From positions 1,178,001 to 1,242,000 of the forward strand of contig NZ_CP034834.1 of the NCBI RefSeq assembly GCF_004014715.1: DNA of 64,000 nt. Reading direction: 5' to 3'. This DNA is from Pseudoalteromonas sp. R3. GTDB lineage: Bacteria > Pseudomonadota > Gammaproteobacteria > Enterobacterales > Alteromonadaceae. Position 1 is the stretch's first letter. Every line of letters starts with the position of its first letter. The position numbers and the translations under genes are program-made. This document shows positions 1 to 64,000 of the stretch, in pieces. The notes under the pieces are model-generated. The model saw nothing but the letters and a program-made list of their open reading frames with translations, did not search any database and was not told where the DNA came from.

Positions 1-589
1 CACTGGAGGCCGAGCAAACGCTTGCTGATCTGTTGACGGAGCGTGACCTCAGCCAGTCATCATTGCAGAAAGTTGCGATGGCGCTTGGGCGAATAGAAAA
101 TGCGTCTAACGTCGCATTTGCTAGTTTGCAGTCTGTTGCAGACGACTCTGCCAAGCAGGCGCTTGCCGATGTGGCACTGCTCAGTATTGGCACAATGAGC
201 AAATTTTCCCCCAACAATCTCATCAGGTAGCGCGTTTCCTGAGTCGTAAACTGACAGAGCCTCAGCAACTGTCAACGGCCATACTCGCGGTTGCGAATAG
301 CAAAAATCCAGCCCTGATCGAAAAGCTACCTGACTATTTACACCATGTGGATACTCAAGTCAGGCGAAATGCGATTAAATCGCTTGCACACAACGAAGCG
401 TATCAGGATCAGGTCATAGCAAGTCTGGCAGGCACGTCTGATGTCAATGCCATCGATGCATTTATAAGAACGTATGAACGGGCTGATTATGCGCTATCCA
501 ATGAGAATATAGAAAAGTTGACGGAGTTTTATCAAACAACAACGCACCCAATTATTAAAAAGCGACTGGCCACTGTTATCCGGTTATAG
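1..589 (+). CDS. HEAT-like repeat protein, C-terminal part, with frameshift
   Basis: Left-truncated gene; its 5' end lies outside the window. The frame starting at base 3 reads as a helical, Ala/Leu-rich protein to about base 207 and would stop at 228-230. The same style of sequence continues in another frame (for example LTEPQQLSTAILAVANSKN, then VRRNAIKSLAHNEAYQDQVI) to the TAG at 587-589, about 195 visible residues in all. The joint lies at the TTTTCCCCC run (204-212), where one additional base restores a single frame. Pairs of amphipathic helices with R-x-N-A-I-K-S-L are typical of HEAT/ARM-like scaffolds. No catalytic motif is visible and I assign no function. The frameshift may be a sequencing error or a genuine lesion. 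Confidence 0.6.
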
Positions 590-594
590 TCAGC

Positions 595-623
595 ATGAGT
601 GGCGGGGCTATATCGCCACTCAT
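595..623. terminator. 10-bp hairpin between convergent genes
   Basis: Perfect inverted repeat ATGAGTGGCG (595-604) / CGCCACTCAT (614-623) with a 9-base loop, just after the HEAT-like gene stop and at the 3' end of the opposing serine-hydrolase remnant. There is no strong T-tract on either side, so termination is plausible but not certain. Confidence 0.5.
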
Positions 624-835
624 TCAACCTTATGCTGTAAGTCCGCAAAGCCATAGTTGCCTTATTTAACAATTTCATCGTCTTTAACCACTGCCAGCTG
701 TAAACCCGGAATATGCCTTTCCTTCATCAGTGCCTTAATAAGTTTGTCTACCGGCTCTGCTTTTACCAAGGATGACCACAGAAGGGTGCCGAACCAGAAT
801 AAGCTGGATAGTAAGACTCTGTTGTTCTTGTACAT
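620..835 (-). pseudogene. Serine hydrolase (beta-lactamase family) N-terminal remnant
   Basis: Reading leftwards from ATG at 833-835: a signal peptide (MYKNNRVLLSSLFWFGTLLW...VKA) and then KERHIPGLQLAVVKDDEIVK, the standard N-terminal beta-strand of class C beta-lactamase/esterase (S12) proteins. A TAA at 662-664 interrupts the frame. The very next codons still read GNYGFADLQHKVE, which is the family's expected continuation (compare G-x-Y-G-x-A-x-L). A second stop follows at 620-622. Only about 72 codons of a normally ~380-residue or longer protein remain, and the S-x-x-K, Y-x-N and H-x-G motifs are gone. This is a decayed gene whose 3' part was deleted before the hairpin at 595-623. Confidence 0.7.
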
Positions 836-1417
836 GATAGTTCCGTTACGCATTTTCATTGTGAAGATATCTTCATATACAACAAGTAATATACCAACAT
901 TAAAATATTTTAATATCAATGCCTTGTGATTTTAAGTAAGAGCGCATCCTGCCTTTTTTTTCGAGATATAGTCAGATTTACCAAGAAGTGGTTATTTTAA
1001 CAATGAAAAAATGCAGCACAAAAGGCGTGTAACCAAACGTCTTTTCCAAAGAGTTTTTGTGTGTCCTCAGTATTATTGGTTAAATCAGAAAAGTCATATT
1101 TACCTCTTTCTTATGTCAAACCAGAACGATAATTTGGCATCATTCTCTGAAATTTTGAGTAAAAACACTAACCCTGTTGACTAGCCAATCACCTTATGTG
1201 TAACTAAGCGCATCGACAATTCTGTTAGTAAGATTTGATTTTTATTTATACAATTGTTGTTGATTTAAAAGAGTTTTATGCTTCAGTGTTCACAAGATTG
1301 CGCAGAGCTCATTAATTGAAACAGTACAAATTGAGCTTTTTTTGTTCTATCTGGCTTGACCTCCTACCACAATAAGCTAGCCTTTTGTTGCTAAATTGTA
1401 ACTTTTGGAGCAAGTAA
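836..1417. other. AT-rich intergenic region upstream of lipase gene
   Basis: About 580 bases without a supported gene. It must hold the promoter of the lipase operon, but no convincing sigma-70 pair with good spacing was found. No repeat or RNA gene was recognised. Confidence 0.5.
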
Positions 1418-2335
1418 ATGAAAAGAATAACACTCACTGTTTTACTCAGTATTATGTCACTCTTTGCACAACTGGCGCACAGTAGTGATGAACTGGAATA
1501 TCCTGTTGTGTTGGTTCATGGCCTATTTGGTTTCGATAACCTGCTGGGTGTGGATTATTTCTACCGCGTACCCTCGGTTATTCGCCAGGAGGGCGGTAAT
1601 GTTTATGTAGCTGAAGTGTCGTCCGCACATAATTCAGAGCTGCGAGGTGAGCAACTTCTTGAGCAGGTGGCACTGATCAGAGCCCTGACAGGTAAAGACA
1701 AAGTGAACCTGATTGGCCATAGTCAGGGTGCACAAACCATTCGCTATGTGGCATCTGTAAAGCCTCAATGGGTGGCCTCGGTAACCAGTATTGGTGGCGT
1801 AAACTGGGGCAGTCGCTTTGCTGATGTGGTACGCGGGGGAGTCGATCAGGGGTCTTTCTCTGAGCAGTTTTTAGCGTCATTAGCCAATGGTCTGGCTGGC
1901 CTAATTGACTTATTATCGGGTAAACCTACGGCACCCAAAGATGCGCTTGAAGCACTCGAGGCTCTGACCACAGAGGGCACACTTGCGTTTAATCAAAAGT
2001 ATCCGGAAGGCGTGCCTGCTAACTATTGTGGTCAGGGCGATATGCTGGCCGACAATGGCGTCTATTATTTTTCGTGGAGTGGTAGCCGGGCCTGGACGAA
2101 TTTGCTGGACCCTGCCGACAATGCTCTTTTGCTCTTCTCCGGCGTATTTGACGAAGCTAATGATGGCCTGGTCTCGGCCTGCTCCAGTAACCTGGGATAT
2201 GTGATTGGTAACGACTTTAAGATGAACCACTTGGATCAGGTTAATCAGACTATTGGTGTTCACCATTTATTCGAGACCGATCCACTCACTATTTATCGTC
2301 AGCATATTCGTCGTCTGAAAGGTCTGAATCTATGA
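1418..2335 (+). CDS. lip: Secreted triacylglycerol lipase (family I)
   Basis: 305-residue alpha/beta-hydrolase hydrolysing triacylglycerols outside the cell. Residues 1-22 form a Sec signal peptide (MKRITLTVLLSIMSLFAQLAHS). YPVVLVHGLFGFD (28-40) is the oxyanion-hole region of family I.1/I.2 bacterial lipases, and GHSQG (100-104) holds the nucleophile Ser102. Asp249 (EANDGLVS) and His271 (KMNHLDQ) fit the other triad members. Cys204 and Cys255 match the conserved disulfide pair. Length is normal for the family. A GGAG ribosome site precedes the ATG by 8 bases. The next gene overlaps by 4 bases (ATGA) and encodes the matching foldase, so the pair is an operon of the lipase/lif type, normally followed by type II secretion. 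Confidence 0.93.
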   Translation: MKRITLTVLLSIMSLFAQLAHSSDELEYPVVLVHGLFGFDNLLGVDYFYRVPSVIRQEGGNVYVAEVSSAHNSELRGEQLLEQVALIRALTGKDKVNLIGHSQGAQTIRYVASVKPQWVASVTSIGGVNWGSRFADVVRGGVDQGSFSEQFLASLANGLAGLIDLLSGKPTAPKDALEALEALTTEGTLAFNQKYPEGVPANYCGQGDMLADNGVYYFSWSGSRAWTNLLDPADNALLLFSGVFDEANDGLVSACSSNLGYVIGNDFKMNHLDQVNQTIGVHHLFETDPLTIYRQHIRRLKGLNL

Positions 2336-3195
2336 GGCACTGGCGTCTGCTTTCACTCAGTTGTATCGGGCTTTGTGCCTGGCTGTGGTATCTGGCTGGA
2401 CAGTCAGCCAGTACAGGCACGACTCATGTCGCAGCGACAAGTCAGCGCCCGGTGACAGAGGCGCCACACATGATTGAGCAACAATCCAATGCCGCGATGC
2501 CAGCACAGGCAGAGCATTGCGGCGCAATCGTTAAAGCACACAAACATCAGCTTGATGACTGGATCTTAGCTTTGCAAAGCGAGCAGTTGGAGCACAACTG
2601 GGCTCAATATACACATCGTTTACCACTGTGTTTGCAAGAGTTGGCGCATGACTACATGAACTACAAACAAGCACTGACGGAAGTAGAAACTACGCTTACG
2701 ATTCACGAGCGTTTTGAGGCACTGCAAACGCTTCAGGGTCAGTACTTTTCCGATGAGGTGATAGCTGCCTGGTTTGCGGATGAGAGTCGCTGGAATGCGC
2801 AGACACTGGAGCGCTGGAAAATTCTCTCTGATCAATCGCTCAGCGAGCAGACGCGTGATGAGTTAATGGATGCACATATCAGTCAGCTGCCACAGGAGGA
2901 ACGTGAGACCATAGTGGCAACCCAAACTCTGGTCACATTAAAACACAGCTGGAAAACCATGGATTACAACCGGCTCAGCGCCAGATACGGGGATGAAGCC
3001 GCAGAGCGCCTGATGCAAGCAAGGCAGTCACAAACTGACTGGGCGCAGCGGGTAGCGGACTATAAACAGCAGCGCGATGTGATCCTTGCTCAGGAGCCAG
3101 ACTCGACAAGTCATGACAAAATTGCCGCGCTTGAGCAGGCACTGTTTAGTGAAAATGAGCAAAAGCGCCTGGCGGTACTATTGGGTAATGATTAG
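2332..3195 (+). CDS. lifO: Lipase chaperone (Lif/foldase)
   Basis: 287-residue inner-membrane-anchored steric chaperone that folds the upstream lipase in the periplasm. An N-terminal membrane anchor (about 4-22) is followed by a Thr/Gln/Ala-rich linker and an all-helical, Gln/Glu-rich domain. Family signatures are visible: LQGQYFSDEVIAAWFADE in the middle and LFSENEQKRLAVL near the C-terminus. The foldase signature RxxFDYxLSAxGE is only weakly kept: LDDWILAL (74-81) sits at the right place but lacks the Phe-Asp-Tyr core. Lengths near 285 are usual for Vibrio/Pseudoalteromonas-type Lif proteins, shorter than the ~340 residues of Pseudomonas/Burkholderia. Translationally coupled to the lipase through ATGA. 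Confidence 0.85.
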   Translation: MRHWRLLSLSCIGLCAWLWYLAGQSASTGTTHVAATSQRPVTEAPHMIEQQSNAAMPAQAEHCGAIVKAHKHQLDDWILALQSEQLEHNWAQYTHRLPLCLQELAHDYMNYKQALTEVETTLTIHERFEALQTLQGQYFSDEVIAAWFADESRWNAQTLERWKILSDQSLSEQTRDELMDAHISQLPQEERETIVATQTLVTLKHSWKTMDYNRLSARYGDEAAERLMQARQSQTDWAQRVADYKQQRDVILAQEPDSTSHDKIAALEQALFSENEQKRLAVLLGND

Positions 3196-3203
3196 CGTTG
3201 CGC

Positions 3204-3590
3204 TTATTTTCGGCACACGCCGCTGTCGCAACGAGACTTACCGGTAAGCCAGTAAGAAATCCGATAGCGGTTTTTGGCAAACAGTAAATAAAACTGATCG
3301 GCAATGGGCTTAATGATGGGCCATCTTAGAGGAGCGTACAACCAGCCCATCCCCACGAGTCTCCACGCCTGATGTGTAACATCCAGACCTAGCAACAGCT
3401 TGCCATTGGCATCCAGGGCATGCAAAATTGTATTTGCTTGATTCGGGTCAATATCGGGGTAGCGGGCAAAATCGTCGCTGAAAATATCGACCGTTTTTAT
3501 GCGCTGCGCTTTATCTCGTTTGGTCAGCGCGGTCATTTCCTTTACGCACAAAGGGCAGGTGCCATCATAAAATATGGTAAGTTCGCTCAT
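3204..3590 (-). CDS. DCC-family (DUF393) thiol-disulfide oxidoreductase-like protein
   Basis: 128-residue protein with the family-defining start IFYDGTCPLC (D9-G-T-C12-P-L-C15), a thioredoxin-like fold with a CxxC redox pair. The body (IKTVDIFSD...HALDANGKLLLGLDVTHQAW...GWLYAPLRWP) matches the usual DUF393 spacing, and the C-terminus carries an additional Cys pair (SRCDSGVCRK). The substrate is not known for the family. It is convergent with the lipase chaperone gene, 8 bases between the stop codons, and appears to be a single-gene unit. Confidence 0.85.
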   Translation of the reverse strand: MSELTIFYDGTCPLCVKEMTALTKRDKAQRIKTVDIFSDDFARYPDIDPNQANTILHALDANGKLLLGLDVTHQAWRLVGMGWLYAPLRWPIIKPIADQFYLLFAKNRYRISYWLTGKSRCDSGVCRK

Positions 3591-3720
3591 GTTAAGCCTC
3601 GTTTTTTAGCGTCATACGCATTAATCACAGAAGCGGATCAGACGATAAGCCTTACCCGACCTGCTTAGGTGTAAAGGGGGCGGTAGTGCCACCCTTAACA
3701 GTAATTTGCTGTCTTATATA

Positions 3721-6717
3721 TTAACACCCTTTCATTGGTTGCCTGAGCTTTCCCCAATTGGTCGGGCTGTCGTTCTCACAGCTAAAAGTCGGTTGGATTG
3801 TATGTTCTCCGGTGTGTATGCTCATTCCATATTCACCACCAGATACCTTGTTGTTTTTCAAGTTGATACTGATTGGATAGTGAGCATGGATAATAAAGTT
3901 TGTAGACTTGTCCAACAATAAGGGCTGAGCACTAGGAAGCCGACTCCACTCAGAGCTATTGTTCGTTTTTATCTCTAAATTGCTTAGCATGATACTGTGA
4001 CTCGGGTCCTCACCTTGCTGTTGTTCTTCTATGAATTTTGCATAAATACCTGCCACACGATTGTTGAGCAACCGGCTGTTAGAGATATTCGTGGTGAGCT
4101 TTTCCGTGATACTTTTTGCAGTTAGGCGCAATGCTGTCATGTTGTTTACCAGGTCAACATTCGTCATCGTCAAGTTGGCTGTATCAGAAGAGATGCCATT
4201 ACCTCCATCAAGGAAGTCAGAACCTGGCTGGGCATCTCGGTAAAGACCGCCTGTCACAGTCACTTTCGGTACGTTTTGGTTGTCACCTTCAATCACAATA
4301 CCCCCTTTACCCGATATGGTTCCAAGTCCATTCTCTGCGGCGGATGAGCAGTAATTAAACGTATATTTGCCATTTTTGTTGATATTTGCATCAACCCAGT
4401 TGTCTGGGTTAAAGCTTGCATACCCATAGCTACCGGCATTTGCGAATACGTAGTTAAGTGTTACGCGGTTATTAGACGACAGGTATACTGAAGCCACGGA
4501 GCCAGCCAGTCGCGCATCTAGGTTGGAGAGAGTCACATCGGTTGAACGCGAAACAAGCAAGGCTGAACCACCAGCATTTTTGGCCCATTGCGCTTTAAGC
4601 CTGCCATATGCGTCAAAGCTAAGCTGAGGGTGGTCGGTATCGCCCCAGAACTTGCCGCGCGTCTCAATTACCATATCGCGAAGCGATATCGCATGACCAC
4701 TGTCAATAGTTAAGGTGGTAAAGTAAGGCACAGCTTCGATTTGCTCAGGACCTCGGTTGGGATATGGAGCAGGGTTGCCAATTCCCTCAATGCCAAATTC
4801 ATTTGTTATTCTTTGTTTTGCAGGTCTCAAGCGGGTGACTGGCTTACTTGACCTGCGTACGTTTGGCAGGTAAAGCTGCTCGCTGGCGGTGTAACTTTCA
4901 TCGGTATCGGCTTTTCTTTCGTGATTGCCCGCTCCAAATATTTCAACATGTGACTTGCCTTCAATTGAAAAGCCACCACTGTTTAGAAGATATTCGCCCG
5001 CTGGAATATAGATAGTCCAGTGGTCCTGAATGGAGTTTGAGAAGCGATGAAAAGCAGCTGAATTGTTGGTCATTGCATCGCCTACCGCTCCCCACCATTG
5101 TGGTATCACATTGAATGGAGTTTGACTGGTTGAAACTATATCATCATAACCATAGACGCTCGCTTTTGGTTGTCCTTTAACCTTACCAGAACCATAAAAT
5201 ATACGGTGCATACCAGCCTCTAGTGTTCCATTAATGGTAAGAGAAAACCCTGCAGGCACTTCAACTCGGGCACTTTCAGAAAACTTGACCACATGGTCAA
5301 TCGGCATAATTATATTTTTACTGCCAGACAACGTGTCTTTTACTACACGGTAATTACCGCTCAACTCGACCACACCATTTCTGGAATCAATCAGCTTACC
5401 ATTGATATAAACACCGTTATTATTTGCGCTTAGCGATTGATTAAACGCTGGAGCAAGTCTTACCGTACTGTCCAGAGCAAACCTGTCAGCATACCGGCCA
5501 ACAATGTATATGCCATACTTGCCACCACCCAAGTTGTTTATTGCGTGAATGGCAAGAGACTGTCCGTCGCTCGTGCCCGACCTAATAGGACGTAACAAAT
5601 TATACCCGGCCTTAAAAGGGCGTTTGAGGTTACTGATCTCGACATAAGTATACTGATTTCTCAAGCTTCGGTGCACGACCTTTGCAGAGTTCTCATATTG
5701 CTCTGAAAGATAGATATGTTGACCAACATGAAAGTTATAACCTTGCGTACCCGGTAGGTATACAACGATACTGTCTGGACTGGATTCCAGACGGGTTTCA
5801 CGGCGGCCATTAACAGTGACTTCTGACCTTTTGGTATTCAACTGAGTAGATAGAATATCGAGCGGTGTACTCATTATGTCGGGGTATATCACATCATAGG
5901 TTGAGTCGAATTCATATTTAGGATGTTGCAGTGTGATATAGGTATTGTTGCCTGCTATGCCAAATGCAGTAATCTTTGCTGTGTTTTCAAAAAACAAAGT
6001 TTCCTGTAGAGGGTTGTGAGTATAATAGGAGCCAGCAAGCGCAAACCCCCCTGTTGTGCTTGCCCCAGCAATGTCAGTGGAGTTTACAAAATAAGTCACG
6101 GCCTGCTCTTCTATCACAGTGCCGTTTTTATCATCACGATACTGATTGCGCAGCATATCGGATATACGATATGCCTTTTTAGCGTCGTGCGAAATCAGAT
6201 ATTGATAGCTGTTTAATAGTGGGCGTGCCACAAGCTTATGTCTAATCTTGTATGTTTTTGCCGAAAAGTAGGCTTTTTGACCGGCTAACCCTATGCTTAC
6301 TTCTCCATTGCCATTATCGTTAAATGCGTTTTCCTTCGCGACGGAAAGAGCAACTTGGTTACCTATTGCAAAACGGGCATTTTCACATCCTGTTTTTTGC
6401 TTTTTTTGATTATCCAAATATAACAAGTAGTAGCCAGATCTGGGACTATCTCCCACGCCATCTTGACGATTGGTATTGGGTAGTGCTTTTACAACAGAAT
6501 AGGCTAAGCAATTGTTTGGAAGCTTAACCTCACCGTACATAGGATGAAATTCATACTTTAGTCCTTTCAATACAACATAAGTATATTTGCCAGCCAGACC
6601 TATATTATGAATAGTAGCCGTATTGAGTGTGAGTTTATTATATAGCTCTGTAGCGCTGGCATATACGTTTGCAGAAAACAAATATGCTATGGCAAACCAA
6701 AGCGAACGTGCGCACAT
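3721..6717 (-). CDS. Large secreted pectate-lyase-like beta-helix protein with N-terminal repeats
   Basis: 998 residues with a Sec signal peptide (about 1-21, ends VYAS). The first ~400 residues contain about four copies of a short beta module with the pattern N-T-A-x-I...G-I/L-A-G-x-x-x-Y...K-Y-x-F...Y (near 31-60, 135-160, 243-278, 343-380). From about residue 534, VIPQWWGAVGD followed by A-F-H-R-F and IYIPAGEY is the classic start of a Pectate_lyase_3/tailspike-type right-handed beta-helix, which continues with Asn-ladder segments to about 970. The ligand is probably a polysaccharide, but lyase activity cannot be deduced. An AGGA ribosome site precedes the ATG. The gene stands alone, ending opposite the DUF393 gene. 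Confidence 0.8.
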   Translation of the reverse strand: MCARSLWFAIAYLFSANVYASATELYNKLTLNTATIHNIGLAGKYTYVVLKGLKYEFHPMYGEVKLPNNCLAYSVVKALPNTNRQDGVGDSPRSGYYLLYLDNQKKQKTGCENARFAIGNQVALSVAKENAFNDNGNGEVSIGLAGQKAYFSAKTYKIRHKLVARPLLNSYQYLISHDAKKAYRISDMLRNQYRDDKNGTVIEEQAVTYFVNSTDIAGASTTGGFALAGSYYTHNPLQETLFFENTAKITAFGIAGNNTYITLQHPKYEFDSTYDVIYPDIMSTPLDILSTQLNTKRSEVTVNGRRETRLESSPDSIVVYLPGTQGYNFHVGQHIYLSEQYENSAKVVHRSLRNQYTYVEISNLKRPFKAGYNLLRPIRSGTSDGQSLAIHAINNLGGGKYGIYIVGRYADRFALDSTVRLAPAFNQSLSANNNGVYINGKLIDSRNGVVELSGNYRVVKDTLSGSKNIIMPIDHVVKFSESARVEVPAGFSLTINGTLEAGMHRIFYGSGKVKGQPKASVYGYDDIVSTSQTPFNVIPQWWGAVGDAMTNNSAAFHRFSNSIQDHWTIYIPAGEYLLNSGGFSIEGKSHVEIFGAGNHERKADTDESYTASEQLYLPNVRRSSKPVTRLRPAKQRITNEFGIEGIGNPAPYPNRGPEQIEAVPYFTTLTIDSGHAISLRDMVIETRGKFWGDTDHPQLSFDAYGRLKAQWAKNAGGSALLVSRSTDVTLSNLDARLAGSVASVYLSSNNRVTLNYVFANAGSYGYASFNPDNWVDANINKNGKYTFNYCSSAAENGLGTISGKGGIVIEGDNQNVPKVTVTGGLYRDAQPGSDFLDGGNGISSDTANLTMTNVDLVNNMTALRLTAKSITEKLTTNISNSRLLNNRVAGIYAKFIEEQQQGEDPSHSIMLSNLEIKTNNSSEWSRLPSAQPLLLDKSTNFIIHAHYPISINLKNNKVSGGEYGMSIHTGEHTIQPTFSCENDSPTNWGKLRQPMKGC

Positions 6718-7351
6718 AGAAATGTCCTTTAAGTGGTTGGTTGTTATGATAGCTGTAAACTATACAGGTTGAATGATGCCTTTTAACATAGTAAGTGCGT
6801 TAAAGAAAGTAGTGGTGAAGATAGGTGTAGAAATATTGCTTTTAGGTGGTAAAAGTCTCAACTCTTTTTAACTAACGTGGTGAGGTTTAGATGTATTTTC
6901 TAATTTAGCTGCATTTTTCACTTTCATACTGCAGTTTGATTAGGTTTGCTGGGCAATAAATGGGTCGAACTTTAATGTGTTGATATAATTGTGTTGTTCT
7001 TTATTTTTTTTGTGATTTTTTTGTCAGGGTGTTGGGGTTTTGTTTGTTTTTTGTGGTTCGCTCTGTGTTCTAATTGTGTAAGATGGTGTTATCAATAAAA
7101 GTGTTGTTTTAAATGGGTTTGTTTCTGATTATAATTTAATTTTCAAATAGAGGTCTTGGTTTTAATAAAAACATGTTATCGCCCGATTCTTTGAAACTTC
7201 TTAGGTGTATTGTATGCGCGGATATTGAATAAATATGCTTTTTACACGATATTATCAGTTTCATGTTGGCCGCCAAAAAACGTCTTTTTACTCACCTTAG
7301 GTGGGGTTATTAACCAGGATTATTTTTAAATTAGGGAAACATATAAAGAGC
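6718..7351. other. AT-rich intergenic region with strand-biased T/G tract
   Basis: About 630 bases between divergent genes (beta-helix protein and chemoreceptor). Roughly 6975-7085 is strongly T/G-biased on the plus strand, with long T runs and very few A or C. No ORF, tRNA or clear promoter pair was recognised. Confidence 0.5.
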
Positions 7352-8979
7352 ATGGCAATAAAAGATTTATCCATCACCAAACAAATAGGTTTGAGCTTTT
7401 CTTCGGTATTTTTTGTTTTCTTCGCAGTCAGCCTATTGACTTATAACGGACTGAGAGGGATCAGCGATGATCTTGATTCAATTGTACAAACCAGCATTCC
7501 CTCGGTAGAAATCGTTAAGGATTTAAAGATAGAGCTAACCACCATACGCAAAGATGAGTTTGGTGCCACCATGAACCCGGATCACCCCGAAATGAGTGAG
7601 TGGCTGAGCATTCTTAGTGATTTACGCGCCGGGTAAGTCGTAAAATTGTGCTATATAGTCAGCTTAATGTAAGCGCAAAAGAGCGGCGCCAGTTTGAGGC
7701 GTTTGAGTCTGCCTGGCGCAAATATGCGGTGGTGACGTCGGACTTTAACGCACTGGTACGCAGTGGTGAGGTGAGCCGCGCTAATGAGACGGTGTTAAAC
7801 AGTTATCCCATCTTTGCTAAGGCCATGGACGAGCTAAGCGAGCTGGAGAAAATCAACAGTGAAAATGTTGGACATGCTGAGTCATCTGCTATTGGGGCTG
7901 TCAAAACCGTGATCACGGCCATTATCATTTGTACTTTGGTGTGTGCCGCTATGATTGCGTTGATCAGTGTTGTGCTAAGCGGAGCAATCAGGCGACCACT
8001 GGAAAAAGCTATGAATCTGGCTGGCAGCATTGCCAATGGTGATTTAAGTACTCGAATCGATATTGACTCGGCAGGCAGCAACGAACTGGGCTCTTTGCTG
8101 GTGTCGCTGGAAAAAATGCGTCAGCAGTTAAACAGCCTTGTTGTGAAAATTAATGACAGCGCTATCTTGCTCTCTTCTGCAGTTGAAGAAGTGAATATGA
8201 TTTCTGCACAAAACGCCAAAGGCATGGAGCATCAGCAAAACGAGTTACAGTCTGTTGCTTCTGCCATGACCCAGATGCAAGCCGCCGTGTCTGAGGTAGC
8301 ACAAAGCACCGAAATGGGTGCAGAGTCTGCTAACCAGGCTCATATGAAATCGCGCGAGGGCAATACGGCACTGACAAGCAGCATGTCGCATATTTCGGCC
8401 GTGGCAGAAACTGTAACGCACGCTGGCGAGCTGGCGCTCAACCTTGAAAAGAACGCGCAGAATATCAATGTGGTAGTCGACGTGATCCGCGAAATTGCAG
8501 AGCAAACAAACCTGCTGGCGCTGAATGCTGCCATTGAAGCCGCCCGTGCCGGCGCACAGGGCCGTGGTTTTGCTGTAGTGGCCGACGAAGTGCGCTCACT
8601 GGCGCGTCGTACCCAGGAATCAACCACACAAATTGTTGAAATTGTCAGTGACTTGCAACAAAAATCCAAAGAAACGGGGGAAGCCACACGCACCTGCCAG
8701 ACCGGGATTGATGTGTGCGTGGAGCAAACTGAGACGGTCAGCCAAACCATCAGCCAGATTGAGCAGGAGATCGACAGCATTGCAGCAATGAGCACACAGA
8801 TTGCGGCCGCTTGTAATGAGCAGTCTGTGGTCTCTGAGGAACTCAATCGCAATATTGAGAACATTAATGTGGCCGGTGTTGAGATGACACAAGGAGCCAA
8901 TCAAATCTCCCATGCCTGTCATGACATCAGTGAGCTGGCCCACAGCCTTAAATCCAGTGTCGAGCAGTTTAAGTTATAG
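7352..8979 (+). CDS. Methyl-accepting chemotaxis protein, interrupted by a frameshift
   Basis: Transmembrane chemoreceptor relaying ligand binding to CheA/CheW. From ATG 7352: short cytoplasmic start ([13 protein letters not shown]), TM1, and a four-helix-bundle sensor. The first frame stops at 7634-7636. The sensor continues in the next frame ([13 protein letters not shown]) to 8979 with TM2, HAMP ([20 protein letters not shown]) and the signalling domain whose hairpin tip reads [20 protein letters not shown]. The joint is at GCCGGG (7628-7633): one more G makes GCC-GGG-GTA-AGT and a continuous ~540-residue protein of normal architecture. An upstream GTG at 7301 could extend the start, but ATG 7352 gives the usual short tail. 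No pentapeptide CheR tether is seen at the end. The lesion may be a sequencing error. Confidence 0.85.
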
Positions 8980-8995
8980 CCTTTGCGGTTTGCGT

Positions 8996-9883
8996 TCACA
9001 GCGCGAAGCGTTGGGTAAAAAACTCCAGAAACGCCCCTACCCGTGGAGAAACAGTCGAGTGCTTGTAGTAGACTGCATTGACCTCTTCACGTGGATTAGG
9101 GCTCATAATCGCGCCGGGTAGCACCTCTTCAAGCCGCTGATTTTTCATGTCTTGCTGGATCATAAAGCGTGACAGCAGTGCAATACCATTGCCATTTAGT
9201 GCCAGCTGACGAATTGCTTCTCCATTGCTGGCACTGATAGCTGGTTTTATGGTCATTTGCTCTCGTAAGCACCACTGGTTGAGCTTGGGTGCATCAGCAA
9301 AACCAATCAGTACGTGTTTATTTAAATCAGCCTCGCAGCTTGGCTGGCCATGTTTTGCAAGGTATCGGGGACTGGCTACCAGATGCAATGTACTGGTTCC
9401 GAGCCTTTTAGCATGCAAGTTCGAGTCGTTTAGTTTGCCAATACGGATCGCCACATCGGTTTTCTTTTCAATCAGGTCGACAATGTTTTCATTGGAGATT
9501 AGCTCCAGCGTTATGCCGGGATAGGCCCTGGCGAAGTCTTCCACATGGGGGATAACCTGATGGAATAAAAAGGGGCTGGCAGCATCCACCCTGAGTTTAC
9601 CCTTAGGCGCACCTTTTATGCTATTAAGTGCTTCCTCACCTTGCAATAAAGCATTGAGTCCGGTTCTTGCGTGGCTCAAAAAGACCAGCCCTTCTTCGGT
9701 GAGCTCAACCCGACGTGTACTGCGAATAAACAGCGTGACATCCAATGTTTGCTCCAGCCTGGCCACAGAGCGGGATACTTTGGCTGCATTTGTATTAAGC
9801 AAAATTGCGGCTTGTGTGAAACTGCCACAATCAGCGACTGTAATAAAACTCTTAATGTCTTGTGTTTTGGACTTTAGATCCAT
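8996..9883 (-). CDS. LysR-family transcriptional regulator
   Basis: About 295 residues. The N-terminal winged helix-turn-helix (IKSFITVADCGSFTQAAILLNTN, AAKVSRSVARLEQTLDVTLF) is canonical for LysR proteins, followed by the linker helix and a type-2 periplasmic-binding-like effector domain (GKLRVDAASPFLFHQVIPHV onward). ATG 9883 is taken as start. A GTG three codons upstream (9892) is possible, and neither has a strong ribosome site. It is divergently transcribed from an MFS exporter gene 139 bases away, an arrangement in which the regulator usually controls the neighbour in response to a transported compound. The effector is unknown. Confidence 0.9.
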   Translation of the reverse strand: MDLKSKTQDIKSFITVADCGSFTQAAILLNTNAAKVSRSVARLEQTLDVTLFIRSTRRVELTEEGLVFLSHARTGLNALLQGEEALNSIKGAPKGKLRVDAASPFLFHQVIPHVEDFARAYPGITLELISNENIVDLIEKKTDVAIRIGKLNDSNLHAKRLGTSTLHLVASPRYLAKHGQPSCEADLNKHVLIGFADAPKLNQWCLREQMTIKPAISASNGEAIRQLALNGNGIALLSRFMIQQDMKNQRLEEVLPGAIMSPNPREEVNAVYYKHSTVSPRVGAFLEFFTQRFAL

Positions 9884-10022
9884 GCCTTGCACTACCGATT
9901 AGCGAAGTCGTATACGGTAATATTATTGCATTTTTAGCAAATTTATTTTGTTATTTATGTCGTTTTTGTTGGTAATTAAATGCGGCACACTCCTTTCACT
10001 TAATTATTGTTAGGAGAGCATT

Positions 10023-11201
10023 ATGCCTTTAGCTTTGTTTGCGCTGACCTTAAGCGCATTTGCTATCGGGACGACCGAGTTTGTGATTGTTGGGCTGGTA
10101 CCTACGATTGCCCAAGATTTAGGTGTTTCACTTCCCTCTGCGGGTTTGCTGGTGAGTTTATATGCGCTTGGCGTTGCTGTCGGGGCACCAGTATTGACAG
10201 CGCTGACCGGGCGATGGCGCCGTAAACAGGTACTGTTAACACTAATGGCTTTGTTTATTGGCGGCAATCTGCTGGCCTGGCAGGCGCCTGGTTATGATTC
10301 ATTGATTGTTGCGCGGATCCTGACTGGATTGGCACATGGGGTGTTTTTCTCTATCGGCTCGACCATAGCGACTAGTCTGGTCAGTAAAGAAAAAGAAGCC
10401 AGTGCCATTGCCATTATGTTTACTGGCCTGACTGTTGCTCTGGTCACTGGTGTCCCACTGGGTACCTGGATTGGTCAGGAGTTTGGTTGGCGAGCAACCT
10501 TTTTGATTGTGTCATTACTCGGTTTGGTGGCATTTTTGGGCAGCGCTTTTTTGCTACCCGGGAACCTTAAACAAGCAGAGCCTGCCAAGCTGAGCGAACA
10601 GCTCAAAGTACTGACTCAGCCACGTCTGTTACTGGTGTATGCCATGACTGCTGTCGGCTATGGTGGTACGTTTGTGACTTTCACTTACTTGGCCCCTATC
10701 TTGGAGCAGGTTTCCGGATTTGCCGCCAGCTCAGTTGGGTTAATTATGCTGGTTTATGGCGTCTCCGTTGCCGTAGGGAACATTTGGGGCGGCAGGTTGG
10801 CTGACCGTCTGGGTCCTGTGAAAGCACTGTATATTATTTTTAGCGCGTTGGCGCTGGTGTTGTTTGTGTTCACATGGACGGCGGGCAGCCAAATTGGTTC
10901 GGTATTCACCGTATTGTTGTGGGGCGCATTTGCATTCGGTAATGTACCAGGCTTGCAAGTTTATGTGGTGCAGTTGGCCGAGAAGCATACCCCCAATGCG
11001 GTGGATGTTGCATCCGGGCTTAATATCGCGGCATTTAATATCGGGATTGCCATTGGCTCGGTGGTCGGTGGGGTCGTCGTTGAAGAAATGTCATTACAGG
11101 ATACGCCCTGGGTTGGGGGCACTATCGTGATATTGGCATTGTTGCTGACACGAGCCTCTGGTCTTATGGACAAGCGAGTGCACCGACTGGCATCTTGTTA
11201 G
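10023..11201 (+). CDS. MFS drug/sugar exporter (DHA1 family, AraJ/YdhP-like)
   Basis: 392-residue, 12-TM major facilitator antiporter. The start MPLALFALTLSAFAIGTTEFVIVGL is the hallmark of the AraJ/YdhP/CmlA-like DHA1 group. The A-like loop motif between TM2 and TM3 is LTGRWRRKQVL, and the second half has GGRLADRLGPVKAL. Family members export chloramphenicol, arabinose-type sugars or purine nucleosides, so the substrate here is undetermined. TTAGGAGAG lies 5-8 bases before the ATG, a strong ribosome site. The divergent LysR gene is the probable regulator. An imperfect inverted repeat (about 11219-11270) lies downstream. Confidence 0.9.
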   Translation: MPLALFALTLSAFAIGTTEFVIVGLVPTIAQDLGVSLPSAGLLVSLYALGVAVGAPVLTALTGRWRRKQVLLTLMALFIGGNLLAWQAPGYDSLIVARILTGLAHGVFFSIGSTIATSLVSKEKEASAIAIMFTGLTVALVTGVPLGTWIGQEFGWRATFLIVSLLGLVAFLGSAFLLPGNLKQAEPAKLSEQLKVLTQPRLLLVYAMTAVGYGGTFVTFTYLAPILEQVSGFAASSVGLIMLVYGVSVAVGNIWGGRLADRLGPVKALYIIFSALALVLFVFTWTAGSQIGSVFTVLLWGAFAFGNVPGLQVYVVQLAEKHTPNAVDVASGLNIAAFNIGIAIGSVVGGVVVEEMSLQDTPWVGGTIVILALLLTRASGLMDKRVHRLASC

Positions 11202-11370
11202 TGCGCTAAGTATTTACAGTGTCAGGCGTGATTTAAGCCGCCCTAACTGAGCGTTAATCATGCCTGCTGTGAACTATCAGAATTTTAGGTGTAATACGAT
11301 GTTATTGATATTTAGATATATCCTTTCCCATAATGATGCTTAAACATCACATGAGTCAGGAAGCTATAGT

Positions 11371-12555
11371 ATGGCAAGCAACGATGAATTTATTAAACAA
11401 GTGATCTTTGTCGATACGATAGGTGCCAAAGGACGCGGTAAAACAACCTTAACTGCTGCTATCACGAAGGTGCTGGAAAAAGACCATATGGCATCAGCAC
11501 AAGACTTTGCCGCATTAAATAATGCGCCACAACACAAAGCCCGCTCAGGCGTGACCTTTTACCGCTCGGAAGCAGAGTACGAATCCTCAGCGCGAGTGTG
11601 CGTTCAATATGATTATCCTAGCTTGATGGACCAAGCCAAGGGGCTGATCAGTGGCATATCCAGGGTCGATGTGGCAATTCTAGTGGTCACACCGGAGCCT
11701 GAACTTATTGAGTCGTGTGGCGAATACCTGACGCTATTGCGTGACTGTGGTGTAAGCCAAGTCGTTGTGTTTATTAATAAGTGCGACGTTGCGCAGGGCA
11801 AAGAACCCATCGGTCTTATCGAGCCGCTCGTGAGAGAGCAGCTTGATCGATACTGGTTTGATAGTGAAAGGACACCTGTGATCTATGGTTCTGCATTGCA
11901 AGCGCTTGAAGGAGACCCCGTTTGGGAAGATAAGATACGGGATTTAGTCAGGGCAATGGATAGTCACTTTTTGGATCCCGTTCTTTTTAAAGATCAGCCT
12001 TTCTTAATGCCTGTCGAAGATGTATTTGAGATTCAGTTTCGTGGCACATATACCTGTGGCAGGATTACGTCCGGTACTTTACGAGTAAAAGATTCTGTTG
12101 AACTTGCTGGGATTAGAGACTCACGACAGACAACTTGTTCGAGAATACAGATTGGATCTCAGCCACAAGACTGTGTGGGTGCAGGAGACCACACAATGAT
12201 TGTGCTCAAAGGGATCCCACGCGATGAGATTGAAACAGGCATGGTGCTTTGCGCAAAGGGCACGCTGAAGTCATGTAAACGTTTCGAAGCGCTGCTTTAT
12301 TGTTTGACCGGTGAAGAGGGCGGACGTAAAACGCCTTTGCACAATGGATTTGAAGGTGACTTTAGACTGCATTACCTTGATGTGGCAGGTACGGTGAGCT
12401 GGACCAGCGACATTGAAACGATGGCGCCGGGCGATAAGCTTAACGTGACCGTCAGGCTGAGTAAGTCTATGGCGATAAAAGCGGGTGTAGAATTCGAGGT
12501 CCGCCAGTATGGTCAGGTTGTCGCTGTCGGGCGTGTAACTTGTCCCATTGACTGA
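11371..12555 (+). CDS. Divergent EF-Tu paralogue (translation-factor GTPase) with altered switch II
   Basis: 394 residues, the same length as E. coli EF-Tu, and alignable end to end: domain 1 GTPase (1-200), then two beta-barrel domains (KPFLxPxEDVF equivalent at QPFLMPVEDVF; GxxGG-R-x-TPL equivalent at EEGGRKTPL). The P-loop is intact (G18-A-K-G-R-G-K-T25), as are N136-K-C-D139 and S-A-L. Switch II is not: canonical D-C-P-G-H has become D81-Y-P-S-L85, losing the invariant Gly and the catalytic His84. The aminoacyl-tRNA contacts corresponding to His66 and Asn90 are Glu and Gly. It may bind GTP but hydrolyse it slowly and handle tRNA poorly. AGGAAG precedes the ATG by 7 bases. It stands alone, without fusA or ribosomal genes. 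A specialised or resistance-linked paralogue is likelier than a pseudogene because the frame is full length. Confidence 0.85.
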   Translation: MASNDEFIKQVIFVDTIGAKGRGKTTLTAAITKVLEKDHMASAQDFAALNNAPQHKARSGVTFYRSEAEYESSARVCVQYDYPSLMDQAKGLISGISRVDVAILVVTPEPELIESCGEYLTLLRDCGVSQVVVFINKCDVAQGKEPIGLIEPLVREQLDRYWFDSERTPVIYGSALQALEGDPVWEDKIRDLVRAMDSHFLDPVLFKDQPFLMPVEDVFEIQFRGTYTCGRITSGTLRVKDSVELAGIRDSRQTTCSRIQIGSQPQDCVGAGDHTMIVLKGIPRDEIETGMVLCAKGTLKSCKRFEALLYCLTGEEGGRKTPLHNGFEGDFRLHYLDVAGTVSWTSDIETMAPGDKLNVTVRLSKSMAIKAGVEFEVRQYGQVVAVGRVTCPID

Positions 12556-12566
12556 GTGTTTTAACT

Positions 12567-12600
12567 AAAAAGTCAGCGCCTATCGCAGGCGCTGACATTT
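12567..12600 (-). terminator. Rho-independent terminator of katG (possibly bidirectional)
   Basis: Stem GTCAGCGCC (12572-12580) / GGCGCTGAC (12588-12596), 9 bp perfect with a 7-base loop. On the minus strand it is followed by TTTTT. On the plus strand only ATTT follows, so it serves katG best. Confidence 0.8.
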
Positions 12601-12609
12601 GGGATGGGA

Positions 12610-14925
12610 TTACAACTGATGACGCAAGTCAAAACGGTCCAGTTGCATCACTTTGTGCCAGGCTTTAACAAAGTCCTCTGCAAACTTTTGCTGGGCGTTG
12701 TCATAGGCATAGACTTCGGCCACGGCGCGTAGCTCTGAGTTTGAGCCAAAGATCAAATCCACACTGGTGGCCGTGAAGCGCTTTTTGCCTGTGCTGCGGT
12801 CGATACTCTCGTATAAACCGGGCTGACTGGTTTTTTGCCACTGATGAGACATGCTCAGCAGATTGACGAAAAAGTCGTTGCTGAGCGTGCCCACTTTGTC
12901 GGTGAATACACCGTGCTGAGAGCCCATAGCATTGGCACCCAGTACACGTAACCCACCCAGCAGCACCGTCATTTCTGGCACAGTCAGATTAAGCTGGTCG
13001 GCTTTATCAACCAACATTTCGGTTGGTGAGCGGTAGCTGGCGCTCACGTCAAAGTAGTTTCGGAACGCATCCGCTTTTGGCTCAAGCAGCGCGAATGAAT
13101 CCACGTCGGTTTGTGCCTGGATCGCGTCGGTGCGCCCCGGAGTAAAGGGCACAGACACCGTAACACCGGCATTCTTGGCTGCCTGTTCAACTGCGGCGGC
13201 ACCTGCCAGTACAATCACATCCGCCATGGAGACTTGCTTAGTGCCGCCTGCTGCGCGGTTAAAGCGTGCCTGCACAGCTTGTAGCTGATTTAAAACCGAC
13301 GATAGCTCATCTGGGTTGTTAACTGGCCAGTCTTTTTGCGGTGCCAGCATAACACGGGCGCCATTGGCGCCACCGCGCATATCCGAGGCACGGAAGCTGG
13401 CAGCAGACGCCCAGGCAGTGCGAATAAGCGCCGGTACGCTGATACCCGTTTTCAGAATATCCAGCTTAATCGCTTTGGCATCGGCTTCATTAATTAAAGC
13501 ATGATCAACTGCCGGAACCGGATCTTGCCAGATTAACGCTTCATCAGGCGCGGTATTGCCCAGATAGCGGGCACGCGGGCCCATGTCGCGGTGTGTGAGT
13601 TTGTACCAGGCTTTGGCAAAGGCCAGGCGGTATTCTTCCGGGTTGGCCAAAAAGCGCTCGGCAATTTTGCGATACTCAGGGTCATACTTCAGCGCCAGAT
13701 CGGCCGTGGTCATTACCGGTGAGTTGAACTTACCTTTGACATGCGCATCGGGTACTGAGGTGTGCAACGCTTCATCGGTTGGGATCCACTGAATTGCGCC
13801 ACCCGGGCTGCGTGTTTGCTGCCATTCAAAGTTCAGCAGGTTTTGCAGGTAGAGTGTAGTCCAGCGGGTCGGTGCCTGAGTCCATGCGCCTTCCAGACCA
13901 CTGGTAACGGTATCTTCGGAGTGACCTTTACCACATTTGTTTTTCCAGCCAAGGCCTTGCTCTTCAATCGCTGCACCACCAGGTTCTTTACCCACACATT
14001 TACTGGCTTTATGCGCGCCGTGCATTTTACCAAAGGTGTGCCCACCGGCGATAAGTGCCACGGTTTCTTCGTCATTCATGGCCATACGACCAAACGCCAC
14101 GCGGATGTTTTTGGCGGAGCCTACTGGATCGGGCTTGCCTTTAGGACCTTCCGGATTCACGTAGATTAAGCCCATGTGTGTTGCACCGAGCGGACGTTGT
14201 AATTTACCGTCTTTTTCTTCGCGATCACTGGCCAGCATTTCAACCTCTGGACCCCAGTAGACTAAGTCCGGTTCCCAGTCGTCCGTGCGTCCACCGGCGA
14301 AGCCATAAGTTTTAAAGCCCATGTTTTCAAGGCCAACGGTGCCGGCCAGAATCATCAAATCGCCCCAGGAAATTTGCTCACCATACTTTTGCTTAAGCGG
14401 CCACAACAGGCGTTTGGCTTTATCCAGGTTGCCATTGTCTGGCCAGCTGTTGAGCGGGTCAAAGCGCATCTGACCGCCATCACCACCACCGCGACCATCT
14501 AATGTACGATAAGTACCTGAGCTGTGCCAGGCCAGGCGAATAAACAGCGGCCCGTAGTTGCCCCAGTCAGCTGGCCACCAGTCTTGTGACGTGGTAAGCA
14601 GCTCATTCATATCACGCTTCAGCGCAGCCATATCTAACTGGTTGAATGCCATAGCATAGTCGAAGTTTTCACCCAGTGGATTAGAGCGGCCGTCGTGGTC
14701 GCGCAGGGCTGACAGGTCAAGCTGATCCGGCCACCAGAACTGATTGGATTTGGCCACGCCCATAGGTACATTGCCGGACCCGACAGCGCCTTTAGGCTTG
14801 CTAATCTCGCCATTAGACTGGCTGCCTTGTTGCAGGTCGTCGTTGCTGGCGCAGGCGCTGAGGCCCGTTACCGCTATACTTACCAGCGCAGCTAAGGCTG
14901 ATTTTCTAAATATTTTTGTCGTCAT
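12610..14925 (-). CDS. katG: Catalase-peroxidase with exported lipoprotein signal
   Basis: 771-residue bifunctional haem enzyme removing H2O2. The N-terminal peroxidase half has the distal R-L-A-W-H (Arg130, Trp133, His134), the Tyr and Met regions that form the Met-Tyr-Trp adduct ([17 protein letters not shown]), and the proximal [11 protein letters not shown]. The degenerate second half is also present, so the length is complete. Start at ATG 14925 is supported by TAAGG; a longer frame to 14967 lacks this. Residues 1-25 read as a lipoprotein signal with lipobox L22-S-A-C25 and a non-Asp +2 residue. This predicts a periplasmic, outer-membrane-anchored enzyme rather than the usual cytoplasmic KatG. 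A strong terminator follows at 12567-12600. Confidence 0.92.
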
Positions 14926-15837
14926 AGTGGTTACCTTATTTTTGTGAAACGCCTGCCGACTAGCCAAACCCTACCCAGCCGTCAGTACATCTGCTTAATT
15001 CTCAGCGAGTATAGTTACAGGTTTGCAAAATTGTTAATAGAATTTATAGATGCCTGTATTCGTAAAAATCAATCAAGGCTAGTTTCTCGACGGTCTAATC
15101 GTAAAGTGCTGGTTTTATCTGATAATGGATCAGCTTTTATTTGTGTGTAATAAAGTGTAATGGTTAGTCGTTGGGGTTCTCCTGTACCCTTTATAGCTTT
15201 TCATGAAAACCTAAACGCAAACAGAATAGCCTCACTTTGTTTCTTTAATGTGTATAAATGTCAATTTTAGGTTTAAATATTAATCTCTTAATATTTGAAA
15301 TATAAAGGAAAAAATATTCTCCTCTCTGCTTTTTGTGTATATAATCTAAATAATTAAATTTAGTTACAAAGTAAGATATAAGGCAACTGAAGCACTCAGG
15401 CTGTCTTCTGTCAGGCGAAAAAAACCGCAGTTTTTCAGGTTGTAGGGTTAGGTAAAAAGTAGGTCATCCAATCGGATGGGTCGATGTTACCTGCGTATGG
15501 TGCAGGTAAGCGTTTAAAGTATTATTACCAGGCTCAGAAATAGGTTTGCATGCCTGTCGTGTTCAGGTTGTATCGTTCAGTCCTTATTATTTAGAGCTAT
15601 CAGCCATTTTGGCTACCCCTCCTGTTTCGTGGGTTCCTGTGAACTGACTCACGATTTCTTACGTACCGTTTTGCTTGCCAATTTAGCCCTGAAAAGGCTG
15701 GCAAACCTGATGCGCTTGCTCAATGTAACGTTCCATATTCAGGCTGTGTGCTGTTTACCCGTAGCCACACAGCCGTTGGCCAAAAGGGGATTTGGCTGGG
15801 CAACATATTTTAAAATTAAGTGTTAGTAGGTAGTTTG
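14926..15837. other. Long intergenic region with hairpin-rich leader before the giant gene
   Basis: About 910 bases without a convincing gene. It must contain the divergent promoters of katG and the giant surface-protein gene. The half nearer the giant gene has several inverted repeats: an A-run/T-run hairpin around 15417-15436, TTACCTGC (15487-15494) / GCAGGTAA (15502-15509), a bulged TTGCC...AGCC / GGCTGGCAA hairpin near 15675-15705, and GGCTGTGTG (15742-15750) / CACACAGCC (15766-15774). Together they suggest a long structured 5' leader. It does not match the c-di-GMP-I riboswitch core as far as I can tell. Confidence 0.45.
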
Positions 15838-18800
15838 ATGTCTCTTAGTCATAAAAGCATAAGTAAAAAAAGTAAATTAGTCCGGCATATCCAGGCCGCG
15901 TTATTGGGTGGGGCAACGCTGAGTACGGGTTTCATTAGCACCAGCGTTCAGGCATTTATGGCGGACGGCCATTGCTCAGGTATTCCCGGCGATCCTGACT
16001 GTGATTCAAATAGCAGTGGTGGCAGTAATTCGGGTGGTGGCAACAGTGGAACAACCGACACCAAACCGACGATAGACCTGGACACCAGTACAAGCGGCAC
16101 TGGCAGTCAGGTTTCTTTCAGTGAAGGTGGTTCGGCAACTTCTATCGCCCCTAATGCCAGTGTTAATGATGACGGCACAATTTCAAGCATTACAATCAGA
16201 CTGGTTAACCCTGCTAACGGCACAAGCGAAGGACTAACAGTGAGCGCCAACGCGCAAAATGCGCTGGGCGGCATCAGTGGTGCGGTTGATATCAATCGCG
16301 AGCACAGCATATCAATTACCAATGCCAGTGCAACGCCGGCTCAGGTAAGCACCTTTTTAAAAGCAATTACTTATGACAACCTTGCTTCATCACCTGGTGA
16401 ATCACAAAGAACGCTTAGCGTTGTAATCAATGATGGAACACAAGACAGTGAAACTTACAACGTTAGTATTGATGTGACCGATGTTAATGCTGCAACGACC
16501 TCTTCATCTGTGCCAGATACCACCACAGGTGCCAATTTAAGTCCGGGAATTGTGTTTGGTGACGGAGCAGAGAAACTTATTATAAAAAGATCCTTAGACG
16601 CCAATGCCAAAGTGATTGGCGGTGCAGGTATAGATGAGCTGGTAATTGCTGATGGTAGCTCTGTCGATATCAGCCGGGCTGGTACTTTATCGGGCTTTGA
16701 GAAGCTGACGGTAGAGTCTTCATCTAGCAGGAGAGTAACACTGAGTTATCAACAACATAGTGCGTTCTCTCAAATCGCTCTTCCGAACTCAAACGGTTTA
16801 ATTATGAGAGGGGAGCCTGGGCATATAAGCGCTATTGCTGAAGCTTCAAGCTACTGGTTGACAGGTGGCACACTTGAATTAGCAAATGGCACATTTGAGC
16901 TCGATGTATCTAGTGCATCGACTGATGAAACCGTTGTACTGAATAACACTCAGGTCAAGGGAAGGTTCAGCCTGGGAGATGGTCAAGATAAAATTGTTTT
17001 TGCAGGAACAATCGATGCTCAAGAGGCCAATTTTAACAATGCAAATGCTGAAACTTTAGAGTTTAAGGATGGACTACAGCTTTCAGTCTCAAGCCATTCC
17101 TGGAAGTATTTAACGGAAAATGTTATTCAGAGCAGCGCTGAAGGTAAACAGACACTCGATATTGCATTCGGCCCATACAGCAGCAGTGATACGTTTCACA
17201 CGCTTGAGGGAATAGAAAATTACAACCTGGTTGAATGCAGTGGGCCGTCCAATACAACTTTCAGGCTGAAAAGTGACGCAGCCAAGATAGATGCCTCTCG
17301 CTTAAATGCTGATAAAGGTACGTGTAATTATAATAACAGGTACTTCTTTGACAGTCCTGAATTCACAGGGCAATTGATTGATACAAACCTGCCAACCTTC
17401 TATACATTTAACCAGAATTTGGATATCAGCAAAGCGACTTTACCTAGTAGTTTCATCTTCAGTGCTTGGGGCCGTGATGAGCAGGTGATCACTATGACAC
17501 CTGGGCAACTCGGTTCGATTACTAACCTGAGTCTTGTGGGTGATGCTAGCAAAACATTTAAAGTAAGTGGAGATGGTGATGTTGATTTATCTGCGACTAG
17601 ATTGACAAAGCCCGTCACATTTGAATTGTTAGATGATAGCCGAGAAACAAGAAAGATCGCGCTTAGTAGCAACGGTTATGTGTCAGTTGTTGCGACAGAG
17701 CCATCTGATGCTGTCACAATCGTGGCTGGAGCAAGTACCACAAAGGGCTACGGTACATTTAAAGGCGAGCTGACCGCCCCTGACACCCTTGAACTTCATG
17801 CCAGCAACATTGCGCTTCGAGACTTCCCCACAGAGAATATTCATACCCTGTCACTTGGAAGCATCAACACTACACAAACACTCGAGTTAAAACCGCAAGA
17901 GTTGGTGTCATTTAAAAAAGTAACGGGTGCCCTGAGTGCGCAAAAGTATTTTAAGCTTCGTGAAGGTGGCACCTATAACTGGCAGGATATGCAAATATCC
18001 GGTATTAAAAGACTAGATCTGGTTGGGTATAATAATGACTTTAATATTACCTTGCCCGATATCGATAACGGAGAGTCTGGTGAAGTTCAGGTTCAGATAA
18101 CCACCCAAGGTTACATCGTAGGTGACCACACACTGACTTTAAATGCGTCGGCATTTAGCAAAACACGACTGGATTTATCTGCAACTGAAGCACGTTTCTT
18201 TGACGGCAATGATGTGATCATTGGTGGTGCGGCGGCTGATTCAATTAACGCTGGTACTGGTACTGATACCGTTACCGGAGGAGCTGGTAATGATTTGTTT
18301 TACGGCAACAAAGCTCAGCTTAACGGCGACACCATTACCGATCTGAGTATTGGAGATTCAATCCGGGTGCTTGATGCTCGAGTCGATGAAAATTTTGAGC
18401 AGGTCCGCTTTAACGGCGCCGATGTGCTTGAGATTGACACAGAAAGTACCGGGTTTAATAACCCGGCTATACGTATAAATTTGAGTAATAGCATTGGTAA
18501 TAATGCTGACCTTGAGATAACTAATCGCAGCCCATTGACGGTTACCGTCGTGCGGCCGAATACCGCACCAGGCATTTTTAGATTGCCTGATACGCTGCCG
18601 TATACAGAAAATGCAAACCCAGTGAGTATTGCTCCGGAAGCGGTCATATTTGATATCGATCTAGATGAAAAAAATCAAGGCATAGGTAATTATGCAGGCA
18701 CTACGTTAACGGTTTCCAGAACAGGCGGCGCAGACAGCACAGATGTGTTTGCAAATCTGGGCGATTTGGGGTCTTTGGTGACAGGGCAGCCGCTTGTTTA

Positions 18801-21800
18801 TCGACAGCAGGTGGTGGGCACCGTTATTAACAATGCGCAGGGTGAGCTGAAACTAAGCTTTAACAGTAGTGCCACCACTTCGATTGCTACCAATGTGCTG
18901 CGTAATATTTCCTATCAGAGTAGCTCTGAACATCCCGACGAATCCATTGCGCTTAAAATCACCTTTAATGATGGTAAAGCAGACAACTCGGGCAACAGTC
19001 AGGTTAATTTGTCCGTTACTCGATTAAATGATGCGCCGACGGATATCACCTGGACTCTCGAGTCGGGTGTGACCTTACCGCTCAAGCAGTCTTTGCTCGG
19101 TGAATACAATATTTCTAACCCCGGAGCACTGTTAACCCTGTCCGCCACAGATGTCGATATGACGGATAATCATATATTCACGCTGGTTTATTCCGGTCAG
19201 GGGGCACAAGGCTGCGATAATACGACGACATCAAAGTCTTTCTTGGTCAATGACAATGTGTTGTATGTCAGAAAAGACGCTGAGCCAAAAGAGCACCCAG
19301 TATGTGTGACTGCAACGGACAGCGCAGGTGCCGTTGTCCGTAAAAAACTGTTGATCAACATCATTGATGATGTTGCGCCATCTGTCGATTCAGTCTCTTT
19401 GAGTCGTGATAGCTATGGTGACAGCCAAAAACGCCATGTTGCGTTTAAATTTCATGGGGCAACGGACGTCGCTTTTGATTATACCTATGTGATAAGCAGT
19501 GAAAACGGTGGCGAGGTATCTGCTAACGGGCAATATGCACTTGCGAGTTCATTGCAGAATAAAAATATCGATATCAGCAGTCTGAAGGATGGCAAAATAA
19601 CACTGGCTGTGACACTCAGAGACTCTTTAGGGAATATTTCAGCGCCATTTACAACCACAGCAGAACTCGACACCACTGCACCAAATGGTTTTAATGCAGC
19701 ACTGAATAAAACCCTGTTTAACGAACAAAGCGCGGCGCAGGCAAGTTTTGACATCAGCGCGGCTGAAATCGGGGCACAATTTAACTATACCATTACCAGT
19801 AGCAACGGTGGCCCGGCGGTTACCGGCTCTGGCACCATCGAAAGTGCGGCGCAAACCATTTCACCTGTTGATCTTCGAGGCCTGAATGATGGTGAGCTGA
19901 CCCTGTCGGTCACGTTAACTGATGTGGCGGGTAACACCTCAGCAGCACAAACCAGTTTTGCCCGTTTAGACTCAGCTGCTCCCGGCATTGCTACGTTTAG
20001 AGCCTCTCTTGCCAAGCTAAATAAAGACGGCACTGCGGTGGTTGATATTGTGCTGGGTGAGCCAAGTGATGACTTTGATATCAGCGACCTTGAGGCCGCA
20101 GGCGGCACACTGACTGGATTTACAAAGCTGAGCCCTACCGTCTATCAGGTAACCTATGTGCCCGCAGTTAATTCTAGTACTGCTGGTTCACTTAAAATTA
20201 AAGCCGGTGCGTTTACAGATGCAGCAGGGAATACCAACACCGCAGCGCCTGTGCTTAATTTTGACATTGATACTCAGGCACCAAACCAACCCAATGTGGT
20301 TGTCAGTGGCACGGCGTTTAATGCAGAAACCATTAAAGATGGCTTGTTTAGACTGCTGGGCGCTGAGCAAGGTGCAACGTATCAGTGGACTATGCAGTCG
20401 CTAAGTGGTCGTGGTGATATTAATACTGCTGAGCAAGTTGTTCGTTTTGACTCAGACAGCAATGGTATCCAAAACATGAACGATGGCACTTTATCGCTGT
20501 CGGTCACTGTGATTGACGGCCATGGTAATGAATCACAGCCGTTCACTCAGGATATTGTATACGAGAATGTTAAGCCTGTACTGGATATTGTCGCCTCTGA
20601 GACCGTATTTGGCAGGTCCGCAGTGAGCTTTGAATTTACTGTCAGCGAAGCAATTCTAGGCTTTGAGCATGGCGATTTACAAGCCAGCTCCGGTTCCTTC
20701 AGCGAGTTTAAAGCTCTGGGCAACAACCGATACAGCGCCCAGTATAAAGCCGCAACTGATATCAGCGGTGCTGTCACCGTATCCGTCGCAGAAGGAGCAT
20801 TTGCGGATAAAGCAGGTAACAAAGTCGCACTGACGAGCAAGCAATTTAACATCGATACCCAGGCACCAACCGGTTATGCAGTGACGCTGGATAAAGACGT
20901 TTACAACAGCTCTGCAAGCACTATTCGCTTTGATTTGAGCGGCGGCGAAGCCGGTGCAACCTATGCTTATACGCTGAGCAGCGACGGCCACAGCGTAACT
21001 GGTAAGGGCACCCTTGACAGCGCGCAGCAGCAAGTGGTTATTACCGATATCGAGAACCTTAACGACGGACCGCTGAGCCTGTCTGTGACGCTGACCGATA
21101 AGGCTGGTAATGCCGGTGTGGCAGCAGTGAACACGGCAATCCTGGATACCGCAGCGCCAAGTGGCCACGACGTAACCTTAGATCAGCAAACCTACAATTT
21201 AGCCAATCGCGATGCGGCGAGCTTTAGCTTTAGCGGCGCCGAAGTGGGCGCGACATATGCTTACACGCTGACCAGCACAGGTGGCGGTGAACTGACCGGC
21301 ACTGAGACTATCACAGCGGCGAACCAGCAAGTTAATATTGCGAACCTCAGCCAGCTTAAAGACGGCACCCTGAGTTTGTCGGTGGTCGTAACCGATAGTG
21401 CGGGCAATGCGGCAGAAGCACAGGTTAAACAAGCCAAGCTGGATGCAACCGCACCGACTATTACCACTTTGAGTGCGTCACAGACCGCCCTTAAAGCGGG
21501 CGAGACCAGCGTGATCACCATTGGTCTGAGCGAAGCCGTTAGCGACTTTAATAAGGCATTACTGAACGTGGCGGGCGGAACTGTGTCTGAGCTGGAGCAG
21601 ATCAGCGACACCAGCTATCGTACCGTGTTCACGCCGAGCGAGAACTCGCAAGCCGCGGGCTCCATTGCCATTGCCGCTGGCAAGTTTAACGATGCAGCGG
21701 GCAATCCTAATCTGGCTTCTGACACCCTGACTCTGAACATAGATACCCAGGCTCCGGGTAATCACAGTGTGGCGTTTGGCGCACCTTATTACCATGGTAC

Positions 21801-24800
21801 GAATGCCAATGCGGCCAGCATTACGCTGGGCGATGCCGAAGTGGGCAGCCGTTATCACTATGTGATCAGCAGCGCGCAGGGCGGCCTGCCGGTGTCTGCA
21901 CAGGGTGACGTCACTGAGTCAAACCAGACTATCAGCGGTATCGACCTGAGCAATCTGAATGATGGCCAGTTGAGCGTGACAGTGACCCTGACCGACCCGG
22001 CAGGCAATGTCTCTGAAGTGGCTTCAGCGACTGCAATACTTGATACCGCCGCGCCACAAGTGGTGAGCCTGACGTCTAACGACCCGGCACTGAAAGTCGG
22101 TGAGCAGGCGTTGATCACCATTGTACTGAGCGAGCCCAGTGAAGATTTTGTACTGGAAGACATCAGCTGGAGCAGTGGTAACCTGAGCGAGTTTAAGGCA
22201 CTTAATGCGACCACCTATCAGGCGACCTTTACGCCAGATGAGAATACTGAAGGTGATGTGACCATCAGCATTGCAGCGGGGGTATTCAATGACGCGGCAG
22301 GCAATGCCAATACGGCAGCAGAGCCGTTGGTGTTGAGCCAGGATACGACAGCCCCAAGCGGTCAGTCGGTCAGTATCGACCAGACCTTGATCAACCGTGA
22401 TAACGAAACCGCTATGAGCTTCACCCTGAATGGGCTCGAAGGCAAAGGTATGCTGACTTATCAGGTCAGTGATGGCACCACCTCGGTGGGCAGTCAGTCG
22501 CCTGTTAGCATCACAGCAACCACGCAAAGTGTTACCGGAATTGATGTCTCTGCATTGGCAGAAGGGCGTCTGATCCTGACCGTTGTGGTATACGACGACG
22601 CGAACAACGCAGGTGAGCCTGTAACGGCCTCGGTGACCAAAAAGTACAATGTGGCCCCGGTGCTGTCGGGCACACCACAAACCACAGTAAACGAAGATGC
22701 CGAGTATGTGTTTGAACCGCAGCTTACAGACCCGGACAGCGATGACACCCATACCTTTGTGATCAGCAACAAACCAGACTGGGCAAGCTTTGATGAGCAA
22801 ACCGGTAAGCTGAGCGGTACGCCAGGCGATGAGCACGTTGGCAACTACGAGCAAATCGTTATCACCGTCAATGATGGTAAAGCCGAGCACGCACTGAGCG
22901 CATTCAACATTGAAGTGGTTAACACTAATGATGCGCCTGTAGCACAAGACTTTAGCTTTACACTGGATGAAGCTGAGCAGCTGGTGGTGGCATTGGAGCA
23001 GGGCCTGCTGAGCACAGCAACGGATGATGACTTAGACAGCGAAGACAGCCTGAGCGCTGTGGTGGTGGGCCAGCCGCAGTTTGGTACTTTGCTACTGAAC
23101 GCAGACGGCAGCTTCACTTATAGCCATGATGGCAGCGAAAATCACAGTGACAGTTTCACTTATCAGGTGAAAGATGCCGCAGGTGAACTGTCTCAGACTC
23201 GCACTGTAGCGCTGACTGTTACCCCAGTAGCTGATGCCCCTGTTGTACTTGACGATACTTTGGCGGTCACAGAAGACACGCCGAACACCATAGACCTGCT
23301 GGAGAACGATTCTGATGCAGAAAATGATATGGTGGCAGCCTCTGCGGCCGTAGTAACTGAGCCTCAGCTGGGTAGTTACACCATCACCAATGGTAAGCTG
23401 ACTTATACGCCTAACGAAAATGCCACGGGTCAGGATTCACTGACCTATACGGTAAAAGATGCGGCAGGTAATACTTCCAAAGCGGCCACGCTGACCATCA
23501 GCATTGCGGCGGTGAACGATCAGCCTGTTGCCAAAGGCGCGACGTTAACAGTAGAGGAAGACACGCCGAGCGATGAGCTGGATGTACGCACCTTATCGAG
23601 CGATATCGAAGACACCCACCCACAAGGTGAGGTTGCACTGAGCGTGTTGCCGACCAAAGGGGTTGTCACTGTAAACCAGGAGTCTGGCAAGCTGGTGTAT
23701 ACGCCAAACACCAACGCTACGGGTAGTGACGCATTCAGCTATACTATCGCGGACAGCGAAGGCCTGGTGTCTGAGCCGGTTGAAGTGATTGTTAACATTG
23801 GTGCGGTGAACGACCGTCCGGTGGCGGACGGCGACAGCGTCACGCTCAACGAAGACGAAACCGGCACACTGAATATCCTGGACAATGACACAGATGTGGA
23901 AGATCAGGGCTTCAATGGTGCCAACGTGATGCTCGAAGACTTGGGCAATGGCGCAGGTGCCTACACGCTTGCCGACGTGACAGTGCTGGCCGATGGTATG
24001 CTTGAAATCACGCCTAAGGCGGATAAGAACGGCAGCTTTAGCTTTACTTATACCCTAATGGACAGTGAAGGACTGAGCTCTGAGCCTGCAACCGTTACCG
24101 TTGATATCACACCAGTGAATGATGCGCCGGTGGCAGTCGACAACACTGCACAGCTCGAAGAAGAAGGCTCGTATGAAGTCAATGTGTTAGGTAATGACTA
24201 CGACGTGGATGCAAACGACCAGTTAGACCCGAGCAGCGTGACTGTGGTCGCTCAGCCACAAAGTGGTCGAGTTACATTGGCTGAAAGCGGTGCGATTGTC
24301 TATGTACCAAATGCCAACTTTAATGGTCTGGATACCTTTACTTATACAGTGAAAGACACGGCGGGTGTCGTATCGAACGAAGCGCTTGTCACTATGACGG
24401 TCACTCCTGTGAACGATGCGCCAGTGGCAGACGCCCAGGTTCTGGACGTGGATGAAGATGGCAGTGTGCTAATCACCCTGACAGCCAGCGATATTGATGC
24501 AGACGCACTGAGCTATCAAATTGTACAAGGCGTCAACTCAGGCACGCTGACACAGCAAAGTGAAAACAGCTGGCTGTATACGCCAGACACTGACTTCAAC
24601 GGTGAAGACAGCCTGCAATTTGTGGCCTTTGATGGTCAGGCAGAATCTGAGCCGGTGCAAGTCACCCTGAATGTGACTGCCGTGAATGATGCGCCAGAGA
24701 TCAGTGGTACGCCTTCAACCAGTGTGGATCAGGACACTGCTTATCGCTTTACACCGGATGCCAGTGACCTGGATGGCGATACGCTAACCTTCAGCATTGA

Positions 24801-27800
24801 GAATCTGCCTGTCTGGGCTAACTTTGATACACAAAGTGGTACTTTGTCTGGTACACCGAGTCGGGATGATGTGGGCAACTACGCAAACTTAGTGATTAGC
24901 GTGTCGGACGGCGAATTAACGGCATCACTGCCTGCATTTGCCATCGACGTTGGCTATGTGAATGCCAAACCTGCTGCGCAGGGCATGCAAGTGTTTGTGA
25001 ACGAGGATGCCTCCACCAGCTTCAGTGCACCGGTATCGGATCCGGATCAGGATAGCCTGAGTATCTTGGTTACCCAGCAGCCAAGTAATGGTACGCTGAG
25101 CGTACAGGGTACCCTGTTCAGCTATATCCCAGGTGCTAACTTTAACGGCACAGATAGCTTCAGCTATGTGGTGAATGACGGCGAAATGAACTCGGATGAG
25201 GCGCAGGTCAGCATTACGGTGAATGCCGTAAACGATACGCCAGTGGCACAAAACGATGCCTTTAGTTTCAGTCAGGCAGCAAGCAGCTACAGCCTGGATG
25301 TACTGGCAAATGACAGCGATGTGGACTTGGGTGATACCCTGACTCTGGTCGGTGCAAGCGCTTCCATCGGTAGCGTTTCAATCAGCGATGGTCAGCTGGT
25401 GTACCAACCACAGGCAAGCGCGCAGGATACGGCTGTGATCACCTATATGCTAGCGGACAGTGCCGGTGCGCGTGCACAGGCAAATGCAACAGTTGAGATC
25501 ACCGCTTCTTCAGGTATTGCAAATGCGCCCACTCTAACCGTACCTGACGATTTGAGCGTAGACGCAACAGGCCTGTTTACCAAAGTTGATTTAGGTACGG
25601 CTGCTGCCTTTGACAGTAATGGCAACCCTCTGGCGGTCTCGCTGGTGGGGGGCGCGACGGTTTTTGCACCGGGACTGCACCAGGTTTACTGGAAAGCGAC
25701 TGATGGTAATGAGCAGGCTACCGTGAAAAAGCAGACCGTTACCGTGAACCCTTTGGTGTCTCTGAGCAAAGACAGCCAGATTGCGGAAGAGCAAAGCCAC
25801 ACCGTGAAGGTCTTCCTCAATGGTCCGGCACCAAGTTATCCTGTCACTGTTCCATATACAGTGAGTGGCTCTGCTAACGGCAATGATCATGACCTGATTG
25901 ACGGCGAAGTGGTGATTGAGTCGGGCACTGAGGCCAGCATTACCTTTAACGTTTTTGCCGATGGCACAGTCGAAGGCAATGAGAGCATAGTGATCACCCT
26001 GGCTGACTCACTCAATCGCGGTGCTAAGCACAGCACCACAGTGACAGTCGTTGAAGACAACGTCGCGCCTGCGTTGAGTGTAGATACCACACAAAATGGC
26101 CAGTCGCGTACCTTGATTGTTCAAAGTGGTGAACCGGTTGTGGTTGCGGCAACCGCAACCGATGCTAATCCACAGGACAGCATCAGCTACAGCTGGCAAG
26201 CTGCAGATGCACAAATGCTCAACCTGAGCGTTGCAGCGAACCGTTTTGAATTTGACCCAAGCAAGCTTACTGCGGGAATTTACAAACTCAGCGTCACAGC
26301 AACAGATGATGGCACTCCTGCGCTGTCGTCTACTCAGGATATCTATCTGGAGATAGTTGCAAGCCTGCCACAGCTAAGCAGTGTAGACAGTGATGGCGAC
26401 CTTATCCCGGATGATCAGGAAGGCTTTGCCGATTCGGATAACGACGGTATTCCGGACTATTTGGATGCCAATGGCGACTGTAACGTTATTCCTGGCCAAG
26501 TGAAAGACACTGAGCAGTATTTGGTTGAAGGTGAGCCAGGTGTTTGTCTGCGTAAAGGGGCAACTGTGGCACAAAACACAACAGGTGGTGCACAGCTGCT
26601 GGAAACTGAGCTGCCTGAAGATACCGAAGCCACCAACATTGGTGGTGTGTTCGACTTTATTGCAACCGGATTGCCTAAGGCGGGCGATGTTTACGGCATT
26701 GTTATTCCGCAGCGTAAACCCATTCCGGTTAACGCGATTTATCGTAAGTTCCGTGACGGGGAGTGGGTGAATTTTGTGACCACAGATGGCAATGCCGTGC
26801 TCTCGGCTACGGGTGAGCCGGGATACTGTCCGCCTCCGGGTAGCAACGAGTGGCGCGATGGTCTGAACGAAGGTGACTGGTGTGTGCAGTTGCAAATTGT
26901 CGATGGCGGTCCAAACGATGACGACGGGATTGCAAACCGCAGCGTGGTGGACCCCGGTGGTATTGCGGTACTCAAGAGCGATAACACACAACCGGTTGCA
27001 CAGGCCGATACGCTGATCCTGGGTGCGGGTTTGTCAGTGTTTATTGATGTGCTGGAAAACGACCTTGACGCAGATGCAGATCCTCTGACTATCACAGGTG
27101 CCAGCGTCGATTTTGGTGACGTTGAAATCCTGGATAATCAGCTACGTTATACCCCACCTTTGGATTATGTGGGTACGGCGATCATCACTTACAGCATTGC
27201 CGATGGTCAGGGCGGTACGTCCAGCGCCACGGTAACGGTTGAGCTTGTGGTCAATGCAGCGCCGGTAACTCAGCAAGATACTGCCAGCACCAATGATAAA
27301 GCGAGCGTGGTAATTGATGTTCTGGCCAACGATATGGACCCTGATGGCGACACATTAACGCTAATCAGCGCAACGGCAACATATGGTAAGGCGGTCGTAA
27401 ATCTTGACGGTACGCTAAGCTACGAGCCAAAACTCGGCTTTAATGGAGAAGATACAGTGACTTATCAGGTCAAAGACAGTAAGGGCGCGGTGAGTGATGG
27501 TATTGCGAAAGTGACCGTGACGGCCCATCAGGTTGCAACCGTAGAAAACAAATCATCAGGTAGCCTTGGAGGTCTGTTAATGGTCATGGTATCGGCGCTG
27601 GTATTGCGTCGTCGCAAGTCGGCACTACCGGCTTATGCAGTAGTAACGGCCAGCTGTCTGGTCAGTGCTCCTGCACTGGCTGATGCGTGGCGCGTACAAG
27701 CCACGTTAGGGCAGGCTGAGGCGAGTAGTCAGTTCAGTGCATTGCCTGCGGGCACTCAGGCCTCGAACGTGGATGACAGCAGCCAGTCATGGTCAGCCGG

Positions 27801-28221
27801 TGCTTTCTATCAGCTGATGCCAAAGTGGTATGCGGGTCTGCGCTATATCGACCTGGGCCAGGGTCGGGTGACGCTAAGCGGTAGCACGCTGACACCAGAC
27901 AGCTGGCACCAAAGCATGGCGCGTGTCGCCCCGGTTCTGCCAGAAGGGTTTGCACTGCAAACGGGTCTGGAAGTGGCACGCTTTGGTAAAGTGCATGGCG
28001 AGCTGTTCCTGGGCGCCTATAACTGGGACTATCAGATTGAAAGCACTCTGAACGGTCGTCACTTGGTTCAGTACGAACAAAAAGGCACCAGTGCGTACTT
28101 TGGTGGCGCAGTGGGCTACCAGCTGAGCGACAGTACCACGCTGACGCTCAGCTACAGCCACTACCGCCTGAGTGCTAACCGTATCGGTGAAGTAGCCGGC
28201 GGTATTGAAGTGCGCTTCTAA
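15838..28221 (+). CDS. Giant multidomain surface protein: Ig-like/cadherin-like repeats, GlyGly-CTERM-like motif, C-terminal beta-barrel
   Basis: 4127 residues from ATG 15838 (AGG 7 bases upstream). Order: Sec signal peptide (1-42); Ser/Gly linker; two beta-rich regions to ~1170, with an RTX-like GGAAADSINAGTGTD...GGAGND segment (~795-820); eleven ~100-residue Ig-like modules of two alternating kinds (~1177-2270); a putative-Ig (He_PIG) domain; eight cadherin-like tandem domains with one more He_PIG domain (~2362-3226), each starting N-D-x-P-V-A; an HYR-like segment and a Calx-beta domain; thrombospondin type 3-like D-S-D-G-D repeats (~3518-3545); a choice-of-anchor-U-like domain (EPGYCPPPGS...GDWCVQL); two more cadherin-like domains; a GlyGly-CTERM-like motif (SSGSLGG, hydrophobic stretch, RRRK, ~3907-3927); then in frame a signal-peptide-like segment ending APALA and a ~180-residue OmpA-like barrel ending in Phe. 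Likely a calcium-dependent adhesin, with role inferred from its domains. A terminator follows at 28284-28320. Confidence 0.88.
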   Translation: MSLSHKSISKKSKLVRHIQAALLGGATLSTGFISTSVQAFMADGHCSGIPGDPDCDSNSSGGSNSGGGNSGTTDTKPTIDLDTSTSGTGSQVSFSEGGSATSIAPNASVNDDGTISSITIRLVNPANGTSEGLTVSANAQNALGGISGAVDINREHSISITNASATPAQVSTFLKAITYDNLASSPGESQRTLSVVINDGTQDSETYNVSIDVTDVNAATTSSSVPDTTTGANLSPGIVFGDGAEKLIIKRSLDANAKVIGGAGIDELVIADGSSVDISRAGTLSGFEKLTVESSSSRRVTLSYQQHSAFSQIALPNSNGLIMRGEPGHISAIAEASSYWLTGGTLELANGTFELDVSSASTDETVVLNNTQVKGRFSLGDGQDKIVFAGTIDAQEANFNNANAETLEFKDGLQLSVSSHSWKYLTENVIQSSAEGKQTLDIAFGPYSSSDTFHTLEGIENYNLVECSGPSNTTFRLKSDAAKIDASRLNADKGTCNYNNRYFFDSPEFTGQLIDTNLPTFYTFNQNLDISKATLPSSFIFSAWGRDEQVITMTPGQLGSITNLSLVGDASKTFKVSGDGDVDLSATRLTKPVTFELLDDSRETRKIALSSNGYVSVVATEPSDAVTIVAGASTTKGYGTFKGELTAPDTLELHASNIALRDFPTENIHTLSLGSINTTQTLELKPQELVSFKKVTGALSAQKYFKLREGGTYNWQDMQISGIKRLDLVGYNNDFNITLPDIDNGESGEVQVQITTQGYIVGDHTLTLNASAFSKTRLDLSATEARFFDGNDVIIGGAAADSINAGTGTDTVTGGAGNDLFYGNKAQLNGDTITDLSIGDSIRVLDARVDENFEQVRFNGADVLEIDTESTGFNNPAIRINLSNSIGNNADLEITNRSPLTVTVVRPNTAPGIFRLPDTLPYTENANPVSIAPEAVIFDIDLDEKNQGIGNYAGTTLTVSRTGGADSTDVFANLGDLGSLVTGQPLVYRQQVVGTVINNAQGELKLSFNSSATTSIATNVLRNISYQSSSEHPDESIALKITFNDGKADNSGNSQVNLSVTRLNDAPTDITWTLESGVTLPLKQSLLGEYNISNPGALLTLSATDVDMTDNHIFTLVYSGQGAQGCDNTTTSKSFLVNDNVLYVRKDAEPKEHPVCVTATDSAGAVVRKKLLINIIDDVAPSVDSVSLSRDSYGDSQKRHVAFKFHGATDVAFDYTYVISSENGGEVSANGQYALASSLQNKNIDISSLKDGKITLAVTLRDSLGNISAPFTTTAELDTTAPNGFNAALNKTLFNEQSAAQASFDISAAEIGAQFNYTITSSNGGPAVTGSGTIESAAQTISPVDLRGLNDGELTLSVTLTDVAGNTSAAQTSFARLDSAAPGIATFRASLAKLNKDGTAVVDIVLGEPSDDFDISDLEAAGGTLTGFTKLSPTVYQVTYVPAVNSSTAGSLKIKAGAFTDAAGNTNTAAPVLNFDIDTQAPNQPNVVVSGTAFNAETIKDGLFRLLGAEQGATYQWTMQSLSGRGDINTAEQVVRFDSDSNGIQNMNDGTLSLSVTVIDGHGNESQPFTQDIVYENVKPVLDIVASETVFGRSAVSFEFTVSEAILGFEHGDLQASSGSFSEFKALGNNRYSAQYKAATDISGAVTVSVAEGAFADKAGNKVALTSKQFNIDTQAPTGYAVTLDKDVYNSSASTIRFDLSGGEAGATYAYTLSSDGHSVTGKGTLDSAQQQVVITDIENLNDGPLSLSVTLTDKAGNAGVAAVNTAILDTAAPSGHDVTLDQQTYNLANRDAASFSFSGAEVGATYAYTLTSTGGGELTGTETITAANQQVNIANLSQLKDGTLSLSVVVTDSAGNAAEAQVKQAKLDATAPTITTLSASQTALKAGETSVITIGLSEAVSDFNKALLNVAGGTVSELEQISDTSYRTVFTPSENSQAAGSIAIAAGKFNDAAGNPNLASDTLTLNIDTQAPGNHSVAFGAPYYHGTNANAASITLGDAEVGSRYHYVISSAQGGLPVSAQGDVTESNQTISGIDLSNLNDGQLSVTVTLTDPAGNVSEVASATAILDTAAPQVVSLTSNDPALKVGEQALITIVLSEPSEDFVLEDISWSSGNLSEFKALNATTYQATFTPDENTEGDVTISIAAGVFNDAAGNANTAAEPLVLSQDTTAPSGQSVSIDQTLINRDNETAMSFTLNGLEGKGMLTYQVSDGTTSVGSQSPVSITATTQSVTGIDVSALAEGRLILTVVVYDDANNAGEPVTASVTKKYNVAPVLSGTPQTTVNEDAEYVFEPQLTDPDSDDTHTFVISNKPDWASFDEQTGKLSGTPGDEHVGNYEQIVITVNDGKAEHALSAFNIEVVNTNDAPVAQDFSFTLDEAEQLVVALEQGLLSTATDDDLDSEDSLSAVVVGQPQFGTLLLNADGSFTYSHDGSENHSDSFTYQVKDAAGELSQTRTVALTVTPVADAPVVLDDTLAVTEDTPNTIDLLENDSDAENDMVAASAAVVTEPQLGSYTITNGKLTYTPNENATGQDSLTYTVKDAAGNTSKAATLTISIAAVNDQPVAKGATLTVEEDTPSDELDVRTLSSDIEDTHPQGEVALSVLPTKGVVTVNQESGKLVYTPNTNATGSDAFSYTIADSEGLVSEPVEVIVNIGAVNDRPVADGDSVTLNEDETGTLNILDNDTDVEDQGFNGANVMLEDLGNGAGAYTLADVTVLADGMLEITPKADKNGSFSFTYTLMDSEGLSSEPATVTVDITPVNDAPVAVDNTAQLEEEGSYEVNVLGNDYDVDANDQLDPSSVTVVAQPQSGRVTLAESGAIVYVPNANFNGLDTFTYTVKDTAGVVSNEALVTMTVTPVNDAPVADAQVLDVDEDGSVLITLTASDIDADALSYQIVQGVNSGTLTQQSENSWLYTPDTDFNGEDSLQFVAFDGQAESEPVQVTLNVTAVNDAPEISGTPSTSVDQDTAYRFTPDASDLDGDTLTFSIENLPVWANFDTQSGTLSGTPSRDDVGNYANLVISVSDGELTASLPAFAIDVGYVNAKPAAQGMQVFVNEDASTSFSAPVSDPDQDSLSILVTQQPSNGTLSVQGTLFSYIPGANFNGTDSFSYVVNDGEMNSDEAQVSITVNAVNDTPVAQNDAFSFSQAASSYSLDVLANDSDVDLGDTLTLVGASASIGSVSISDGQLVYQPQASAQDTAVITYMLADSAGARAQANATVEITASSGIANAPTLTVPDDLSVDATGLFTKVDLGTAAAFDSNGNPLAVSLVGGATVFAPGLHQVYWKATDGNEQATVKKQTVTVNPLVSLSKDSQIAEEQSHTVKVFLNGPAPSYPVTVPYTVSGSANGNDHDLIDGEVVIESGTEASITFNVFADGTVEGNESIVITLADSLNRGAKHSTTVTVVEDNVAPALSVDTTQNGQSRTLIVQSGEPVVVAATATDANPQDSISYSWQAADAQMLNLSVAANRFEFDPSKLTAGIYKLSVTATDDGTPALSSTQDIYLEIVASLPQLSSVDSDGDLIPDDQEGFADSDNDGIPDYLDANGDCNVIPGQVKDTEQYLVEGEPGVCLRKGATVAQNTTGGAQLLETELPEDTEATNIGGVFDFIATGLPKAGDVYGIVIPQRKPIPVNAIYRKFRDGEWVNFVTTDGNAVLSATGEPGYCPPPGSNEWRDGLNEGDWCVQLQIVDGGPNDDDGIANRSVVDPGGIAVLKSDNTQPVAQADTLILGAGLSVFIDVLENDLDADADPLTITGASVDFGDVEILDNQLRYTPPLDYVGTAIITYSIADGQGGTSSATVTVELVVNAAPVTQQDTASTNDKASVVIDVLANDMDPDGDTLTLISATATYGKAVVNLDGTLSYEPKLGFNGEDTVTYQVKDSKGAVSDGIAKVTVTAHQVATVENKSSGSLGGLLMVMVSALVLRRRKSALPAYAVVTASCLVSAPALADAWRVQATLGQAEASSQFSALPAGTQASNVDDSSQSWSAGAFYQLMPKWYAGLRYIDLGQGRVTLSGSTLTPDSWHQSMARVAPVLPEGFALQTGLEVARFGKVHGELFLGAYNWDYQIESTLNGRHLVQYEQKGTSAYFGGAVGYQLSDSTTLTLSYSHYRLSANRIGEVAGGIEVRF
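19366..22647 (+). repeat. Eleven tandem Ig-like modules of two alternating types
   Basis: Coding repeat inside the giant gene. Type A (seven copies) has the plan A-P-x-x-x-x-V-x-L...G-A-E-x-G-A-T-Y-x-Y-T-L...L-N-D-G-x-L-S-L-S-V-T-L-T-D-x-A-G-N. Type B (four copies) has L-K-x-G-E...I-x-L-S-E-x-x-x-D-F...F-T-P-x-x-N...F-N-D-A-A-G-N-x-N. The order along the protein is A A B A B A A B A B A. Modules are about 95-102 codons. Confidence 0.75.
22921..25515 (+). repeat. Tandem cadherin-like (VCBS/tandem-95 type) domains
   Basis: Eight consecutive ~90-100-codon domains, most starting N-D-x-P-V-A and containing D-x-D-x-D calcium-type loops, G-S-F-T-Y or Y-T-P-N-x-N-x-x-G-x-D, and T-V-K-D-x-A-G or D-G near the end. 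A He_PIG-type domain (W-A-N-F-D...G-T-L-S-G-T-P) is inserted between the sixth and seventh. Two further copies lie at about 26980-27535. Confidence 0.75.
27556..27624 (+). other. Internal GlyGly-CTERM-like sorting segment
   Basis: Codons for S-S-G-S-L-G-G, a hydrophobic stretch (LLMVMVSALVL) and R-R-R-K: the Ser/Gly + transmembrane + Arg-cluster plan of GlyGly-CTERM signals recognised by rhombosortase. Normally this is the extreme C-terminus. Here about 200 more codons follow in frame. Confidence 0.7.
27568..27582 (+). promoter_or_regulatory. Possible internal ribosome-binding site and start codon
   Basis: The Gly-Gly codons of the sorting motif read GGAGG (27568-27572), 7 bases before an in-frame ATG (27580-27582; another ATG at 27586). 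Initiation here would give a separate protein with a basic n-region (RRRK), a hydrophobic stretch and A-L-A cleavage site in front of the beta-barrel. Coincidence is possible. Confidence 0.35.
27682..28221 (+). other. C-terminal OmpA-like outer-membrane beta-barrel domain of the giant protein
   Basis: About 180 codons beginning D-A-W-R-V-Q-A-T-L-G and showing alternating amphipathic strands: WSAGAFYQL, WYAGLRYIDLG, GFALQTGLEVARFG, GELFLGAYNWDYQI, SAYFGGAVGYQL, TTLTLSYSHYRL. It ends GGIEVRF with the terminal Phe typical of BAM substrates. The size fits an 8-stranded barrel. Confidence 0.75.
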
Positions 28222-28283
28222 CGAGCAATGGCTAGCCCGGCCAGGGACGGTGGGGTTTTTATACAGTCAGAAAAAAGACGAAT

Positions 28284-28320
28284 GCCTGGTTTGCAATTCT
28301 AACCAGGCGTTTTTGATTTT
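28284..28320 (+). terminator. Rho-independent terminator of the giant gene
   Basis: Stem GCCTGGTT (28284-28291) / AACCAGGC (28301-28308), 9-base loop, followed by GTTTTTGATTTT. It lies 62 bases after the stop codon. Confidence 0.85.
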
Positions 28321-28710
28321 AACGTCACTTGCCTGTATATCTCCTGCGTGTTTTCACGCGCTAAAGGTTCTCGGAATAAGTGGTTAACTGTGCCAGGTCA
28401 AAATGTAACAGAACATGAATCCCTTCCTACTTGCTTGTATTTAAGTGATTGATATTTAATGCTATATTTGGTTTTCGAAAAATCATAAAAGCAAATTAGC
28501 TTAAAGTTTAGACTCTTCATCGCATGCACACTTGAGCAGCTACAATTTACTTGTTACGTTTTCCTCAGAACGGTGTTGTACCAATTTCAATTAACTAAGG
28601 AAGTAGATATTAACAACTTATATTGGTGTTTAAGAAACATACTAATTGCTCGGCCAATTATTATTGACTGGCTTTGATAATAAAAACACAACCCAAAGGA
28701 ACATATTATA
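28321..28710. other. Intergenic region upstream of the NTF2-like gene
   Basis: About 390 AT-rich bases after the giant-gene terminator. No ORF, repeat or RNA gene was recognised. It must contain the promoter of the next gene. Confidence 0.45.
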
Positions 28711-29163
28711 ATGAAGTTATTTTTTACAGTCCTGAGTGCGGCAACTCTACTTTTCTCTTCATTTAGCCGTGGTGAAGGGGTTACCGGGGAAGAGTATCAG
28801 GCTGTCGTGGACACCGCTTACACATATTTTAACGGTGCAGCGAAGGGCGATCAGACGCTGTTGGCACAAGCCTTTGATCAGGAGTTTGGTCATGTCAAAA
28901 TGATCCGAGTAGACAGTGAGACCAAAGAAGAGACAATCAGAACGGTCCCGTTGAAAGAGTTTTCAGGCTATTTTAAGAAAGCGACCAAGGATAAATGGGA
29001 AGCTAATATTTTATCTGTCGATATCGTGGATAATAAAATGGCTATGGTAAAGATGGATTTTCATACACCAAAAACGCACTATATAGATTATCTGGTGATG
29101 TATAAGCGTGAAGGCGCTTGGCGAATTGTGACTAAAACGTTTGTCGCCAAGAGTAAAACATAA
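28711..29163 (+). CDS. Secreted NTF2-like protein (putative lumazine-binding type)
   Basis: 150 residues: Sec signal peptide (about 1-22, MKLFFTVLSAATLLFSSFSRG) and one cone-shaped NTF2-like domain. VVDTAYTYFNGAAKGDQTLLAQAF at the start, the middle VPLKEFSGYF, and MVKMDF...YIDYLVMYKREGAWRIVTKTF at the end match the 'putative lumazine-binding' (SnoaL/DUF4440-like) group. Members are small periplasmic proteins, mostly of unknown function. AAAGGAA precedes the ATG. It lies 37 bases before the YidD-like gene and may be co-transcribed with it. Confidence 0.75.
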   Translation: MKLFFTVLSAATLLFSSFSRGEGVTGEEYQAVVDTAYTYFNGAAKGDQTLLAQAFDQEFGHVKMIRVDSETKEETIRTVPLKEFSGYFKKATKDKWEANILSVDIVDNKMAMVKMDFHTPKTHYIDYLVMYKREGAWRIVTKTFVAKSKT

Positions 29164-29200
29164 CGCCGTAACTATAATGTAATACAATATTGGAATTGCC

Positions 29201-29557
29201 ATGGATTATCTGGCCATACTATTGATCCGATTTTATCAACGTTTTATTTCTCCACATAAAGGGTTTCGATGTGCCCATGCGGTTGTTCATGGGGGAGAGA
29301 GTTGCTCACATGCTGTGCTGGCCATTGTAAAAGAAGATGGCCTCTGGGGAGGATATCGCAAGATAAGGGCACGGATGCGCGCATGTAAGCAAGCTTATCT
29401 TATGCTTGAGCAATCAGCGTCAAAAGACAGGCGAAAAAAAGACGAGAGCCGTTGCGACTGCTGCGACCCAAGTGCGGGTTGTGACATTGCCAGTTGTGGT
29501 GGCAGAGGGAAAAGCTGTGATGCGGCAGACCTGTCTTGTGATTGCTGGCCGTTTTAG
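29201..29557 (+). CDS. YidD-family protein with cysteine-rich tail
   Basis: 118 residues. The N-terminal half matches YidD (membrane protein insertion efficiency factor): amphipathic LLIRFYQRFISPHKGFRC, a second cysteine in E-S-C-S-H-A-V, and GLWGGYRKIRARMRAC. The core P-T-C-S of canonical YidD is replaced, and from residue ~80 a tail contains eight cysteines (R-C-D-C-C-D-P, then S-C and G-C pairs, ending C-D-C-W-P-F). Canonical yidD sits between rnpA and yidC. This copy is elsewhere, so it is probably a paralogue with a separate role. Its stop codon directly abuts that of the convergent spermidine-synthase gene. Confidence 0.75.
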   Translation: MDYLAILLIRFYQRFISPHKGFRCAHAVVHGGESCSHAVLAIVKEDGLWGGYRKIRARMRACKQAYLMLEQSASKDRRKKDESRCDCCDPSAGCDIASCGGRGKSCDAADLSCDCWPF

Positions 29558-31072
29558 CTAGTTCCAGTATTTCCAGCCATCGAGATAGTAGTAGAGCACA
29601 TGGGGCTGATCCAGGCTGCTGATCTTGCTGTGGGTGTTATGCATATCAGCCGGAAAGGTCATTAATAAAGGTTCAATATCTGGGTGGTAAAAACGTGTGT
29701 CGGGTAGCGCATTGTGTTGTAATTCGCACGCTGCTTTGCAGGCCATAACAAACCCCCAATTGCCAAATGAGGGCACATCCACATGATAAGGGATGACGGA
29801 GTGAAAGCCCACCGACGTCGCCGTATTGTGAATTGACCAAAACGCTTGCCTGGCAAAATAAGGGCTGGTTGCCTGAGTCACCATAATACCTTGCGTATCA
29901 AGACGATGCTTTACCAGAGTATAAAACTGCTTACTGTACAACCTGGCCAGGCTAATGGTTTTAGGGTCCGGTAAATCCACTACGATTAAGTCGTATCTGT
30001 CGGGCGTGTCTGTCAGATAGACAAACGCATCCTGATTGATCACCTTAACTTTGGGGTTGTGCAGCGCGTTTTGATTGAGCTGTGTGAGATGAAAATTGCT
30101 GCGGGCAAGCGCGGCCACTGCCGGATCCAGGTCAACCAGGGTAATGGACTCAATATCAGGATACTTGAGCAGCTCCCTGGCGGCCAGGCCGTCACCACCC
30201 CCTAAGATAAGGACGTTGCGAGTCGCTGTTTGCCGCTGGATTGGCAGGTGGATCAGCGATTCATGATAGCGATACTCGTCAATGGCAGAAAACTGCAAGC
30301 CGCCATTCAAATACAGGCGCACATCCTCTTTGTGTTTAGTCATGATCAGCTGCTGATAACGTGACTGTTCACTGTGTACAATACGGTCTTCAAACACGGT
30401 CTCGTTCCAGTGATGATTTAACTCTTTGCTGAAGAACATCAACCCTGCCAGTGTGAGTAGCACCAGCACCAGGAGCCCCCTCAACAAGCTTGCCTGCCCC
30501 TTTGGAAACTGAGCGTAAAAATACCACAACAGGGTCAAGGCGATGGACAAGTTGATAAGCCCAAACAGCAATGACGTTTTAAATACGCCAAGCCAGGGCA
30601 GCAGTGCCAGCGGAAAAACCAGAGTGGCGATTAACGCGCCCAGATAATCAATAGACAACACATTGGCCAGGTTCACCTTTAAGGTATAGTGCTTTTCCAT
30701 CAGCCGTGACAGCAGCGGAATTTCAAGGCCCACAAAAATCCCAATCAGAGCGGTGAGCGCAACCGACATGCTCTGAAAATGCCAGCCCTGAGCATAACAA
30801 AAGTACAACAGCGGTACTGAGCTGCCACCAATCAGCGCCAGCATCAGCTCGTACACAATAAACTGCGTCAGCAGGGTGTTGTCAGTGACCCACTTAGACA
30901 GGTACGAACCCACGCCCATAAATGCCATATACACGCCAATGGTAATGGAAAACTGCATCACGCTGTCACCCAGAAAATAAGCGCCCGTGGTCGCTATCAG
31001 CAGCTCGTAAACAATCGAGCATAAGCCGGCAATAAAGATGCTAAACAGCAGGATATGACTTTCTCTGAGCAC
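29558..31072 (-). CDS. Membrane-bound spermidine synthase-like protein
   Basis: 504 residues: an N-terminal half of about seven transmembrane helices (to ~225) and a C-terminal spermidine synthase (SpeE-type Rossmann) domain. The nucleotide-binding glycine motif is L-I-L-G-G-G-D-G (~287-293), followed by ITLVDLDPAVAALAR and by VDLPDPKTISLARLYSKQFY, where D-x-P-D-P replaces the D-T-D-P of soluble SpeE. Such proteins transfer aminopropyl groups from decarboxylated SAM in the family model, but the natural acceptor of membrane forms is uncertain. It directly follows the hypothetical gene and DUF350 gene on the same strand (stop of the neighbour at 31073), forming a three-gene operon. Confidence 0.88.
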   Translation of the reverse strand: MLRESHILLFSIFIAGLCSIVYELLIATTGAYFLGDSVMQFSITIGVYMAFMGVGSYLSKWVTDNTLLTQFIVYELMLALIGGSSVPLLYFCYAQGWHFQSMSVALTALIGIFVGLEIPLLSRLMEKHYTLKVNLANVLSIDYLGALIATLVFPLALLPWLGVFKTSLLFGLINLSIALTLLWYFYAQFPKGQASLLRGLLVLVLLTLAGLMFFSKELNHHWNETVFEDRIVHSEQSRYQQLIMTKHKEDVRLYLNGGLQFSAIDEYRYHESLIHLPIQRQTATRNVLILGGGDGLAARELLKYPDIESITLVDLDPAVAALARSNFHLTQLNQNALHNPKVKVINQDAFVYLTDTPDRYDLIVVDLPDPKTISLARLYSKQFYTLVKHRLDTQGIMVTQATSPYFARQAFWSIHNTATSVGFHSVIPYHVDVPSFGNWGFVMACKAACELQHNALPDTRFYHPDIEPLLMTFPADMHNTHSKISSLDQPHVLYYYLDGWKYWN

Positions 31073-31861
31073 TTATTTACCACCCCGACCGCTGCCACCG
31101 CGATGATTGGCACCGGATAAACTCTGCTGGCGAATACTGCGATCAACCGTCATTTTTTTATTGCCATAGGCATGCAGCGCATAATTGATATCATCATCTT
31201 TGGTCTGGGCATACAGGAAAACCGCAGCAAATAAGCTGAGTGAAATCGCCCCAATGTAAATTGGCTCGCGCTTGTATTTTGTGTTGTTGTCAAAAGGTTT
31301 TTTGCCCGATAAGGCATACCCGTTTTCATGACGATAGGCCAATATACAAAAACAGCCAAAAGCAATGATCCCGGCTATTGTCCGGAGTGGGCGCAGCATG
31401 CTGGCATCTCCACGTATAGGGATAACTCGGAAGTAATATTTATCTCTACTAAACTTAAACCCGTAACTGTTTGAATCAGTTAAATACAGCGTGTAGTGCC
31501 CTTTTTTCGCAAAATGGATTTCCAGTGAGGCCTTGGTTTTACGCTCGGTCCAGTCGCCTTCGGAATCTCTGCCTGACTCTGACCACAGCTCATCCTGATA
31601 ACTGAATATATAGGTACCGTCGGCATTATATACTTCCATATCCATGGCCTGCCAGGAGTTCATTTTCATTGTGCCGTTAATTTCAAAGCGCATCATCTGG
31701 CCGTCTTCTGGCACCTCAAATTGATAGGCTTTGTCTTTGTTAGAGAAATCCGTACTCAAAGCAAAAGGGGTCTCGGCTATTGGCTCTTCCAACAAGGCAC
31801 CGCCAAAGAAGCAAAGAATTACGATAACCAAAGACAGGATAAAGGTCTTTATGACACTCAT
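31073..31861 (-). CDS. Hypothetical membrane protein of the DUF350/SpeE operon
   Basis: 262 residues from ATG 31861 (longer frame to 31924 overlaps the DUF350 gene and has no better start). N-terminal membrane helix (about 5-22), a periplasmic beta-rich domain (KAYQFEVPEDGQMMRFEING...GHYTLYLTDSNSYG) resembling lectin/PPC-like folds, two more helices near 165-185 and 210-230, then a basic Gly/Arg-rich tail. I recognise no named family, but a protein like this commonly lies between DUF350 and a membrane spermidine synthase. Its role is unknown. Start is 10 bases after the upstream stop, and its stop abuts the next start, so it is tightly coupled. Confidence 0.75.
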   Translation of the reverse strand: MSVIKTFILSLVIVILCFFGGALLEEPIAETPFALSTDFSNKDKAYQFEVPEDGQMMRFEINGTMKMNSWQAMDMEVYNADGTYIFSYQDELWSESGRDSEGDWTERKTKASLEIHFAKKGHYTLYLTDSNSYGFKFSRDKYYFRVIPIRGDASMLRPLRTIAGIIAFGCFCILAYRHENGYALSGKKPFDNNTKYKREPIYIGAISLSLFAAVFLYAQTKDDDINYALHAYGNKKMTVDRSIRQQSLSGANHRGGSGRGGK

Positions 31862-31871
31862 ATCAGGCCCT

Positions 31872-32696
31872 TTAAAGCGTGTAGAAAATCGCGATTGCAA
31901 CAGACACCGCAACACTCCCTTCAATCAGGGAAACGGCGCTATTACCTTGTGCAATGGCTTTGTTTACCCTGACGCCGGGCATGAGCACCAGGTCAGTAAG
32001 TAAACGTACGACTGGCAGTAATGCCAGCGCAATTAAAGCGTCGATAAAAAATAGCGTAATGCTGTGTGACCAGGTTTCTAACCCGCCACGCAGTGCGTGA
32101 AATAAGATAATACCAGTGGCAATTTTGGTTGCTGCAAAACTGATGGCTGCCGCCATATTGTTGTTTTGGAGCTCCTTGTGCAGGTCAAATTGCGTTAGTA
32201 AATCATATAGTTTGCTTGCAATGAGTAATACAATCTGTGCAAGCAAATAGAACACAATGGCTGAGGTAAAACTGCCTTCTCCCATTAAAGCGCCAGACAC
32301 AATTAATCCGGCGGTGATATAGCTGGCAAATTGCACAATACCCACAGGCAAATTCTGATGGCTGATAATTTGCGCTTTATTGCAAAACTTAGGCAGCAAC
32401 AGCTTGTCATTAATCACTCTGGTTACCAGTAATAAGCCTAGTCCCACCAGTGAGTAAAGACTTACATTTATAAGGTCGGTTAACAGGCCCTTACTCGGCC
32501 CCTGAAGCACCGCTACGTACACCATAGTGACCGCAATTAAGAAACCACTGATTGATGTAGCCAAAGCCAGGTTCTTGTTCTGTTCAATTTCTGTGAAAGT
32601 GTTGTATGAAGTCGTCGCGTTATAGAGCCATTTTGCGACAAATAGCACCACAAGAAAGAGCCCGATATAGCTCAGTTCAGCCAAAGGAAAGTCCAT
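31872..32696 (-). CDS. DUF350 family membrane protein
   Basis: 274 residues, very hydrophobic, with two tandem copies of a four-helix unit (about 1-130 and 135-270). Each contains the DUF350 pattern N-x-A-x-A-x-x-x-x-G (NKNLALATSISGFLIAV and NNNMAAAISFAATKIATGI). The family has no established biochemical function. It is the first gene of the minus-strand operon with the hypothetical protein and the SpeE-like enzyme, a combination seen in many bacteria, which suggests a membrane complex handling polyamines or a related compound (inference). Confidence 0.85.
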   Translation of the reverse strand: MDFPLAELSYIGLFLVVLFVAKWLYNATTSYNTFTEIEQNKNLALATSISGFLIAVTMVYVAVLQGPSKGLLTDLINVSLYSLVGLGLLLVTRVINDKLLLPKFCNKAQIISHQNLPVGIVQFASYITAGLIVSGALMGEGSFTSAIVFYLLAQIVLLIASKLYDLLTQFDLHKELQNNNMAAAISFAATKIATGIILFHALRGGLETWSHSITLFFIDALIALALLPVVRLLTDLVLMPGVRVNKAIAQGNSAVSLIEGSVAVSVAIAIFYTL

Positions 32697-32864
32697 GTTT
32701 TTTCCGTATGTTACCCATGAGTGTACAAGCGGGCGATTTTAGCACAGAAAAATTATCAGTAAATGCTCTCTAATATCAGGGAAAAAATACGTTTTTGCTT
32801 GCTATCTCTTACATGTACTATGTCATCGATAGTAAATACAATAAATGCTTCACGGAGTTGTGTG

Positions 32865-33302
32865 ATGGATAAATCGAGCATAATTAGAGTTCTATTGATT
32901 GCCCTGAGTTTGATTGCCTCCATTATCTTTGGCTATATCAACTCAAATAATACCCAAAAGGTTATAGCGGAGGAGGTCAGTCAACTAACTAAGGGGTTTC
33001 CAGAACAGGCTGAACTGGGCAGGATATTTGATGATCATTCCCGGATCGTACTTAGTATCAGTTTTCATAATATGCCCGTTGACAACGATGAATTCGAACA
33101 GAGGAAGGTTCTTTATAAAAACAAAGTGCGCAGCTATATATGTACGAATTCTGTGTTTTATAAAAAGCTGACACAAGAGCCCTCTGTAAAAAGGGTCAAT
33201 TCCAAGCCTTTTCGGCTAGAAGTAGAGCTGTCGAGTGTGGAGCCTGACCAAGCGATGGGGTTGTTGAGCTTAACCGGGAAAGAGTGTTCAGCCTATCGGT
33301 AA
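32865..33302 (+). CDS. Hypothetical protein with N-terminal membrane segment
   Basis: 145 residues from ATG 32865, chosen because GGAG lies 9 bases upstream; the open frame extends to 32763 without a better start. M-D-K-S-S-I-I-R-V-L-L-I-A-L...I-I-F-G-Y-I-N is an uncleaved signal/anchor, and the remainder is a small mixed alpha/beta domain with two cysteines (YICTNS, KECSAYR). I recognise no family. Single gene, convergent with the S9 peptidase, with which it shares the hairpin at 33312-33332. Confidence 0.6.
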   Translation: MDKSSIIRVLLIALSLIASIIFGYINSNNTQKVIAEEVSQLTKGFPEQAELGRIFDDHSRIVLSISFHNMPVDNDEFEQRKVLYKNKVRSYICTNSVFYKKLTQEPSVKRVNSKPFRLEVELSSVEPDQAMGLLSLTGKECSAYR

Positions 33303-33311
33303 AAGGGAAAG

Positions 33312-33332
33312 GCCACCCGCAATGCGGGTGGC
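33312..33332. terminator. Bidirectional terminator hairpin
   Basis: GCCACCCGC (33312-33320) / GCGGGTGGC (33324-33332), 9-bp perfect stem with AAT loop. On the minus strand it is followed by CTTTCCCTTTT, so it suits the S9 peptidase gene. It also lies just after the plus-strand hypothetical gene. Confidence 0.75.
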
Positions 33333-33341
33333 TGCAAAGAT

Positions 33342-35405
33342 TTAGTCTTCTTTGTTGTCGGTTCTGTACTTCTCAAACCAGGCTAGGATATTGCCCACTT
33401 TACGTGCCAGGTTGGAGGGTTTAGCGGCAATACCATGATAGGCGCCCTGAATACGCACAAAAGCGCTGTCTACGCCTTGCAGTCGCAGCGCCCCATAATA
33501 CTGTTCACTTTCGCTCATCGGTGTGCGGACATCTAGCTCGCCAGTCAGTACCATAGTGGGTGTCTTGACATTGCCAACCAGAGAAAGTGGTGAACGGTTC
33601 CAGTATTGCTGGTAGTCGTTCCAGGGCAGGTCACTAAACCAGTATTTGGTCATAAAGGTATAGATGTCGGACGCACCTATCATGCTGGTCCAGTTGATAA
33701 CGGGCTTTGCAACAACCGATGCTTTAAAGCGATCTGTTTTGCCTATGATCCAGGCCGTTAAGGTCCCGCCGCCTGAGCCACCGGTGACAAATAAGTTCTC
33801 TTCGTCAACATACCCTTTTGCAATCACGCCATCGACCATATCCATCAGGTCGTTGTAATCTTCTGACGGGTAGTTCTTATCAATCTGGTTGGCAAAGTCA
33901 GCCCCCATAGACGTTGACCCTCTTGGGTTACCGTAAACTACGACGTAGCCTGCGGCTGCGAATAACTGGACTTCGGTTGAAAATTCAGGGCCATATGCGG
34001 TGTGTGGTCCGCCATGGATTTCCAGGATCAACGGGTACTTTTTGTTCGGATCAAAGTTAGGCGGGGTTACAATCCAGGCTTGCAGGCGTCTGCCATCTAC
34101 ACTGCTATTTACTTCCATCAGCTGGGGTTTATTCAGTGTTTTATGATCGAAAACGTCACTGTTCAGGTCGGTCAGTTGTGTCACTTTACCGCGCTTATTG
34201 ACGACTGCCAGATCAGCCGGGCGTACACCGGTTGACTGAGTATAAACAATCTGGCCATTGTCGGTCACATCGTAATGACCTGATGTGTAGGGGCGTCCCA
34301 GGCTCATGCCGCCCAATGCATCGGTTTTGGTTTTGATTTTGCCAGACAGTGACACATAAGCGACGTGTTTTTTACCATCATTGTCGTGACTAAAATACAG
34401 CCCTTTACTGTTATCGGCCCATTTTACATTGCCAACACTGCGGTCCAGGTCGGGAGTGAGTCGCTGGATGTCAGAACCATCCGGGTTCATAACGTACAAT
34501 TCGACAATCTGATTGGATTTGCCATTGTCCTCAAAGCCCGTGAAGGCCACTTTTTTGCCGTTCGGACTCATCTGAGGACCACTTTCGGGGCCTGACATAT
34601 CGGTCAGTCTGGTGATCTTTGAACTCAGGATATCAATGGCCATCAAATCGCTATTGAAGACATCAAATTCTGCGTTTTCGCGGGTATTGGCCGACACGAT
34701 GAGCTGTTTACTGTCGAGTGTCCAGGCCAATGAACCAGCGTAATCATGGGCGCCTGAAGTAATTTGTCTGGGTGCACCACCAATTGCTGGCACCACATAC
34801 ACCTGCATATTGCCAGGGCGTTTCATGCCCGCACCATCGCGCTGGAACAGGGTTTTGTCGATATATTGCGCATTATCAGCCCACTTGGCACCTTTTGGTT
34901 TAAAATCCAGGCTAAATAGTGGCGCAGACTTCCCGGGCGTAAACATTGAAAAAGCCAGCTGCTTACCATCAGGCGAGAAACTCATGTTGCTTGGTGTCAT
35001 ATTGACATCTGTGACTCGTGCTGTAAGGCCGGACTCCATGTCGCGTAGGTAGATCTGGACTTTGCCCTCTTTACTGGACAGGTATGCCATCTTGGTACCA
35101 TCCGGCGAAAATACCGGGCTAAAGTGGTTTTTGGTATCTGATAGCAAAGGTAGGTGCTTTTTACCGTCCAGAGACACGGTCCACAGGTTTCTTCTCAGGC
35201 TGTCAGTCATGATATCCATGCTGCGTCGCTCATAGACAACCTGTTTACCATCTGGCATGACCACAGGATTGGCGGCGTATTCAATGTTGAATATATCCTG
35301 ATAGGTGAGCGTGTTATTTATCTCTTGCTCGCTAGGTCCTTTTGCAAATACCGAACCTGTCAGGGCAAGTGCGATACAAGACGTCAAAATCGAAAGCTTA
35401 GTCAT
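33342..35405 (-). CDS. Secreted S9 family prolyl oligopeptidase-like peptidase
   Basis: 687 residues. Signal peptide 1-21 (ends SVFA), then a beta-propeller built from WD40-like/TolB-like blades (repeated F-S-P-D-G-T-K-x-A-Y or S-P-N-G-K-K-V-A-F, about 50-400), then an alpha/beta-hydrolase catalytic domain (about 430-687). Catalytic residues fit the S9C/dipeptidyl-peptidase pattern: G-G-S-G-G-G (Ser near 543), G-E-L-D-V-R-T-P (Asp near 627) and G-A-Y-H-G (His near 657). It is expected to cleave short peptides in the periplasm or outside. Monocistronic; divergent from the exporter gene. A second S9 enzyme lies at 37662. Confidence 0.92.
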   Translation of the reverse strand: MTKLSILTSCIALALTGSVFAKGPSEQEINNTLTYQDIFNIEYAANPVVMPDGKQVVYERRSMDIMTDSLRRNLWTVSLDGKKHLPLLSDTKNHFSPVFSPDGTKMAYLSSKEGKVQIYLRDMESGLTARVTDVNMTPSNMSFSPDGKQLAFSMFTPGKSAPLFSLDFKPKGAKWADNAQYIDKTLFQRDGAGMKRPGNMQVYVVPAIGGAPRQITSGAHDYAGSLAWTLDSKQLIVSANTRENAEFDVFNSDLMAIDILSSKITRLTDMSGPESGPQMSPNGKKVAFTGFEDNGKSNQIVELYVMNPDGSDIQRLTPDLDRSVGNVKWADNSKGLYFSHDNDGKKHVAYVSLSGKIKTKTDALGGMSLGRPYTSGHYDVTDNGQIVYTQSTGVRPADLAVVNKRGKVTQLTDLNSDVFDHKTLNKPQLMEVNSSVDGRRLQAWIVTPPNFDPNKKYPLILEIHGGPHTAYGPEFSTEVQLFAAAGYVVVYGNPRGSTSMGADFANQIDKNYPSEDYNDLMDMVDGVIAKGYVDEENLFVTGGSGGGTLTAWIIGKTDRFKASVVAKPVINWTSMIGASDIYTFMTKYWFSDLPWNDYQQYWNRSPLSLVGNVKTPTMVLTGELDVRTPMSESEQYYGALRLQGVDSAFVRIQGAYHGIAAKPSNLARKVGNILAWFEKYRTDNKED

Positions 35406-35705
35406 TGGCTTAGTACTCTACTCGTTATTGTTGTTGGCCGTTCATACACCTGTGAGCGAGTGAAACAGCCTCTCAGTACAAAGCCTATTTATGATATGTT
35501 GTAACACCTTTTGGAATAGATACGCGGTAAGTGGGCGAATTTATCCGATGTTTCACTTAAGTGCCGGGGAATAGGGCATTAAAAAGTTTGATATCTGCAA
35601 GTGTGGCAAGGTATCTTTCGCTCTGTTGTTTAGCCTGACGCGGTTTCGGGACGTCAGTGTGTGCAGGTGCATTTCAATTTCAGCTTCGGAGCTTTAAATA
35701 TCAAA
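35406..35705. other. Divergent intergenic region (S9 peptidase / exporter)
   Basis: About 300 bases holding promoters for both divergent genes. I looked for a TyrR-type box because of the YddG-like neighbour and found only a poor partial match, so none is called. Confidence 0.4.
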
Positions 35706-36602
35706 ATGATGAATAGGTCATATCAATACACGCTGGCGGGCATCGCTGCGATTGTTTTATGGAGCGCCGTCATGGGGTTGGTACGTGCAGTGACTGAAAT
35801 GCTGGGTCCGGTAGGTGGTGCAGCTTCTATCTACACCGTCGCGGCTGTATTTTTGGTTCTGGTCATGGGTGTACCAAGATTACGTGACTATTCGCCGCGT
35901 TACGTATTGATTGGGGGCAGCCTGTTTGTTGCCTATGAGATTTGCCTGGCGCTGGCACTTGCAATGGCAAACACCCGCCAGCAGGCGCTGGAGATGCTGG
36001 TGATCAACTACTTATGGCCTGCACTGACGGTGTTGATGGCGGTCATTACCAGCGGTAAAAAGAGCAGTATCTGGGTATATCTGGGGATCTTGCTGGCCTT
36101 TTTTGGAGTTGCCTGGAGTATCACGGGTGAACAAGGTATGACACCTGAACAGCTAATGGCTAATATTGCATCAAATCCAACGACCTATGCAATGGCATTG
36201 ACCGGTGCATTTCTATGGGCTGTGTATTGTGTTTTAACCAAACGCATTGCCAACGGACAGAATGCGATTACCTTGTTCTTTTGGCTGACGGCGATGAGTT
36301 TGTGGGTCAAGTATACAGCCAGCGGTGAAACCCCTATGGTGTTGACCTTGGAATCTGTTGGTTTACTCCTGATATCAGGAGTAGCACTGGGCAGTGGATA
36401 CGCGTTATGGAACTATGCCATTATTGGTGGCAACATGGTTTTGCTGGCGACCCTATCTTATTTCACCCCGGTACTTTCAACTGCTTTGTCTTCGCTGATC
36501 CTTGGGCTGGTACTGACGCAGAGTTTTATGCAGGGGGTGTGCATGGTGACCGCAGGCTCTTTGCTTTGCTGGTGGGTGACCAGAGCACAATTCAATGATT
36601 AA
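35706..36602 (+). CDS. yddG: Aromatic amino acid exporter-like DMT transporter (YddG type)
   Basis: 298-residue EamA/DMT-superfamily transporter with ten membrane helices. The sequence MNRSYQYTLAGIAAIVLWS, LALAMANTRQQALEMLVINYLWPALTVL, and GYALWNYAIIGGNMVLLATLSYFTPVLS follow YddG closely. YddG exports Phe, Trp, Tyr and some toxic analogues across the inner membrane. ATG 35706 (followed by another ATG) is taken over the upstream GTG at 35661, whose extension (VHFNFSFGALNIK) does not resemble the family; no good ribosome site supports either. A PhzF-family gene starts 59 bases downstream on the same strand. Confidence 0.8.
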   Translation: MMNRSYQYTLAGIAAIVLWSAVMGLVRAVTEMLGPVGGAASIYTVAAVFLVLVMGVPRLRDYSPRYVLIGGSLFVAYEICLALALAMANTRQQALEMLVINYLWPALTVLMAVITSGKKSSIWVYLGILLAFFGVAWSITGEQGMTPEQLMANIASNPTTYAMALTGAFLWAVYCVLTKRIANGQNAITLFFWLTAMSLWVKYTASGETPMVLTLESVGLLLISGVALGSGYALWNYAIIGGNMVLLATLSYFTPVLSTALSSLILGLVLTQSFMQGVCMVTAGSLLCWWVTRAQFND

Positions 36603-36661
36603 GTAACTGGGGCAGCAACAGAGTGTGGCAGTGCCCGCCCCATAAATTAGGGAGAAGTCGA

Positions 36662-37531
36662 TTGCATCAGCTCAACGCATATTTGGTTAATACCTTTACA
36701 GAACAAGGCGCAGGAGGAAACCCTGCTGGCGTGGTTTTGCAGGCCGATGGACTGACAGACGAGCAAAAGTTGGCCATCGCACAGTCCGTGGGTTTTTCGG
36801 AAACCGCCTTTGTGTCAGCAGCCAGCGACGCTGATTTTACAGTGACTTTCTTTACACCCGCAGCTGAAGTCGATTTTTGTGGTCATGCTACCGTGGCCGC
36901 GTTTTCTGTGATGTTGGAGCAGGGCCTGATCACTCAGGGGCATTACGTGCAAAGCACCAAAGCAGGTCAACTTGGTGTAACAATAGAGCCTGATGGGCAC
37001 ATTGTGATGGAGCAAAATTTGCCGCAGTATCTTAAGCGCTTTGACTATGCTGAAATATCAGCCTTAATCGGGCTTGATACGTCTTTATTAGCGTCGACTC
37101 AATTACCCATTGAGGCTATTTCAACCGGCTTGGCGGACATTATAGTGCCTGTACCTAGTGGACATCTCGATAAGATCAAGGTCAATGATAAAGCGTTGAG
37201 CAACTTTTCTCGCCAGCATAACGTCATTGGCTTACATGCGTTTGAGTTGTGCGATGAAGATGAGACGTTCACGGCACGCTGTCGCAATTTTGCGCCTTTA
37301 TTTTCGATACCCGAAGAGTCTGCTACCGGAAGTGCCAGTGGCGCTCTGGCGTGCTATCTGACTCAATATGTTTACCCTTTTCAGTCCAATCACTTTACCT
37401 TTGAACAAGGCCGTGTGATGGGATACCCCTCGCGCATTACGGCATCGGTTGAGTCAGACGAGCAGGGCATATCTAAAGTATTTGTTGGAGGTAAGGCGCA
37501 AATAACAGGTAAAAAAATACTTTCAATATAG
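36662..37531 (+). CDS. PhzF family isomerase-like protein (TTG start)
   Basis: 290 residues. TTG at 36662 is chosen because AGGGAGA lies about 8 bases upstream and the product then starts H-Q-L-N-A-Y-L-V-N-T-F, the normal PhzF N-terminus; the longer open frame to 36623 lacks support. The diaminopimelate-epimerase-like fold has the expected motifs: G-G-N-P-A-G-V, the catalytic Glu in G-F-S-E47-T-A-F, F-T-P-A-A-E-V-D-F-C-G-H-A-T, and near the end E-S-A-T-G-S-A-S-G-A-L. Real phenazine genes are absent, so this is one of the many PhzF-like isomerases of unknown substrate. Probably in an operon with the exporter upstream. Confidence 0.88.
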   Translation: MHQLNAYLVNTFTEQGAGGNPAGVVLQADGLTDEQKLAIAQSVGFSETAFVSAASDADFTVTFFTPAAEVDFCGHATVAAFSVMLEQGLITQGHYVQSTKAGQLGVTIEPDGHIVMEQNLPQYLKRFDYAEISALIGLDTSLLASTQLPIEAISTGLADIIVPVPSGHLDKIKVNDKALSNFSRQHNVIGLHAFELCDEDETFTARCRNFAPLFSIPEESATGSASGALACYLTQYVYPFQSNHFTFEQGRVMGYPSRITASVESDEQGISKVFVGGKAQITGKKILSI

Positions 37532-37661
37532 CTAGGTTGCCATATTGAGTGTTTTCCAGAATCATTGGCTGTTGTAGCGAGTGTCGCTTATCGCTATCCC
37601 TTTTAAGTTTCTGTTTATTTAGGTAGTCTACAGCGGATTCAATTTTGGGAGGTGTGTCGCG

Positions 37662-39563
37662 ATGAAGCGAATTCTTGTATGTGCTGGCCTGGGGCTGGCA
37701 GTAACGACCGGTGTTGCCGCCAAAGAGGTGATGACGCCGGAAAAACTCTGGCAGGTAAAACGTGTCAGCGCGTTGGGGCTCAACAAAGATAAAACGCATG
37801 TCATTTATAAAGTGACAATGCCCAGTGTCGAGCAGAATAATTTTGCCAGCAAGGTCTATCAGGTGCCGTTAAGAGGGGGCGCTTCTCAGCTTTTAGACGC
37901 TTATCAGGGACTGCTGTCAGACGATAAGATCTCTCCCGATGGCAGCAAAAAATTGTTCCACGAAGTGGTCGAAGTGGAGGCCGTGCTGGCAAGCGACAGG
38001 CACAAAGAGCTTTCTCAGGCTGATGCTTACGTGTTTGACGATTTGAACTATCGTCACTGGGACACCTGGAAAGATGGTAGCTATAAGCATGTTTTCTATC
38101 AGGATTTAAAAACTGAGCAGAAAGTCGACATCATGAAAGGGAAGCCCTTTGACAGTCCGACTTCACCATTTGGCGGTGCTAAGGACTATATCTGGGGTCC
38201 TAAAGGCGAAAATATCTATTATGTGAGCAAGAAGCTTACTGGCGCTGAGTATGTTTCCAGCACCAATACCGACATTTATCGTTATAACCTGGCAAGTCAA
38301 CAGACCACAAACCTGACTAAAGATAACCCAGGCTATGACAAATATCCGGCTTTCTCGCCAAAAGGCCACCTCGCCTGGTTACAGATGACCACACCGGGGT
38401 ATGAAGCGGATAAAAATGATATCATCGTCAGAGTTAAAAATAGAGATATTAACCTGACCAGACACTGGGATGGCACAGTAAACAGCTTTAAATGGAGTCA
38501 TGACGGTAAGCATATCTACTTTGTGGCGCCAACCGATGGCACCATTCAGCTATTCCGGGTTTCAGTAACCACCAACCCTAAAGCCAGACCAGCCATTAAA
38601 CAACTCACCAAAGGTCAGTTCGATGTTAACGGCATTGTAGCGGCACTGGATAAGCAGCTAGTGGTAACGCGCAACAGCATGAATCAAGCGAAAGAAATCT
38701 ATCGCTTTGATCTGAAAAGCGAAAAGCTAACCGCATTGACCAAAGTGAATGACGCGTTTTATGCGGGTCTGGATCTGCCCACGGTTAAAAAACAAATGGT
38801 TAAGACAAAAGATGGCCAGGATATGCTGACCTGGGTTATCTATCCACCAAACTTTGATGAATCCAAGAAATACCCGACTTTACTGTATCTGCAAGGTGGC
38901 CCGCAGTCGGCGCTGTCGCAGTTTTACTCTTTCCGCTGGAATTTTCAGGTGATGGCGTCACAAGGTTATATTGTGGTTGCGCCAAACCGCCGTGGCATGC
39001 CGGGTCATGGTGTTAAATGGAATGAAGACATCACCCAGGACTGGGGTGGTAAAGTAATGCAGGATTATCTTGATGCCATTGATGAAGTAGCAAAAGCGCC
39101 TTATGTAGATAAAAAGCGCATTGCTGCGGTGGGCGCCAGCTTTGGTGGCTACTCGGCATTTTATTTAGCCGGTAATCACGAGGGTCGTTTCAAGTCGTTT
39201 ATTGCACACTGCGGTATTTTTGATTTGCGCAGCATGTACGGCAGTACTGAAGAAGTGTTCTTCGTTAATCACGAATTTGGAGGGGCATACTGGGATAAAA
39301 ATGCCGCGACCGACTTAACTTACGGTGCATTTAACCCAATCAGCCATGTAGATAAGTGGGATGCCCCTATGTTTGTTATTCACGGCGGTAAAGACTACCG
39401 TGTACCGCTGGAACAAGGGATCCAGGCATTCCAGGCTGCAAAGTTACGTGGTCTGAAAAGTCGTTTCCTCTACTTCCCGGAAGAAAACCATTGGGTCCTG
39501 TCACCACAAAATGGCATTGTCTGGCAGCGTGAATTCTTCAAATGGCTGGATGATACACTCTAA
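37662..39563 (+). CDS. Secreted S9 family peptidase (dipeptidyl/acylaminoacyl peptidase-like)
   Basis: 633 residues. Signal peptide 1-20 (GVAA|KEV), N-terminal propeller-like domain beginning E-K-L-W-Q-V-K-R-V-S, and a C-terminal alpha/beta-hydrolase. Catalytic set: G-A-S-F-G-G-Y (Ser near 493), H-G-G-K-D-Y-R-V-P (Asp near 579) and E-N-H-W-V-L (His near 609), preceded by L-Q-G-G-P and N-R-R-G-M-P-G-H-G typical of S9C enzymes. Substrate is short peptides released by extracellular proteases. GGGAGG stands 9 bases before the ATG. It has only modest resemblance to the 33342 enzyme and is a separate paralogue. Confidence 0.92.
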   Translation: MKRILVCAGLGLAVTTGVAAKEVMTPEKLWQVKRVSALGLNKDKTHVIYKVTMPSVEQNNFASKVYQVPLRGGASQLLDAYQGLLSDDKISPDGSKKLFHEVVEVEAVLASDRHKELSQADAYVFDDLNYRHWDTWKDGSYKHVFYQDLKTEQKVDIMKGKPFDSPTSPFGGAKDYIWGPKGENIYYVSKKLTGAEYVSSTNTDIYRYNLASQQTTNLTKDNPGYDKYPAFSPKGHLAWLQMTTPGYEADKNDIIVRVKNRDINLTRHWDGTVNSFKWSHDGKHIYFVAPTDGTIQLFRVSVTTNPKARPAIKQLTKGQFDVNGIVAALDKQLVVTRNSMNQAKEIYRFDLKSEKLTALTKVNDAFYAGLDLPTVKKQMVKTKDGQDMLTWVIYPPNFDESKKYPTLLYLQGGPQSALSQFYSFRWNFQVMASQGYIVVAPNRRGMPGHGVKWNEDITQDWGGKVMQDYLDAIDEVAKAPYVDKKRIAAVGASFGGYSAFYLAGNHEGRFKSFIAHCGIFDLRSMYGSTEEVFFVNHEFGGAYWDKNAATDLTYGAFNPISHVDKWDAPMFVIHGGKDYRVPLEQGIQAFQAAKLRGLKSRFLYFPEENHWVLSPQNGIVWQREFFKWLDDTL

Positions 39564-39573
39564 TTAGTCCCCC

Positions 39574-39598
39574 TACAGGCCCGTTAATCGGGCCTGTA
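39574..39598 (+). terminator. Terminator-like hairpin after S9 peptidase
   Basis: TACAGGCCCG (39574-39583) / CGGGCCTGTA (39589-39598), 10-bp perfect stem, 5-base loop, 11 bases after the stop. No T-run follows, so it may be a weak or Rho-assisted terminator. Confidence 0.6.
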
Positions 39599-39621
39599 GA
39601 AGATCAAATCGCTTTCAGGAT

Positions 39622-39831
39622 ATACCAATTTACTTAATTAAGTGTTCTATTTTGAGGCGAGAAAATATGGTCGATAACACCGCTCCCGCGTCCTGCTATT
39701 GCTGAGGCACCTACATCCATATAGGCGAGGCAAAAATTTTGCTATTTAGTTAGTCTAAATGAGAAATTTTTAACACCGTTAGCGTCATATTGGCTCCTTC
39801 AAATTGAGCAAGTATTAAGTAAAATTGGTAT
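39622..39831. mobile_element. MITE-like element with near-perfect terminal inverted repeats
   Basis: About 210 bases bounded by ATACCAATTTACTTAAT (39622-39638) and its complement ATTAAGTAAAATTGGTAT (39814-39831), which differ by one inserted T. No ORF lies inside. Size, AT-rich ends and absence of coding match a non-autonomous miniature element or a dispersed intergenic repeat. The right end reaches into the stop codon of the next (minus-strand) gene. Confidence 0.55.
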
Positions 39832-41033
39832 TAGTTCGCTGCCTGACAGTTCTCAATTCTGCGCACGTTTTGCAGTGCATGATAGAGCTTTCGTTTATCG
39901 CTTTTGGTGAGGTTGGCGGTAACCAGCTCGCCATAAAACACAGGCCCCAGTTCCGGGGTGAGGTTGCCATGCCGGGCAAGGTGATGAGTCAGTACTTCAA
40001 GTATAGCCGTGCCTAACTGGTTTAGTGTGTTTCTCAGTTGAACCAGATCGGCGCCTTTATCAGGCACACCCTCAGCAAGCCATTGCGCCCGGTATCTGTA
40101 CTGAATTGCCTTGGCTGCGTCCATTTGTGCCTGGAAAAATGCTTCCACGCTGGCCGTGTCCAGACATTGCTGGCGAGCTTGTTCCAGCGCATTTGAAAGC
40201 ACCACGGCTTCACGAGATAAATCTTCAATGGGTCTGTGCTTGTGTGCTTTAAACAGTGCCACGCTCTGCATCTGAGCAAGACGCTGGTTGATATGTGAGA
40301 ACAGCATTTTGGCAGAGTCGGTCCGTGTTTTTATCTGTGTATTGGCCTGCTCAACGACTTGTGCCAAAGCAGTGCGCGCTTGGTCCTCGCTGATTTGCTC
40401 AGGCCTTTTTTCCATCTTCATCAGTGCAAATAACGTGTGATTGTCTGCGTTGTCCTGAACACCCACTTCGCGCAGGGTCAGCTCTGGATAAACCGATTTG
40501 AGCGCACAACTGCCCACAGCCACGGTACCCTGTTCAAACTGACCTTGTGCCAGCATACGAGCTGCTTCGTTGGTACCCTTGGGCACGGAGATTGTTTGTC
40601 GTTGATGCGTGTTAAGCCATTGGCCAATTTGTTTTAGGGCGGCAGGATGAGACGCCACATGTTTGATTGGACTTAGCCGGTCTGCGCCAAAGACGCACAT
40701 TTCGATAGGCATGCGCACCGCAGCGCTGAGCTCGGTGACCTTGTAGTTGCGCATCGCATTAACAATGGCCGGTACCAGCTGTCCATTGATGGTTGAATTG
40801 GCTAACGCACTGAAAGCCCAGGCCGTTTCCTTTACTGCTGCGGCATAGGTATTTTCCGGTGTACCGGAATACAGACGATGGTAAGCATCATTATGACGGC
40901 TTTCAAGCAAATCTAAGGCTGCGTGATTAAAGCTCCCGGGCCCTGCCTGAACATAGACAGGGGCGGCTTGACCTGTAAGCGTAAATAGCAGCGTTAATGA
41001 TGCAGTCAGGCGAGAAACAAATAGCAATTTCAA
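39831..41033 (-). CDS. Exported prephenate dehydratase-like / chorismate mutase (AroQ-gamma) fusion
   Basis: About 400 residues. There is no in-frame ATG; TTG 41033 gives MKLLFVSRLTASLTLLF...GQA|AP, a good signal peptide after GGAAAAAG. TTG 41078 is an alternative. Residues ~25-215 resemble prephenate dehydratase (PF00800 plan): A-G-P-G-S-F-N-H-A-A, H-V-A-S-H-P-A-A-L-K-Q-I, G-T-N-E-A-A, V-G-V-Q-D-N-A-D-N-H-T-L-F, but the catalytic T-R-F is T-L-F. The second half matches secreted AroQ chorismate mutases: INQRLAQMQSVALFKAHKHR, P-I-E-D-L-S-R-E, VEAFFQAQMDAAKAIQYRYR, ending with a Cys. It could convert chorismate to prephenate, and perhaps phenylpyruvate, in the periplasm. The order is opposite to cytoplasmic PheA (mutase first). 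The stop codon overlaps the MITE-like end. Confidence 0.75.
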   Translation of the reverse strand: MKLLFVSRLTASLTLLFTLTGQAAPVYVQAGPGSFNHAALDLLESRHNDAYHRLYSGTPENTYAAAVKETAWAFSALANSTINGQLVPAIVNAMRNYKVTELSAAVRMPIEMCVFGADRLSPIKHVASHPAALKQIGQWLNTHQRQTISVPKGTNEAARMLAQGQFEQGTVAVGSCALKSVYPELTLREVGVQDNADNHTLFALMKMEKRPEQISEDQARTALAQVVEQANTQIKTRTDSAKMLFSHINQRLAQMQSVALFKAHKHRPIEDLSREAVVLSNALEQARQQCLDTASVEAFFQAQMDAAKAIQYRYRAQWLAEGVPDKGADLVQLRNTLNQLGTAILEVLTHHLARHGNLTPELGPVFYGELVTANLTKSDKRKLYHALQNVRRIENCQAAN

Positions 41034-41187
41034 AGGCTTTTTCCAGTGGTTATGCAGGCAAAGGCAACATCCTAGCAAAACCGTTACTCTCTGTCTCGAA
41101 AAGCATGTTTTGGTCTATACCTCACCACCGCTTCAGCACGAGTTAACTTATTGTTGCGATAATGCGCACAATAAAGGTAGGTCAGGA

Positions 41188-41823
41188 ATGAACATGAGAA
41201 TGAATAAAATACTTCTATGCAGCGCTGCAATAATCGCATTATCGGGATGTGAAATGAACAACACAGGCAAAGGTGCTGCGATAGGTGCTACGGCAGGCGC
41301 AGTGCTAGGAAAAGCAACTGGTAATCATAAGGATAAGCGTGTTGTTATTGGTGCAGCCGTGGGGGCCATTGCTGGTGCGGCAATTGGAAACTATATGGAC
41401 GAACAGGAAGCCGCATTTAACAATGCACTAGAGGGCTCAGGGGTACAGGTGGTTAGAGAAGGCGAGCAAATACGCCTGGTGTTGCCATCAAATATCACCT
41501 TTTCTACAGGTCAGTCAGTTATTAACCCCGGGTTTCAAAAAACACTGGCAGGAATTGCTCGGGTAATGCACAAATACGACAAGACCTTGCTATCCATTAT
41601 TGGTCATACTGACTCAACAGGCGCTGCGGGGTTTAACCAGGTACTCTCTGAACAGCGTGCCAACAGTGTGAAACAGTCGCTACTGCCCCTTCAGATACAC
41701 CCTGACCGTATATACACTCAAGGTGCAGGGGAGTCTCAACCTATTGCCAGCAATGATACAGAGCAGGGCAGAGCACAAAATCGCAGAGTAGAGATTAACA
41801 TCATTCCGAATCGAGCGTCATAA
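41188..41823 (+). CDS. OmpA-family outer-membrane lipoprotein (YiaD-like)
   Basis: 211 residues from ATG 41188 (AAGGTAGGTCAGGA upstream; two more in-frame ATGs follow at once). Lipobox A-L-S-G-C with the modified Cys near residue 21 and +2 Glu, indicating outer-membrane sorting. Next is a Gly-zipper region (GKGAAIGATAGAVLGKATG and VVIGAAVGAIAGAAIGNYMD), then a C-terminal OmpA-like peptidoglycan-binding domain (SNITFSTGQSVINPGF, IIGHTDSTGAAGFNQVLSEQRA, GAGESQPIASNDTEQGRAQNRRVEI). It anchors the outer membrane to murein. Same architecture as YiaD/Pal-like lipoproteins. Single gene, divergent from the PDT-AroQ gene. Confidence 0.9.
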   Translation: MNMRMNKILLCSAAIIALSGCEMNNTGKGAAIGATAGAVLGKATGNHKDKRVVIGAAVGAIAGAAIGNYMDEQEAAFNNALEGSGVQVVREGEQIRLVLPSNITFSTGQSVINPGFQKTLAGIARVMHKYDKTLLSIIGHTDSTGAAGFNQVLSEQRANSVKQSLLPLQIHPDRIYTQGAGESQPIASNDTEQGRAQNRRVEINIIPNRAS

Positions 41824-41878
41824 AACGGGAAGGGGCTGCGAGCTTTGAGCTATGCGTGACAAGCTTCCATCAGGATTA

Positions 41879-41900
41879 AGCCCAGCAGCTAGACTGGGCT
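41879..41900. terminator. Hairpin after OmpA-family gene
   Basis: AGCCCAG (41879-41885) / CTGGGCT (41894-41900), 7-bp stem, 8-base loop, lying between the OmpA-family stop and the stop of the opposing small ORF. No T-tract, so termination is tentative. Confidence 0.45.
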
Positions 41901-41913
41901 CAGGTTCATCACA

Positions 41914-42150
41914 TTACTCGAGGGTGTAATCTACCCGGATCACGCCATAGCGGATCCAGAAATCGCCAGTAAAAGGTTCGTGATAGCAAGTTAAAAAGAA
42001 CGCATTGTGTGGATGGCCATTGTTATATCCTGTTTCAGAGCCCAAGTCTTCGTACACCCAGGCATCTACGATCCCACCGCCTTTTGTCAGTGTCATTGCA
42101 TTCGTATTTTGTGTTTTGGTTCTTTTCTGACCTAATACGAGTTCGCGCAT
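41914..42150 (-). CDS. Small hypothetical protein
   Basis: 78 codons, with an internal ATG alternative at codon 19. The C-terminal 60 residues are rich in aromatics and look globular (DAWVYEDLGSETGYNNGHPH, DFWIRYGVIRVDYTLE), unlike the random composition of shadow frames. I do not recognise the family. No ribosome site precedes either start, so this could be a fragment of a larger lost gene. Confidence 0.35.
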   Translation of the reverse strand: MRELVLGQKRTKTQNTNAMTLTKGGGIVDAWVYEDLGSETGYNNGHPHNAFFLTCYHEPFTGDFWIRYGVIRVDYTLE

Positions 42151-42268
42151 ATAGTTTGTGTTAAAACAGGGGGCTTTTGTGTTAGATTTAGGAACTTTTT
42201 GTGATAGTTTATAGAAAGATAGACTTTAAGTAATAAGAAGTTTCAAACCAGGAAAACAGGAAAACTGC

Positions 42269-44772
42269 ATGGAATCAACATTAAAAAAATTACTCCTAGT
42301 CACGTTAGCGTCAGCAACATTCAGTGGGGTTGCTGCTAATAAGGAAAAGCAACCACACCAACTGCGCGGTGCAAAGAATGATGTGCGTATCGTTGGCGGT
42401 GGAGAAACAACACCATTTGCCTACCCTTTTATGGGCAGTCTGCAGCTTTACGGTGGTCATCATTGCGGCTCCTCTTTAATCGCACCGAATAAAGTGCTGA
42501 CCGCAGCACACTGTGTTGAGGCTTGGAATATCAGTGACTTTTCGGTCAAATTTGGCGGTCATGACCTCACTGTTGATAGCCAATGGGAGGTTTATCAAGT
42601 GACCGATATCGTAATGCATGAGCGGTATCATGATACCTACACATATAACAATGACATTGCGATACTGACCCTAGAGCAGCCAGTTCAGGGGATAGAACCA
42701 ATCCAGCTTGCAGATCGTGCACTTAAAGACAGTTATGTCGAGGGTGAGAACTTTAAAGTCATGGGGTGGGGAGCATTGTACTCAGGAGGCCCATCGCCAG
42801 AGCAATTGCATGAAGTGGACGTGGCTTATATCTCAAACGAGGTCTGTAATGACGCCCAGCACTACAATGGCGATATTTCTGAGAATATGATTTGTGCCGG
42901 CTTTGATGAAGGCGGCAAAGACTCTTGTCAGGGGGATAGTGGTGGTCCTCTCATTGTCAATCGAAATAACCAATGGTTTCAGGTGGGAGTTGTCAGCTGG
43001 GGAGATGGATGTGCAGCCCCAAATAAGCCTGGTGTATACGCTGATGTAGCCATGCTTAACACTTGGGTAAATTTAAACCAGCATTACGTAGGGTTTGAAT
43101 TTGCCGAGACAATTATTGCGGATAAACCGGGTGCCACTGTATCGGTTAGCTTAAAAAACAAGTCGCAAGATCCTGTGCAAATCACAGGTTTTCAGCTCAC
43201 AGATCACGCTGCCGGAATGTTAGTTGGAACAGAAAATTGTACCGAAAAACTGGTAGAGCCAGGCCAGCAATGTAGCGTGTCGATAGTGGCTTCAGACAGT
43301 AACAAAGAAGGTCAATTTACCCTGGTCGCAGAGCTGGCCAGCCAGGACATTGCATCGAGAAGCGGGACCTTTAATTATGTGAAAGTACCGGCAAGCGATG
43401 CTGATATTAATGCGCATATGTCTTCTGAGCCCACTATACAGTGGTACACTGGCGGTGATGTACCTTGGTTGCTCGGCGAAGGTGTTACTGAGGGTAACGC
43501 TAAAATACCACTTTTAATCAGTGGTGATATTTCAGATCAAGCAGAAACCCCCAGCCTGACTGAGTCGTCTCAAAGGTCAATTTTGATTGCTGAAATTGAC
43601 CATGATTTAGCATTGGGTATTGATTTTGAATACCTATTGTCATCGGAGAATGCCTATGACTTTTTCAGTGTTTATATTAACGGTGACCGAGTCTTAAAGA
43701 ACTCTGGTGAATACGTCGCGTATGAAAAAGCATCATTTGATCTAAAACCAGGACCCAACAGCGTGGTATTTGAGTACCTTAAAGATTCTTCAGTGAGTGC
43801 AGGGACCGATAATGTTGCACTGAAAGCATTCAACGTCAAAATGCGTGAAAACCTGAGCCCGTCTATCAAGCTGGCACAAACCAGCTTCAGGGTGAGAAGT
43901 GGGATGAGCATGGACTTTAATGCAACAGGTACAATGGACCCCGAGGGGCACAACTATACTCTGGCCTGGACAGACATGACTGCACCTGAGGTAGTATTGA
44001 GTACAGACGAGGTATTTAAAGCTATCGCGCCTGCTGTAAGTGAAACGCAGATTCGTACTTATCAACTAACAGCCACTGACGAATACGGTGCAACTTCTAA
44101 ACAAAGCATTACTGTCACCATAGACGAAAACAAGCATCCGGTGCTCAAGGTCGCGCAAACGAAATTCGATGTAAGAGGCGGGTTTGAATTTACTTTAGAT
44201 GCAAGTGCTACCACAGACCCTGAAGGTGATGCCTTATCTTATACCTGGTTGAAACGCACTGGAGGTCAGCCAGTAAACGTTGGTGAAACCGCCATTGTAA
44301 AGCTCAAGGCTGATGAAGCCGATATTGGGAAAACTTTTATTTATGAACTCGTTGTAGAAGATGAGCTGGGTGGCGAATCAAGACGCCGGGTTGCCGTCGC
44401 GATTGTTGAAAACCAGGCACCTCAGATTACATTAACAGCAGAGTCAACTTCGGTGACATCGGGCGAGAATATTGAACTGAACGCGACTTCAGTCGACCCA
44501 GAAGGGGATGCACTAACCTTTAGCTGGGAGCAGCTATCTGGCAAAAGTGTCAGTGTATCGAGTAGTAGCGCTAAACTCAGCGTTGCGGCACCTTCAGTCA
44601 ATCAGAACGAAGTGCTTGAATTTGCAGTTACTGTGACTGATTCCTTTGGGCATCATCAACGGAAAACATCAAAGTGACAGTGAAACAGCCAGAAAAAGAC
44701 AGTGGTTCAGTGGGCTCATTTGCGCTTATGTTGATGTCTTTGGTGTTATTCACCCGTCGTATAAAGAAGTAG
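42269..44772 (+). CDS. Secreted trypsin-like serine protease with GlyGly-CTERM-type tail, frameshifted near the 3' end
   Basis: Signal peptide (1-23), short propeptide, activation site D-V-R40|I41-V-G-G, and a complete S1 domain with His81 (T-A-A-H-C), Asp129 (N-N-D-I-A) and Ser224 (G-D-S-G-G-P). Asp218 in the S1 pocket predicts cleavage after Lys/Arg. A long tail follows, including Asn/Asp-rich PKD-like repeats (D-P-E-G-D/H-x-L/Y-x-x-x-W, three copies). The frame stops at 44675-44677, but one more G at the GGG of 44648-44650 lets it read A-S-S-T-E-N-I-K-V-T-V and end at 44772 with S-G-S-V-G-S, a hydrophobic stretch and T-R-R-I-K-K, a GlyGly-CTERM-like sorting signal. Architecture resembles VesB-type type II-secreted surface proteases. 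The lesion may be a sequencing error. A strong terminator follows. Confidence 0.88.
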
Positions 44773-44810
44773 CCTGTAAGGGAGTATGTTGCTCTCTGCA
44801 CAGAATGCAA

Positions 44811-44846
44811 ACACCGCCATCATGGATGTGATGGCGGTGTTTTTTG
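44811..44846 (+). terminator. Strong rho-independent terminator
   Basis: ACACCGCCATCA (44811-44822) / TGATGGCGGTGT (44829-44840), 12-bp perfect stem with 6-base loop, followed by a T-run. It ends the serine-protease gene, supporting transcription through the frameshift to 44772. Confidence 0.88.
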
Positions 44847-44990
44847 TGGCAGCGCTATGCTGTTTTAAGCTAAATACTGCGCGGGTTGCGCTATATTGGC
44901 AGAGCCATGCTCTCACGCTGTTGTCTATCTGAACCTGGTTCTTATTGCGTTAGTAATCCGAATCAATAGTCACTCAACAACTTCAGTCAG

Positions 44991-47900
44991 CTACACGGTT
45001 GGGCTCACAGCCTGCTCCGACGTGATTTGGCAAATATTTTGCAACTTTTCTACAAAGCCTTGGTCTGGTTCATTGATAAAGTAATGCCCGCCTTGTTCTA
45101 GTTCAACGACATGATAATCTTCGGTAAATTGCTTCCAGAGTGCAGTGTTGTACAAATAGCCATCAGTCAACGGGTCATCTTTTGCTACTATGTTAAAGAC
45201 GGGCAAGGTGAATCTGTTATTCAGATAGTGCGAGAGATACACCCTGCGGCACCATTCGGCTAACTGAGCGTCGCGACTAAAGCGCTTGATGATGCTATCC
45301 CATTGCTCACTTGTAAACGGGTGTTGATTAGTTTGCAGCCCTGCACTGAGCAGCAGGCTCTTAATGGTGTTGTGATCCAGAGGGAGCCTGCTCTTTGTGT
45401 CTGTATCCGTGGCAGGTAAATCTTGTTCTGATAAAGTAAAAGCGTTAATGATCAGCGTATTAACGTCTATGTTCTTTGCTATCAAGCCCTGAGTTAAAAG
45501 CATGGCAACAGCACCGCCCAGACAATGCCCCATCACCACAACAGGCAATGATATGCGTGCCTGAATGTCAAGAATACACTGTGCAAAGTAGTCCTGATAG
45601 TCTTCACTGGAGACCTCGGGGTAAGACAAGGTGTAAAGGGCTATCGACGGTGGTAGCTGCCCCATCAGCGGCCTGTATATAAGGCCATCAGCACCGGCAT
45701 AGGGCAAACAGATCAACGCTACTTCAGCTGTGCTATCGCCACTTAACTGATGCAGGTAATCGCTCATCTTGCCGGGGTTGTCTGAGGTTGCCGTTTTTAT
45801 CAGTTTTGCCATTTTGGATAATGTACTGTTGTTGAATAGCTTCATAACGCTCAGCTCGACCTGAAAAACCTGTCTGATACGGGTGCTGAGTTGGATCAAC
45901 GAAAGGGAGTTGCCACCCAGAGATAAAAAGTTGTCGGTAAGTCCTACCTGGTCCTGTTCCAAGATTTCCTGCCAAAGTAAAGCCAGTGTGCGCTCTTGCG
46001 AGCTGACTGGTGCCACGTAAGAGCTACCTGTATCGCAGTTTGGTTCAGGTAACGCACTCAGATCAACTTTACCATTGATGGTCAGTGGTATGCTTGTTAA
46101 CTGTGTATAACTATTTGGGATCATGTACCCCGGGAGCGAAGCTTGCATTTTTAGCGCCAACGTTGTTGAACAAAAAGTCTGTCCAGGATTAACAACAACA
46201 TAGGCCGCCAGTTGAGGATTGTCCGAATTTCCCCAGGTGATGACAACGGCTTGTTTTACTCCTTCGATATCACTTATGCCCCGTTCTATTTCGCCGAGCT
46301 CAATACGATGGCCACGAATTTTAAGTTGGCTGTCTTTTCTGTGCAGATAAATTAACTCGCCTGAGGGTAACTGTCTGACCCAGTCTCCTGTTTTATAAAG
46401 GCGGGGTGTTACTTTGGCGTCCGGCAAGCCGCTATAAAAGGGGTTCTCGATAAATTGTTGCGTCGTTAACTCAGGTTGTCCCAGGTAACCTCTGGCAAGC
46501 CCGGGACCGCTGATGTGTAACTCACCGGGGCTACCAGTGAGCACTCGACGTCCATGACGGTCCAGCACATAAATACTACAATGATCTAGTGGCTTTCCGA
46601 TATTACCCGGGCAAACTTGATAGTGCTCATCGCATTTGTGTACGCTGGTCCAGACGCTGTTTTCAGTGGGTCCATACTCATTGTATAGTGCAATATGAGG
46701 CAGCAGCGTCTGATGTTGTTGGTGGATGTCTCTACTGAGCGCTTCGCCGGCAAGTATAACCGCCTGTATGTGTAAAAGTGGTGCAATTTCGGTGATACTT
46801 TCAATAAGGACCTGATAAAGTGACGGTGTCATCAATGTATGTGTAATATGGTGTTCATGCAGCATAGTTTGAACTGTAGCCGGGTTGTGATTAGGGCAAA
46901 TCACCAGCATGCCTCCACTACACAAAGTTCCAAATATCCCGGCTATGGCACTGTCGAACGCGTACTGGGAGACGAGTAAAAATGCTTTGTACTGACCATA
47001 CAAGGCAGATCTGTATTGCGTTGAGTACACGATACTGGCATGTTCAATCATAACCCCTTTAGGCTTACCGCTGGTCCCCGAGGTGTATATTACATAAGCG
47101 AGATCATTATATTTACTGTGTGCTGGTAGAGGAGCTGCTGAATGTGCTTGCGCGCAATCCGTAGTGAGTATTAACGGTGGCGAAGGGAGCGTCTGGATAG
47201 TGTGTGTGAGTTCCTCGTACAACAGGTTGTGCGTAAGTACTAACTTTGATTTTGTATCCTTTATGATATGAATTGAGCGTGTGTGAGGATTCTTTGGTGA
47301 AATAGGGACATAGGCGCCGCCGGCCTTCAATACAGCGAGTTTAGCGATGATCATTTCAATACATGGCTCGTAATACAAGGCAACCAGGAAACCAGGCTGA
47401 GGGGGCGATTGCGTATATAAGCTCACTTCTTGTCTTATCGCGCGTGCCAGACGATTGGCTTTTTCATTAAGTGCCCGGTAGCTCAGGCTGTCCTGCTGAT
47501 AAACCACCGCAATTTTGTCTGGGGTGTGCAGGGCCTGTTGCTCAAACAAGTCATGTAGCGTGTATTGATTGTTATTCCGGGCTGGACACAAGGTTTGTAT
47601 TTCCGCCGGCAGCTCCTGGTCATCAGTTAATTTTTCGAGCAGCTGAGCGGCACTCAGGTAAGGGGCCTGTGTGCCAAATTCCATCAAGGCAAGCAAACGC
47701 TCAGAAAACTGTTCCGCTTCTTTTTCTGACATGTACGCTCTGGAATAAATCACTTTAAGGATCAAGTTATCATTAAAGTCGAAGTCTAGCAGGCGTACCG
47801 CAAGCGGCTGGGCTTGTTGTTGATTGCTTAATAAAAAGGACTGGGCTTTGGTATTCTGTTCCAGGTTTTCATGGTCATAGTGCTCGTAGCCAATGATGAC

Positions 47901-48929
47901 GTCGGCCAGTCGTTCAGTCGTGAGCTCTAGCAACCGCGCTAGATGGCTCGACGGGTATTTGTGATGTCGAAATGCACTTGCCAGTGTCTGCGAAGCCTGT
48001 TCAGCGAGTGCCATAAATGAATATTCGCTGTTTGTCTCACACGTGATACAGGTTGTTTGGGCATACATGCCAACAACTTGTTTTTCGCTTCTTGTGCTAC
48101 GTCCATGTACAGCAATACCGAGGTCAACGTTTTCGTTCTCAGTCATTTGTGTCAGTAGTATAGAGAGTGCTGCGCTCATTACAGCCAATGGGCTCAGGTT
48201 ATGGCTTTGAGCTAGCTTCTGTATTTGCTGGTTTAAACCGGGACCTAATGGCAGATTAATTTCACCGTTACCTGATTGTTGATAATAGACTGGTAAGCGC
48301 ATAACAGCCCTTCCTGAAAATTGCTTTTTCCAGTAGTCCTGATCCTTAGTGTACCTTCGACTGTTGAGATACCTATGAGCATTCAGAACACTACTATGAT
48401 ATTGAGGAATGTCATGTAACCAATCTGTGCTGAGGTTTTGTGTCAGGCAATGATAAAGTTTGTGCCAATATTCTACCAGCCGATAGCCACCCATGCCGTC
48501 TATGATGAAGTGATGAAATTGTACGAACAAAAAGTAGTTGTGCTCACCCAGCTTGAGCAGGCAAGCTTCAGAGGTATGGTTATTCATTAACGACATGGGT
48601 TGTGCGTTACGTTGGCGGATCCAATCAAGCGCTTGCTGCTCAGGGGATCCCAGGTGAGAAAAATCTTCAAAGGCCAGTGTGACCTGTTTATCATCTGCTA
48701 TGCGCTGTTTAGGCAGACCGCTCGGTTGTTCAATGATTTCTATTCTAAGTGCATCAAGGTACTGGTGTAGCAGTTGCCAACATAGTTGCATCGTGGAAAA
48801 GTCTACGCTATATGTAAGTTTCTGATAACACGCTACATTATAGGATGGTTCATCCGGATAAAGCAGTTGATCGAGGTAAATGTTTTCCTGAGAAGGGTGC
48901 AAGGGTAACAGGTTTGTATGGCTGTCCAC
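44991..48929 (-). CDS. Single-module non-ribosomal peptide synthetase (C-A-T-TE), EntF-like
   Basis: 1312 residues: condensation domain (about 5-430) with intact H139-H-F-I-I-D-G145; adenylation domain (about 455-960) with YVIYTSGTSGKPKG (~610), N-E-Y-G-P-T-E (~746), Y-K-T-G-D-W and N-G-K-V-D; carrier domain with L-G-G-N-S-L (phosphopantetheine Ser near 1007); and a thioesterase with G-H-C-L-G-G (~1133) and E-Q-G-G-H-Y (His ~1281). The domain order and length equal EntF. Reading the specificity pocket by eye gives about D-S-A-L-I-A-E-V-W-K, which is not the serine code and which I cannot assign. No other NRPS, MbtH, PPTase or siderophore gene is in the window. It may release a dipeptide-like or acylated amino acid, or act with genes elsewhere. 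Confidence 0.92.
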   Translation of the reverse strand: MDSHTNLLPLHPSQENIYLDQLLYPDEPSYNVACYQKLTYSVDFSTMQLCWQLLHQYLDALRIEIIEQPSGLPKQRIADDKQVTLAFEDFSHLGSPEQQALDWIRQRNAQPMSLMNNHTSEACLLKLGEHNYFLFVQFHHFIIDGMGGYRLVEYWHKLYHCLTQNLSTDWLHDIPQYHSSVLNAHRYLNSRRYTKDQDYWKKQFSGRAVMRLPVYYQQSGNGEINLPLGPGLNQQIQKLAQSHNLSPLAVMSAALSILLTQMTENENVDLGIAVHGRSTRSEKQVVGMYAQTTCITCETNSEYSFMALAEQASQTLASAFRHHKYPSSHLARLLELTTERLADVIIGYEHYDHENLEQNTKAQSFLLSNQQQAQPLAVRLLDFDFNDNLILKVIYSRAYMSEKEAEQFSERLLALMEFGTQAPYLSAAQLLEKLTDDQELPAEIQTLCPARNNNQYTLHDLFEQQALHTPDKIAVVYQQDSLSYRALNEKANRLARAIRQEVSLYTQSPPQPGFLVALYYEPCIEMIIAKLAVLKAGGAYVPISPKNPHTRSIHIIKDTKSKLVLTHNLLYEELTHTIQTLPSPPLILTTDCAQAHSAAPLPAHSKYNDLAYVIYTSGTSGKPKGVMIEHASIVYSTQYRSALYGQYKAFLLVSQYAFDSAIAGIFGTLCSGGMLVICPNHNPATVQTMLHEHHITHTLMTPSLYQVLIESITEIAPLLHIQAVILAGEALSRDIHQQHQTLLPHIALYNEYGPTENSVWTSVHKCDEHYQVCPGNIGKPLDHCSIYVLDRHGRRVLTGSPGELHISGPGLARGYLGQPELTTQQFIENPFYSGLPDAKVTPRLYKTGDWVRQLPSGELIYLHRKDSQLKIRGHRIELGEIERGISDIEGVKQAVVITWGNSDNPQLAAYVVVNPGQTFCSTTLALKMQASLPGYMIPNSYTQLTSIPLTINGKVDLSALPEPNCDTGSSYVAPVSSQERTLALLWQEILEQDQVGLTDNFLSLGGNSLSLIQLSTRIRQVFQVELSVMKLFNNSTLSKMAKLIKTATSDNPGKMSDYLHQLSGDSTAEVALICLPYAGADGLIYRPLMGQLPPSIALYTLSYPEVSSEDYQDYFAQCILDIQARISLPVVVMGHCLGGAVAMLLTQGLIAKNIDVNTLIINAFTLSEQDLPATDTDTKSRLPLDHNTIKSLLLSAGLQTNQHPFTSEQWDSIIKRFSRDAQLAEWCRRVYLSHYLNNRFTLPVFNIVAKDDPLTDGYLYNTALWKQFTEDYHVVELEQGGHYFINEPDQGFVEKLQNICQITSEQAVSPTV

Positions 48930-49076
48930 TGTATAACTCCATTTTGTTCAGTGTTAAAGACGGAGGCTAGCGCCGTCAGTGTATTTATAGGGTACAGACA
49001 GGATGTTAAAGTGATGTTGATTGAGCTATTTGGCCCTGAAATTACTACATTTGCAAATGAATAATATTATACAGCT

Positions 49077-49292
49077 ATGAGGTTGTATCTGTTCTTGCGT
49101 TTACTAAAGGCGACTGAGCGGTTCAAATACGTAAAGTTTCCTTCTGTAAGTGATACGCACTTGCGCTTAATGACTTGTTTATATGTTGAACTGGTTTCAG
49201 CCAGTGAGGAAGGGCTGCTGGTATGCCATTATGCGCAAAATGAACAGTGTGATACTTCGACACAAAAGTTGTTAAGATATCGGCGACTTTAA
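49077..49292 (+). CDS. Short, possibly truncated HTH-regulator-like ORF
   Basis: 71 codons from ATG 49077. LYLFLRLLKATERFKYVKFP, L-R-L-M-T-C-L-Y-V-E-L and LLVCHYAQNEQ resemble the start of small MarR-like winged-helix regulators of marine gammaproteobacteria, but the recognition helix and remainder are missing. It could be a decayed regulator or a chance frame. It lies between the NRPS start and a terminator at 49318. No clear ribosome site. Confidence 0.3.
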   Translation: MRLYLFLRLLKATERFKYVKFPSVSDTHLRLMTCLYVELVSASEEGLLVCHYAQNEQCDTSTQKLLRYRRL

Positions 49293-49317
49293 TCAGGCGC
49301 TATCACGTCACCTTGAT

Positions 49318-49343
49318 AAAAAGCCGGATTTATCCGGCTTTTT
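49318..49343. terminator. Bidirectional rho-independent terminator
   Basis: AAAAAGCCGGA (49318-49328) / TCCGGCTTTTT (49333-49343) with loop TTTA. The stem carries its own T-run in either direction and lies 14 bases from the stop of the Na/Pi symporter gene (minus strand). Confidence 0.88.
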
Positions 49344-49356
49344 CTTAAAAGCCATT

Positions 49357-50988
49357 TCAACCAGAACGAGTGTCTGGGCTCAGTTGTGCATCAATCATGT
49401 GCATTAGTAACATGGCTTTTTGCCATTGCTGTGTCAGCTGCCACATATCAGACAGGCCATTAATATTGACCACCATATTATCGATTGGCAGGGTCGCATT
49501 GGTACCGGCAAGGATCAGATCATCCTTAACGTCGTCATGCAGTTGTTGCAGTTGTCCAAGCTCGGCGTCTAACGTACTTTCGCTCATCGACTCAGCTGTC
49601 AGACTGGTTTTCATGAAATGCCCTAGCTGAGACTGATATTCCTGAAGCTGGGCGTGTAATTCAGGATGCTCTGACAGGTGCTTTTGTGGCTGCAGGTGAG
49701 CCAGTTTTTCAACGCAATGGCAGCAGGTAAACAGATAGTGCTCAACGCGCATCAGCTTTGCCAGCAGATCGGTAGTTTCCTCTGACAGGGCCGACTGCTC
49801 CACGGTGACAATAAAGTTGCCAATATGCTGACAGAGCTGCTGAATGGTTTGGATTTCTTGTTCAATGGCTAAACTATCCAGAGGTTGTAGGGACTTATCG
49901 TACTGCGCCAATAGTTTGTCGGCCACCAATTTAGTTTCGAGCAGTAATGCGTTGGTTGCCAGGGCGGGTGTTTGTGCAATGGTTTTATCCAAAAATCGTG
50001 GCCGGGAGGCGGTTTCTTCTGCGCTGCAAAAGCGTTTCATTAAAAAGCCTGCCAGGCGGTTATTGAGTCCAAAGATCAGCATCACGCCCAGCACGTTAAA
50101 CAGAGTATGGAACAGCGCCAGTGACAGCGCCGGATCGGCGGTCAGGTTGAAAAAGCCAGTGATCTCAGTGATCAGATAAAACAGCACAGGTAAAATGGCA
50201 AAGGCTACCAAAGCGGTGAGCGCGTTAAATATGACCTGTGCCGCGGCGACGCGCTTAGCGTTGGATGTGGCGCCAATGGCAGCGAGCATTGAGGTAGAGG
50301 TAGTGCCAATGTTTGCACCTATCACCATAGCGCCGGCCGCGTACAGGCCAATCATGCCACTGGCTGCTGCCGTAATCGTCAGGGCGATGGACGCGCTGGA
50401 TGATTGAGTCAATGTGGTCATTACAATGCCAACCAGTAAAAATGTCAGCATTCCGGTCAGTCCTTCGGCAGTGAACTGGCTCAGATCAAAAGTAGCAACT
50501 ACATGTTCAAAGGCACCTTTAAGAATATCGATACCAATAAAAAATAAGCCAAAGCCAACCAGCGCCAGGCCGGCTGAGGCGAGCCTGGATTGCGGGCGCA
50601 ATAGTTTCATCAGTGCACCTATACCAATCAACGGCAGGGCAATGGCTTGAATGTTAAATTTAAATCCGACAGCGGCAACCAGCCAGCCTGTGATGGTTGT
50701 GCCAACATTAGCGCCATAAACAATGCCCAGCGCCTGGTGCATAGTGATTAGGCCAGCGTTAACAAAGCCCAGTGAGGCAACAGTCACCGCGCTGGACGAT
50801 TGCACCAGTGCGGTCATACAAAAGCCAGATGCAATGCCGCGCTGTGGTGTTTTGGTCCAGGTGGCCAGCACTTTGCGCAGCGATGATCCTGCGGCAAGTT
50901 TCAGACCGTCAGTCATCATGCTTATGGCGACGAGGAAAATTCCCAGGCCTCCGAGAAGGCTACCTATCAGTTGCAGTGTATCCATCAT
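49357..50988 (-). CDS. Na/Pi cotransporter family protein (NptA/YjbB-like)
   Basis: 543 residues from ATG 50988 (GGGA 8 bases upstream); ATG 51000 and the open frame to 51036 are alternatives. The membrane half has two inverted repeats each with the family's Q-S-S-S signature (TALVQSSSAVTVASLG and TTLTQSSSASIALTIT) and G-A-N-V/I-G-T-T motifs (YGANVGTTITGW, GANIGTTSTSM). It imports, or possibly exports, phosphate coupled to sodium. The C-terminal ~200 residues form a PhoU-like helical domain (LATNALLLETKLVADKLL..., LMRVEHYLFTCCHCVEKL), common in this branch. Monocistronic; its terminator is at 49318-49343. Confidence 0.9.
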   Translation of the reverse strand: MMDTLQLIGSLLGGLGIFLVAISMMTDGLKLAAGSSLRKVLATWTKTPQRGIASGFCMTALVQSSSAVTVASLGFVNAGLITMHQALGIVYGANVGTTITGWLVAAVGFKFNIQAIALPLIGIGALMKLLRPQSRLASAGLALVGFGLFFIGIDILKGAFEHVVATFDLSQFTAEGLTGMLTFLLVGIVMTTLTQSSSASIALTITAAASGMIGLYAAGAMVIGANIGTTSTSMLAAIGATSNAKRVAAAQVIFNALTALVAFAILPVLFYLITEITGFFNLTADPALSLALFHTLFNVLGVMLIFGLNNRLAGFLMKRFCSAEETASRPRFLDKTIAQTPALATNALLLETKLVADKLLAQYDKSLQPLDSLAIEQEIQTIQQLCQHIGNFIVTVEQSALSEETTDLLAKLMRVEHYLFTCCHCVEKLAHLQPQKHLSEHPELHAQLQEYQSQLGHFMKTSLTAESMSESTLDAELGQLQQLHDDVKDDLILAGTNATLPIDNMVVNINGLSDMWQLTQQWQKAMLLMHMIDAQLSPDTRSG

Positions 50989-51133
50989 ACTCAATCCCAT
51001 GGCGGTGGCATGTTGCGTAAGGCACGCGCTGGCCACCTAATTTTACCTCCATCAAAAGTACCACGATTGATAAAATGGTCATTGTCGGAGGTCAATTTTT
51101 TAAACAGTTACATATATTTAGGGATATAAGCAG

Positions 51134-51160
51134 AACCGGGTAAAGTCAAGTTACCCGGTT
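51134..51160 (-). terminator. Hairpin downstream of DUF2306 gene
   Basis: AACCGGGTAA (51134-51143) / TTACCCGGTT (51151-51160), 10-bp perfect stem, 7-base loop, 11 bases past the stop codon. No long T-run, so strength is uncertain. Confidence 0.6.
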
Positions 51161-51171
51161 TAAGCTGGTTG

Positions 51172-52017
51172 TCAGAACAGACTATTGAAAATCATCATGA
51201 CTCGGGGGCTCCACATCATCATGGTTGCGGCGCCCACACCAATGAGTGTAATGACAGCGGCGAAGCTGATGGCAGCCGTGGCAAGCCATTTGGCTGTGTC
51301 TGTACGGCGTTTCTTGGCCCAGAAATAAAGCTCCGCAATAAACATGGGTAACAGGTAACACAGAAACGATAAAGTGATATCTGCCGGGCCATCCAGGCTA
51401 CGGGTGTTACCGTTGGGACCCTGATTGATAACATACCAGCCCATCAGAAACAGGCGAAACGCCCATACGCCGTTAACCAGAATAAAGCTGTGGACAGCCC
51501 AGCGCTGGTGCGCTGCAAATTGTTTGTTTACTGCGCTGCGCCAGGCGAGCAGGATAAATACAGGGATCAACAGGCCATTGAGTGTGACGCCCATAGCACC
51601 TATATCACTGAGGCGGATACCCACACCCCAGGAAAGATACAAACCAGTCAGTGCACCACACAAACCGAAGAACAAAAACATTCTGCCATTATAGCGATGA
51701 AAACGCGGGTATTTTTTACGCACGCCGGGGGAAAGCTGAAAAATACCACTGATAGCCATAAATGCCGCAGGAATGATGTGGCCAAAAAACATGAAAGAGT
51801 TAAAGCTACCTGTACTGTCAAATCCCTGAGTTGGAGATACTTTGTCGGCTTGTTCTGCAGCCCCTATGAGCAAAGGAAGCGCATAAAGGCTGAGAATATA
51901 AATGGCAAAGGCCCACTGGCCCACAAGCGCAATCACAATCCAGGTTTTGAGTGCGCCCTGAAGGGTGTTATCTGCCGAAATGGACGGCGAGAAGTGTTCT
52001 TTTAATAAGGTTAGCAT
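51172..52017 (-). CDS. DUF2306 membrane protein
   Basis: 281 residues from ATG 52017 (a GTG at 52029 is the alternative). Seven or eight predicted membrane helices. The central core FMFFGHIIPAAFMAISGIFQL, followed by K-Y-P-R-F-H-R-Y-N-G-R and, further on, H-Q-R-W-A-V-H-S-F, is the DUF2306 (predicted membrane protein) signature. His residues in the helices recall haem- or quinone-binding membrane proteins, but no function is established. Divergent from a membrane-bound AraC regulator, which probably controls it. Confidence 0.85.
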   Translation of the reverse strand: MLTLLKEHFSPSISADNTLQGALKTWIVIALVGQWAFAIYILSLYALPLLIGAAEQADKVSPTQGFDSTGSFNSFMFFGHIIPAAFMAISGIFQLSPGVRKKYPRFHRYNGRMFLFFGLCGALTGLYLSWGVGIRLSDIGAMGVTLNGLLIPVFILLAWRSAVNKQFAAHQRWAVHSFILVNGVWAFRLFLMGWYVINQGPNGNTRSLDGPADITLSFLCYLLPMFIAELYFWAKKRRTDTAKWLATAAISFAAVITLIGVGAATMMMWSPRVMMIFNSLF

Positions 52018-52229
52018 TGTAGTCACCACAATTTAACTGTTTGATTTAAGTGCTAATGTGGCATGTTATTCGTAAATCGTCGCACCGTATTTGAAAGTCG
52101 GCACATGGTTTTGGCTTTTTTGCCGAAGTTTAAATGTGCGCTTTGTAATGTTTTCTTACAACCGTACATTGAAGCAAGTTAGTGAAGTCATTATGATCAC
52201 CATAGCGCATTACATTGAGTACTTGACTT

Positions 52230-53324
52230 ATGACCCTGGTATCTTTTCATTATCTGGCACTTGCAATCTGCCTGGCTTGCTTGCTGATGCAACTGCGGGT
52301 TAAACAAAAACAGACGGCCCATATATTGTTCGCTGTATTTTGTGGTTCGCTGGCGATGATTGCCGCCAGGAAAATTACTGGCCATTCGGTCGGCGCTTAT
52401 CAATACCTGATCGGTATGGGGGCATGCGCAACATGTAATTGTTACTGGTTATTGGCCCGAAGTATGTTTCGTAAACATCAGCCGATTGCACTGGTCCATA
52501 TTGCTTTGGCTATCGTGATAGCGCTACTGGTGGTGATTAAACAGGGCTATTTGTTTGCCAATGCGCAATGGTTGTCTGTTGATAACAGTTTCACTGTGCT
52601 GACAGGTGTATTGTCTGAGCTCACAACGTTACTCTCATCTTGCGTACTGGTACTGACTTTTTGGGAGGGGTGCAGGGGCTTCAATGATTGCACCAGAACT
52701 GAAAAGGCACAGCGTGTGTTATTTTTGGCCACCTTTGGCCTGGCCGTGGGGATCAGCAAATCGATGCAGCCCTATGTTACTCAGTCACCCGAATTAAAAG
52801 ACTGGACTGTCTCAATCATTACCCTGTTTGTGCTCGTGAGCACGCAAGCTCAGTTGTTGTGGCACTTTGGTTTATCCGGCAAACGCGGTAAATCTGGCTC
52901 AGCGCCGGAGTCTCGCGCTATATCTAATACGGAACCAGTCAATTGTAACAGCGATGGTGACCAGCTGCTTGATACGCTTAGCAGGCTTATTCATGAGGAA
53001 CAGTACTACCTTCAACCCAATCTGAAAGTTGCTGACTTGGCCAGGGCGCTTGATGTGCCAGAATACAGAGTAAGTCGTGCGCTTAAACCACAACTAAAAG
53101 AAGCCAATTTTAACCAGTTTATTAACCGCCTGCGAATAGAGCATGCGCAAAAACTGTTACGAGACCCTGAAAATCAGCACTGGCCAGTACTGGTGATCGG
53201 GCTGGAAAGTGGATTTGCTTCGGTTGGGCCTTTTACCCGGGCCTTTAAATCCGTGACGGGGACGACTCCAAATCAATACCGTAAGCAGATGCAGGAAAAT
53301 GAACATGCAGCGGTTATCCAGTAA
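52230..53324 (+). CDS. Membrane-anchored AraC-family transcriptional regulator
   Basis: 364 residues. The first ~215 residues carry about six or seven hydrophobic helices, and the C-terminal ~100 form an AraC DNA-binding domain with two helix-turn-helix motifs (LKVADLARALDVPEYRVSRAL and WPVLVIGLESGFASVGPFTRAF, ending T-G-T-T-P-N-Q-Y-R-K). This is the layout of integral-membrane AraC proteins that sense a membrane or periplasmic signal directly. Divergent from DUF2306 with about 210 bases between, an often conserved pairing. Its transcript seems to end at the hairpin at 53356-53380. Confidence 0.88.
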   Translation: MTLVSFHYLALAICLACLLMQLRVKQKQTAHILFAVFCGSLAMIAARKITGHSVGAYQYLIGMGACATCNCYWLLARSMFRKHQPIALVHIALAIVIALLVVIKQGYLFANAQWLSVDNSFTVLTGVLSELTTLLSSCVLVLTFWEGCRGFNDCTRTEKAQRVLFLATFGLAVGISKSMQPYVTQSPELKDWTVSIITLFVLVSTQAQLLWHFGLSGKRGKSGSAPESRAISNTEPVNCNSDGDQLLDTLSRLIHEEQYYLQPNLKVADLARALDVPEYRVSRALKPQLKEANFNQFINRLRIEHAQKLLRDPENQHWPVLVIGLESGFASVGPFTRAFKSVTGTTPNQYRKQMQENEHAAVIQ

Positions 53325-53355
53325 ATAAATGTTTGTATAAATAATTTTGTTCTAG

Positions 53356-53380
53356 GTGCGACTTGTGTCGCACTTTTTTT
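53356..53380 (+). terminator. Terminator after AraC gene, overlapping a BlaI-operator-like dyad
   Basis: GTGCGAC (53356-53362) / GTCGCAC (53367-53373), 4-base loop, followed by TTTTTTT: a compact rho-independent terminator. The right arm plus T-run (GTGTCGCACTTT) is also the mirror of AAAGTGCGACAC at 53387-53398, so the site may double as an operator. Confidence 0.7.
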
Positions 53381-53386
53381 GTTGTT

Positions 53387-53407
53387 AAAGTGCGACACAT
53401 GTCACAC
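53387..53407 (+). promoter_or_regulatory. Probable BlaI-type operator upstream of the repressor gene
   Basis: The dyad GTGCGACACATGTCACAC (53390-53407) is centred on GACACATGTC, close to the TACAnnTGTA core bound by BlaI/MecI-family repressors. It lies 20 bases before the repressor's start codon, so autorepression of the operon is expected. Confidence 0.6.
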
Positions 53408-53427
53408 AAAAAGAAAAACAGCACAAT

Positions 53428-53808
53428 ATGAAACCCAATACTACTGAATTAGAAATCCTCAAACTGCTATGGCAACAGGAGCCTCGCACCGCCAAAGAAA
53501 TTCACGATGCGATAGCTGAGCGATTTAATTGGTCCTATTCCTCAACACGCAAAACCCTGGAGCGCATGGGTGATAAAGGCCTGCTGGCCGTCGGAGAGCA
53601 AGGCAATAAAAAATCCTACACAGCCAGGGTAGAGAAAGTGCCCACGCTGGCAGCTTATGCGCAGGAGTTTGCCAAAAATGTATTGGAACTGGATGGACCG
53701 TTGCCGGTTGCCATGTTTGCCGACAGTCGCCTGATTGAGTCACAGGAGCTAGACGAACTGGAGCATCTGCTGCAATCTCTGTCTGAACAGGATAAACGAG
53801 GACAGTAG
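53428..53808 (+). CDS. blaI: BlaI/MecI/CopY-family repressor
   Basis: 126 residues. N-terminal winged helix: T-T-E-L-E-I-L-K-L-L-W-Q, T-A-K-E-I-H-D-A-I, and WSYSSTRKTLERMGDKGLL, a close match to BlaI/MecI (where the pattern reads T-V-x-T-x-L-x-R-L). The C-terminal dimerisation helices end in an acidic leucine-rich segment (ELDELEHLLQSLSEQ). In the family model it represses its own operon until the partner M56 protease triggers its cleavage. The next gene, starting one base after this stop, encodes such a protease. No beta-lactamase gene is nearby, so the controlled function is more likely the downstream murein hydrolase. Confidence 0.9.
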   Translation: MKPNTTELEILKLLWQQEPRTAKEIHDAIAERFNWSYSSTRKTLERMGDKGLLAVGEQGNKKSYTARVEKVPTLAAYAQEFAKNVLELDGPLPVAMFADSRLIESQELDELEHLLQSLSEQDKRGQ

Positions 53809-53809
53809 T

Positions 53810-55192
53810 ATGACTTTGGCAACGTTGTTTGCAGTCTTAGGATCACTGCTACTGTGGTGTATTGTCAGTGCTGCCCTGGTAAAGGTTGGTCGCATGCTGA
53901 GTCGTTATCATCCGGCGTCTCCCGCTTTGTGGTGGGCTGTTCTGGCACTGAGTTTTGTGCCCTTTATTCCGTTGCCAGACATGGCGCTAAACGGCTCGAT
54001 CCCAGTAGTACTTTATGACTTTGTTGAACCGGCGGGAAAGCTTCATTTAAGCACGGAATTATTGCTGGACACCAAGTATGAATGGGACTGGCTGTGGGTG
54101 TTCATTGCGCTGACATCGCTGCTTGCTATGCAAAGTATTCGCTATTTGGCGCGCTTACTCAACAAGTTTGCCAGCCTGCGCGCTTTGATGGCAAGTGCCG
54201 AGCCTCTGCAGGCAAGCCTTTGTGACTCACTCGTGCCTCTACCTCGTGTGAAAGGTCGGCAGATCCCCGTTTTTGTTTTACCGCTCAATTGCACGGCATT
54301 TGCTGCGGGTGTGCGTAAGCCCGTGATTGTCATGCCTCAGTATTTCACTACTTTACCTCAGCCCAAACAGCAGACCTTGCTGTTGCATGAAGTCACGCAC
54401 CTCGCCCACAAAGATCACATTGCCATTATGGTTTGGCAGGTCGTGAGATGTTTGTTTTGGTTCAACCCGGCGATTGGCAAAATGGAAGCGGCGTTTATCA
54501 ATGCTATGGAAGCGCGCTGCGATGCGCAAACCATTGAGTACTATGGTATTAACCGCCAGCAATATGCGGCGACCTTGTTGGAAGCGCTGAAACACAGCAC
54601 ATCCCACAAAACGCCCAATGCTGTAGCGGGGTTTGCTTCAGAGGCGCTGTCGCTGGCTGACTATAAAAGCAGACTGATACAGATAATGAAGCCGGTTAAA
54701 GCACGGCACCGATTTGTCATTGTGAATGTACTACTGATCGGTCTGTTCAGCGTGTTTATTTCTTACCAGGTAAAGCCTTTGTTAAGTCCTCAGACCCCGA
54801 ACTGGCAGTGGCCGATGAGTGATTATGAAATCAGTGCTCACTTCGGTCACGTGTCGGCTTTTCGCAATCATAAACCTCACGGCGGACTTGATCTGGTTGC
54901 CGCAAAAGGCACCCCACTGGGTGCTCTGGCCACCGGCAAGGTGCTGGTCGCGGATGATACCAGTCTGGCGGCAAACTATGGCAAAACTGTACTGATCCAG
55001 CATAGCAATGGCTATCAGAGTTTATACGCTCATCTGGACAGCATTGCTGTGCAACCAGGTGAGTGGGTCTCAGCCGGAGAGGTTGTCGGTACCCTGGGAG
55101 ACAGTGGCCGTGTTACAGGGGCGCATCTGCACCTGGAAATTCTGGCTGACGGAGAGCGCCTTGACCCGCTGAGCATATTTTCAAAGGATTAA
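53810..55192 (+). CDS. BlaR1-like M56 metalloprotease fused to an M23 (LytM) peptidase domain
   Basis: 460 residues. N-terminal membrane helices (about 3-27, 40-57, 93-110), a cytoplasmic M56 zinc-protease loop with H193-E-V-T-H197 and a downstream E235-A-R-C-D ligand region, and a further membrane helix (302-320). The periplasmic C-terminus is not the penicillin-binding sensor of BlaR1 but an M23 endopeptidase domain (337-455) with intact zinc ligands H357-G-G-L-D361 and H439-L-H441 and the usual Y-G-K-T-V-L-I-Q-H and L-Y-A-H-L. The fusion suggests sensing of peptidoglycan, or murein cutting coupled to repressor cleavage (inference). Co-transcribed with the BlaI-like gene (1-base gap) and the MepM-like gene (3-base gap). 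Confidence 0.9.
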   Translation: MTLATLFAVLGSLLLWCIVSAALVKVGRMLSRYHPASPALWWAVLALSFVPFIPLPDMALNGSIPVVLYDFVEPAGKLHLSTELLLDTKYEWDWLWVFIALTSLLAMQSIRYLARLLNKFASLRALMASAEPLQASLCDSLVPLPRVKGRQIPVFVLPLNCTAFAAGVRKPVIVMPQYFTTLPQPKQQTLLLHEVTHLAHKDHIAIMVWQVVRCLFWFNPAIGKMEAAFINAMEARCDAQTIEYYGINRQQYAATLLEALKHSTSHKTPNAVAGFASEALSLADYKSRLIQIMKPVKARHRFVIVNVLLIGLFSVFISYQVKPLLSPQTPNWQWPMSDYEISAHFGHVSAFRNHKPHGGLDLVAAKGTPLGALATGKVLVADDTSLAANYGKTVLIQHSNGYQSLYAHLDSIAVQPGEWVSAGEVVGTLGDSGRVTGAHLHLEILADGERLDPLSIFSKD

Positions 55193-55195
55193 ATT

Positions 55196-56512
55196 ATGAA
55201 ATACCATCTGATGATCGCCATACCTGCGGGTATGGTGCTAAGCACACTTGTGTCTGAGTTACCTGAACAGGCGAGCGAAAAAGTAGAGCCAGCATGTACG
55301 TCGGTTATTGCACACGCCAAACCTGGAACACAGCATCTCACCTCTGAGCGAACTGTGTCTTTACAACCCGCTGAACATGAAAGTGCACCAAAGGTTGAAC
55401 ACAAGATCCTGACGCTTACGGCCGGTCAGTCATTTATTGCTTTGCTGAAACCTTTTGGACTAAATGAGCATCAGGCGTTTAAGTTGCAGCAATTGATGGC
55501 GCCAGAGATAAATCTGAGCCAGCTACAGGCTGGACAAAAGGTTCAAATCGGACTGACGGCGGAGCAGCTGAGTTCTGTTACATTGGCAACCGGATTTGCG
55601 CAGCGTCTGAGTGTTTCTATGGAGGGAGAGTGGCAAAAGCGCCTCTATGAGCTTGATACCCATTCAGCTCAGGCTGTTCATGATGTCGCTATTACTCAGA
55701 GCTTATATGAATCATCTGTAAATGATGATGTGCCGTTAGATGTCGTGAATCAGGCGATTACTGTATTTTCCCACTTTGTCGACTTTCAGCGTGAAATACA
55801 TCATGGTGATGTACTTACGCTAATGTATGACAAGGCTGTGCTGGTTGTCAAAGATGGACTACACCAAAAGCTGGAGCAACCTGGTCAGTTACGCTTTGCC
55901 AGGTTGCAGAATCAGGGTGAAGATCTGACGGTATATCATCATGACGGGGGCAATGAACTGAGCGGTTTCTACTTTGCTGACGGTCGGCCTGCGCAGAGTT
56001 TTTTACTCAAAACACCATTAAACGGGGCACGTTTATCATCTAAGTTTGGCAGTCGCAAGCACCCTATTCTTGGCTATACCCGTTTGCACGCGGGTCTGGA
56101 TTTTGGCGCTCCTGTTGGCACTCCTATTTTTGCCGCGGGTAATGGCACCATAAAAAAAGCGGGATGGGGAGGCAGTTTTGGTAATCGAGTGGTGATCCGT
56201 CATACCAATGGCTATGACACCCTATACGCACATCTCAAGGGCGTCGCAAAAGACATAAAGCCGGGTACTCGCGTCAAACAGGGAGAGGTGATTGGGTATC
56301 TGGGTAACACCGGATTGTCGCAAGCTCGCCACCTGCATTATGAGGTGCACAAAAATGGTAAACCGATTAATCCGTTATCGCTCAGACATGTTGAGCAGCA
56401 GCGCCTGAAAGGTGATGACCTGACCCAATTGCAAAAAGCAATTGCAAAGGTTCATAAAAACCCGGAGCTTGGTCAATACGTTACCAATATTTCTGTCACG
56501 GATAATTTGTAA
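55196..56512 (+). CDS. MepM-like M23 murein endopeptidase
   Basis: 438 residues. An N-terminal hydrophobic segment is followed by a LysM/OapA-like region (LTLTAGQSFIALLKPFGLNEHQA...LQAGQKVQIGL), a Csd3/MepM-like middle domain (AITVFSHFVDFQREIHHGDVLTLMYD) and a C-terminal M23 domain. Zinc ligands are visible as H-A-G-L-D (near 298-302) and H-L-H (near 378-380), with G-S-R-K-H-P-I-L-G-Y before them, so it should be active on peptide crosslinks (D,D-endopeptidase type). AAGGA precedes the ATG, 3 bases after the M56-M23 stop. As last gene of the operon it is the probable effector. A terminator follows. Confidence 0.9.
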   Translation: MKYHLMIAIPAGMVLSTLVSELPEQASEKVEPACTSVIAHAKPGTQHLTSERTVSLQPAEHESAPKVEHKILTLTAGQSFIALLKPFGLNEHQAFKLQQLMAPEINLSQLQAGQKVQIGLTAEQLSSVTLATGFAQRLSVSMEGEWQKRLYELDTHSAQAVHDVAITQSLYESSVNDDVPLDVVNQAITVFSHFVDFQREIHHGDVLTLMYDKAVLVVKDGLHQKLEQPGQLRFARLQNQGEDLTVYHHDGGNELSGFYFADGRPAQSFLLKTPLNGARLSSKFGSRKHPILGYTRLHAGLDFGAPVGTPIFAAGNGTIKKAGWGGSFGNRVVIRHTNGYDTLYAHLKGVAKDIKPGTRVKQGEVIGYLGNTGLSQARHLHYEVHKNGKPINPLSLRHVEQQRLKGDDLTQLQKAIAKVHKNPELGQYVTNISVTDNL

Positions 56513-56527
56513 CTTTCAGAAGAGTAG

Positions 56528-56556
56528 AGTAGAGCATAGAACATGCTCTACTTTTT
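56528..56556 (+). terminator. Rho-independent terminator of the blaI operon
   Basis: AGTAGAGCA (56528-56536) / TGCTCTACT (56544-56552), 7-base loop, followed by TTTT. It lies 16 bases after the MepM-like stop. Confidence 0.82.
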
Positions 56557-56568
56557 GGAACTGATAGA

Positions 56569-57744
56569 TTATTGCTCAACCACGTAATGGCGATTGTTCA
56601 GCTCTTGTCTGAGCACGTTATTGTTCAGATAAGAGTAAGTCATCGGGCGGTTGGCTGCATCGACCTGACCGTGGTTCTCGACGGTGTTTTCTTTGATCTG
56701 GTTCGGGGTTTGCGTGTTCGTTGCATACAATTTGATGCCATAACTGCCAGGGTGGACTATCAGGTTTTCACTGTATACGTGTGCATCACCACCGGTTATA
56801 GTGCTGTCTTGCTGAGCTGGGTTACGAGCAAAAATACCATTTTCTCCGGCATACAGAATGCGGTTGTCATGGATTGTCAGCCCATCACCATCTAGCATCA
56901 TACCGTTACCACCGCTGCGATAGATCAGGTTACCTGTCACTACGACATGGTCACCGCCAACCTGAATGCCGGTATTCTGATATTTAGGGTCAAACGGGCT
57001 GACGCCGGTGCGGTAAATCTTGTTATTGCGGATTGTCGCATCACCTGCCACCGAGTTGAGCTGAATGCCATCGGCACCAATGTTTTCCAGAGTATTGTTG
57101 TAAATATCTACATCAGTCAGCTTATGTGGATAGACAGTGGTTACAACACCATCACACTCCAGCTTGCGGCTCTTCCCTGTATAGCCGATGTACATACCTT
57201 CGCCTGTTTCAGTGTCATGGATATAGTTATGGTGAACGCGCAGTCCACGCATGGTGAAATTCTCCTGCCAGGTAGCCGGGTCACAGGTTGGATCGGTTTT
57301 AATCAACAACCCGGCAAACCGCGCGCGATAAATTTCAATGTTATCTATCTCAATATACTCGCTCAGCCCACCAATCCCGACTGTACCACCAAGGCGCATG
57401 CCGTAGCCTGTTTCACCGCGGCTACCAGTAATGCGTAGCTGAGATGATTTCTCAACGGCGATACTATACTCGTATGGACGCGTTGTGACTGTACCGTCTT
57501 CATTGCGGATCACCACGGGCTTGCCCGCTTCCCCATGCACATTACGAATGCGCAATGGGCCGCGTTCACCGGCAGCTAAACAAATCGTATCTCCGGCAAC
57601 AATACCGAGTGTGTCACCATCCACCAAATGATGGCTGGAAGAAATGACGACATCACATTGTGCGCCAGCAAGTGCCTGAGGAATGTTGCACAGCGCCAGT
57701 GCGCCCGAGATCAGAGTTAACTTGAAGATTTTCGTGTTATTCAT
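56569..57744 (-). CDS. Secreted right-handed beta-helix protein
   Basis: 391 residues from ATG 57744 (AAGGAAGAA upstream; the open frame continues to 57861 without support). Signal peptide 1-26 (ends QALAGA). The body is a parallel beta-helix of NosD/pectate-lyase-like repeats, each with a turn of the N-N-x-I/L or H-D-N-R type (VHHNYIHD, DIYNNTLENIGADGIQLN, IRNNKIYRTG, VTGNLIYRSGGNGMML, IHDNRILYAGENGIF). Four cysteines. Probably binds or cleaves a polysaccharide. No diagnostic catalytic triplet is evident, so lyase activity is unproven. Convergent with the murein-hydrolase operon. Confidence 0.8.
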   Translation of the reverse strand: MNNTKIFKLTLISGALALCNIPQALAGAQCDVVISSSHHLVDGDTLGIVAGDTICLAAGERGPLRIRNVHGEAGKPVVIRNEDGTVTTRPYEYSIAVEKSSQLRITGSRGETGYGMRLGGTVGIGGLSEYIEIDNIEIYRARFAGLLIKTDPTCDPATWQENFTMRGLRVHHNYIHDTETGEGMYIGYTGKSRKLECDGVVTTVYPHKLTDVDIYNNTLENIGADGIQLNSVAGDATIRNNKIYRTGVSPFDPKYQNTGIQVGGDHVVVTGNLIYRSGGNGMMLDGDGLTIHDNRILYAGENGIFARNPAQQDSTITGGDAHVYSENLIVHPGSYGIKLYATNTQTPNQIKENTVENHGQVDAANRPMTYSYLNNNVLRQELNNRHYVVEQ

Positions 57745-58025
57745 TGCTTCTTCCTTATTGAAGTCATGGTTACACTTATAATTGATTAACGAAGATACCA
57801 TCATAAAATGCGTTAATATCCTGCCTGTCTGGGGGGGATCTGCCAAAAGCGCGAAATACACCGTTCGACACCTTATTTTTAAACAGGTACTGGTACAATT
57901 TACTGTGTCATCGACAGTATTCTACAGCCCAATGCTGACAACGCTATTAAGCAGACGGGTATCATTCGTTAAAATGCATTGTGCTATTAAATGAAATGCT
58001 TGTCTATTATTCAGATAATGTTTTG

Positions 58026-58988
58026 TTACTCATTTTGGATTAGATGATCCAATATTGCTAATTCATTATTGGTATTTATCTGTACCCAAAGTGGAAAGTG
58101 ATCGCTCAGTTCATAGGTCCACTTACTCTCGGGAATGCCACTATCATCAAATAACGCAGCCATCAGACCGTCGGCGGCAAAGTCAATCACACCACCTTTG
58201 TCGGCATAGCTAAAGGCCAATCTGGCACGATGTAAAATCTGATCATAGCGTTTATTTCCTGCGCTTGCGGCGGTGTCATGGATATCGGCCAGAGCCAGCG
58301 GCATCTGTAGTCCGCTTGACTGAGTAAGTGCCTGATAGAAGCGGTCGCCAATGCGGGGAATGTTGAAATCGCCGACCACAATGAGATCTTCATCGAATAC
58401 GCTGTCGGCGTTATCGACCCAGCGACTTTTGATCCACTCAGCAAAGCTTGCCAGCTCTTGCTCCCGGCCGGGGCGTGTACCCCAACGCGCATGCATAGCC
58501 AGCATCATAAAATCAAAATTGCCCGCTTTGAAAGAAGCCATATAAGGCGCACGCCACCAGGATTGCTCGCTGATATATTGGCCCTCTATTTTCTGCCTGT
58601 CGGGCTGCGCCTCAGCCGCCAGGCCGGTAAATTGCACCATGCGTTTGTCAAAGACAAAGGCGGTGCGCTCCCAGTTGCCACCAAAGTCACTTTGCCAGTC
58701 ACTGATCACAAATTGCCAGTCGGGTCCTAGCAAACGCATCACCCGTTTAAAATCTGTTAAGTCGTCTCTGAGCTCTGTGATTGCAATTAAATCAAATTGA
58801 TACAAAGTACGCGCAATAAGTGAAATCGCCAGTTCACTGCGTGGTCGCTTTCCAAAATCACGAATATTCCAGGTTGCGATGTTAAGGGTTTCGTCCAACA
58901 TTGATGGTGGAATATCGCTCTGCTCAATACGTTCTACAAGCAGTTTGAGCTTTTTTGCGATACCTTTTGAAAGGGTGGTCAGTTCCAT
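58026..58988 (-). CDS. Endonuclease/exonuclease/phosphatase family protein
   Basis: 320 residues, no signal peptide. The Mg-dependent EEP fold is marked by I-A-T-W-N-I-R-D-F (near 37-45), I-T-E-L-R-D, M-M-L-A-M-H-A, V-V-G-D-F-N-I and the C-terminal L-S-D-H-F-P-L-W. Family members hydrolyse nucleic acids, phosphoinositides or sphingomyelin. Without a signal peptide and with the W-N-I-R-D-F form, a cytoplasmic nuclease/phosphatase is likeliest. An N-terminal helical extension of about 35 residues precedes the fold. Monocistronic, divergent from the CreA-like gene. Confidence 0.85.
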   Translation of the reverse strand: MELTTLSKGIAKKLKLLVERIEQSDIPPSMLDETLNIATWNIRDFGKRPRSELAISLIARTLYQFDLIAITELRDDLTDFKRVMRLLGPDWQFVISDWQSDFGGNWERTAFVFDKRMVQFTGLAAEAQPDRQKIEGQYISEQSWWRAPYMASFKAGNFDFMMLAMHARWGTRPGREQELASFAEWIKSRWVDNADSVFDEDLIVVGDFNIPRIGDRFYQALTQSSGLQMPLALADIHDTAASAGNKRYDQILHRARLAFSYADKGGVIDFAADGLMAALFDDSGIPESKWTYELSDHFPLWVQINTNNELAILDHLIQNE

Positions 58989-59135
58989 GATTTACCTTAA
59001 GCGATGATGAATAGATTCATAAAGTTAGACCAATATTGGGTAAATACCAATACATTCAGACCCGAGTGATATTTTTGATAGCGGGTTTGTGCAACAATGG
59101 TAAACTCCACAAATACACACGTCTCAGGAAAGATG

Positions 59136-59606
59136 ATGAAAAAAAGACTACTGCTGCTTCCTTTAATTACCTTACTAGGCGCCTGCTCAGACAGTGAAGT
59201 CGGCGATGTATCCCTTGGTTTGTTTACGCTCAAAGACATCAAATTACACTCCATGACAGACCCGATTGTTACTGGGGTTACTTGCCACGTCGCCAGTGTT
59301 GAAGCCGATCTCAGTCTGTCGGACCCAAGCGACAGCTCCATTGCTTGTCGTCAGACAGGGGAGATTACACCGCAAATGATAGCGCAGATAGATAAGAGCA
59401 AATCTGGTGAAGTGGTGTTTAAACAGTCTAAAAGCGTGTTTTTCAAATCCATGAAAGTCAGACGGATATATGATGGCGAGCATCAAACCCTCATGTACTT
59501 GTCATATACAACCAAAGAGACCTCCGGGAGTTTTAAACACAGTTTATCGACTGTGCCGTTGTGGGGCACTCAGGCCTATTCAGAAAACCTTGTTGGTCAA
59601 AAATAA
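59136..59606 (+). CDS. creA: CreA-family lipoprotein
   Basis: 156 residues from ATG 59136 (AGGA 6 bases upstream; ATG 59133 and the frame to 59097 are alternatives). Lipoprotein signal MKKRLLLLPLITLLGAC with lipobox L-G-A-C. The CreA signature follows: V-G-D-V-S...D-I-K-L-H-S-M-T-D-P-I-V-T-G-V-T-C-H-V-A, S-I-A-C-R-Q-T-G, SGEVVFKQSKSVFFKSMKVR and S-T-V-P-L-W-G. Most CreA proteins have a cleaved signal, so this is a lipidated variant. Function unknown; E. coli creA lies next to creBCD but no such genes are here. The DUF3857 gene starts 28 bases downstream. Confidence 0.85.
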   Translation: MKKRLLLLPLITLLGACSDSEVGDVSLGLFTLKDIKLHSMTDPIVTGVTCHVASVEADLSLSDPSDSSIACRQTGEITPQMIAQIDKSKSGEVVFKQSKSVFFKSMKVRRIYDGEHQTLMYLSYTTKETSGSFKHSLSTVPLWGTQAYSENLVGQK

Positions 59607-59634
59607 TTAACTGAAATACAATAAGTTGAGTATT

Positions 59635-61656
59635 ATGAAGCAGCTACTTACCACCCTGGCTATCATTGTGATGGTTTGGATTAGCCCCGCCCAGGCATTG
59701 GGTGAACGCCCGGATGTTGGCATCATACCTGCACCTGACTGGGTCGAGACGCAAACACTGGCAAAATTACCAGATACCCTGCACAAACCACTTCATTATC
59801 GGCTGGTGGACAAGCAGGTGAGTGATGTGACTGAGCAAATGTCTTTTTCTCATAATCGTTATGTATTTACTGACGCTGCAGGTGTTCAGGAAGGGAGCAC
59901 CGTACGAGTGCGGTTTAACCCTGCGTTTCAGAAGCTGGTGTTTCACAACGTCACGATATTGCGAGAGGGGGAGGCGGTTTATCAGCTAAGTCAGCAAGAC
60001 ATTAAGGTGATCAACGCGGAAGATGATCAGCAAAACAATATGTATTCAGGCTTGTTTGATGCACTGATTTTGCTTCAGGATGTGCGCGTTGGTGACGAAC
60101 TGGATGTGAGTTATAGTTTGTCTGGTACTAACCCGGTGCTGGGAGAGCGCTTCAGTTACTTTGATAATCTGGGGTGGCGTGTCGCTGTGGATTTACTGAC
60201 CTTTAAGCTGACGCTGCCCGGAGATAAAAAAGTAGCGTATAAAGTGTTCGGCGACTCAAATGCCCAGGTGCAACACCAACAAAGCGATACCATGCAAACC
60301 TACACGGTGCGTGTGGAGAACAGCGTAGCGCATACAGTAGAGCACGAGCTTCCTGGCTGGTTTAGCCCTTTTCCCTATATTCAGTTTACTGAGTTCAATT
60401 CCTGGCTTGAAGTACAAGCCTGGGCGGCTGAGCTGTTCAAAGTAGATTCAGAGCTGAGCCCGGCGTTACAGGCGTATATTAATGAACTAAAAGCACTGCC
60501 TCAAGATCAGGCCATTGAGCAGGCGATTACGTTTGTTCAGGATGAGATCCGATATCTTGGCTTAGAGCTTGGTGTGAACTCGCATCAGCCTAATATGCCA
60601 CATCAGGTTTATGAGAAACGCTTTGGTGACTGTAAAGACAAAACACTGTTGCTGAACACCCTGCTTAAGGCACTTGAAATCGAAGCGCAACCTGCATTGG
60701 TATCTACCGAAAAGCGAGACTACATCAATGAGTTTTTACCGACGCATAGCGCGTTTAACCATGTCATTACTTATTTTACCCTGGACGGACAGGAGTTTTG
60801 GGTAGACCCGACAATTAGCTATCAGGGAAACAGCCTGAACGCTTTATATCAGCCCGATTACGGAAGGGCTTTGTTAGTCGATGCGCAATCTGGTGCTTTG
60901 AAAGAAGTTGAGGTTAAAGTGGCACGCCATGGTATCGACATCAATGAAATGATCATTGCCCCTGATTATGTTTCGCCAGTGCAATGGCGTATTGAGTCAC
61001 AGTATTATGGTTGGCAAGCCGAGCGTCTGCGTTATCAGCTGGCCTCTTCGCAAAAGAAGCAATTTCAGGAACACTCGCTGAATTACTACGCACAGTTTTA
61101 TCCTGGGGTTCAGGTTAAAACCCCCATTTCCTTTTCGGACAATCGCCGCGACAATGTGATCACGGTTGTTGAGTCTTATTGGGTGCCCGATTTTTGGCAA
61201 TCAGGAGACGCCGGCTCAGTTGAATTTTATCTTGGTGCTGGCAATGTCGGCCAGTATGTCAAACTACCTCAGACAGTCCGCCGTAAGCAACCGCTGGCAA
61301 AAGTATACCCAATGACAACGTCTCAACGGGTTACGTTGCTGATGCCTATGGACGTTGATTTCAGTGCGCTGGCTTATCAAAAGTCTTTCACTGATCCCTA
61401 TATGCGTATTCACAGTGCAATGGAATATGATCGCCGTCGAGTGACTTTTCACAGTCAGTACGAGGCGCTCGCAGAATATGTGCCGGTTGAAGCGGTGCCC
61501 GCTCACCTGAGCAAATTAAAGCAGGCCAGCAAGTTCACCGGATTTGGTGGCTCGGTATCTGAGGTGACGACCAACCCGAACCACACCGTATTCAGAGATT
61601 TCGTCGACCAGATGGAACGTACGACTAAGATGAAGTTTGTTGGAGAGTCATTATGA
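59635..61656 (+). CDS. DUF3857 / transglutaminase-like exported protein
   Basis: 673 residues from ATG 59635 (TTG 59626 would add three residues). Signal peptide 1-22 (ends AQA). DUF3857 occupies about 50-230 (LPDTLHKPLHYRLVDKQ...LDVSYSLSGTNPVLGERFSY). A transglutaminase-like domain (about 260-390) has its triad in R-F-G-D-C-K-D-K (Cys), S-A-F-N-H-V (His) and F-W-V-D-P (Asp). The remaining 270 residues form a beta-rich C-terminal domain. Such proteins are periplasmic or cell-surface; cysteine-protease or transglutaminase activity is possible but unshown. It overlaps the next lipoprotein gene by 4 bases (ATGA), indicating joint function. Confidence 0.88.
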   Translation: MKQLLTTLAIIVMVWISPAQALGERPDVGIIPAPDWVETQTLAKLPDTLHKPLHYRLVDKQVSDVTEQMSFSHNRYVFTDAAGVQEGSTVRVRFNPAFQKLVFHNVTILREGEAVYQLSQQDIKVINAEDDQQNNMYSGLFDALILLQDVRVGDELDVSYSLSGTNPVLGERFSYFDNLGWRVAVDLLTFKLTLPGDKKVAYKVFGDSNAQVQHQQSDTMQTYTVRVENSVAHTVEHELPGWFSPFPYIQFTEFNSWLEVQAWAAELFKVDSELSPALQAYINELKALPQDQAIEQAITFVQDEIRYLGLELGVNSHQPNMPHQVYEKRFGDCKDKTLLLNTLLKALEIEAQPALVSTEKRDYINEFLPTHSAFNHVITYFTLDGQEFWVDPTISYQGNSLNALYQPDYGRALLVDAQSGALKEVEVKVARHGIDINEMIIAPDYVSPVQWRIESQYYGWQAERLRYQLASSQKKQFQEHSLNYYAQFYPGVQVKTPISFSDNRRDNVITVVESYWVPDFWQSGDAGSVEFYLGAGNVGQYVKLPQTVRRKQPLAKVYPMTTSQRVTLLMPMDVDFSALAYQKSFTDPYMRIHSAMEYDRRRVTFHSQYEALAEYVPVEAVPAHLSKLKQASKFTGFGGSVSEVTTNPNHTVFRDFVDQMERTTKMKFVGESL

Positions 61657-62732
61657 TGCGTTTAATTGGAACATTACTGCTGATCTTGATTACGTCCGGA
61701 TGTGCATCAACCAAAAAAACGGTGCTACTTAACGACACTCAGTCTATTTATGATGCAAATAAAACGCTGGAATACGTGCTAAATGATCCCGACCCCCGCA
61801 TGCTGTTGGACTTGATAGACAAAGAAGCCAGCGAAACTTATGCCAAAGATGAGATAGGCATTAGCGAGGAAGAGTTTGCACTGAACAGCGCCATTGTCAC
61901 GATTGCCGCATTGAAAGGTCTGAGTCGTTTCGATCATGTTGTCTACTCACACAGTCGGACACAAGGGAACTACTGGTACAGTCATTATATCTTTTCCAAT
62001 AACAACGGCAGTTATGCTCTGGTAGATCTGGTTTTGACCAAACAGGGGAAGAAACTGGTGGATGTCCACAATCATGTGTTTCGTTCCAGTGTCGTCAATT
62101 ATCTGGGCGAATATGAAAAACATATTGAACAAAAAGGATATGATGACGCACTTACAAAAATAGAAGAGCAGATAGAGAATAATGATCCACAGTCGGCACT
62201 GGAACATTATCTGGCCTTGCCCGAAGAGGTGCGTATGCTTGGGGTCGTACATGAATCATTGTTTCGATTTATTAAGCGTTGTAGCTCAGAGGCATATCAA
62301 GCATTTTGCAACCGCGTTTTATCGGACAGTCAGCATGAGTACCAGGGCCTGCTAAGAGCAAATTTGTACAGCAACCTCAACGAGTATGCCAAGGCATTGT
62401 CTGAGTACGAGCAAGTGCCCGAAGCAATACGTAGCAGCGCGCCAATTTTAATGGAAGAGGCCGTTTTACAGGCCCGTCAAGGGAATAAGCGGGAGGGCTT
62501 TGCCCTGGCGCTAGATGCCCTATACCGAGCGTCGGGCCACTCCTATGGATACTTGATGTTACTACAGGTTTCTTTGTTCTCAGGTGAGCATGAGTTCTCG
62601 GCAGAGCTACTTTCTTTTATTAAGAAGACCTTTGAAATCCAATTTACCGAGCAGGAACTGGCAGATTTTAGTGGTGACAGTGGGTTTATTCAGTCTGATC
62701 AATACGCGCAGTTTAAGCTGAGCTATTTTTAA
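61653..62732 (+). CDS. Hypothetical lipoprotein with TPR-like helices
   Basis: 359 residues. Lipoprotein signal MMRLIGTLLLILITSGC with lipobox T-S-G-C. The rest is helical, Glu/Ala/Leu-rich, with TPR-like spacing in the second half (SALEHYLALPEEV, LYSNLNEYAKALSEYEQVPE, AVLQARQGNKREGFALALDALYRAS). I recognise no named family. It starts inside the DUF3857 stop codon, so it is translationally coupled and probably a partner of that exported protein. Confidence 0.75.
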   Translation: MMRLIGTLLLILITSGCASTKKTVLLNDTQSIYDANKTLEYVLNDPDPRMLLDLIDKEASETYAKDEIGISEEEFALNSAIVTIAALKGLSRFDHVVYSHSRTQGNYWYSHYIFSNNNGSYALVDLVLTKQGKKLVDVHNHVFRSSVVNYLGEYEKHIEQKGYDDALTKIEEQIENNDPQSALEHYLALPEEVRMLGVVHESLFRFIKRCSSEAYQAFCNRVLSDSQHEYQGLLRANLYSNLNEYAKALSEYEQVPEAIRSSAPILMEEAVLQARQGNKREGFALALDALYRASGHSYGYLMLLQVSLFSGEHEFSAELLSFIKKTFEIQFTEQELADFSGDSGFIQSDQYAQFKLSYF

Positions 62733-62755
62733 CCTAATTGAAAAAGGAGTAGATA

Positions 62756-63340
62756 ATGTGGATTAAGAATACGCCGCTGGAAGGCCAGTACATAAGGCTT
62801 GAGCCCCTGGCTCTTGAACATGTTGATGAGCTTAAAGAAGCTGTTGAGGATGGCCAAAGTTGGAAGCTCTGGTATGCAAATGTGCCGTCACCCCAACAGA
62901 TGCAACAGTATGTCGAAAAAGCGTTAAGTAAGGTTGCAGAGGATCAGGTGACCTTCGTTGTAAGATCGATAGCAAGCGGGCACATTGTTGGTACTACCCG
63001 CTATTACGATATTAAGCCCGAGCACAAACGCGCTTCGATTGGTTATACCTGGTATAGCGCAGCGGTCAGGCGAACACCGGTCAACACGGAGGCAAAACTC
63101 TTGTTGATGACAAACTTGTTCGAAACGTGTGGTGCGTTGTCACTGGAATTCAAAACGCACTTTTTTAATCACCCGTCACGACAAGCAATCGAGCGTTTAG
63201 GGGCTAAATTGGATGGCGTACTCAGAAGTCATCAGATTTTGGCGGATGGCTCTGTTCGTGATACCGCCGTGTATTCCATTCTGGCCTCTGAGTGGCCAGC
63301 GGTTCGCAACCATCTTAAAGCAAAACTCACAGCCCGTTAA
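62756..63340 (+). CDS. GNAT-family N-acetyltransferase (RimJ/RimL-like)
   Basis: 194 residues. L-E-G-Q-Y-I-R-L-E-P-L at the start, FVVRSIASGHIVGTTRYYDI in the middle, A-S-I-G-Y-T-W-Y before the acetyl-CoA region, and F-F-N-H-P-S-R-Q-A-I-E-R-L-G-A-K-L-D-G near the end are typical of RimJ/RimL-type acetyltransferases acting on protein N-termini or small amines. The R-x-x-G-x-A/G pyrophosphate loop is degenerate (R-R-T-P-V-N-T-E-A-K), as often in this subfamily. AAAAAGGAG precedes the ATG. Its stop codon overlaps the stop of the convergent DUF4153 gene. Confidence 0.9.
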   Translation: MWIKNTPLEGQYIRLEPLALEHVDELKEAVEDGQSWKLWYANVPSPQQMQQYVEKALSKVAEDQVTFVVRSIASGHIVGTTRYYDIKPEHKRASIGYTWYSAAVRRTPVNTEAKLLLMTNLFETCGALSLEFKTHFFNHPSRQAIERLGAKLDGVLRSHQILADGSVRDTAVYSILASEWPAVRNHLKAKLTAR

Positions 63341-63352
63341 AACGGGCTGTGA
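63327..63352. terminator. Hairpin embedded in the overlapping 3' ends of convergent genes
   Basis: TCACAGCCCGTT (63327-63338) / AACGGGCTGTGA (63341-63352), a 12-bp inverted repeat with only 2 central bases, so the usable stem is slightly shorter. It lies across both stop codons and inside the coding ends of the GNAT and DUF4153 genes. A shared bidirectional terminator is the likely role. Confidence 0.55.
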
Positions 63353-64000
63353 AGCTCAAAGCGATGCCCGCCAATCTGGATGTCCTTAAATCTGGGCTCT
63401 ACAATCTCAAAGTTACCTGACTTAATGGCATCCAGCAGGTCGTCCGACTGTTCACCATAGACTTTCTGATCCAGATAGCCTGTTTGCCAGCCTTGTACAC
63501 CATTTACAGTGCCCAGGTAGAACACTCTGAGCTCAACTCTGCGCTGAGTCTTGGCAATGAACAAATATTCAGGCTCAGGTGTATTATCGAGCTCAATGGT
63601 GCGCAGCATTAGCTCTGAGGCGTCTTCAAACAAATGCGAGTTGTGTCTGGCAAAAGTCTCCAGAGCGGTCACTAAGTTCTGTGGTAGTGAATGCTTATCG
63701 TGCTCTGGCATTTCAATCAGATCCAATAAGGTTTGCGTCGTCAGTGGTTTTGTTTCCAGAGTCAGTGCAGTTTGGATCCGCCGCTTTAGTTGCTCGTCGC
63801 TGACTTCATGTTGTAGCGATTCGAGTGCAATCAGCCCTTTTTGTCCCAGCTCATTCACCAGATAGCGAGGGTCGAAGTCCGCAGGCTGGGTAATCCCGGC
63901 ATTGAGGCGCTTTATCTGAGAGTTAACACTCAGACCTCGAAAATCCAGCAATGGCGTTTGGGTCGTTATCAGCAGCCCAAGCAGACACAAAGTCAGCGGT
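63337..64000 (-). CDS. DUF4153 membrane protein, C-terminal part
   Basis: Open to the right edge of the window; about 221 residues visible. It enters with the end of a membrane helix (LCLLGLLITTQTPLLDFRGL), then S-V-N-S-Q-I-K-R-L-N-A-G, F-D-P-R-Y-L-V-N-E-L-G-Q-K-G-L-I-A-L-E-S-L, the conserved junction of DUF4153 proteins, and a soluble C-terminal tail with E-Y-L-F-I-A-K-T-Q-R-R. The function of the family is unknown. The N-terminal multi-helix part lies outside. Confidence 0.75.
   Translation of the reverse strand, partial: PLTLCLLGLLITTQTPLLDFRGLSVNSQIKRLNAGITQPADFDPRYLVNELGQKGLIALESLQHEVSDEQLKRRIQTALTLETKPLTTQTLLDLIEMPEHDKHSLPQNLVTALETFARHNSHLFEDASELMLRTIELDNTPEPEYLFIAKTQRRVELRVFYLGTVNGVQGWQTGYLDQKVYGEQSDDLLDAIKSGNFEIVEPRFKDIQIGGHRFELHSPF

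Follow-up and report, generated by a model that had tools for sequence, protein, structure and literature searches.

What does a BlaR1-type membrane protease sense when a wall-cutting domain occupies the position of its penicillin detector? The question is raised by a locus of the marine bacterium Pseudoalteromonas sp. R3, found in a window of 64,000 nucleotides (the whole stretch of DNA that was analysed). Positions 53356-56554 of the window hold two operator dyads and then the genes for a BlaI-family repressor, an M56-M23 fusion and a MepM/ShyC-like endopeptidase, followed by a terminator-like hairpin (Table 1). One base separates the repressor gene from the fusion gene, and three bases separate the latter from the gene of the M23 protein. 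An earlier note on this DNA had described the three genes and their spacings, and all of them are found where it had placed them.

Table 1. Features of the locus, in positions of the window
Feature	Position	Strand	Basis
Operator dyad 1, GTGCGACTTGTGTCGCAC	53356..53373	.	relatives have similar sites at this position
Candidate promoter TTGTGT-17-TAAAGT, between/overlapping both operators	53363..53391	+	by eye
Operator dyad 2, GTGCGACACATGTCACAC, 34 bp from dyad 1	53390..53407	.	sites of the same kind in relatives
BlaI-family repressor, 126 aa	53428..53808	+	Pfam PF03965 1.7e-21; MecI alignment; conservation
M56-M23 fusion, 460 aa	53810..55192	+	Pfam domains, AlphaFold2 model, structural matches
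Peptidase_M56 region, residues 26-276	53885..54637	+	HEVTH 193-197, E234, loop Phe 275
Peptidase_M23/LytM region, residues 356-453	54875..55168	+	H357, D361, H408, H439, H441
MepM/ShyC-like M23 endopeptidase, 438 aa, hydrophobic N-terminus	55196..56512	+	Pfam/NCBIfam; M23 gene in genus loci
Hairpin with U tract, probable terminator	56526..56554	+	folding energy vs shuffles

The M56-M23 fusion

The fusion is a membrane metalloprotease of the BlaR1 type with a LytM domain behind its last hydrophobic helix (Peptidase_M56, 7.6e-24; Peptidase_M23, 1.1e-27). The M56 HExxH...E set (H193/E194/H197 and E234) is present, and all the residues named in the earlier note, H193/E194/H197 and H357/D361/H439/H441, are in place. 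Following the LytM assignment, we take H357, D361, and H441 to be zinc ligands and H408 and H439 to be the catalytic histidine pair. Among the fusion loci the M56 catalytic residues are invariant and those of M23 nearly so, with H408Q in four alphaproteobacterial loci (L235-L238) and H357Q in L233; H439 is conserved as strongly as the zinc ligands. The C-terminal domain matches Peptidase_M23 only, with no penicillin-binding sensor domain, and the blaR1_generic model reaches 39.1 of 400 bits, confined to the M56 part.

Phe275 of the M56 region, kept in 75 of 80 proteins, lies in a loop that resembles the BlaI cleavage site. This loop probably corresponds to the autoinhibitory loop of BlaR1; the pairwise alignment with BlaR1 is weak (E 4e-4 for M56) and sets Phe275 one residue off Phe284. 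An AlphaFold2 model of the fusion (pLDDT 76.3, pTM 0.60; residues 54-92 and 269-278 under 50) finds structural matches among BlaR1 and LytM domains. In the comparison of the M23 fold with other structures, for which the earlier note had called, the closest folds include, besides enzymes, EnvC, whose LytM domain is titled an activator. A short linker, whose length hardly varies, leads to the LytM domain; it is longer (84-113) in 7 of 80, so that a rigid linker is not universal. The fusion is itself probably a membrane-anchored endopeptidase, its LytM domain being probably catalytic.

The repressor and its operators

The repressor scores above the cut-off for the Penicillinase_R winged-helix family; the named BlaI, MecI, and CopY models all stay below their curated cut-offs (best CopY, 50.5 of 121.95 bits). 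Its VAMF(97)ADS stretch aligns with the cleavage site of S. aureus BlaI/MecI, Phe97 falling opposite the MecI Phe, and the predicted site has Met, not Asn, at P1. This Phe (P1') is kept in the BlaI of 80 of 81 relatives. On the precedent of BlaR1, the repressor would be inactivated by a proteolytic cut at this site. Because the M56 residues are invariant and the Phe residues of the repressor and the loop are so widely kept, the machinery is, as far as sequence can tell, of the BlaR1 type, as the earlier note had proposed. The note's placing of a LytM domain where BlaR1 has its sensor is likewise supported.

The operator-like dyads reported upstream are likewise present, with sites of their kind in relatives. 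The shared operator, TGCGACAnnTGTCGCA, with the core GACAnnTGTC, lies upstream of the BlaI gene in 77 of 81 loci (superseding an earlier 59/63), a count that is no independent test of the motif, the consensus having been drawn from such loci. The control rates are 23 of 4050 for single-base shuffles and 1 of 81 for reversed sequences; since the shuffles score far lower, the enrichment is not due to composition. No recognisable operator is found in the four alphaproteobacterial loci L235-L238. From the conserved sites BlaI is predicted to bind its own operator, and these sites support the proposal that the operon carries operators for its own repressor, through which a murein hydrolase would be derepressed.

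The two dyads are the sole zero-mismatch places in their own genome for a pattern written from both of them. A regulon beyond the operon was rejected there, with 32 strand hits at up to 2 mismatches against 39 in the reversed control. In 19 other genomes, 42 operator places were found at up to 1 mismatch, 26 of them at the pair's own promoter; the 16 elsewhere compare with 14 control places, and a regulon was again rejected. Exact places lie at the pair's own promoter in 16 of 17 cases. In one genome (G846), none of the operator matches is at its own pair. Ten regions holding 11 of the 16 non-promoter places were inspected, and the site is intragenic in 8 of them. A tandem operator pair lies upstream of an M1-peptidase-like gene in L208, and a single intergenic site is seen in L212.

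The candidate promoter is a weak consensus match, absent from the list of the promoter scan; a resembling sequence occurs in the inspected Pseudoalteromonas loci. The hairpin 3' of the third gene (-15.3 kcal/mol, z -4.5, 0 of 200 shuffles equally stable) is probably the downstream terminator of the earlier note, though it is missing from the output of the consensus terminator scan. A T run behind dyad 1 makes that dyad also score as a terminator-like stem.

The arrangement of BlaI, fusion, and M23 genes is not chance, given this shared operator, the presence of BlaI at 81 of 82 fusion loci inspected (the one exception lies at a contig end), and an M23 third gene directly behind the pair in 44 of 48 Pseudoalteromonas loci.

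Distribution and the third gene

Genome samples reached up to the phylum (Pseudomonadota). Of the 394 genomes sampled in the order, 19 pass 1e-30, and all 19 have the fusion. Matches covering both domains occur in 4 of 369 genomes of the class sample and in at least 12 of 398 of the phylum sample, the own genome included in each; most passing matches in these two samples are to M23 only. The contig-level genome scan met at least 588 places, of which the best 80 were retained, most of them matching M23 only. A tblastn search of 72,556 plasmid records gave no match at 1e-25. Left out were L045 (same contig as L142), L259 (without a fusion ORF), and L026 (without upstream DNA); the counts of loops and linkers and the tree also omit the fragments L253 and L260.

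The third protein scores best with ShyC (170.8 bits; cut-off 700), followed by MepM (131.2; 341) and ShyA (111.8; 700). Since all scores lie below the NCBIfam equivalog cut-offs, the third gene is, on its profile matches, MepM-like and assignable to no single one of the three. The three-gene order had been expected to be conserved in relatives. It is so within the genus; in other loci the pair stays constant, with a changing third gene or none. An M23 third gene as the defining output has to be given up, since 33 of the 34 loci from other genera have a different gene in its place or lack one.

Across the Pseudomonadota, the third gene may encode an M23 endopeptidase, an MltD-like transglycosylase, a polysaccharide deacetylase (4 loci), a class-C-like hydrolase (2 loci), an esterase, or a TonB receptor, or there may be none; TonB receptors were counted 4 times as neighbours, and an RND pump and a pirin once each. 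For the 8 esterase/hydrolase neighbours a tie to peptidoglycan would be conjectural, and Abhydrolase_2-type matches are weak in 3 of 4 (L046 and L245 miss the Pfam cut-off, and L247 is one of those lacking a scan). Three third genes were assigned without their own Pfam scan: that of L247 because it shares both clade and length with L245 and L250, that of L142 from the scanned L045, and that of L240 by BLAST grouping of L161. Outside the genus, 15 of 34 loci have no third gene, that is, no close same-strand gene downstream. "None" was counted in L233, L236, L237, and L238 where downstream ORFs overlie opposite-strand genes, and in L149, L155, L156, L157, L231, L235, and L239 where only ORFs of <100 aa lie within 160 bp. 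The third-gene state changes about 14 times on the tree, an approximate figure that comes from a quick tree with long branches and treats "none" as a state.

That all neighbours are peptidoglycan-related would be too strong, given the TonB receptors, the RND pump, the pirin, and the empty positions; for the same reasons, a wall-acting output is common but not universal. Because the third gene is so inconstant, the core is the two-gene pair, apparently self-repressed, with swappable, often wall-acting cargo. The parts, their conservation, the operators, the co-occurrence, and the cargo swapping are read directly from the DNA.

A proposed peptidoglycan-responsive switch and its alternatives

The explanation towards which we lean, with modest confidence, is a signalling pair of the BlaR1 type that is tuned to peptidoglycan, in which LytM-gated cleavage of BlaI would induce the operon. 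The LytM domain is best read as the receptor, and probably the enzyme, of a peptidoglycan-responsive BlaR1 variant. A wall-cutting enzyme at the position of the penicillin detector, and various envelope genes adjoining the same switch in relatives, suggest a built-in cell-wall monitor. BlaI on two dyads across its own promoter would keep the operon low. By analogy with BlaR1, the fusion would lie in the inner membrane, with the M56 protease cytoplasmic and the LytM domain periplasmic on a short linker. We infer peptidoglycan to be the ligand and stress the trigger: contact of the LytM domain with its substrate or with the product, be it wall that is nascent, uncross-linked, or in fragments, would shift that domain or a nearby extracellular loop, releasing the M56 active site from its own Phe-275 loop. 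The freed protease would then cut BlaI directly ahead of Phe-97, and the induced operon would yield more fusion protein together with the lineage-specific extra product, in Pseudoalteromonas the MepM/ShyC-like endopeptidase. A broader statement, that Gram-negative bacteria have a family of peptidoglycan receptors, each with an intact LytM enzyme-receptor that engages or cuts the wall in the periplasm and acts through a BlaR1-type protease to destroy BlaI and so induce exchangeable wall-editing enzymes, is tentative, and we would lean slightly against it.

The LytM domain might instead be pure output, the fusion being an autoregulated, membrane-tethered endopeptidase whose M56/BlaI part reads membrane state, misfolding, or a ligand of the TM2-TM3 loop. 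The fusion is indeed the sole non-regulatory operon product in the 15 outside loci that lack a third gene, its M23 catalytic residues are almost invariant, and the operator is concentrated at the pair's own promoter, with places elsewhere near the control level. We nevertheless judge this unlikely, as the sensor sits at exactly the LytM position in the BlaR1 topology, the linker is short and near-constant, and the exchangeable extra genes suggest that regulation is what the pair supplies. Far less probable is a zinc sensor, in which low periplasmic zinc would strip the LytM metal and induce both zinc proteases together with an effector that depends on zinc. Endopeptidases of zinc starvation exist, and such a sensor would be analogous in purpose; metals are used by both domains and by several neighbour types (M23 and the deacetylases, polysaccharide deacetylases being metal-dependent). 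However, the MltD-like, class-C-like, and esterase neighbours belong to families that are not known to hold zinc enzymes, and H439, no ligand by the LytM assignment, is conserved as strongly as the zinc ligands.

A defence switch, triggered by wall damage from antibiotics, lysozyme, or rivals' peptidoglycan hydrolases and flanked by genes for protective modifications, differs from the preferred pair chiefly in its physiological cue. Class-C-like hydrolases and polysaccharide deacetylases among the neighbours would suit it, as would the peptidoglycan dipeptide bound by Gram-positive BlaI/MecI (PMC3305447). The commonest neighbour here, however, is a murein hydrolase, expected to worsen damage, and the penicillin-binding sensor domain is absent; we regard it as quite improbable.

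Comparison with known systems

In the part of an M23 family review that was available (PMC9662197), M56 is named among the catalytic domains that co-occur with M23, which taken together make up <1% of database hits; that part gives no operon, operator, mechanism, or function for M23+M56. No functional study of an M56-M23 fusion was found in a literature search resting largely on listings and partial open texts, and its function is absent from the accessible text of PMC9662197, PMC2405808, PMC9045261, PMC12915585, PMC9834060, and PMC3305447.

At other gammaproteobacterial M56 loci (L261-L266, L268-L270), a BlaI-like gene adjoins M56 in 6 of 9, whereas M23 is present in 0 of 9 and TonB_C in 4 of 9; the remaining M56 proteins have no recognised extra domain or a weak M48 match only. 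Their BlaI genes match the subfamily profile at only 2e-4 to 3e-14, and the operator lies upstream of BlaI in one (L266). Since the partner domains of these M56 proteins vary, the position is a variable slot, and domain identity alone is no proof of sensing. MepM, ShyA, ShyC, and the Csd/Pgp3 enzymes share the M23 fold and the full zinc/catalytic set with the fusion, whose M23 domain differs in sitting C-terminal to a membrane protease.

How Gram-negative cells sense the wall at the membrane and match the supply of endopeptidase is, in our judgement, largely an open question. As a candidate the pair is compact: it consists of only two genes, its operator and predicted cleavage site are defined, and both active sites can be mutated, which makes the question directly testable in laboratory strains.

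The closest known systems are BlaR1/BlaI and MecR1/MecI of Staphylococcus aureus and Bacillus licheniformis, among which is the switch for penicillin resistance in Staphylococcus. These are alike in the BlaI-family repressor with tandem self-operators, the adjacent M56 membrane protease with its HExxH and E, and the extra domain behind the last TM helix; here as there, a Phe marks the site at which BlaI is, or would be, cut, and a second Phe lies in the loop that probably corresponds to the autoinhibitory one. They differ in that BlaR1/MecR1 have a penicillin-binding domain where the fusion has LytM (M23), and control a beta-lactamase/PBP2a divergon, whereas the genes under control here would be that of the fusion and, in the same operon, envelope genes that vary between loci; the operator core GACAnnTGTC and the Gram-negative hosts also set the present loci apart. 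If the broader statement on a receptor family is right, the BlaR1 scaffold would be a transmembrane relay of general use whose sensors can be exchanged, and BlaR1, with its penicillin sensor, one version within that modular relay.

The operon and its occurrence

Between two dyads and a closing hairpin, the operon holds a BlaI-family gene, the M56-M23 fusion gene (a BlaR1-type membrane metalloprotease with a C-terminal LytM domain) and a MepM/ShyC-like M23 gene in that order, with intergenic gaps of one base and then three bases. No Penicillinase_R gene besides its BlaI was found in this Pseudoalteromonas genome, and M56 gave two matches: the fusion, alone in passing the family cut-off, and a weak one elsewhere. 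In 29 genus loci with about 1 kb of upstream DNA apiece, a relative of the AraC-family gene that precedes the operon was seen beside it in two, L004 and L006 (L-numbers denote loci read in relatives, G-numbers genomes), and not in the remaining 27. Just outside the window, an identical 18-mer recurs in 1455-bp steps, which suggests a long tandem repeat.

Coordinates of the operon and of other features discussed
Feature	Location	Remark
Operon, dyads to hairpin	window 53356-56554	
Dyads	window 53356-53373, 53390-53407	
BlaI	window 53428-53808	
M56-M23 fusion	window 53810-55192	460 residues
M23 protein	window 55196-56512	
AraC-family regulator gene	window 52230-53321	same strand, just upstream of operon
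Identical 18-mer	own genome contig 1: 1171003, 1172458, 1173913	
Tandem operator pair	L208:4425-4485 (G379 contig 42)	45 bp spacing
Extended fusion	L232:4707-7055	about 320 residues beyond the M23 His pair
Stand-alone M23 protein	L147:1649-2029 (G159)	about 4.5 kb away from the fusion
Stand-alone M23 protein	L159:3937-4707 (G435)	

Of 108 Pseudoalteromonas genomes, 48 carry the fusion, open or as a still recognisable broken copy: 46 have open fusions (one cut by a contig end) and two have broken copies, with an in-frame stop in G070 and a split frame in G024. G006, of the same genus, has the M23 stretch alone. Outside the genus the fusion is patchy. Counting the own genome each time, the order sample has it in 19 of 394 (E 1e-30), and a match spans both domains in 4 of 369 genomes of the class sample and in at least 12 of 398 of the phylum sample. 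Hosts listed by name in a separate scan include Rheinheimera, a Colwellia assembly, Stenotrophomonas and Luteimonas. The two stand-alone M23 proteins in the table match the fusion profile past 1e-30 in the order sample. In all, 83 loci were read, 49 within the genus and 34 outside, and a fusion ORF is present in 82. Genus relatives L260 and L253 carry broken fusions, the former through a frame split and the latter through an in-frame stop. For the extended fusion of L232, a Pfam search beyond M56 and M23 gave no match at 0.001.

A fusion paired with BlaI and an operator

A same-strand BlaI accompanies the fusion at 81 of 82 loci, and the sole exception begins at a contig end. No more than 60 bp separates the two genes in 78 loci, and 64 bp in L233; for the two broken copies the gap is not meaningful. 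The predicted operator TGCGACAnnTGTCGCA, whose consensus was derived from these same loci, lies 5' of BlaI in 77 of 81 (up to 3 mismatches of 14), with no more than one mismatch in 68; operators are paired at a spacing of 33 or 34 bp in 49. Controls gave 23 of 4050 for single-base shuffles and 1 of 81 for reversed sequences. The four loci with no recognisable operator, L235-L238, belong to one family, by inference alphaproteobacterial. Their fusions have Q in place of H408, and they are perhaps a sensor-only, catalytically reduced branch.

Of nine M56 places of the same class without an M23 part, six showed a BlaI-like gene, matching the subfamily profile at 2e-4 to 3e-14 (the BlaI of fusion loci match at 2e-29 or better), and an operator precedes BlaI at one. 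Hence the fusion with M23, this subfamily of BlaI and the operator tend to occur together. Away from the pair, operator-like places are common in 19 genomes, yet not in excess of the reversed control (16 versus 14); this count weighs slightly against the working proposed below. The tandem operator pair of L208 is directly 5' of an M1-peptidase-like gene, a possible trans target; the BlaI-fusion pair of G379 sits on a different contig.

Catalytic residues and a probable inhibitory loop

M56 residues H193, E194, H197 and E234 are invariant across the 81 ORFs that span them. All 82 fusion ORFs keep D361, H439 and H441 in the M23 domain, 81 keep H357 and 78 keep H408. An AlphaFold2 model of the fusion (ten sequences; pLDDT 76.3, pTM 0.60) aligns to BlaR1 over residues 9-286 and, over residues ~327-459, to LytM domains from enzymes (ShyA, for example) and from the activator EnvC. 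In sequence, R288 and H357 lie 67-79 residues apart in 73 of the 80 proteins.

For the BlaI described in PMC3305447 and PMC9834060, the cleavage site is given as N101-F102. In a phmmer alignment, the cleavage-site Phe of MecI faces Phe97 of the operon's BlaI, which is conserved in 80 of 81 loci (Ser100 in 81 of 81). A similar motif occurs in an M56 loop (in the window VAGFASE, beside VAMFADS in BlaI), whose Phe275 is present in 75 of 80. Where a locus has a BlaI site as well as the Phe of the loop (74 loci), the loop's likeness to its partner's site ranks in the top five of ~343 sequence windows in 49 (median rank 3), and first in 29 when only Phe-centred windows are ranked. In BlaR1, as part of PMC9834060 describes, such a loop occupies the protease site and is incompatible with BlaI binding. 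Because pairwise alignment of the fusion to BlaR1 is weak and places the Phe275 loop one residue off, its correspondence to the BlaR1 loop is only probable.

Neighbouring cargo

Within the genus, the next same-strand gene after the fusion (the cargo) is M23 by profile match in 44 of 48 loci, including shortened frames in L251 and L253 and a gene split in two frames in L007. A weak alpha/beta hydrolase follows in three (two scanned, one above the Pfam cut-off) and a polysaccharide deacetylase in one. Outside the genus, a same-strand gene lies within 160 bp downstream in 19 of 34 loci and none in 15. These genes are M23 (1 locus), MltD-like (2; L145 has a further one in second place), class-C-like (2), deacetylase (3), esterase or alpha/beta hydrolase (5), TonB receptor (4), RND pump (1) and pirin (1), where the labels MltD, class C/AmpH and deacetylase rest on Pfam and NCBIfam scores under the curated cut-offs. 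Strictly wall-acting cargo makes up 8 of 19, or 13 of 19 counting esterases, whose tie to the cell wall is a guess. On the fusion tree, neighbour type changes ~14 times, and the deacetylases call for four gains or losses.

Proposed working and relation to BlaR1/BlaI

By analogy with BlaR1, the pair of BlaI and fusion likely works by repression and cleavage. At rest it would be repressed; a change of state in the periplasmic domain would lead the membrane protease to cut BlaI, and repression would be lifted. We infer that peptidoglycan sets the state of that domain because it has a LytM fold with the active site intact, and because wall-acting genes recur beside the pair. Since a third gene is absent from 15 of the 34 outside loci, and operator-like places elsewhere do not outnumber those of the control, the main effector may be the pair's own product. 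For the systems of Bacillus licheniformis and S. aureus, PMC3305447 describes direct binding of BlaI/MecI to a dipeptide derived from peptidoglycan, so that LytM cleavage could, by analogy, also feed a second, cytoplasmic signal.

The M23 and M56 combination is named as a rare architecture in a passage of one review (PMC9662197), and no study of its function was found in the literature searched; the pair is therefore regarded as a new form of BlaR1/BlaI. Without their sensor, the fusion does not belong to the beta-lactam receptors.
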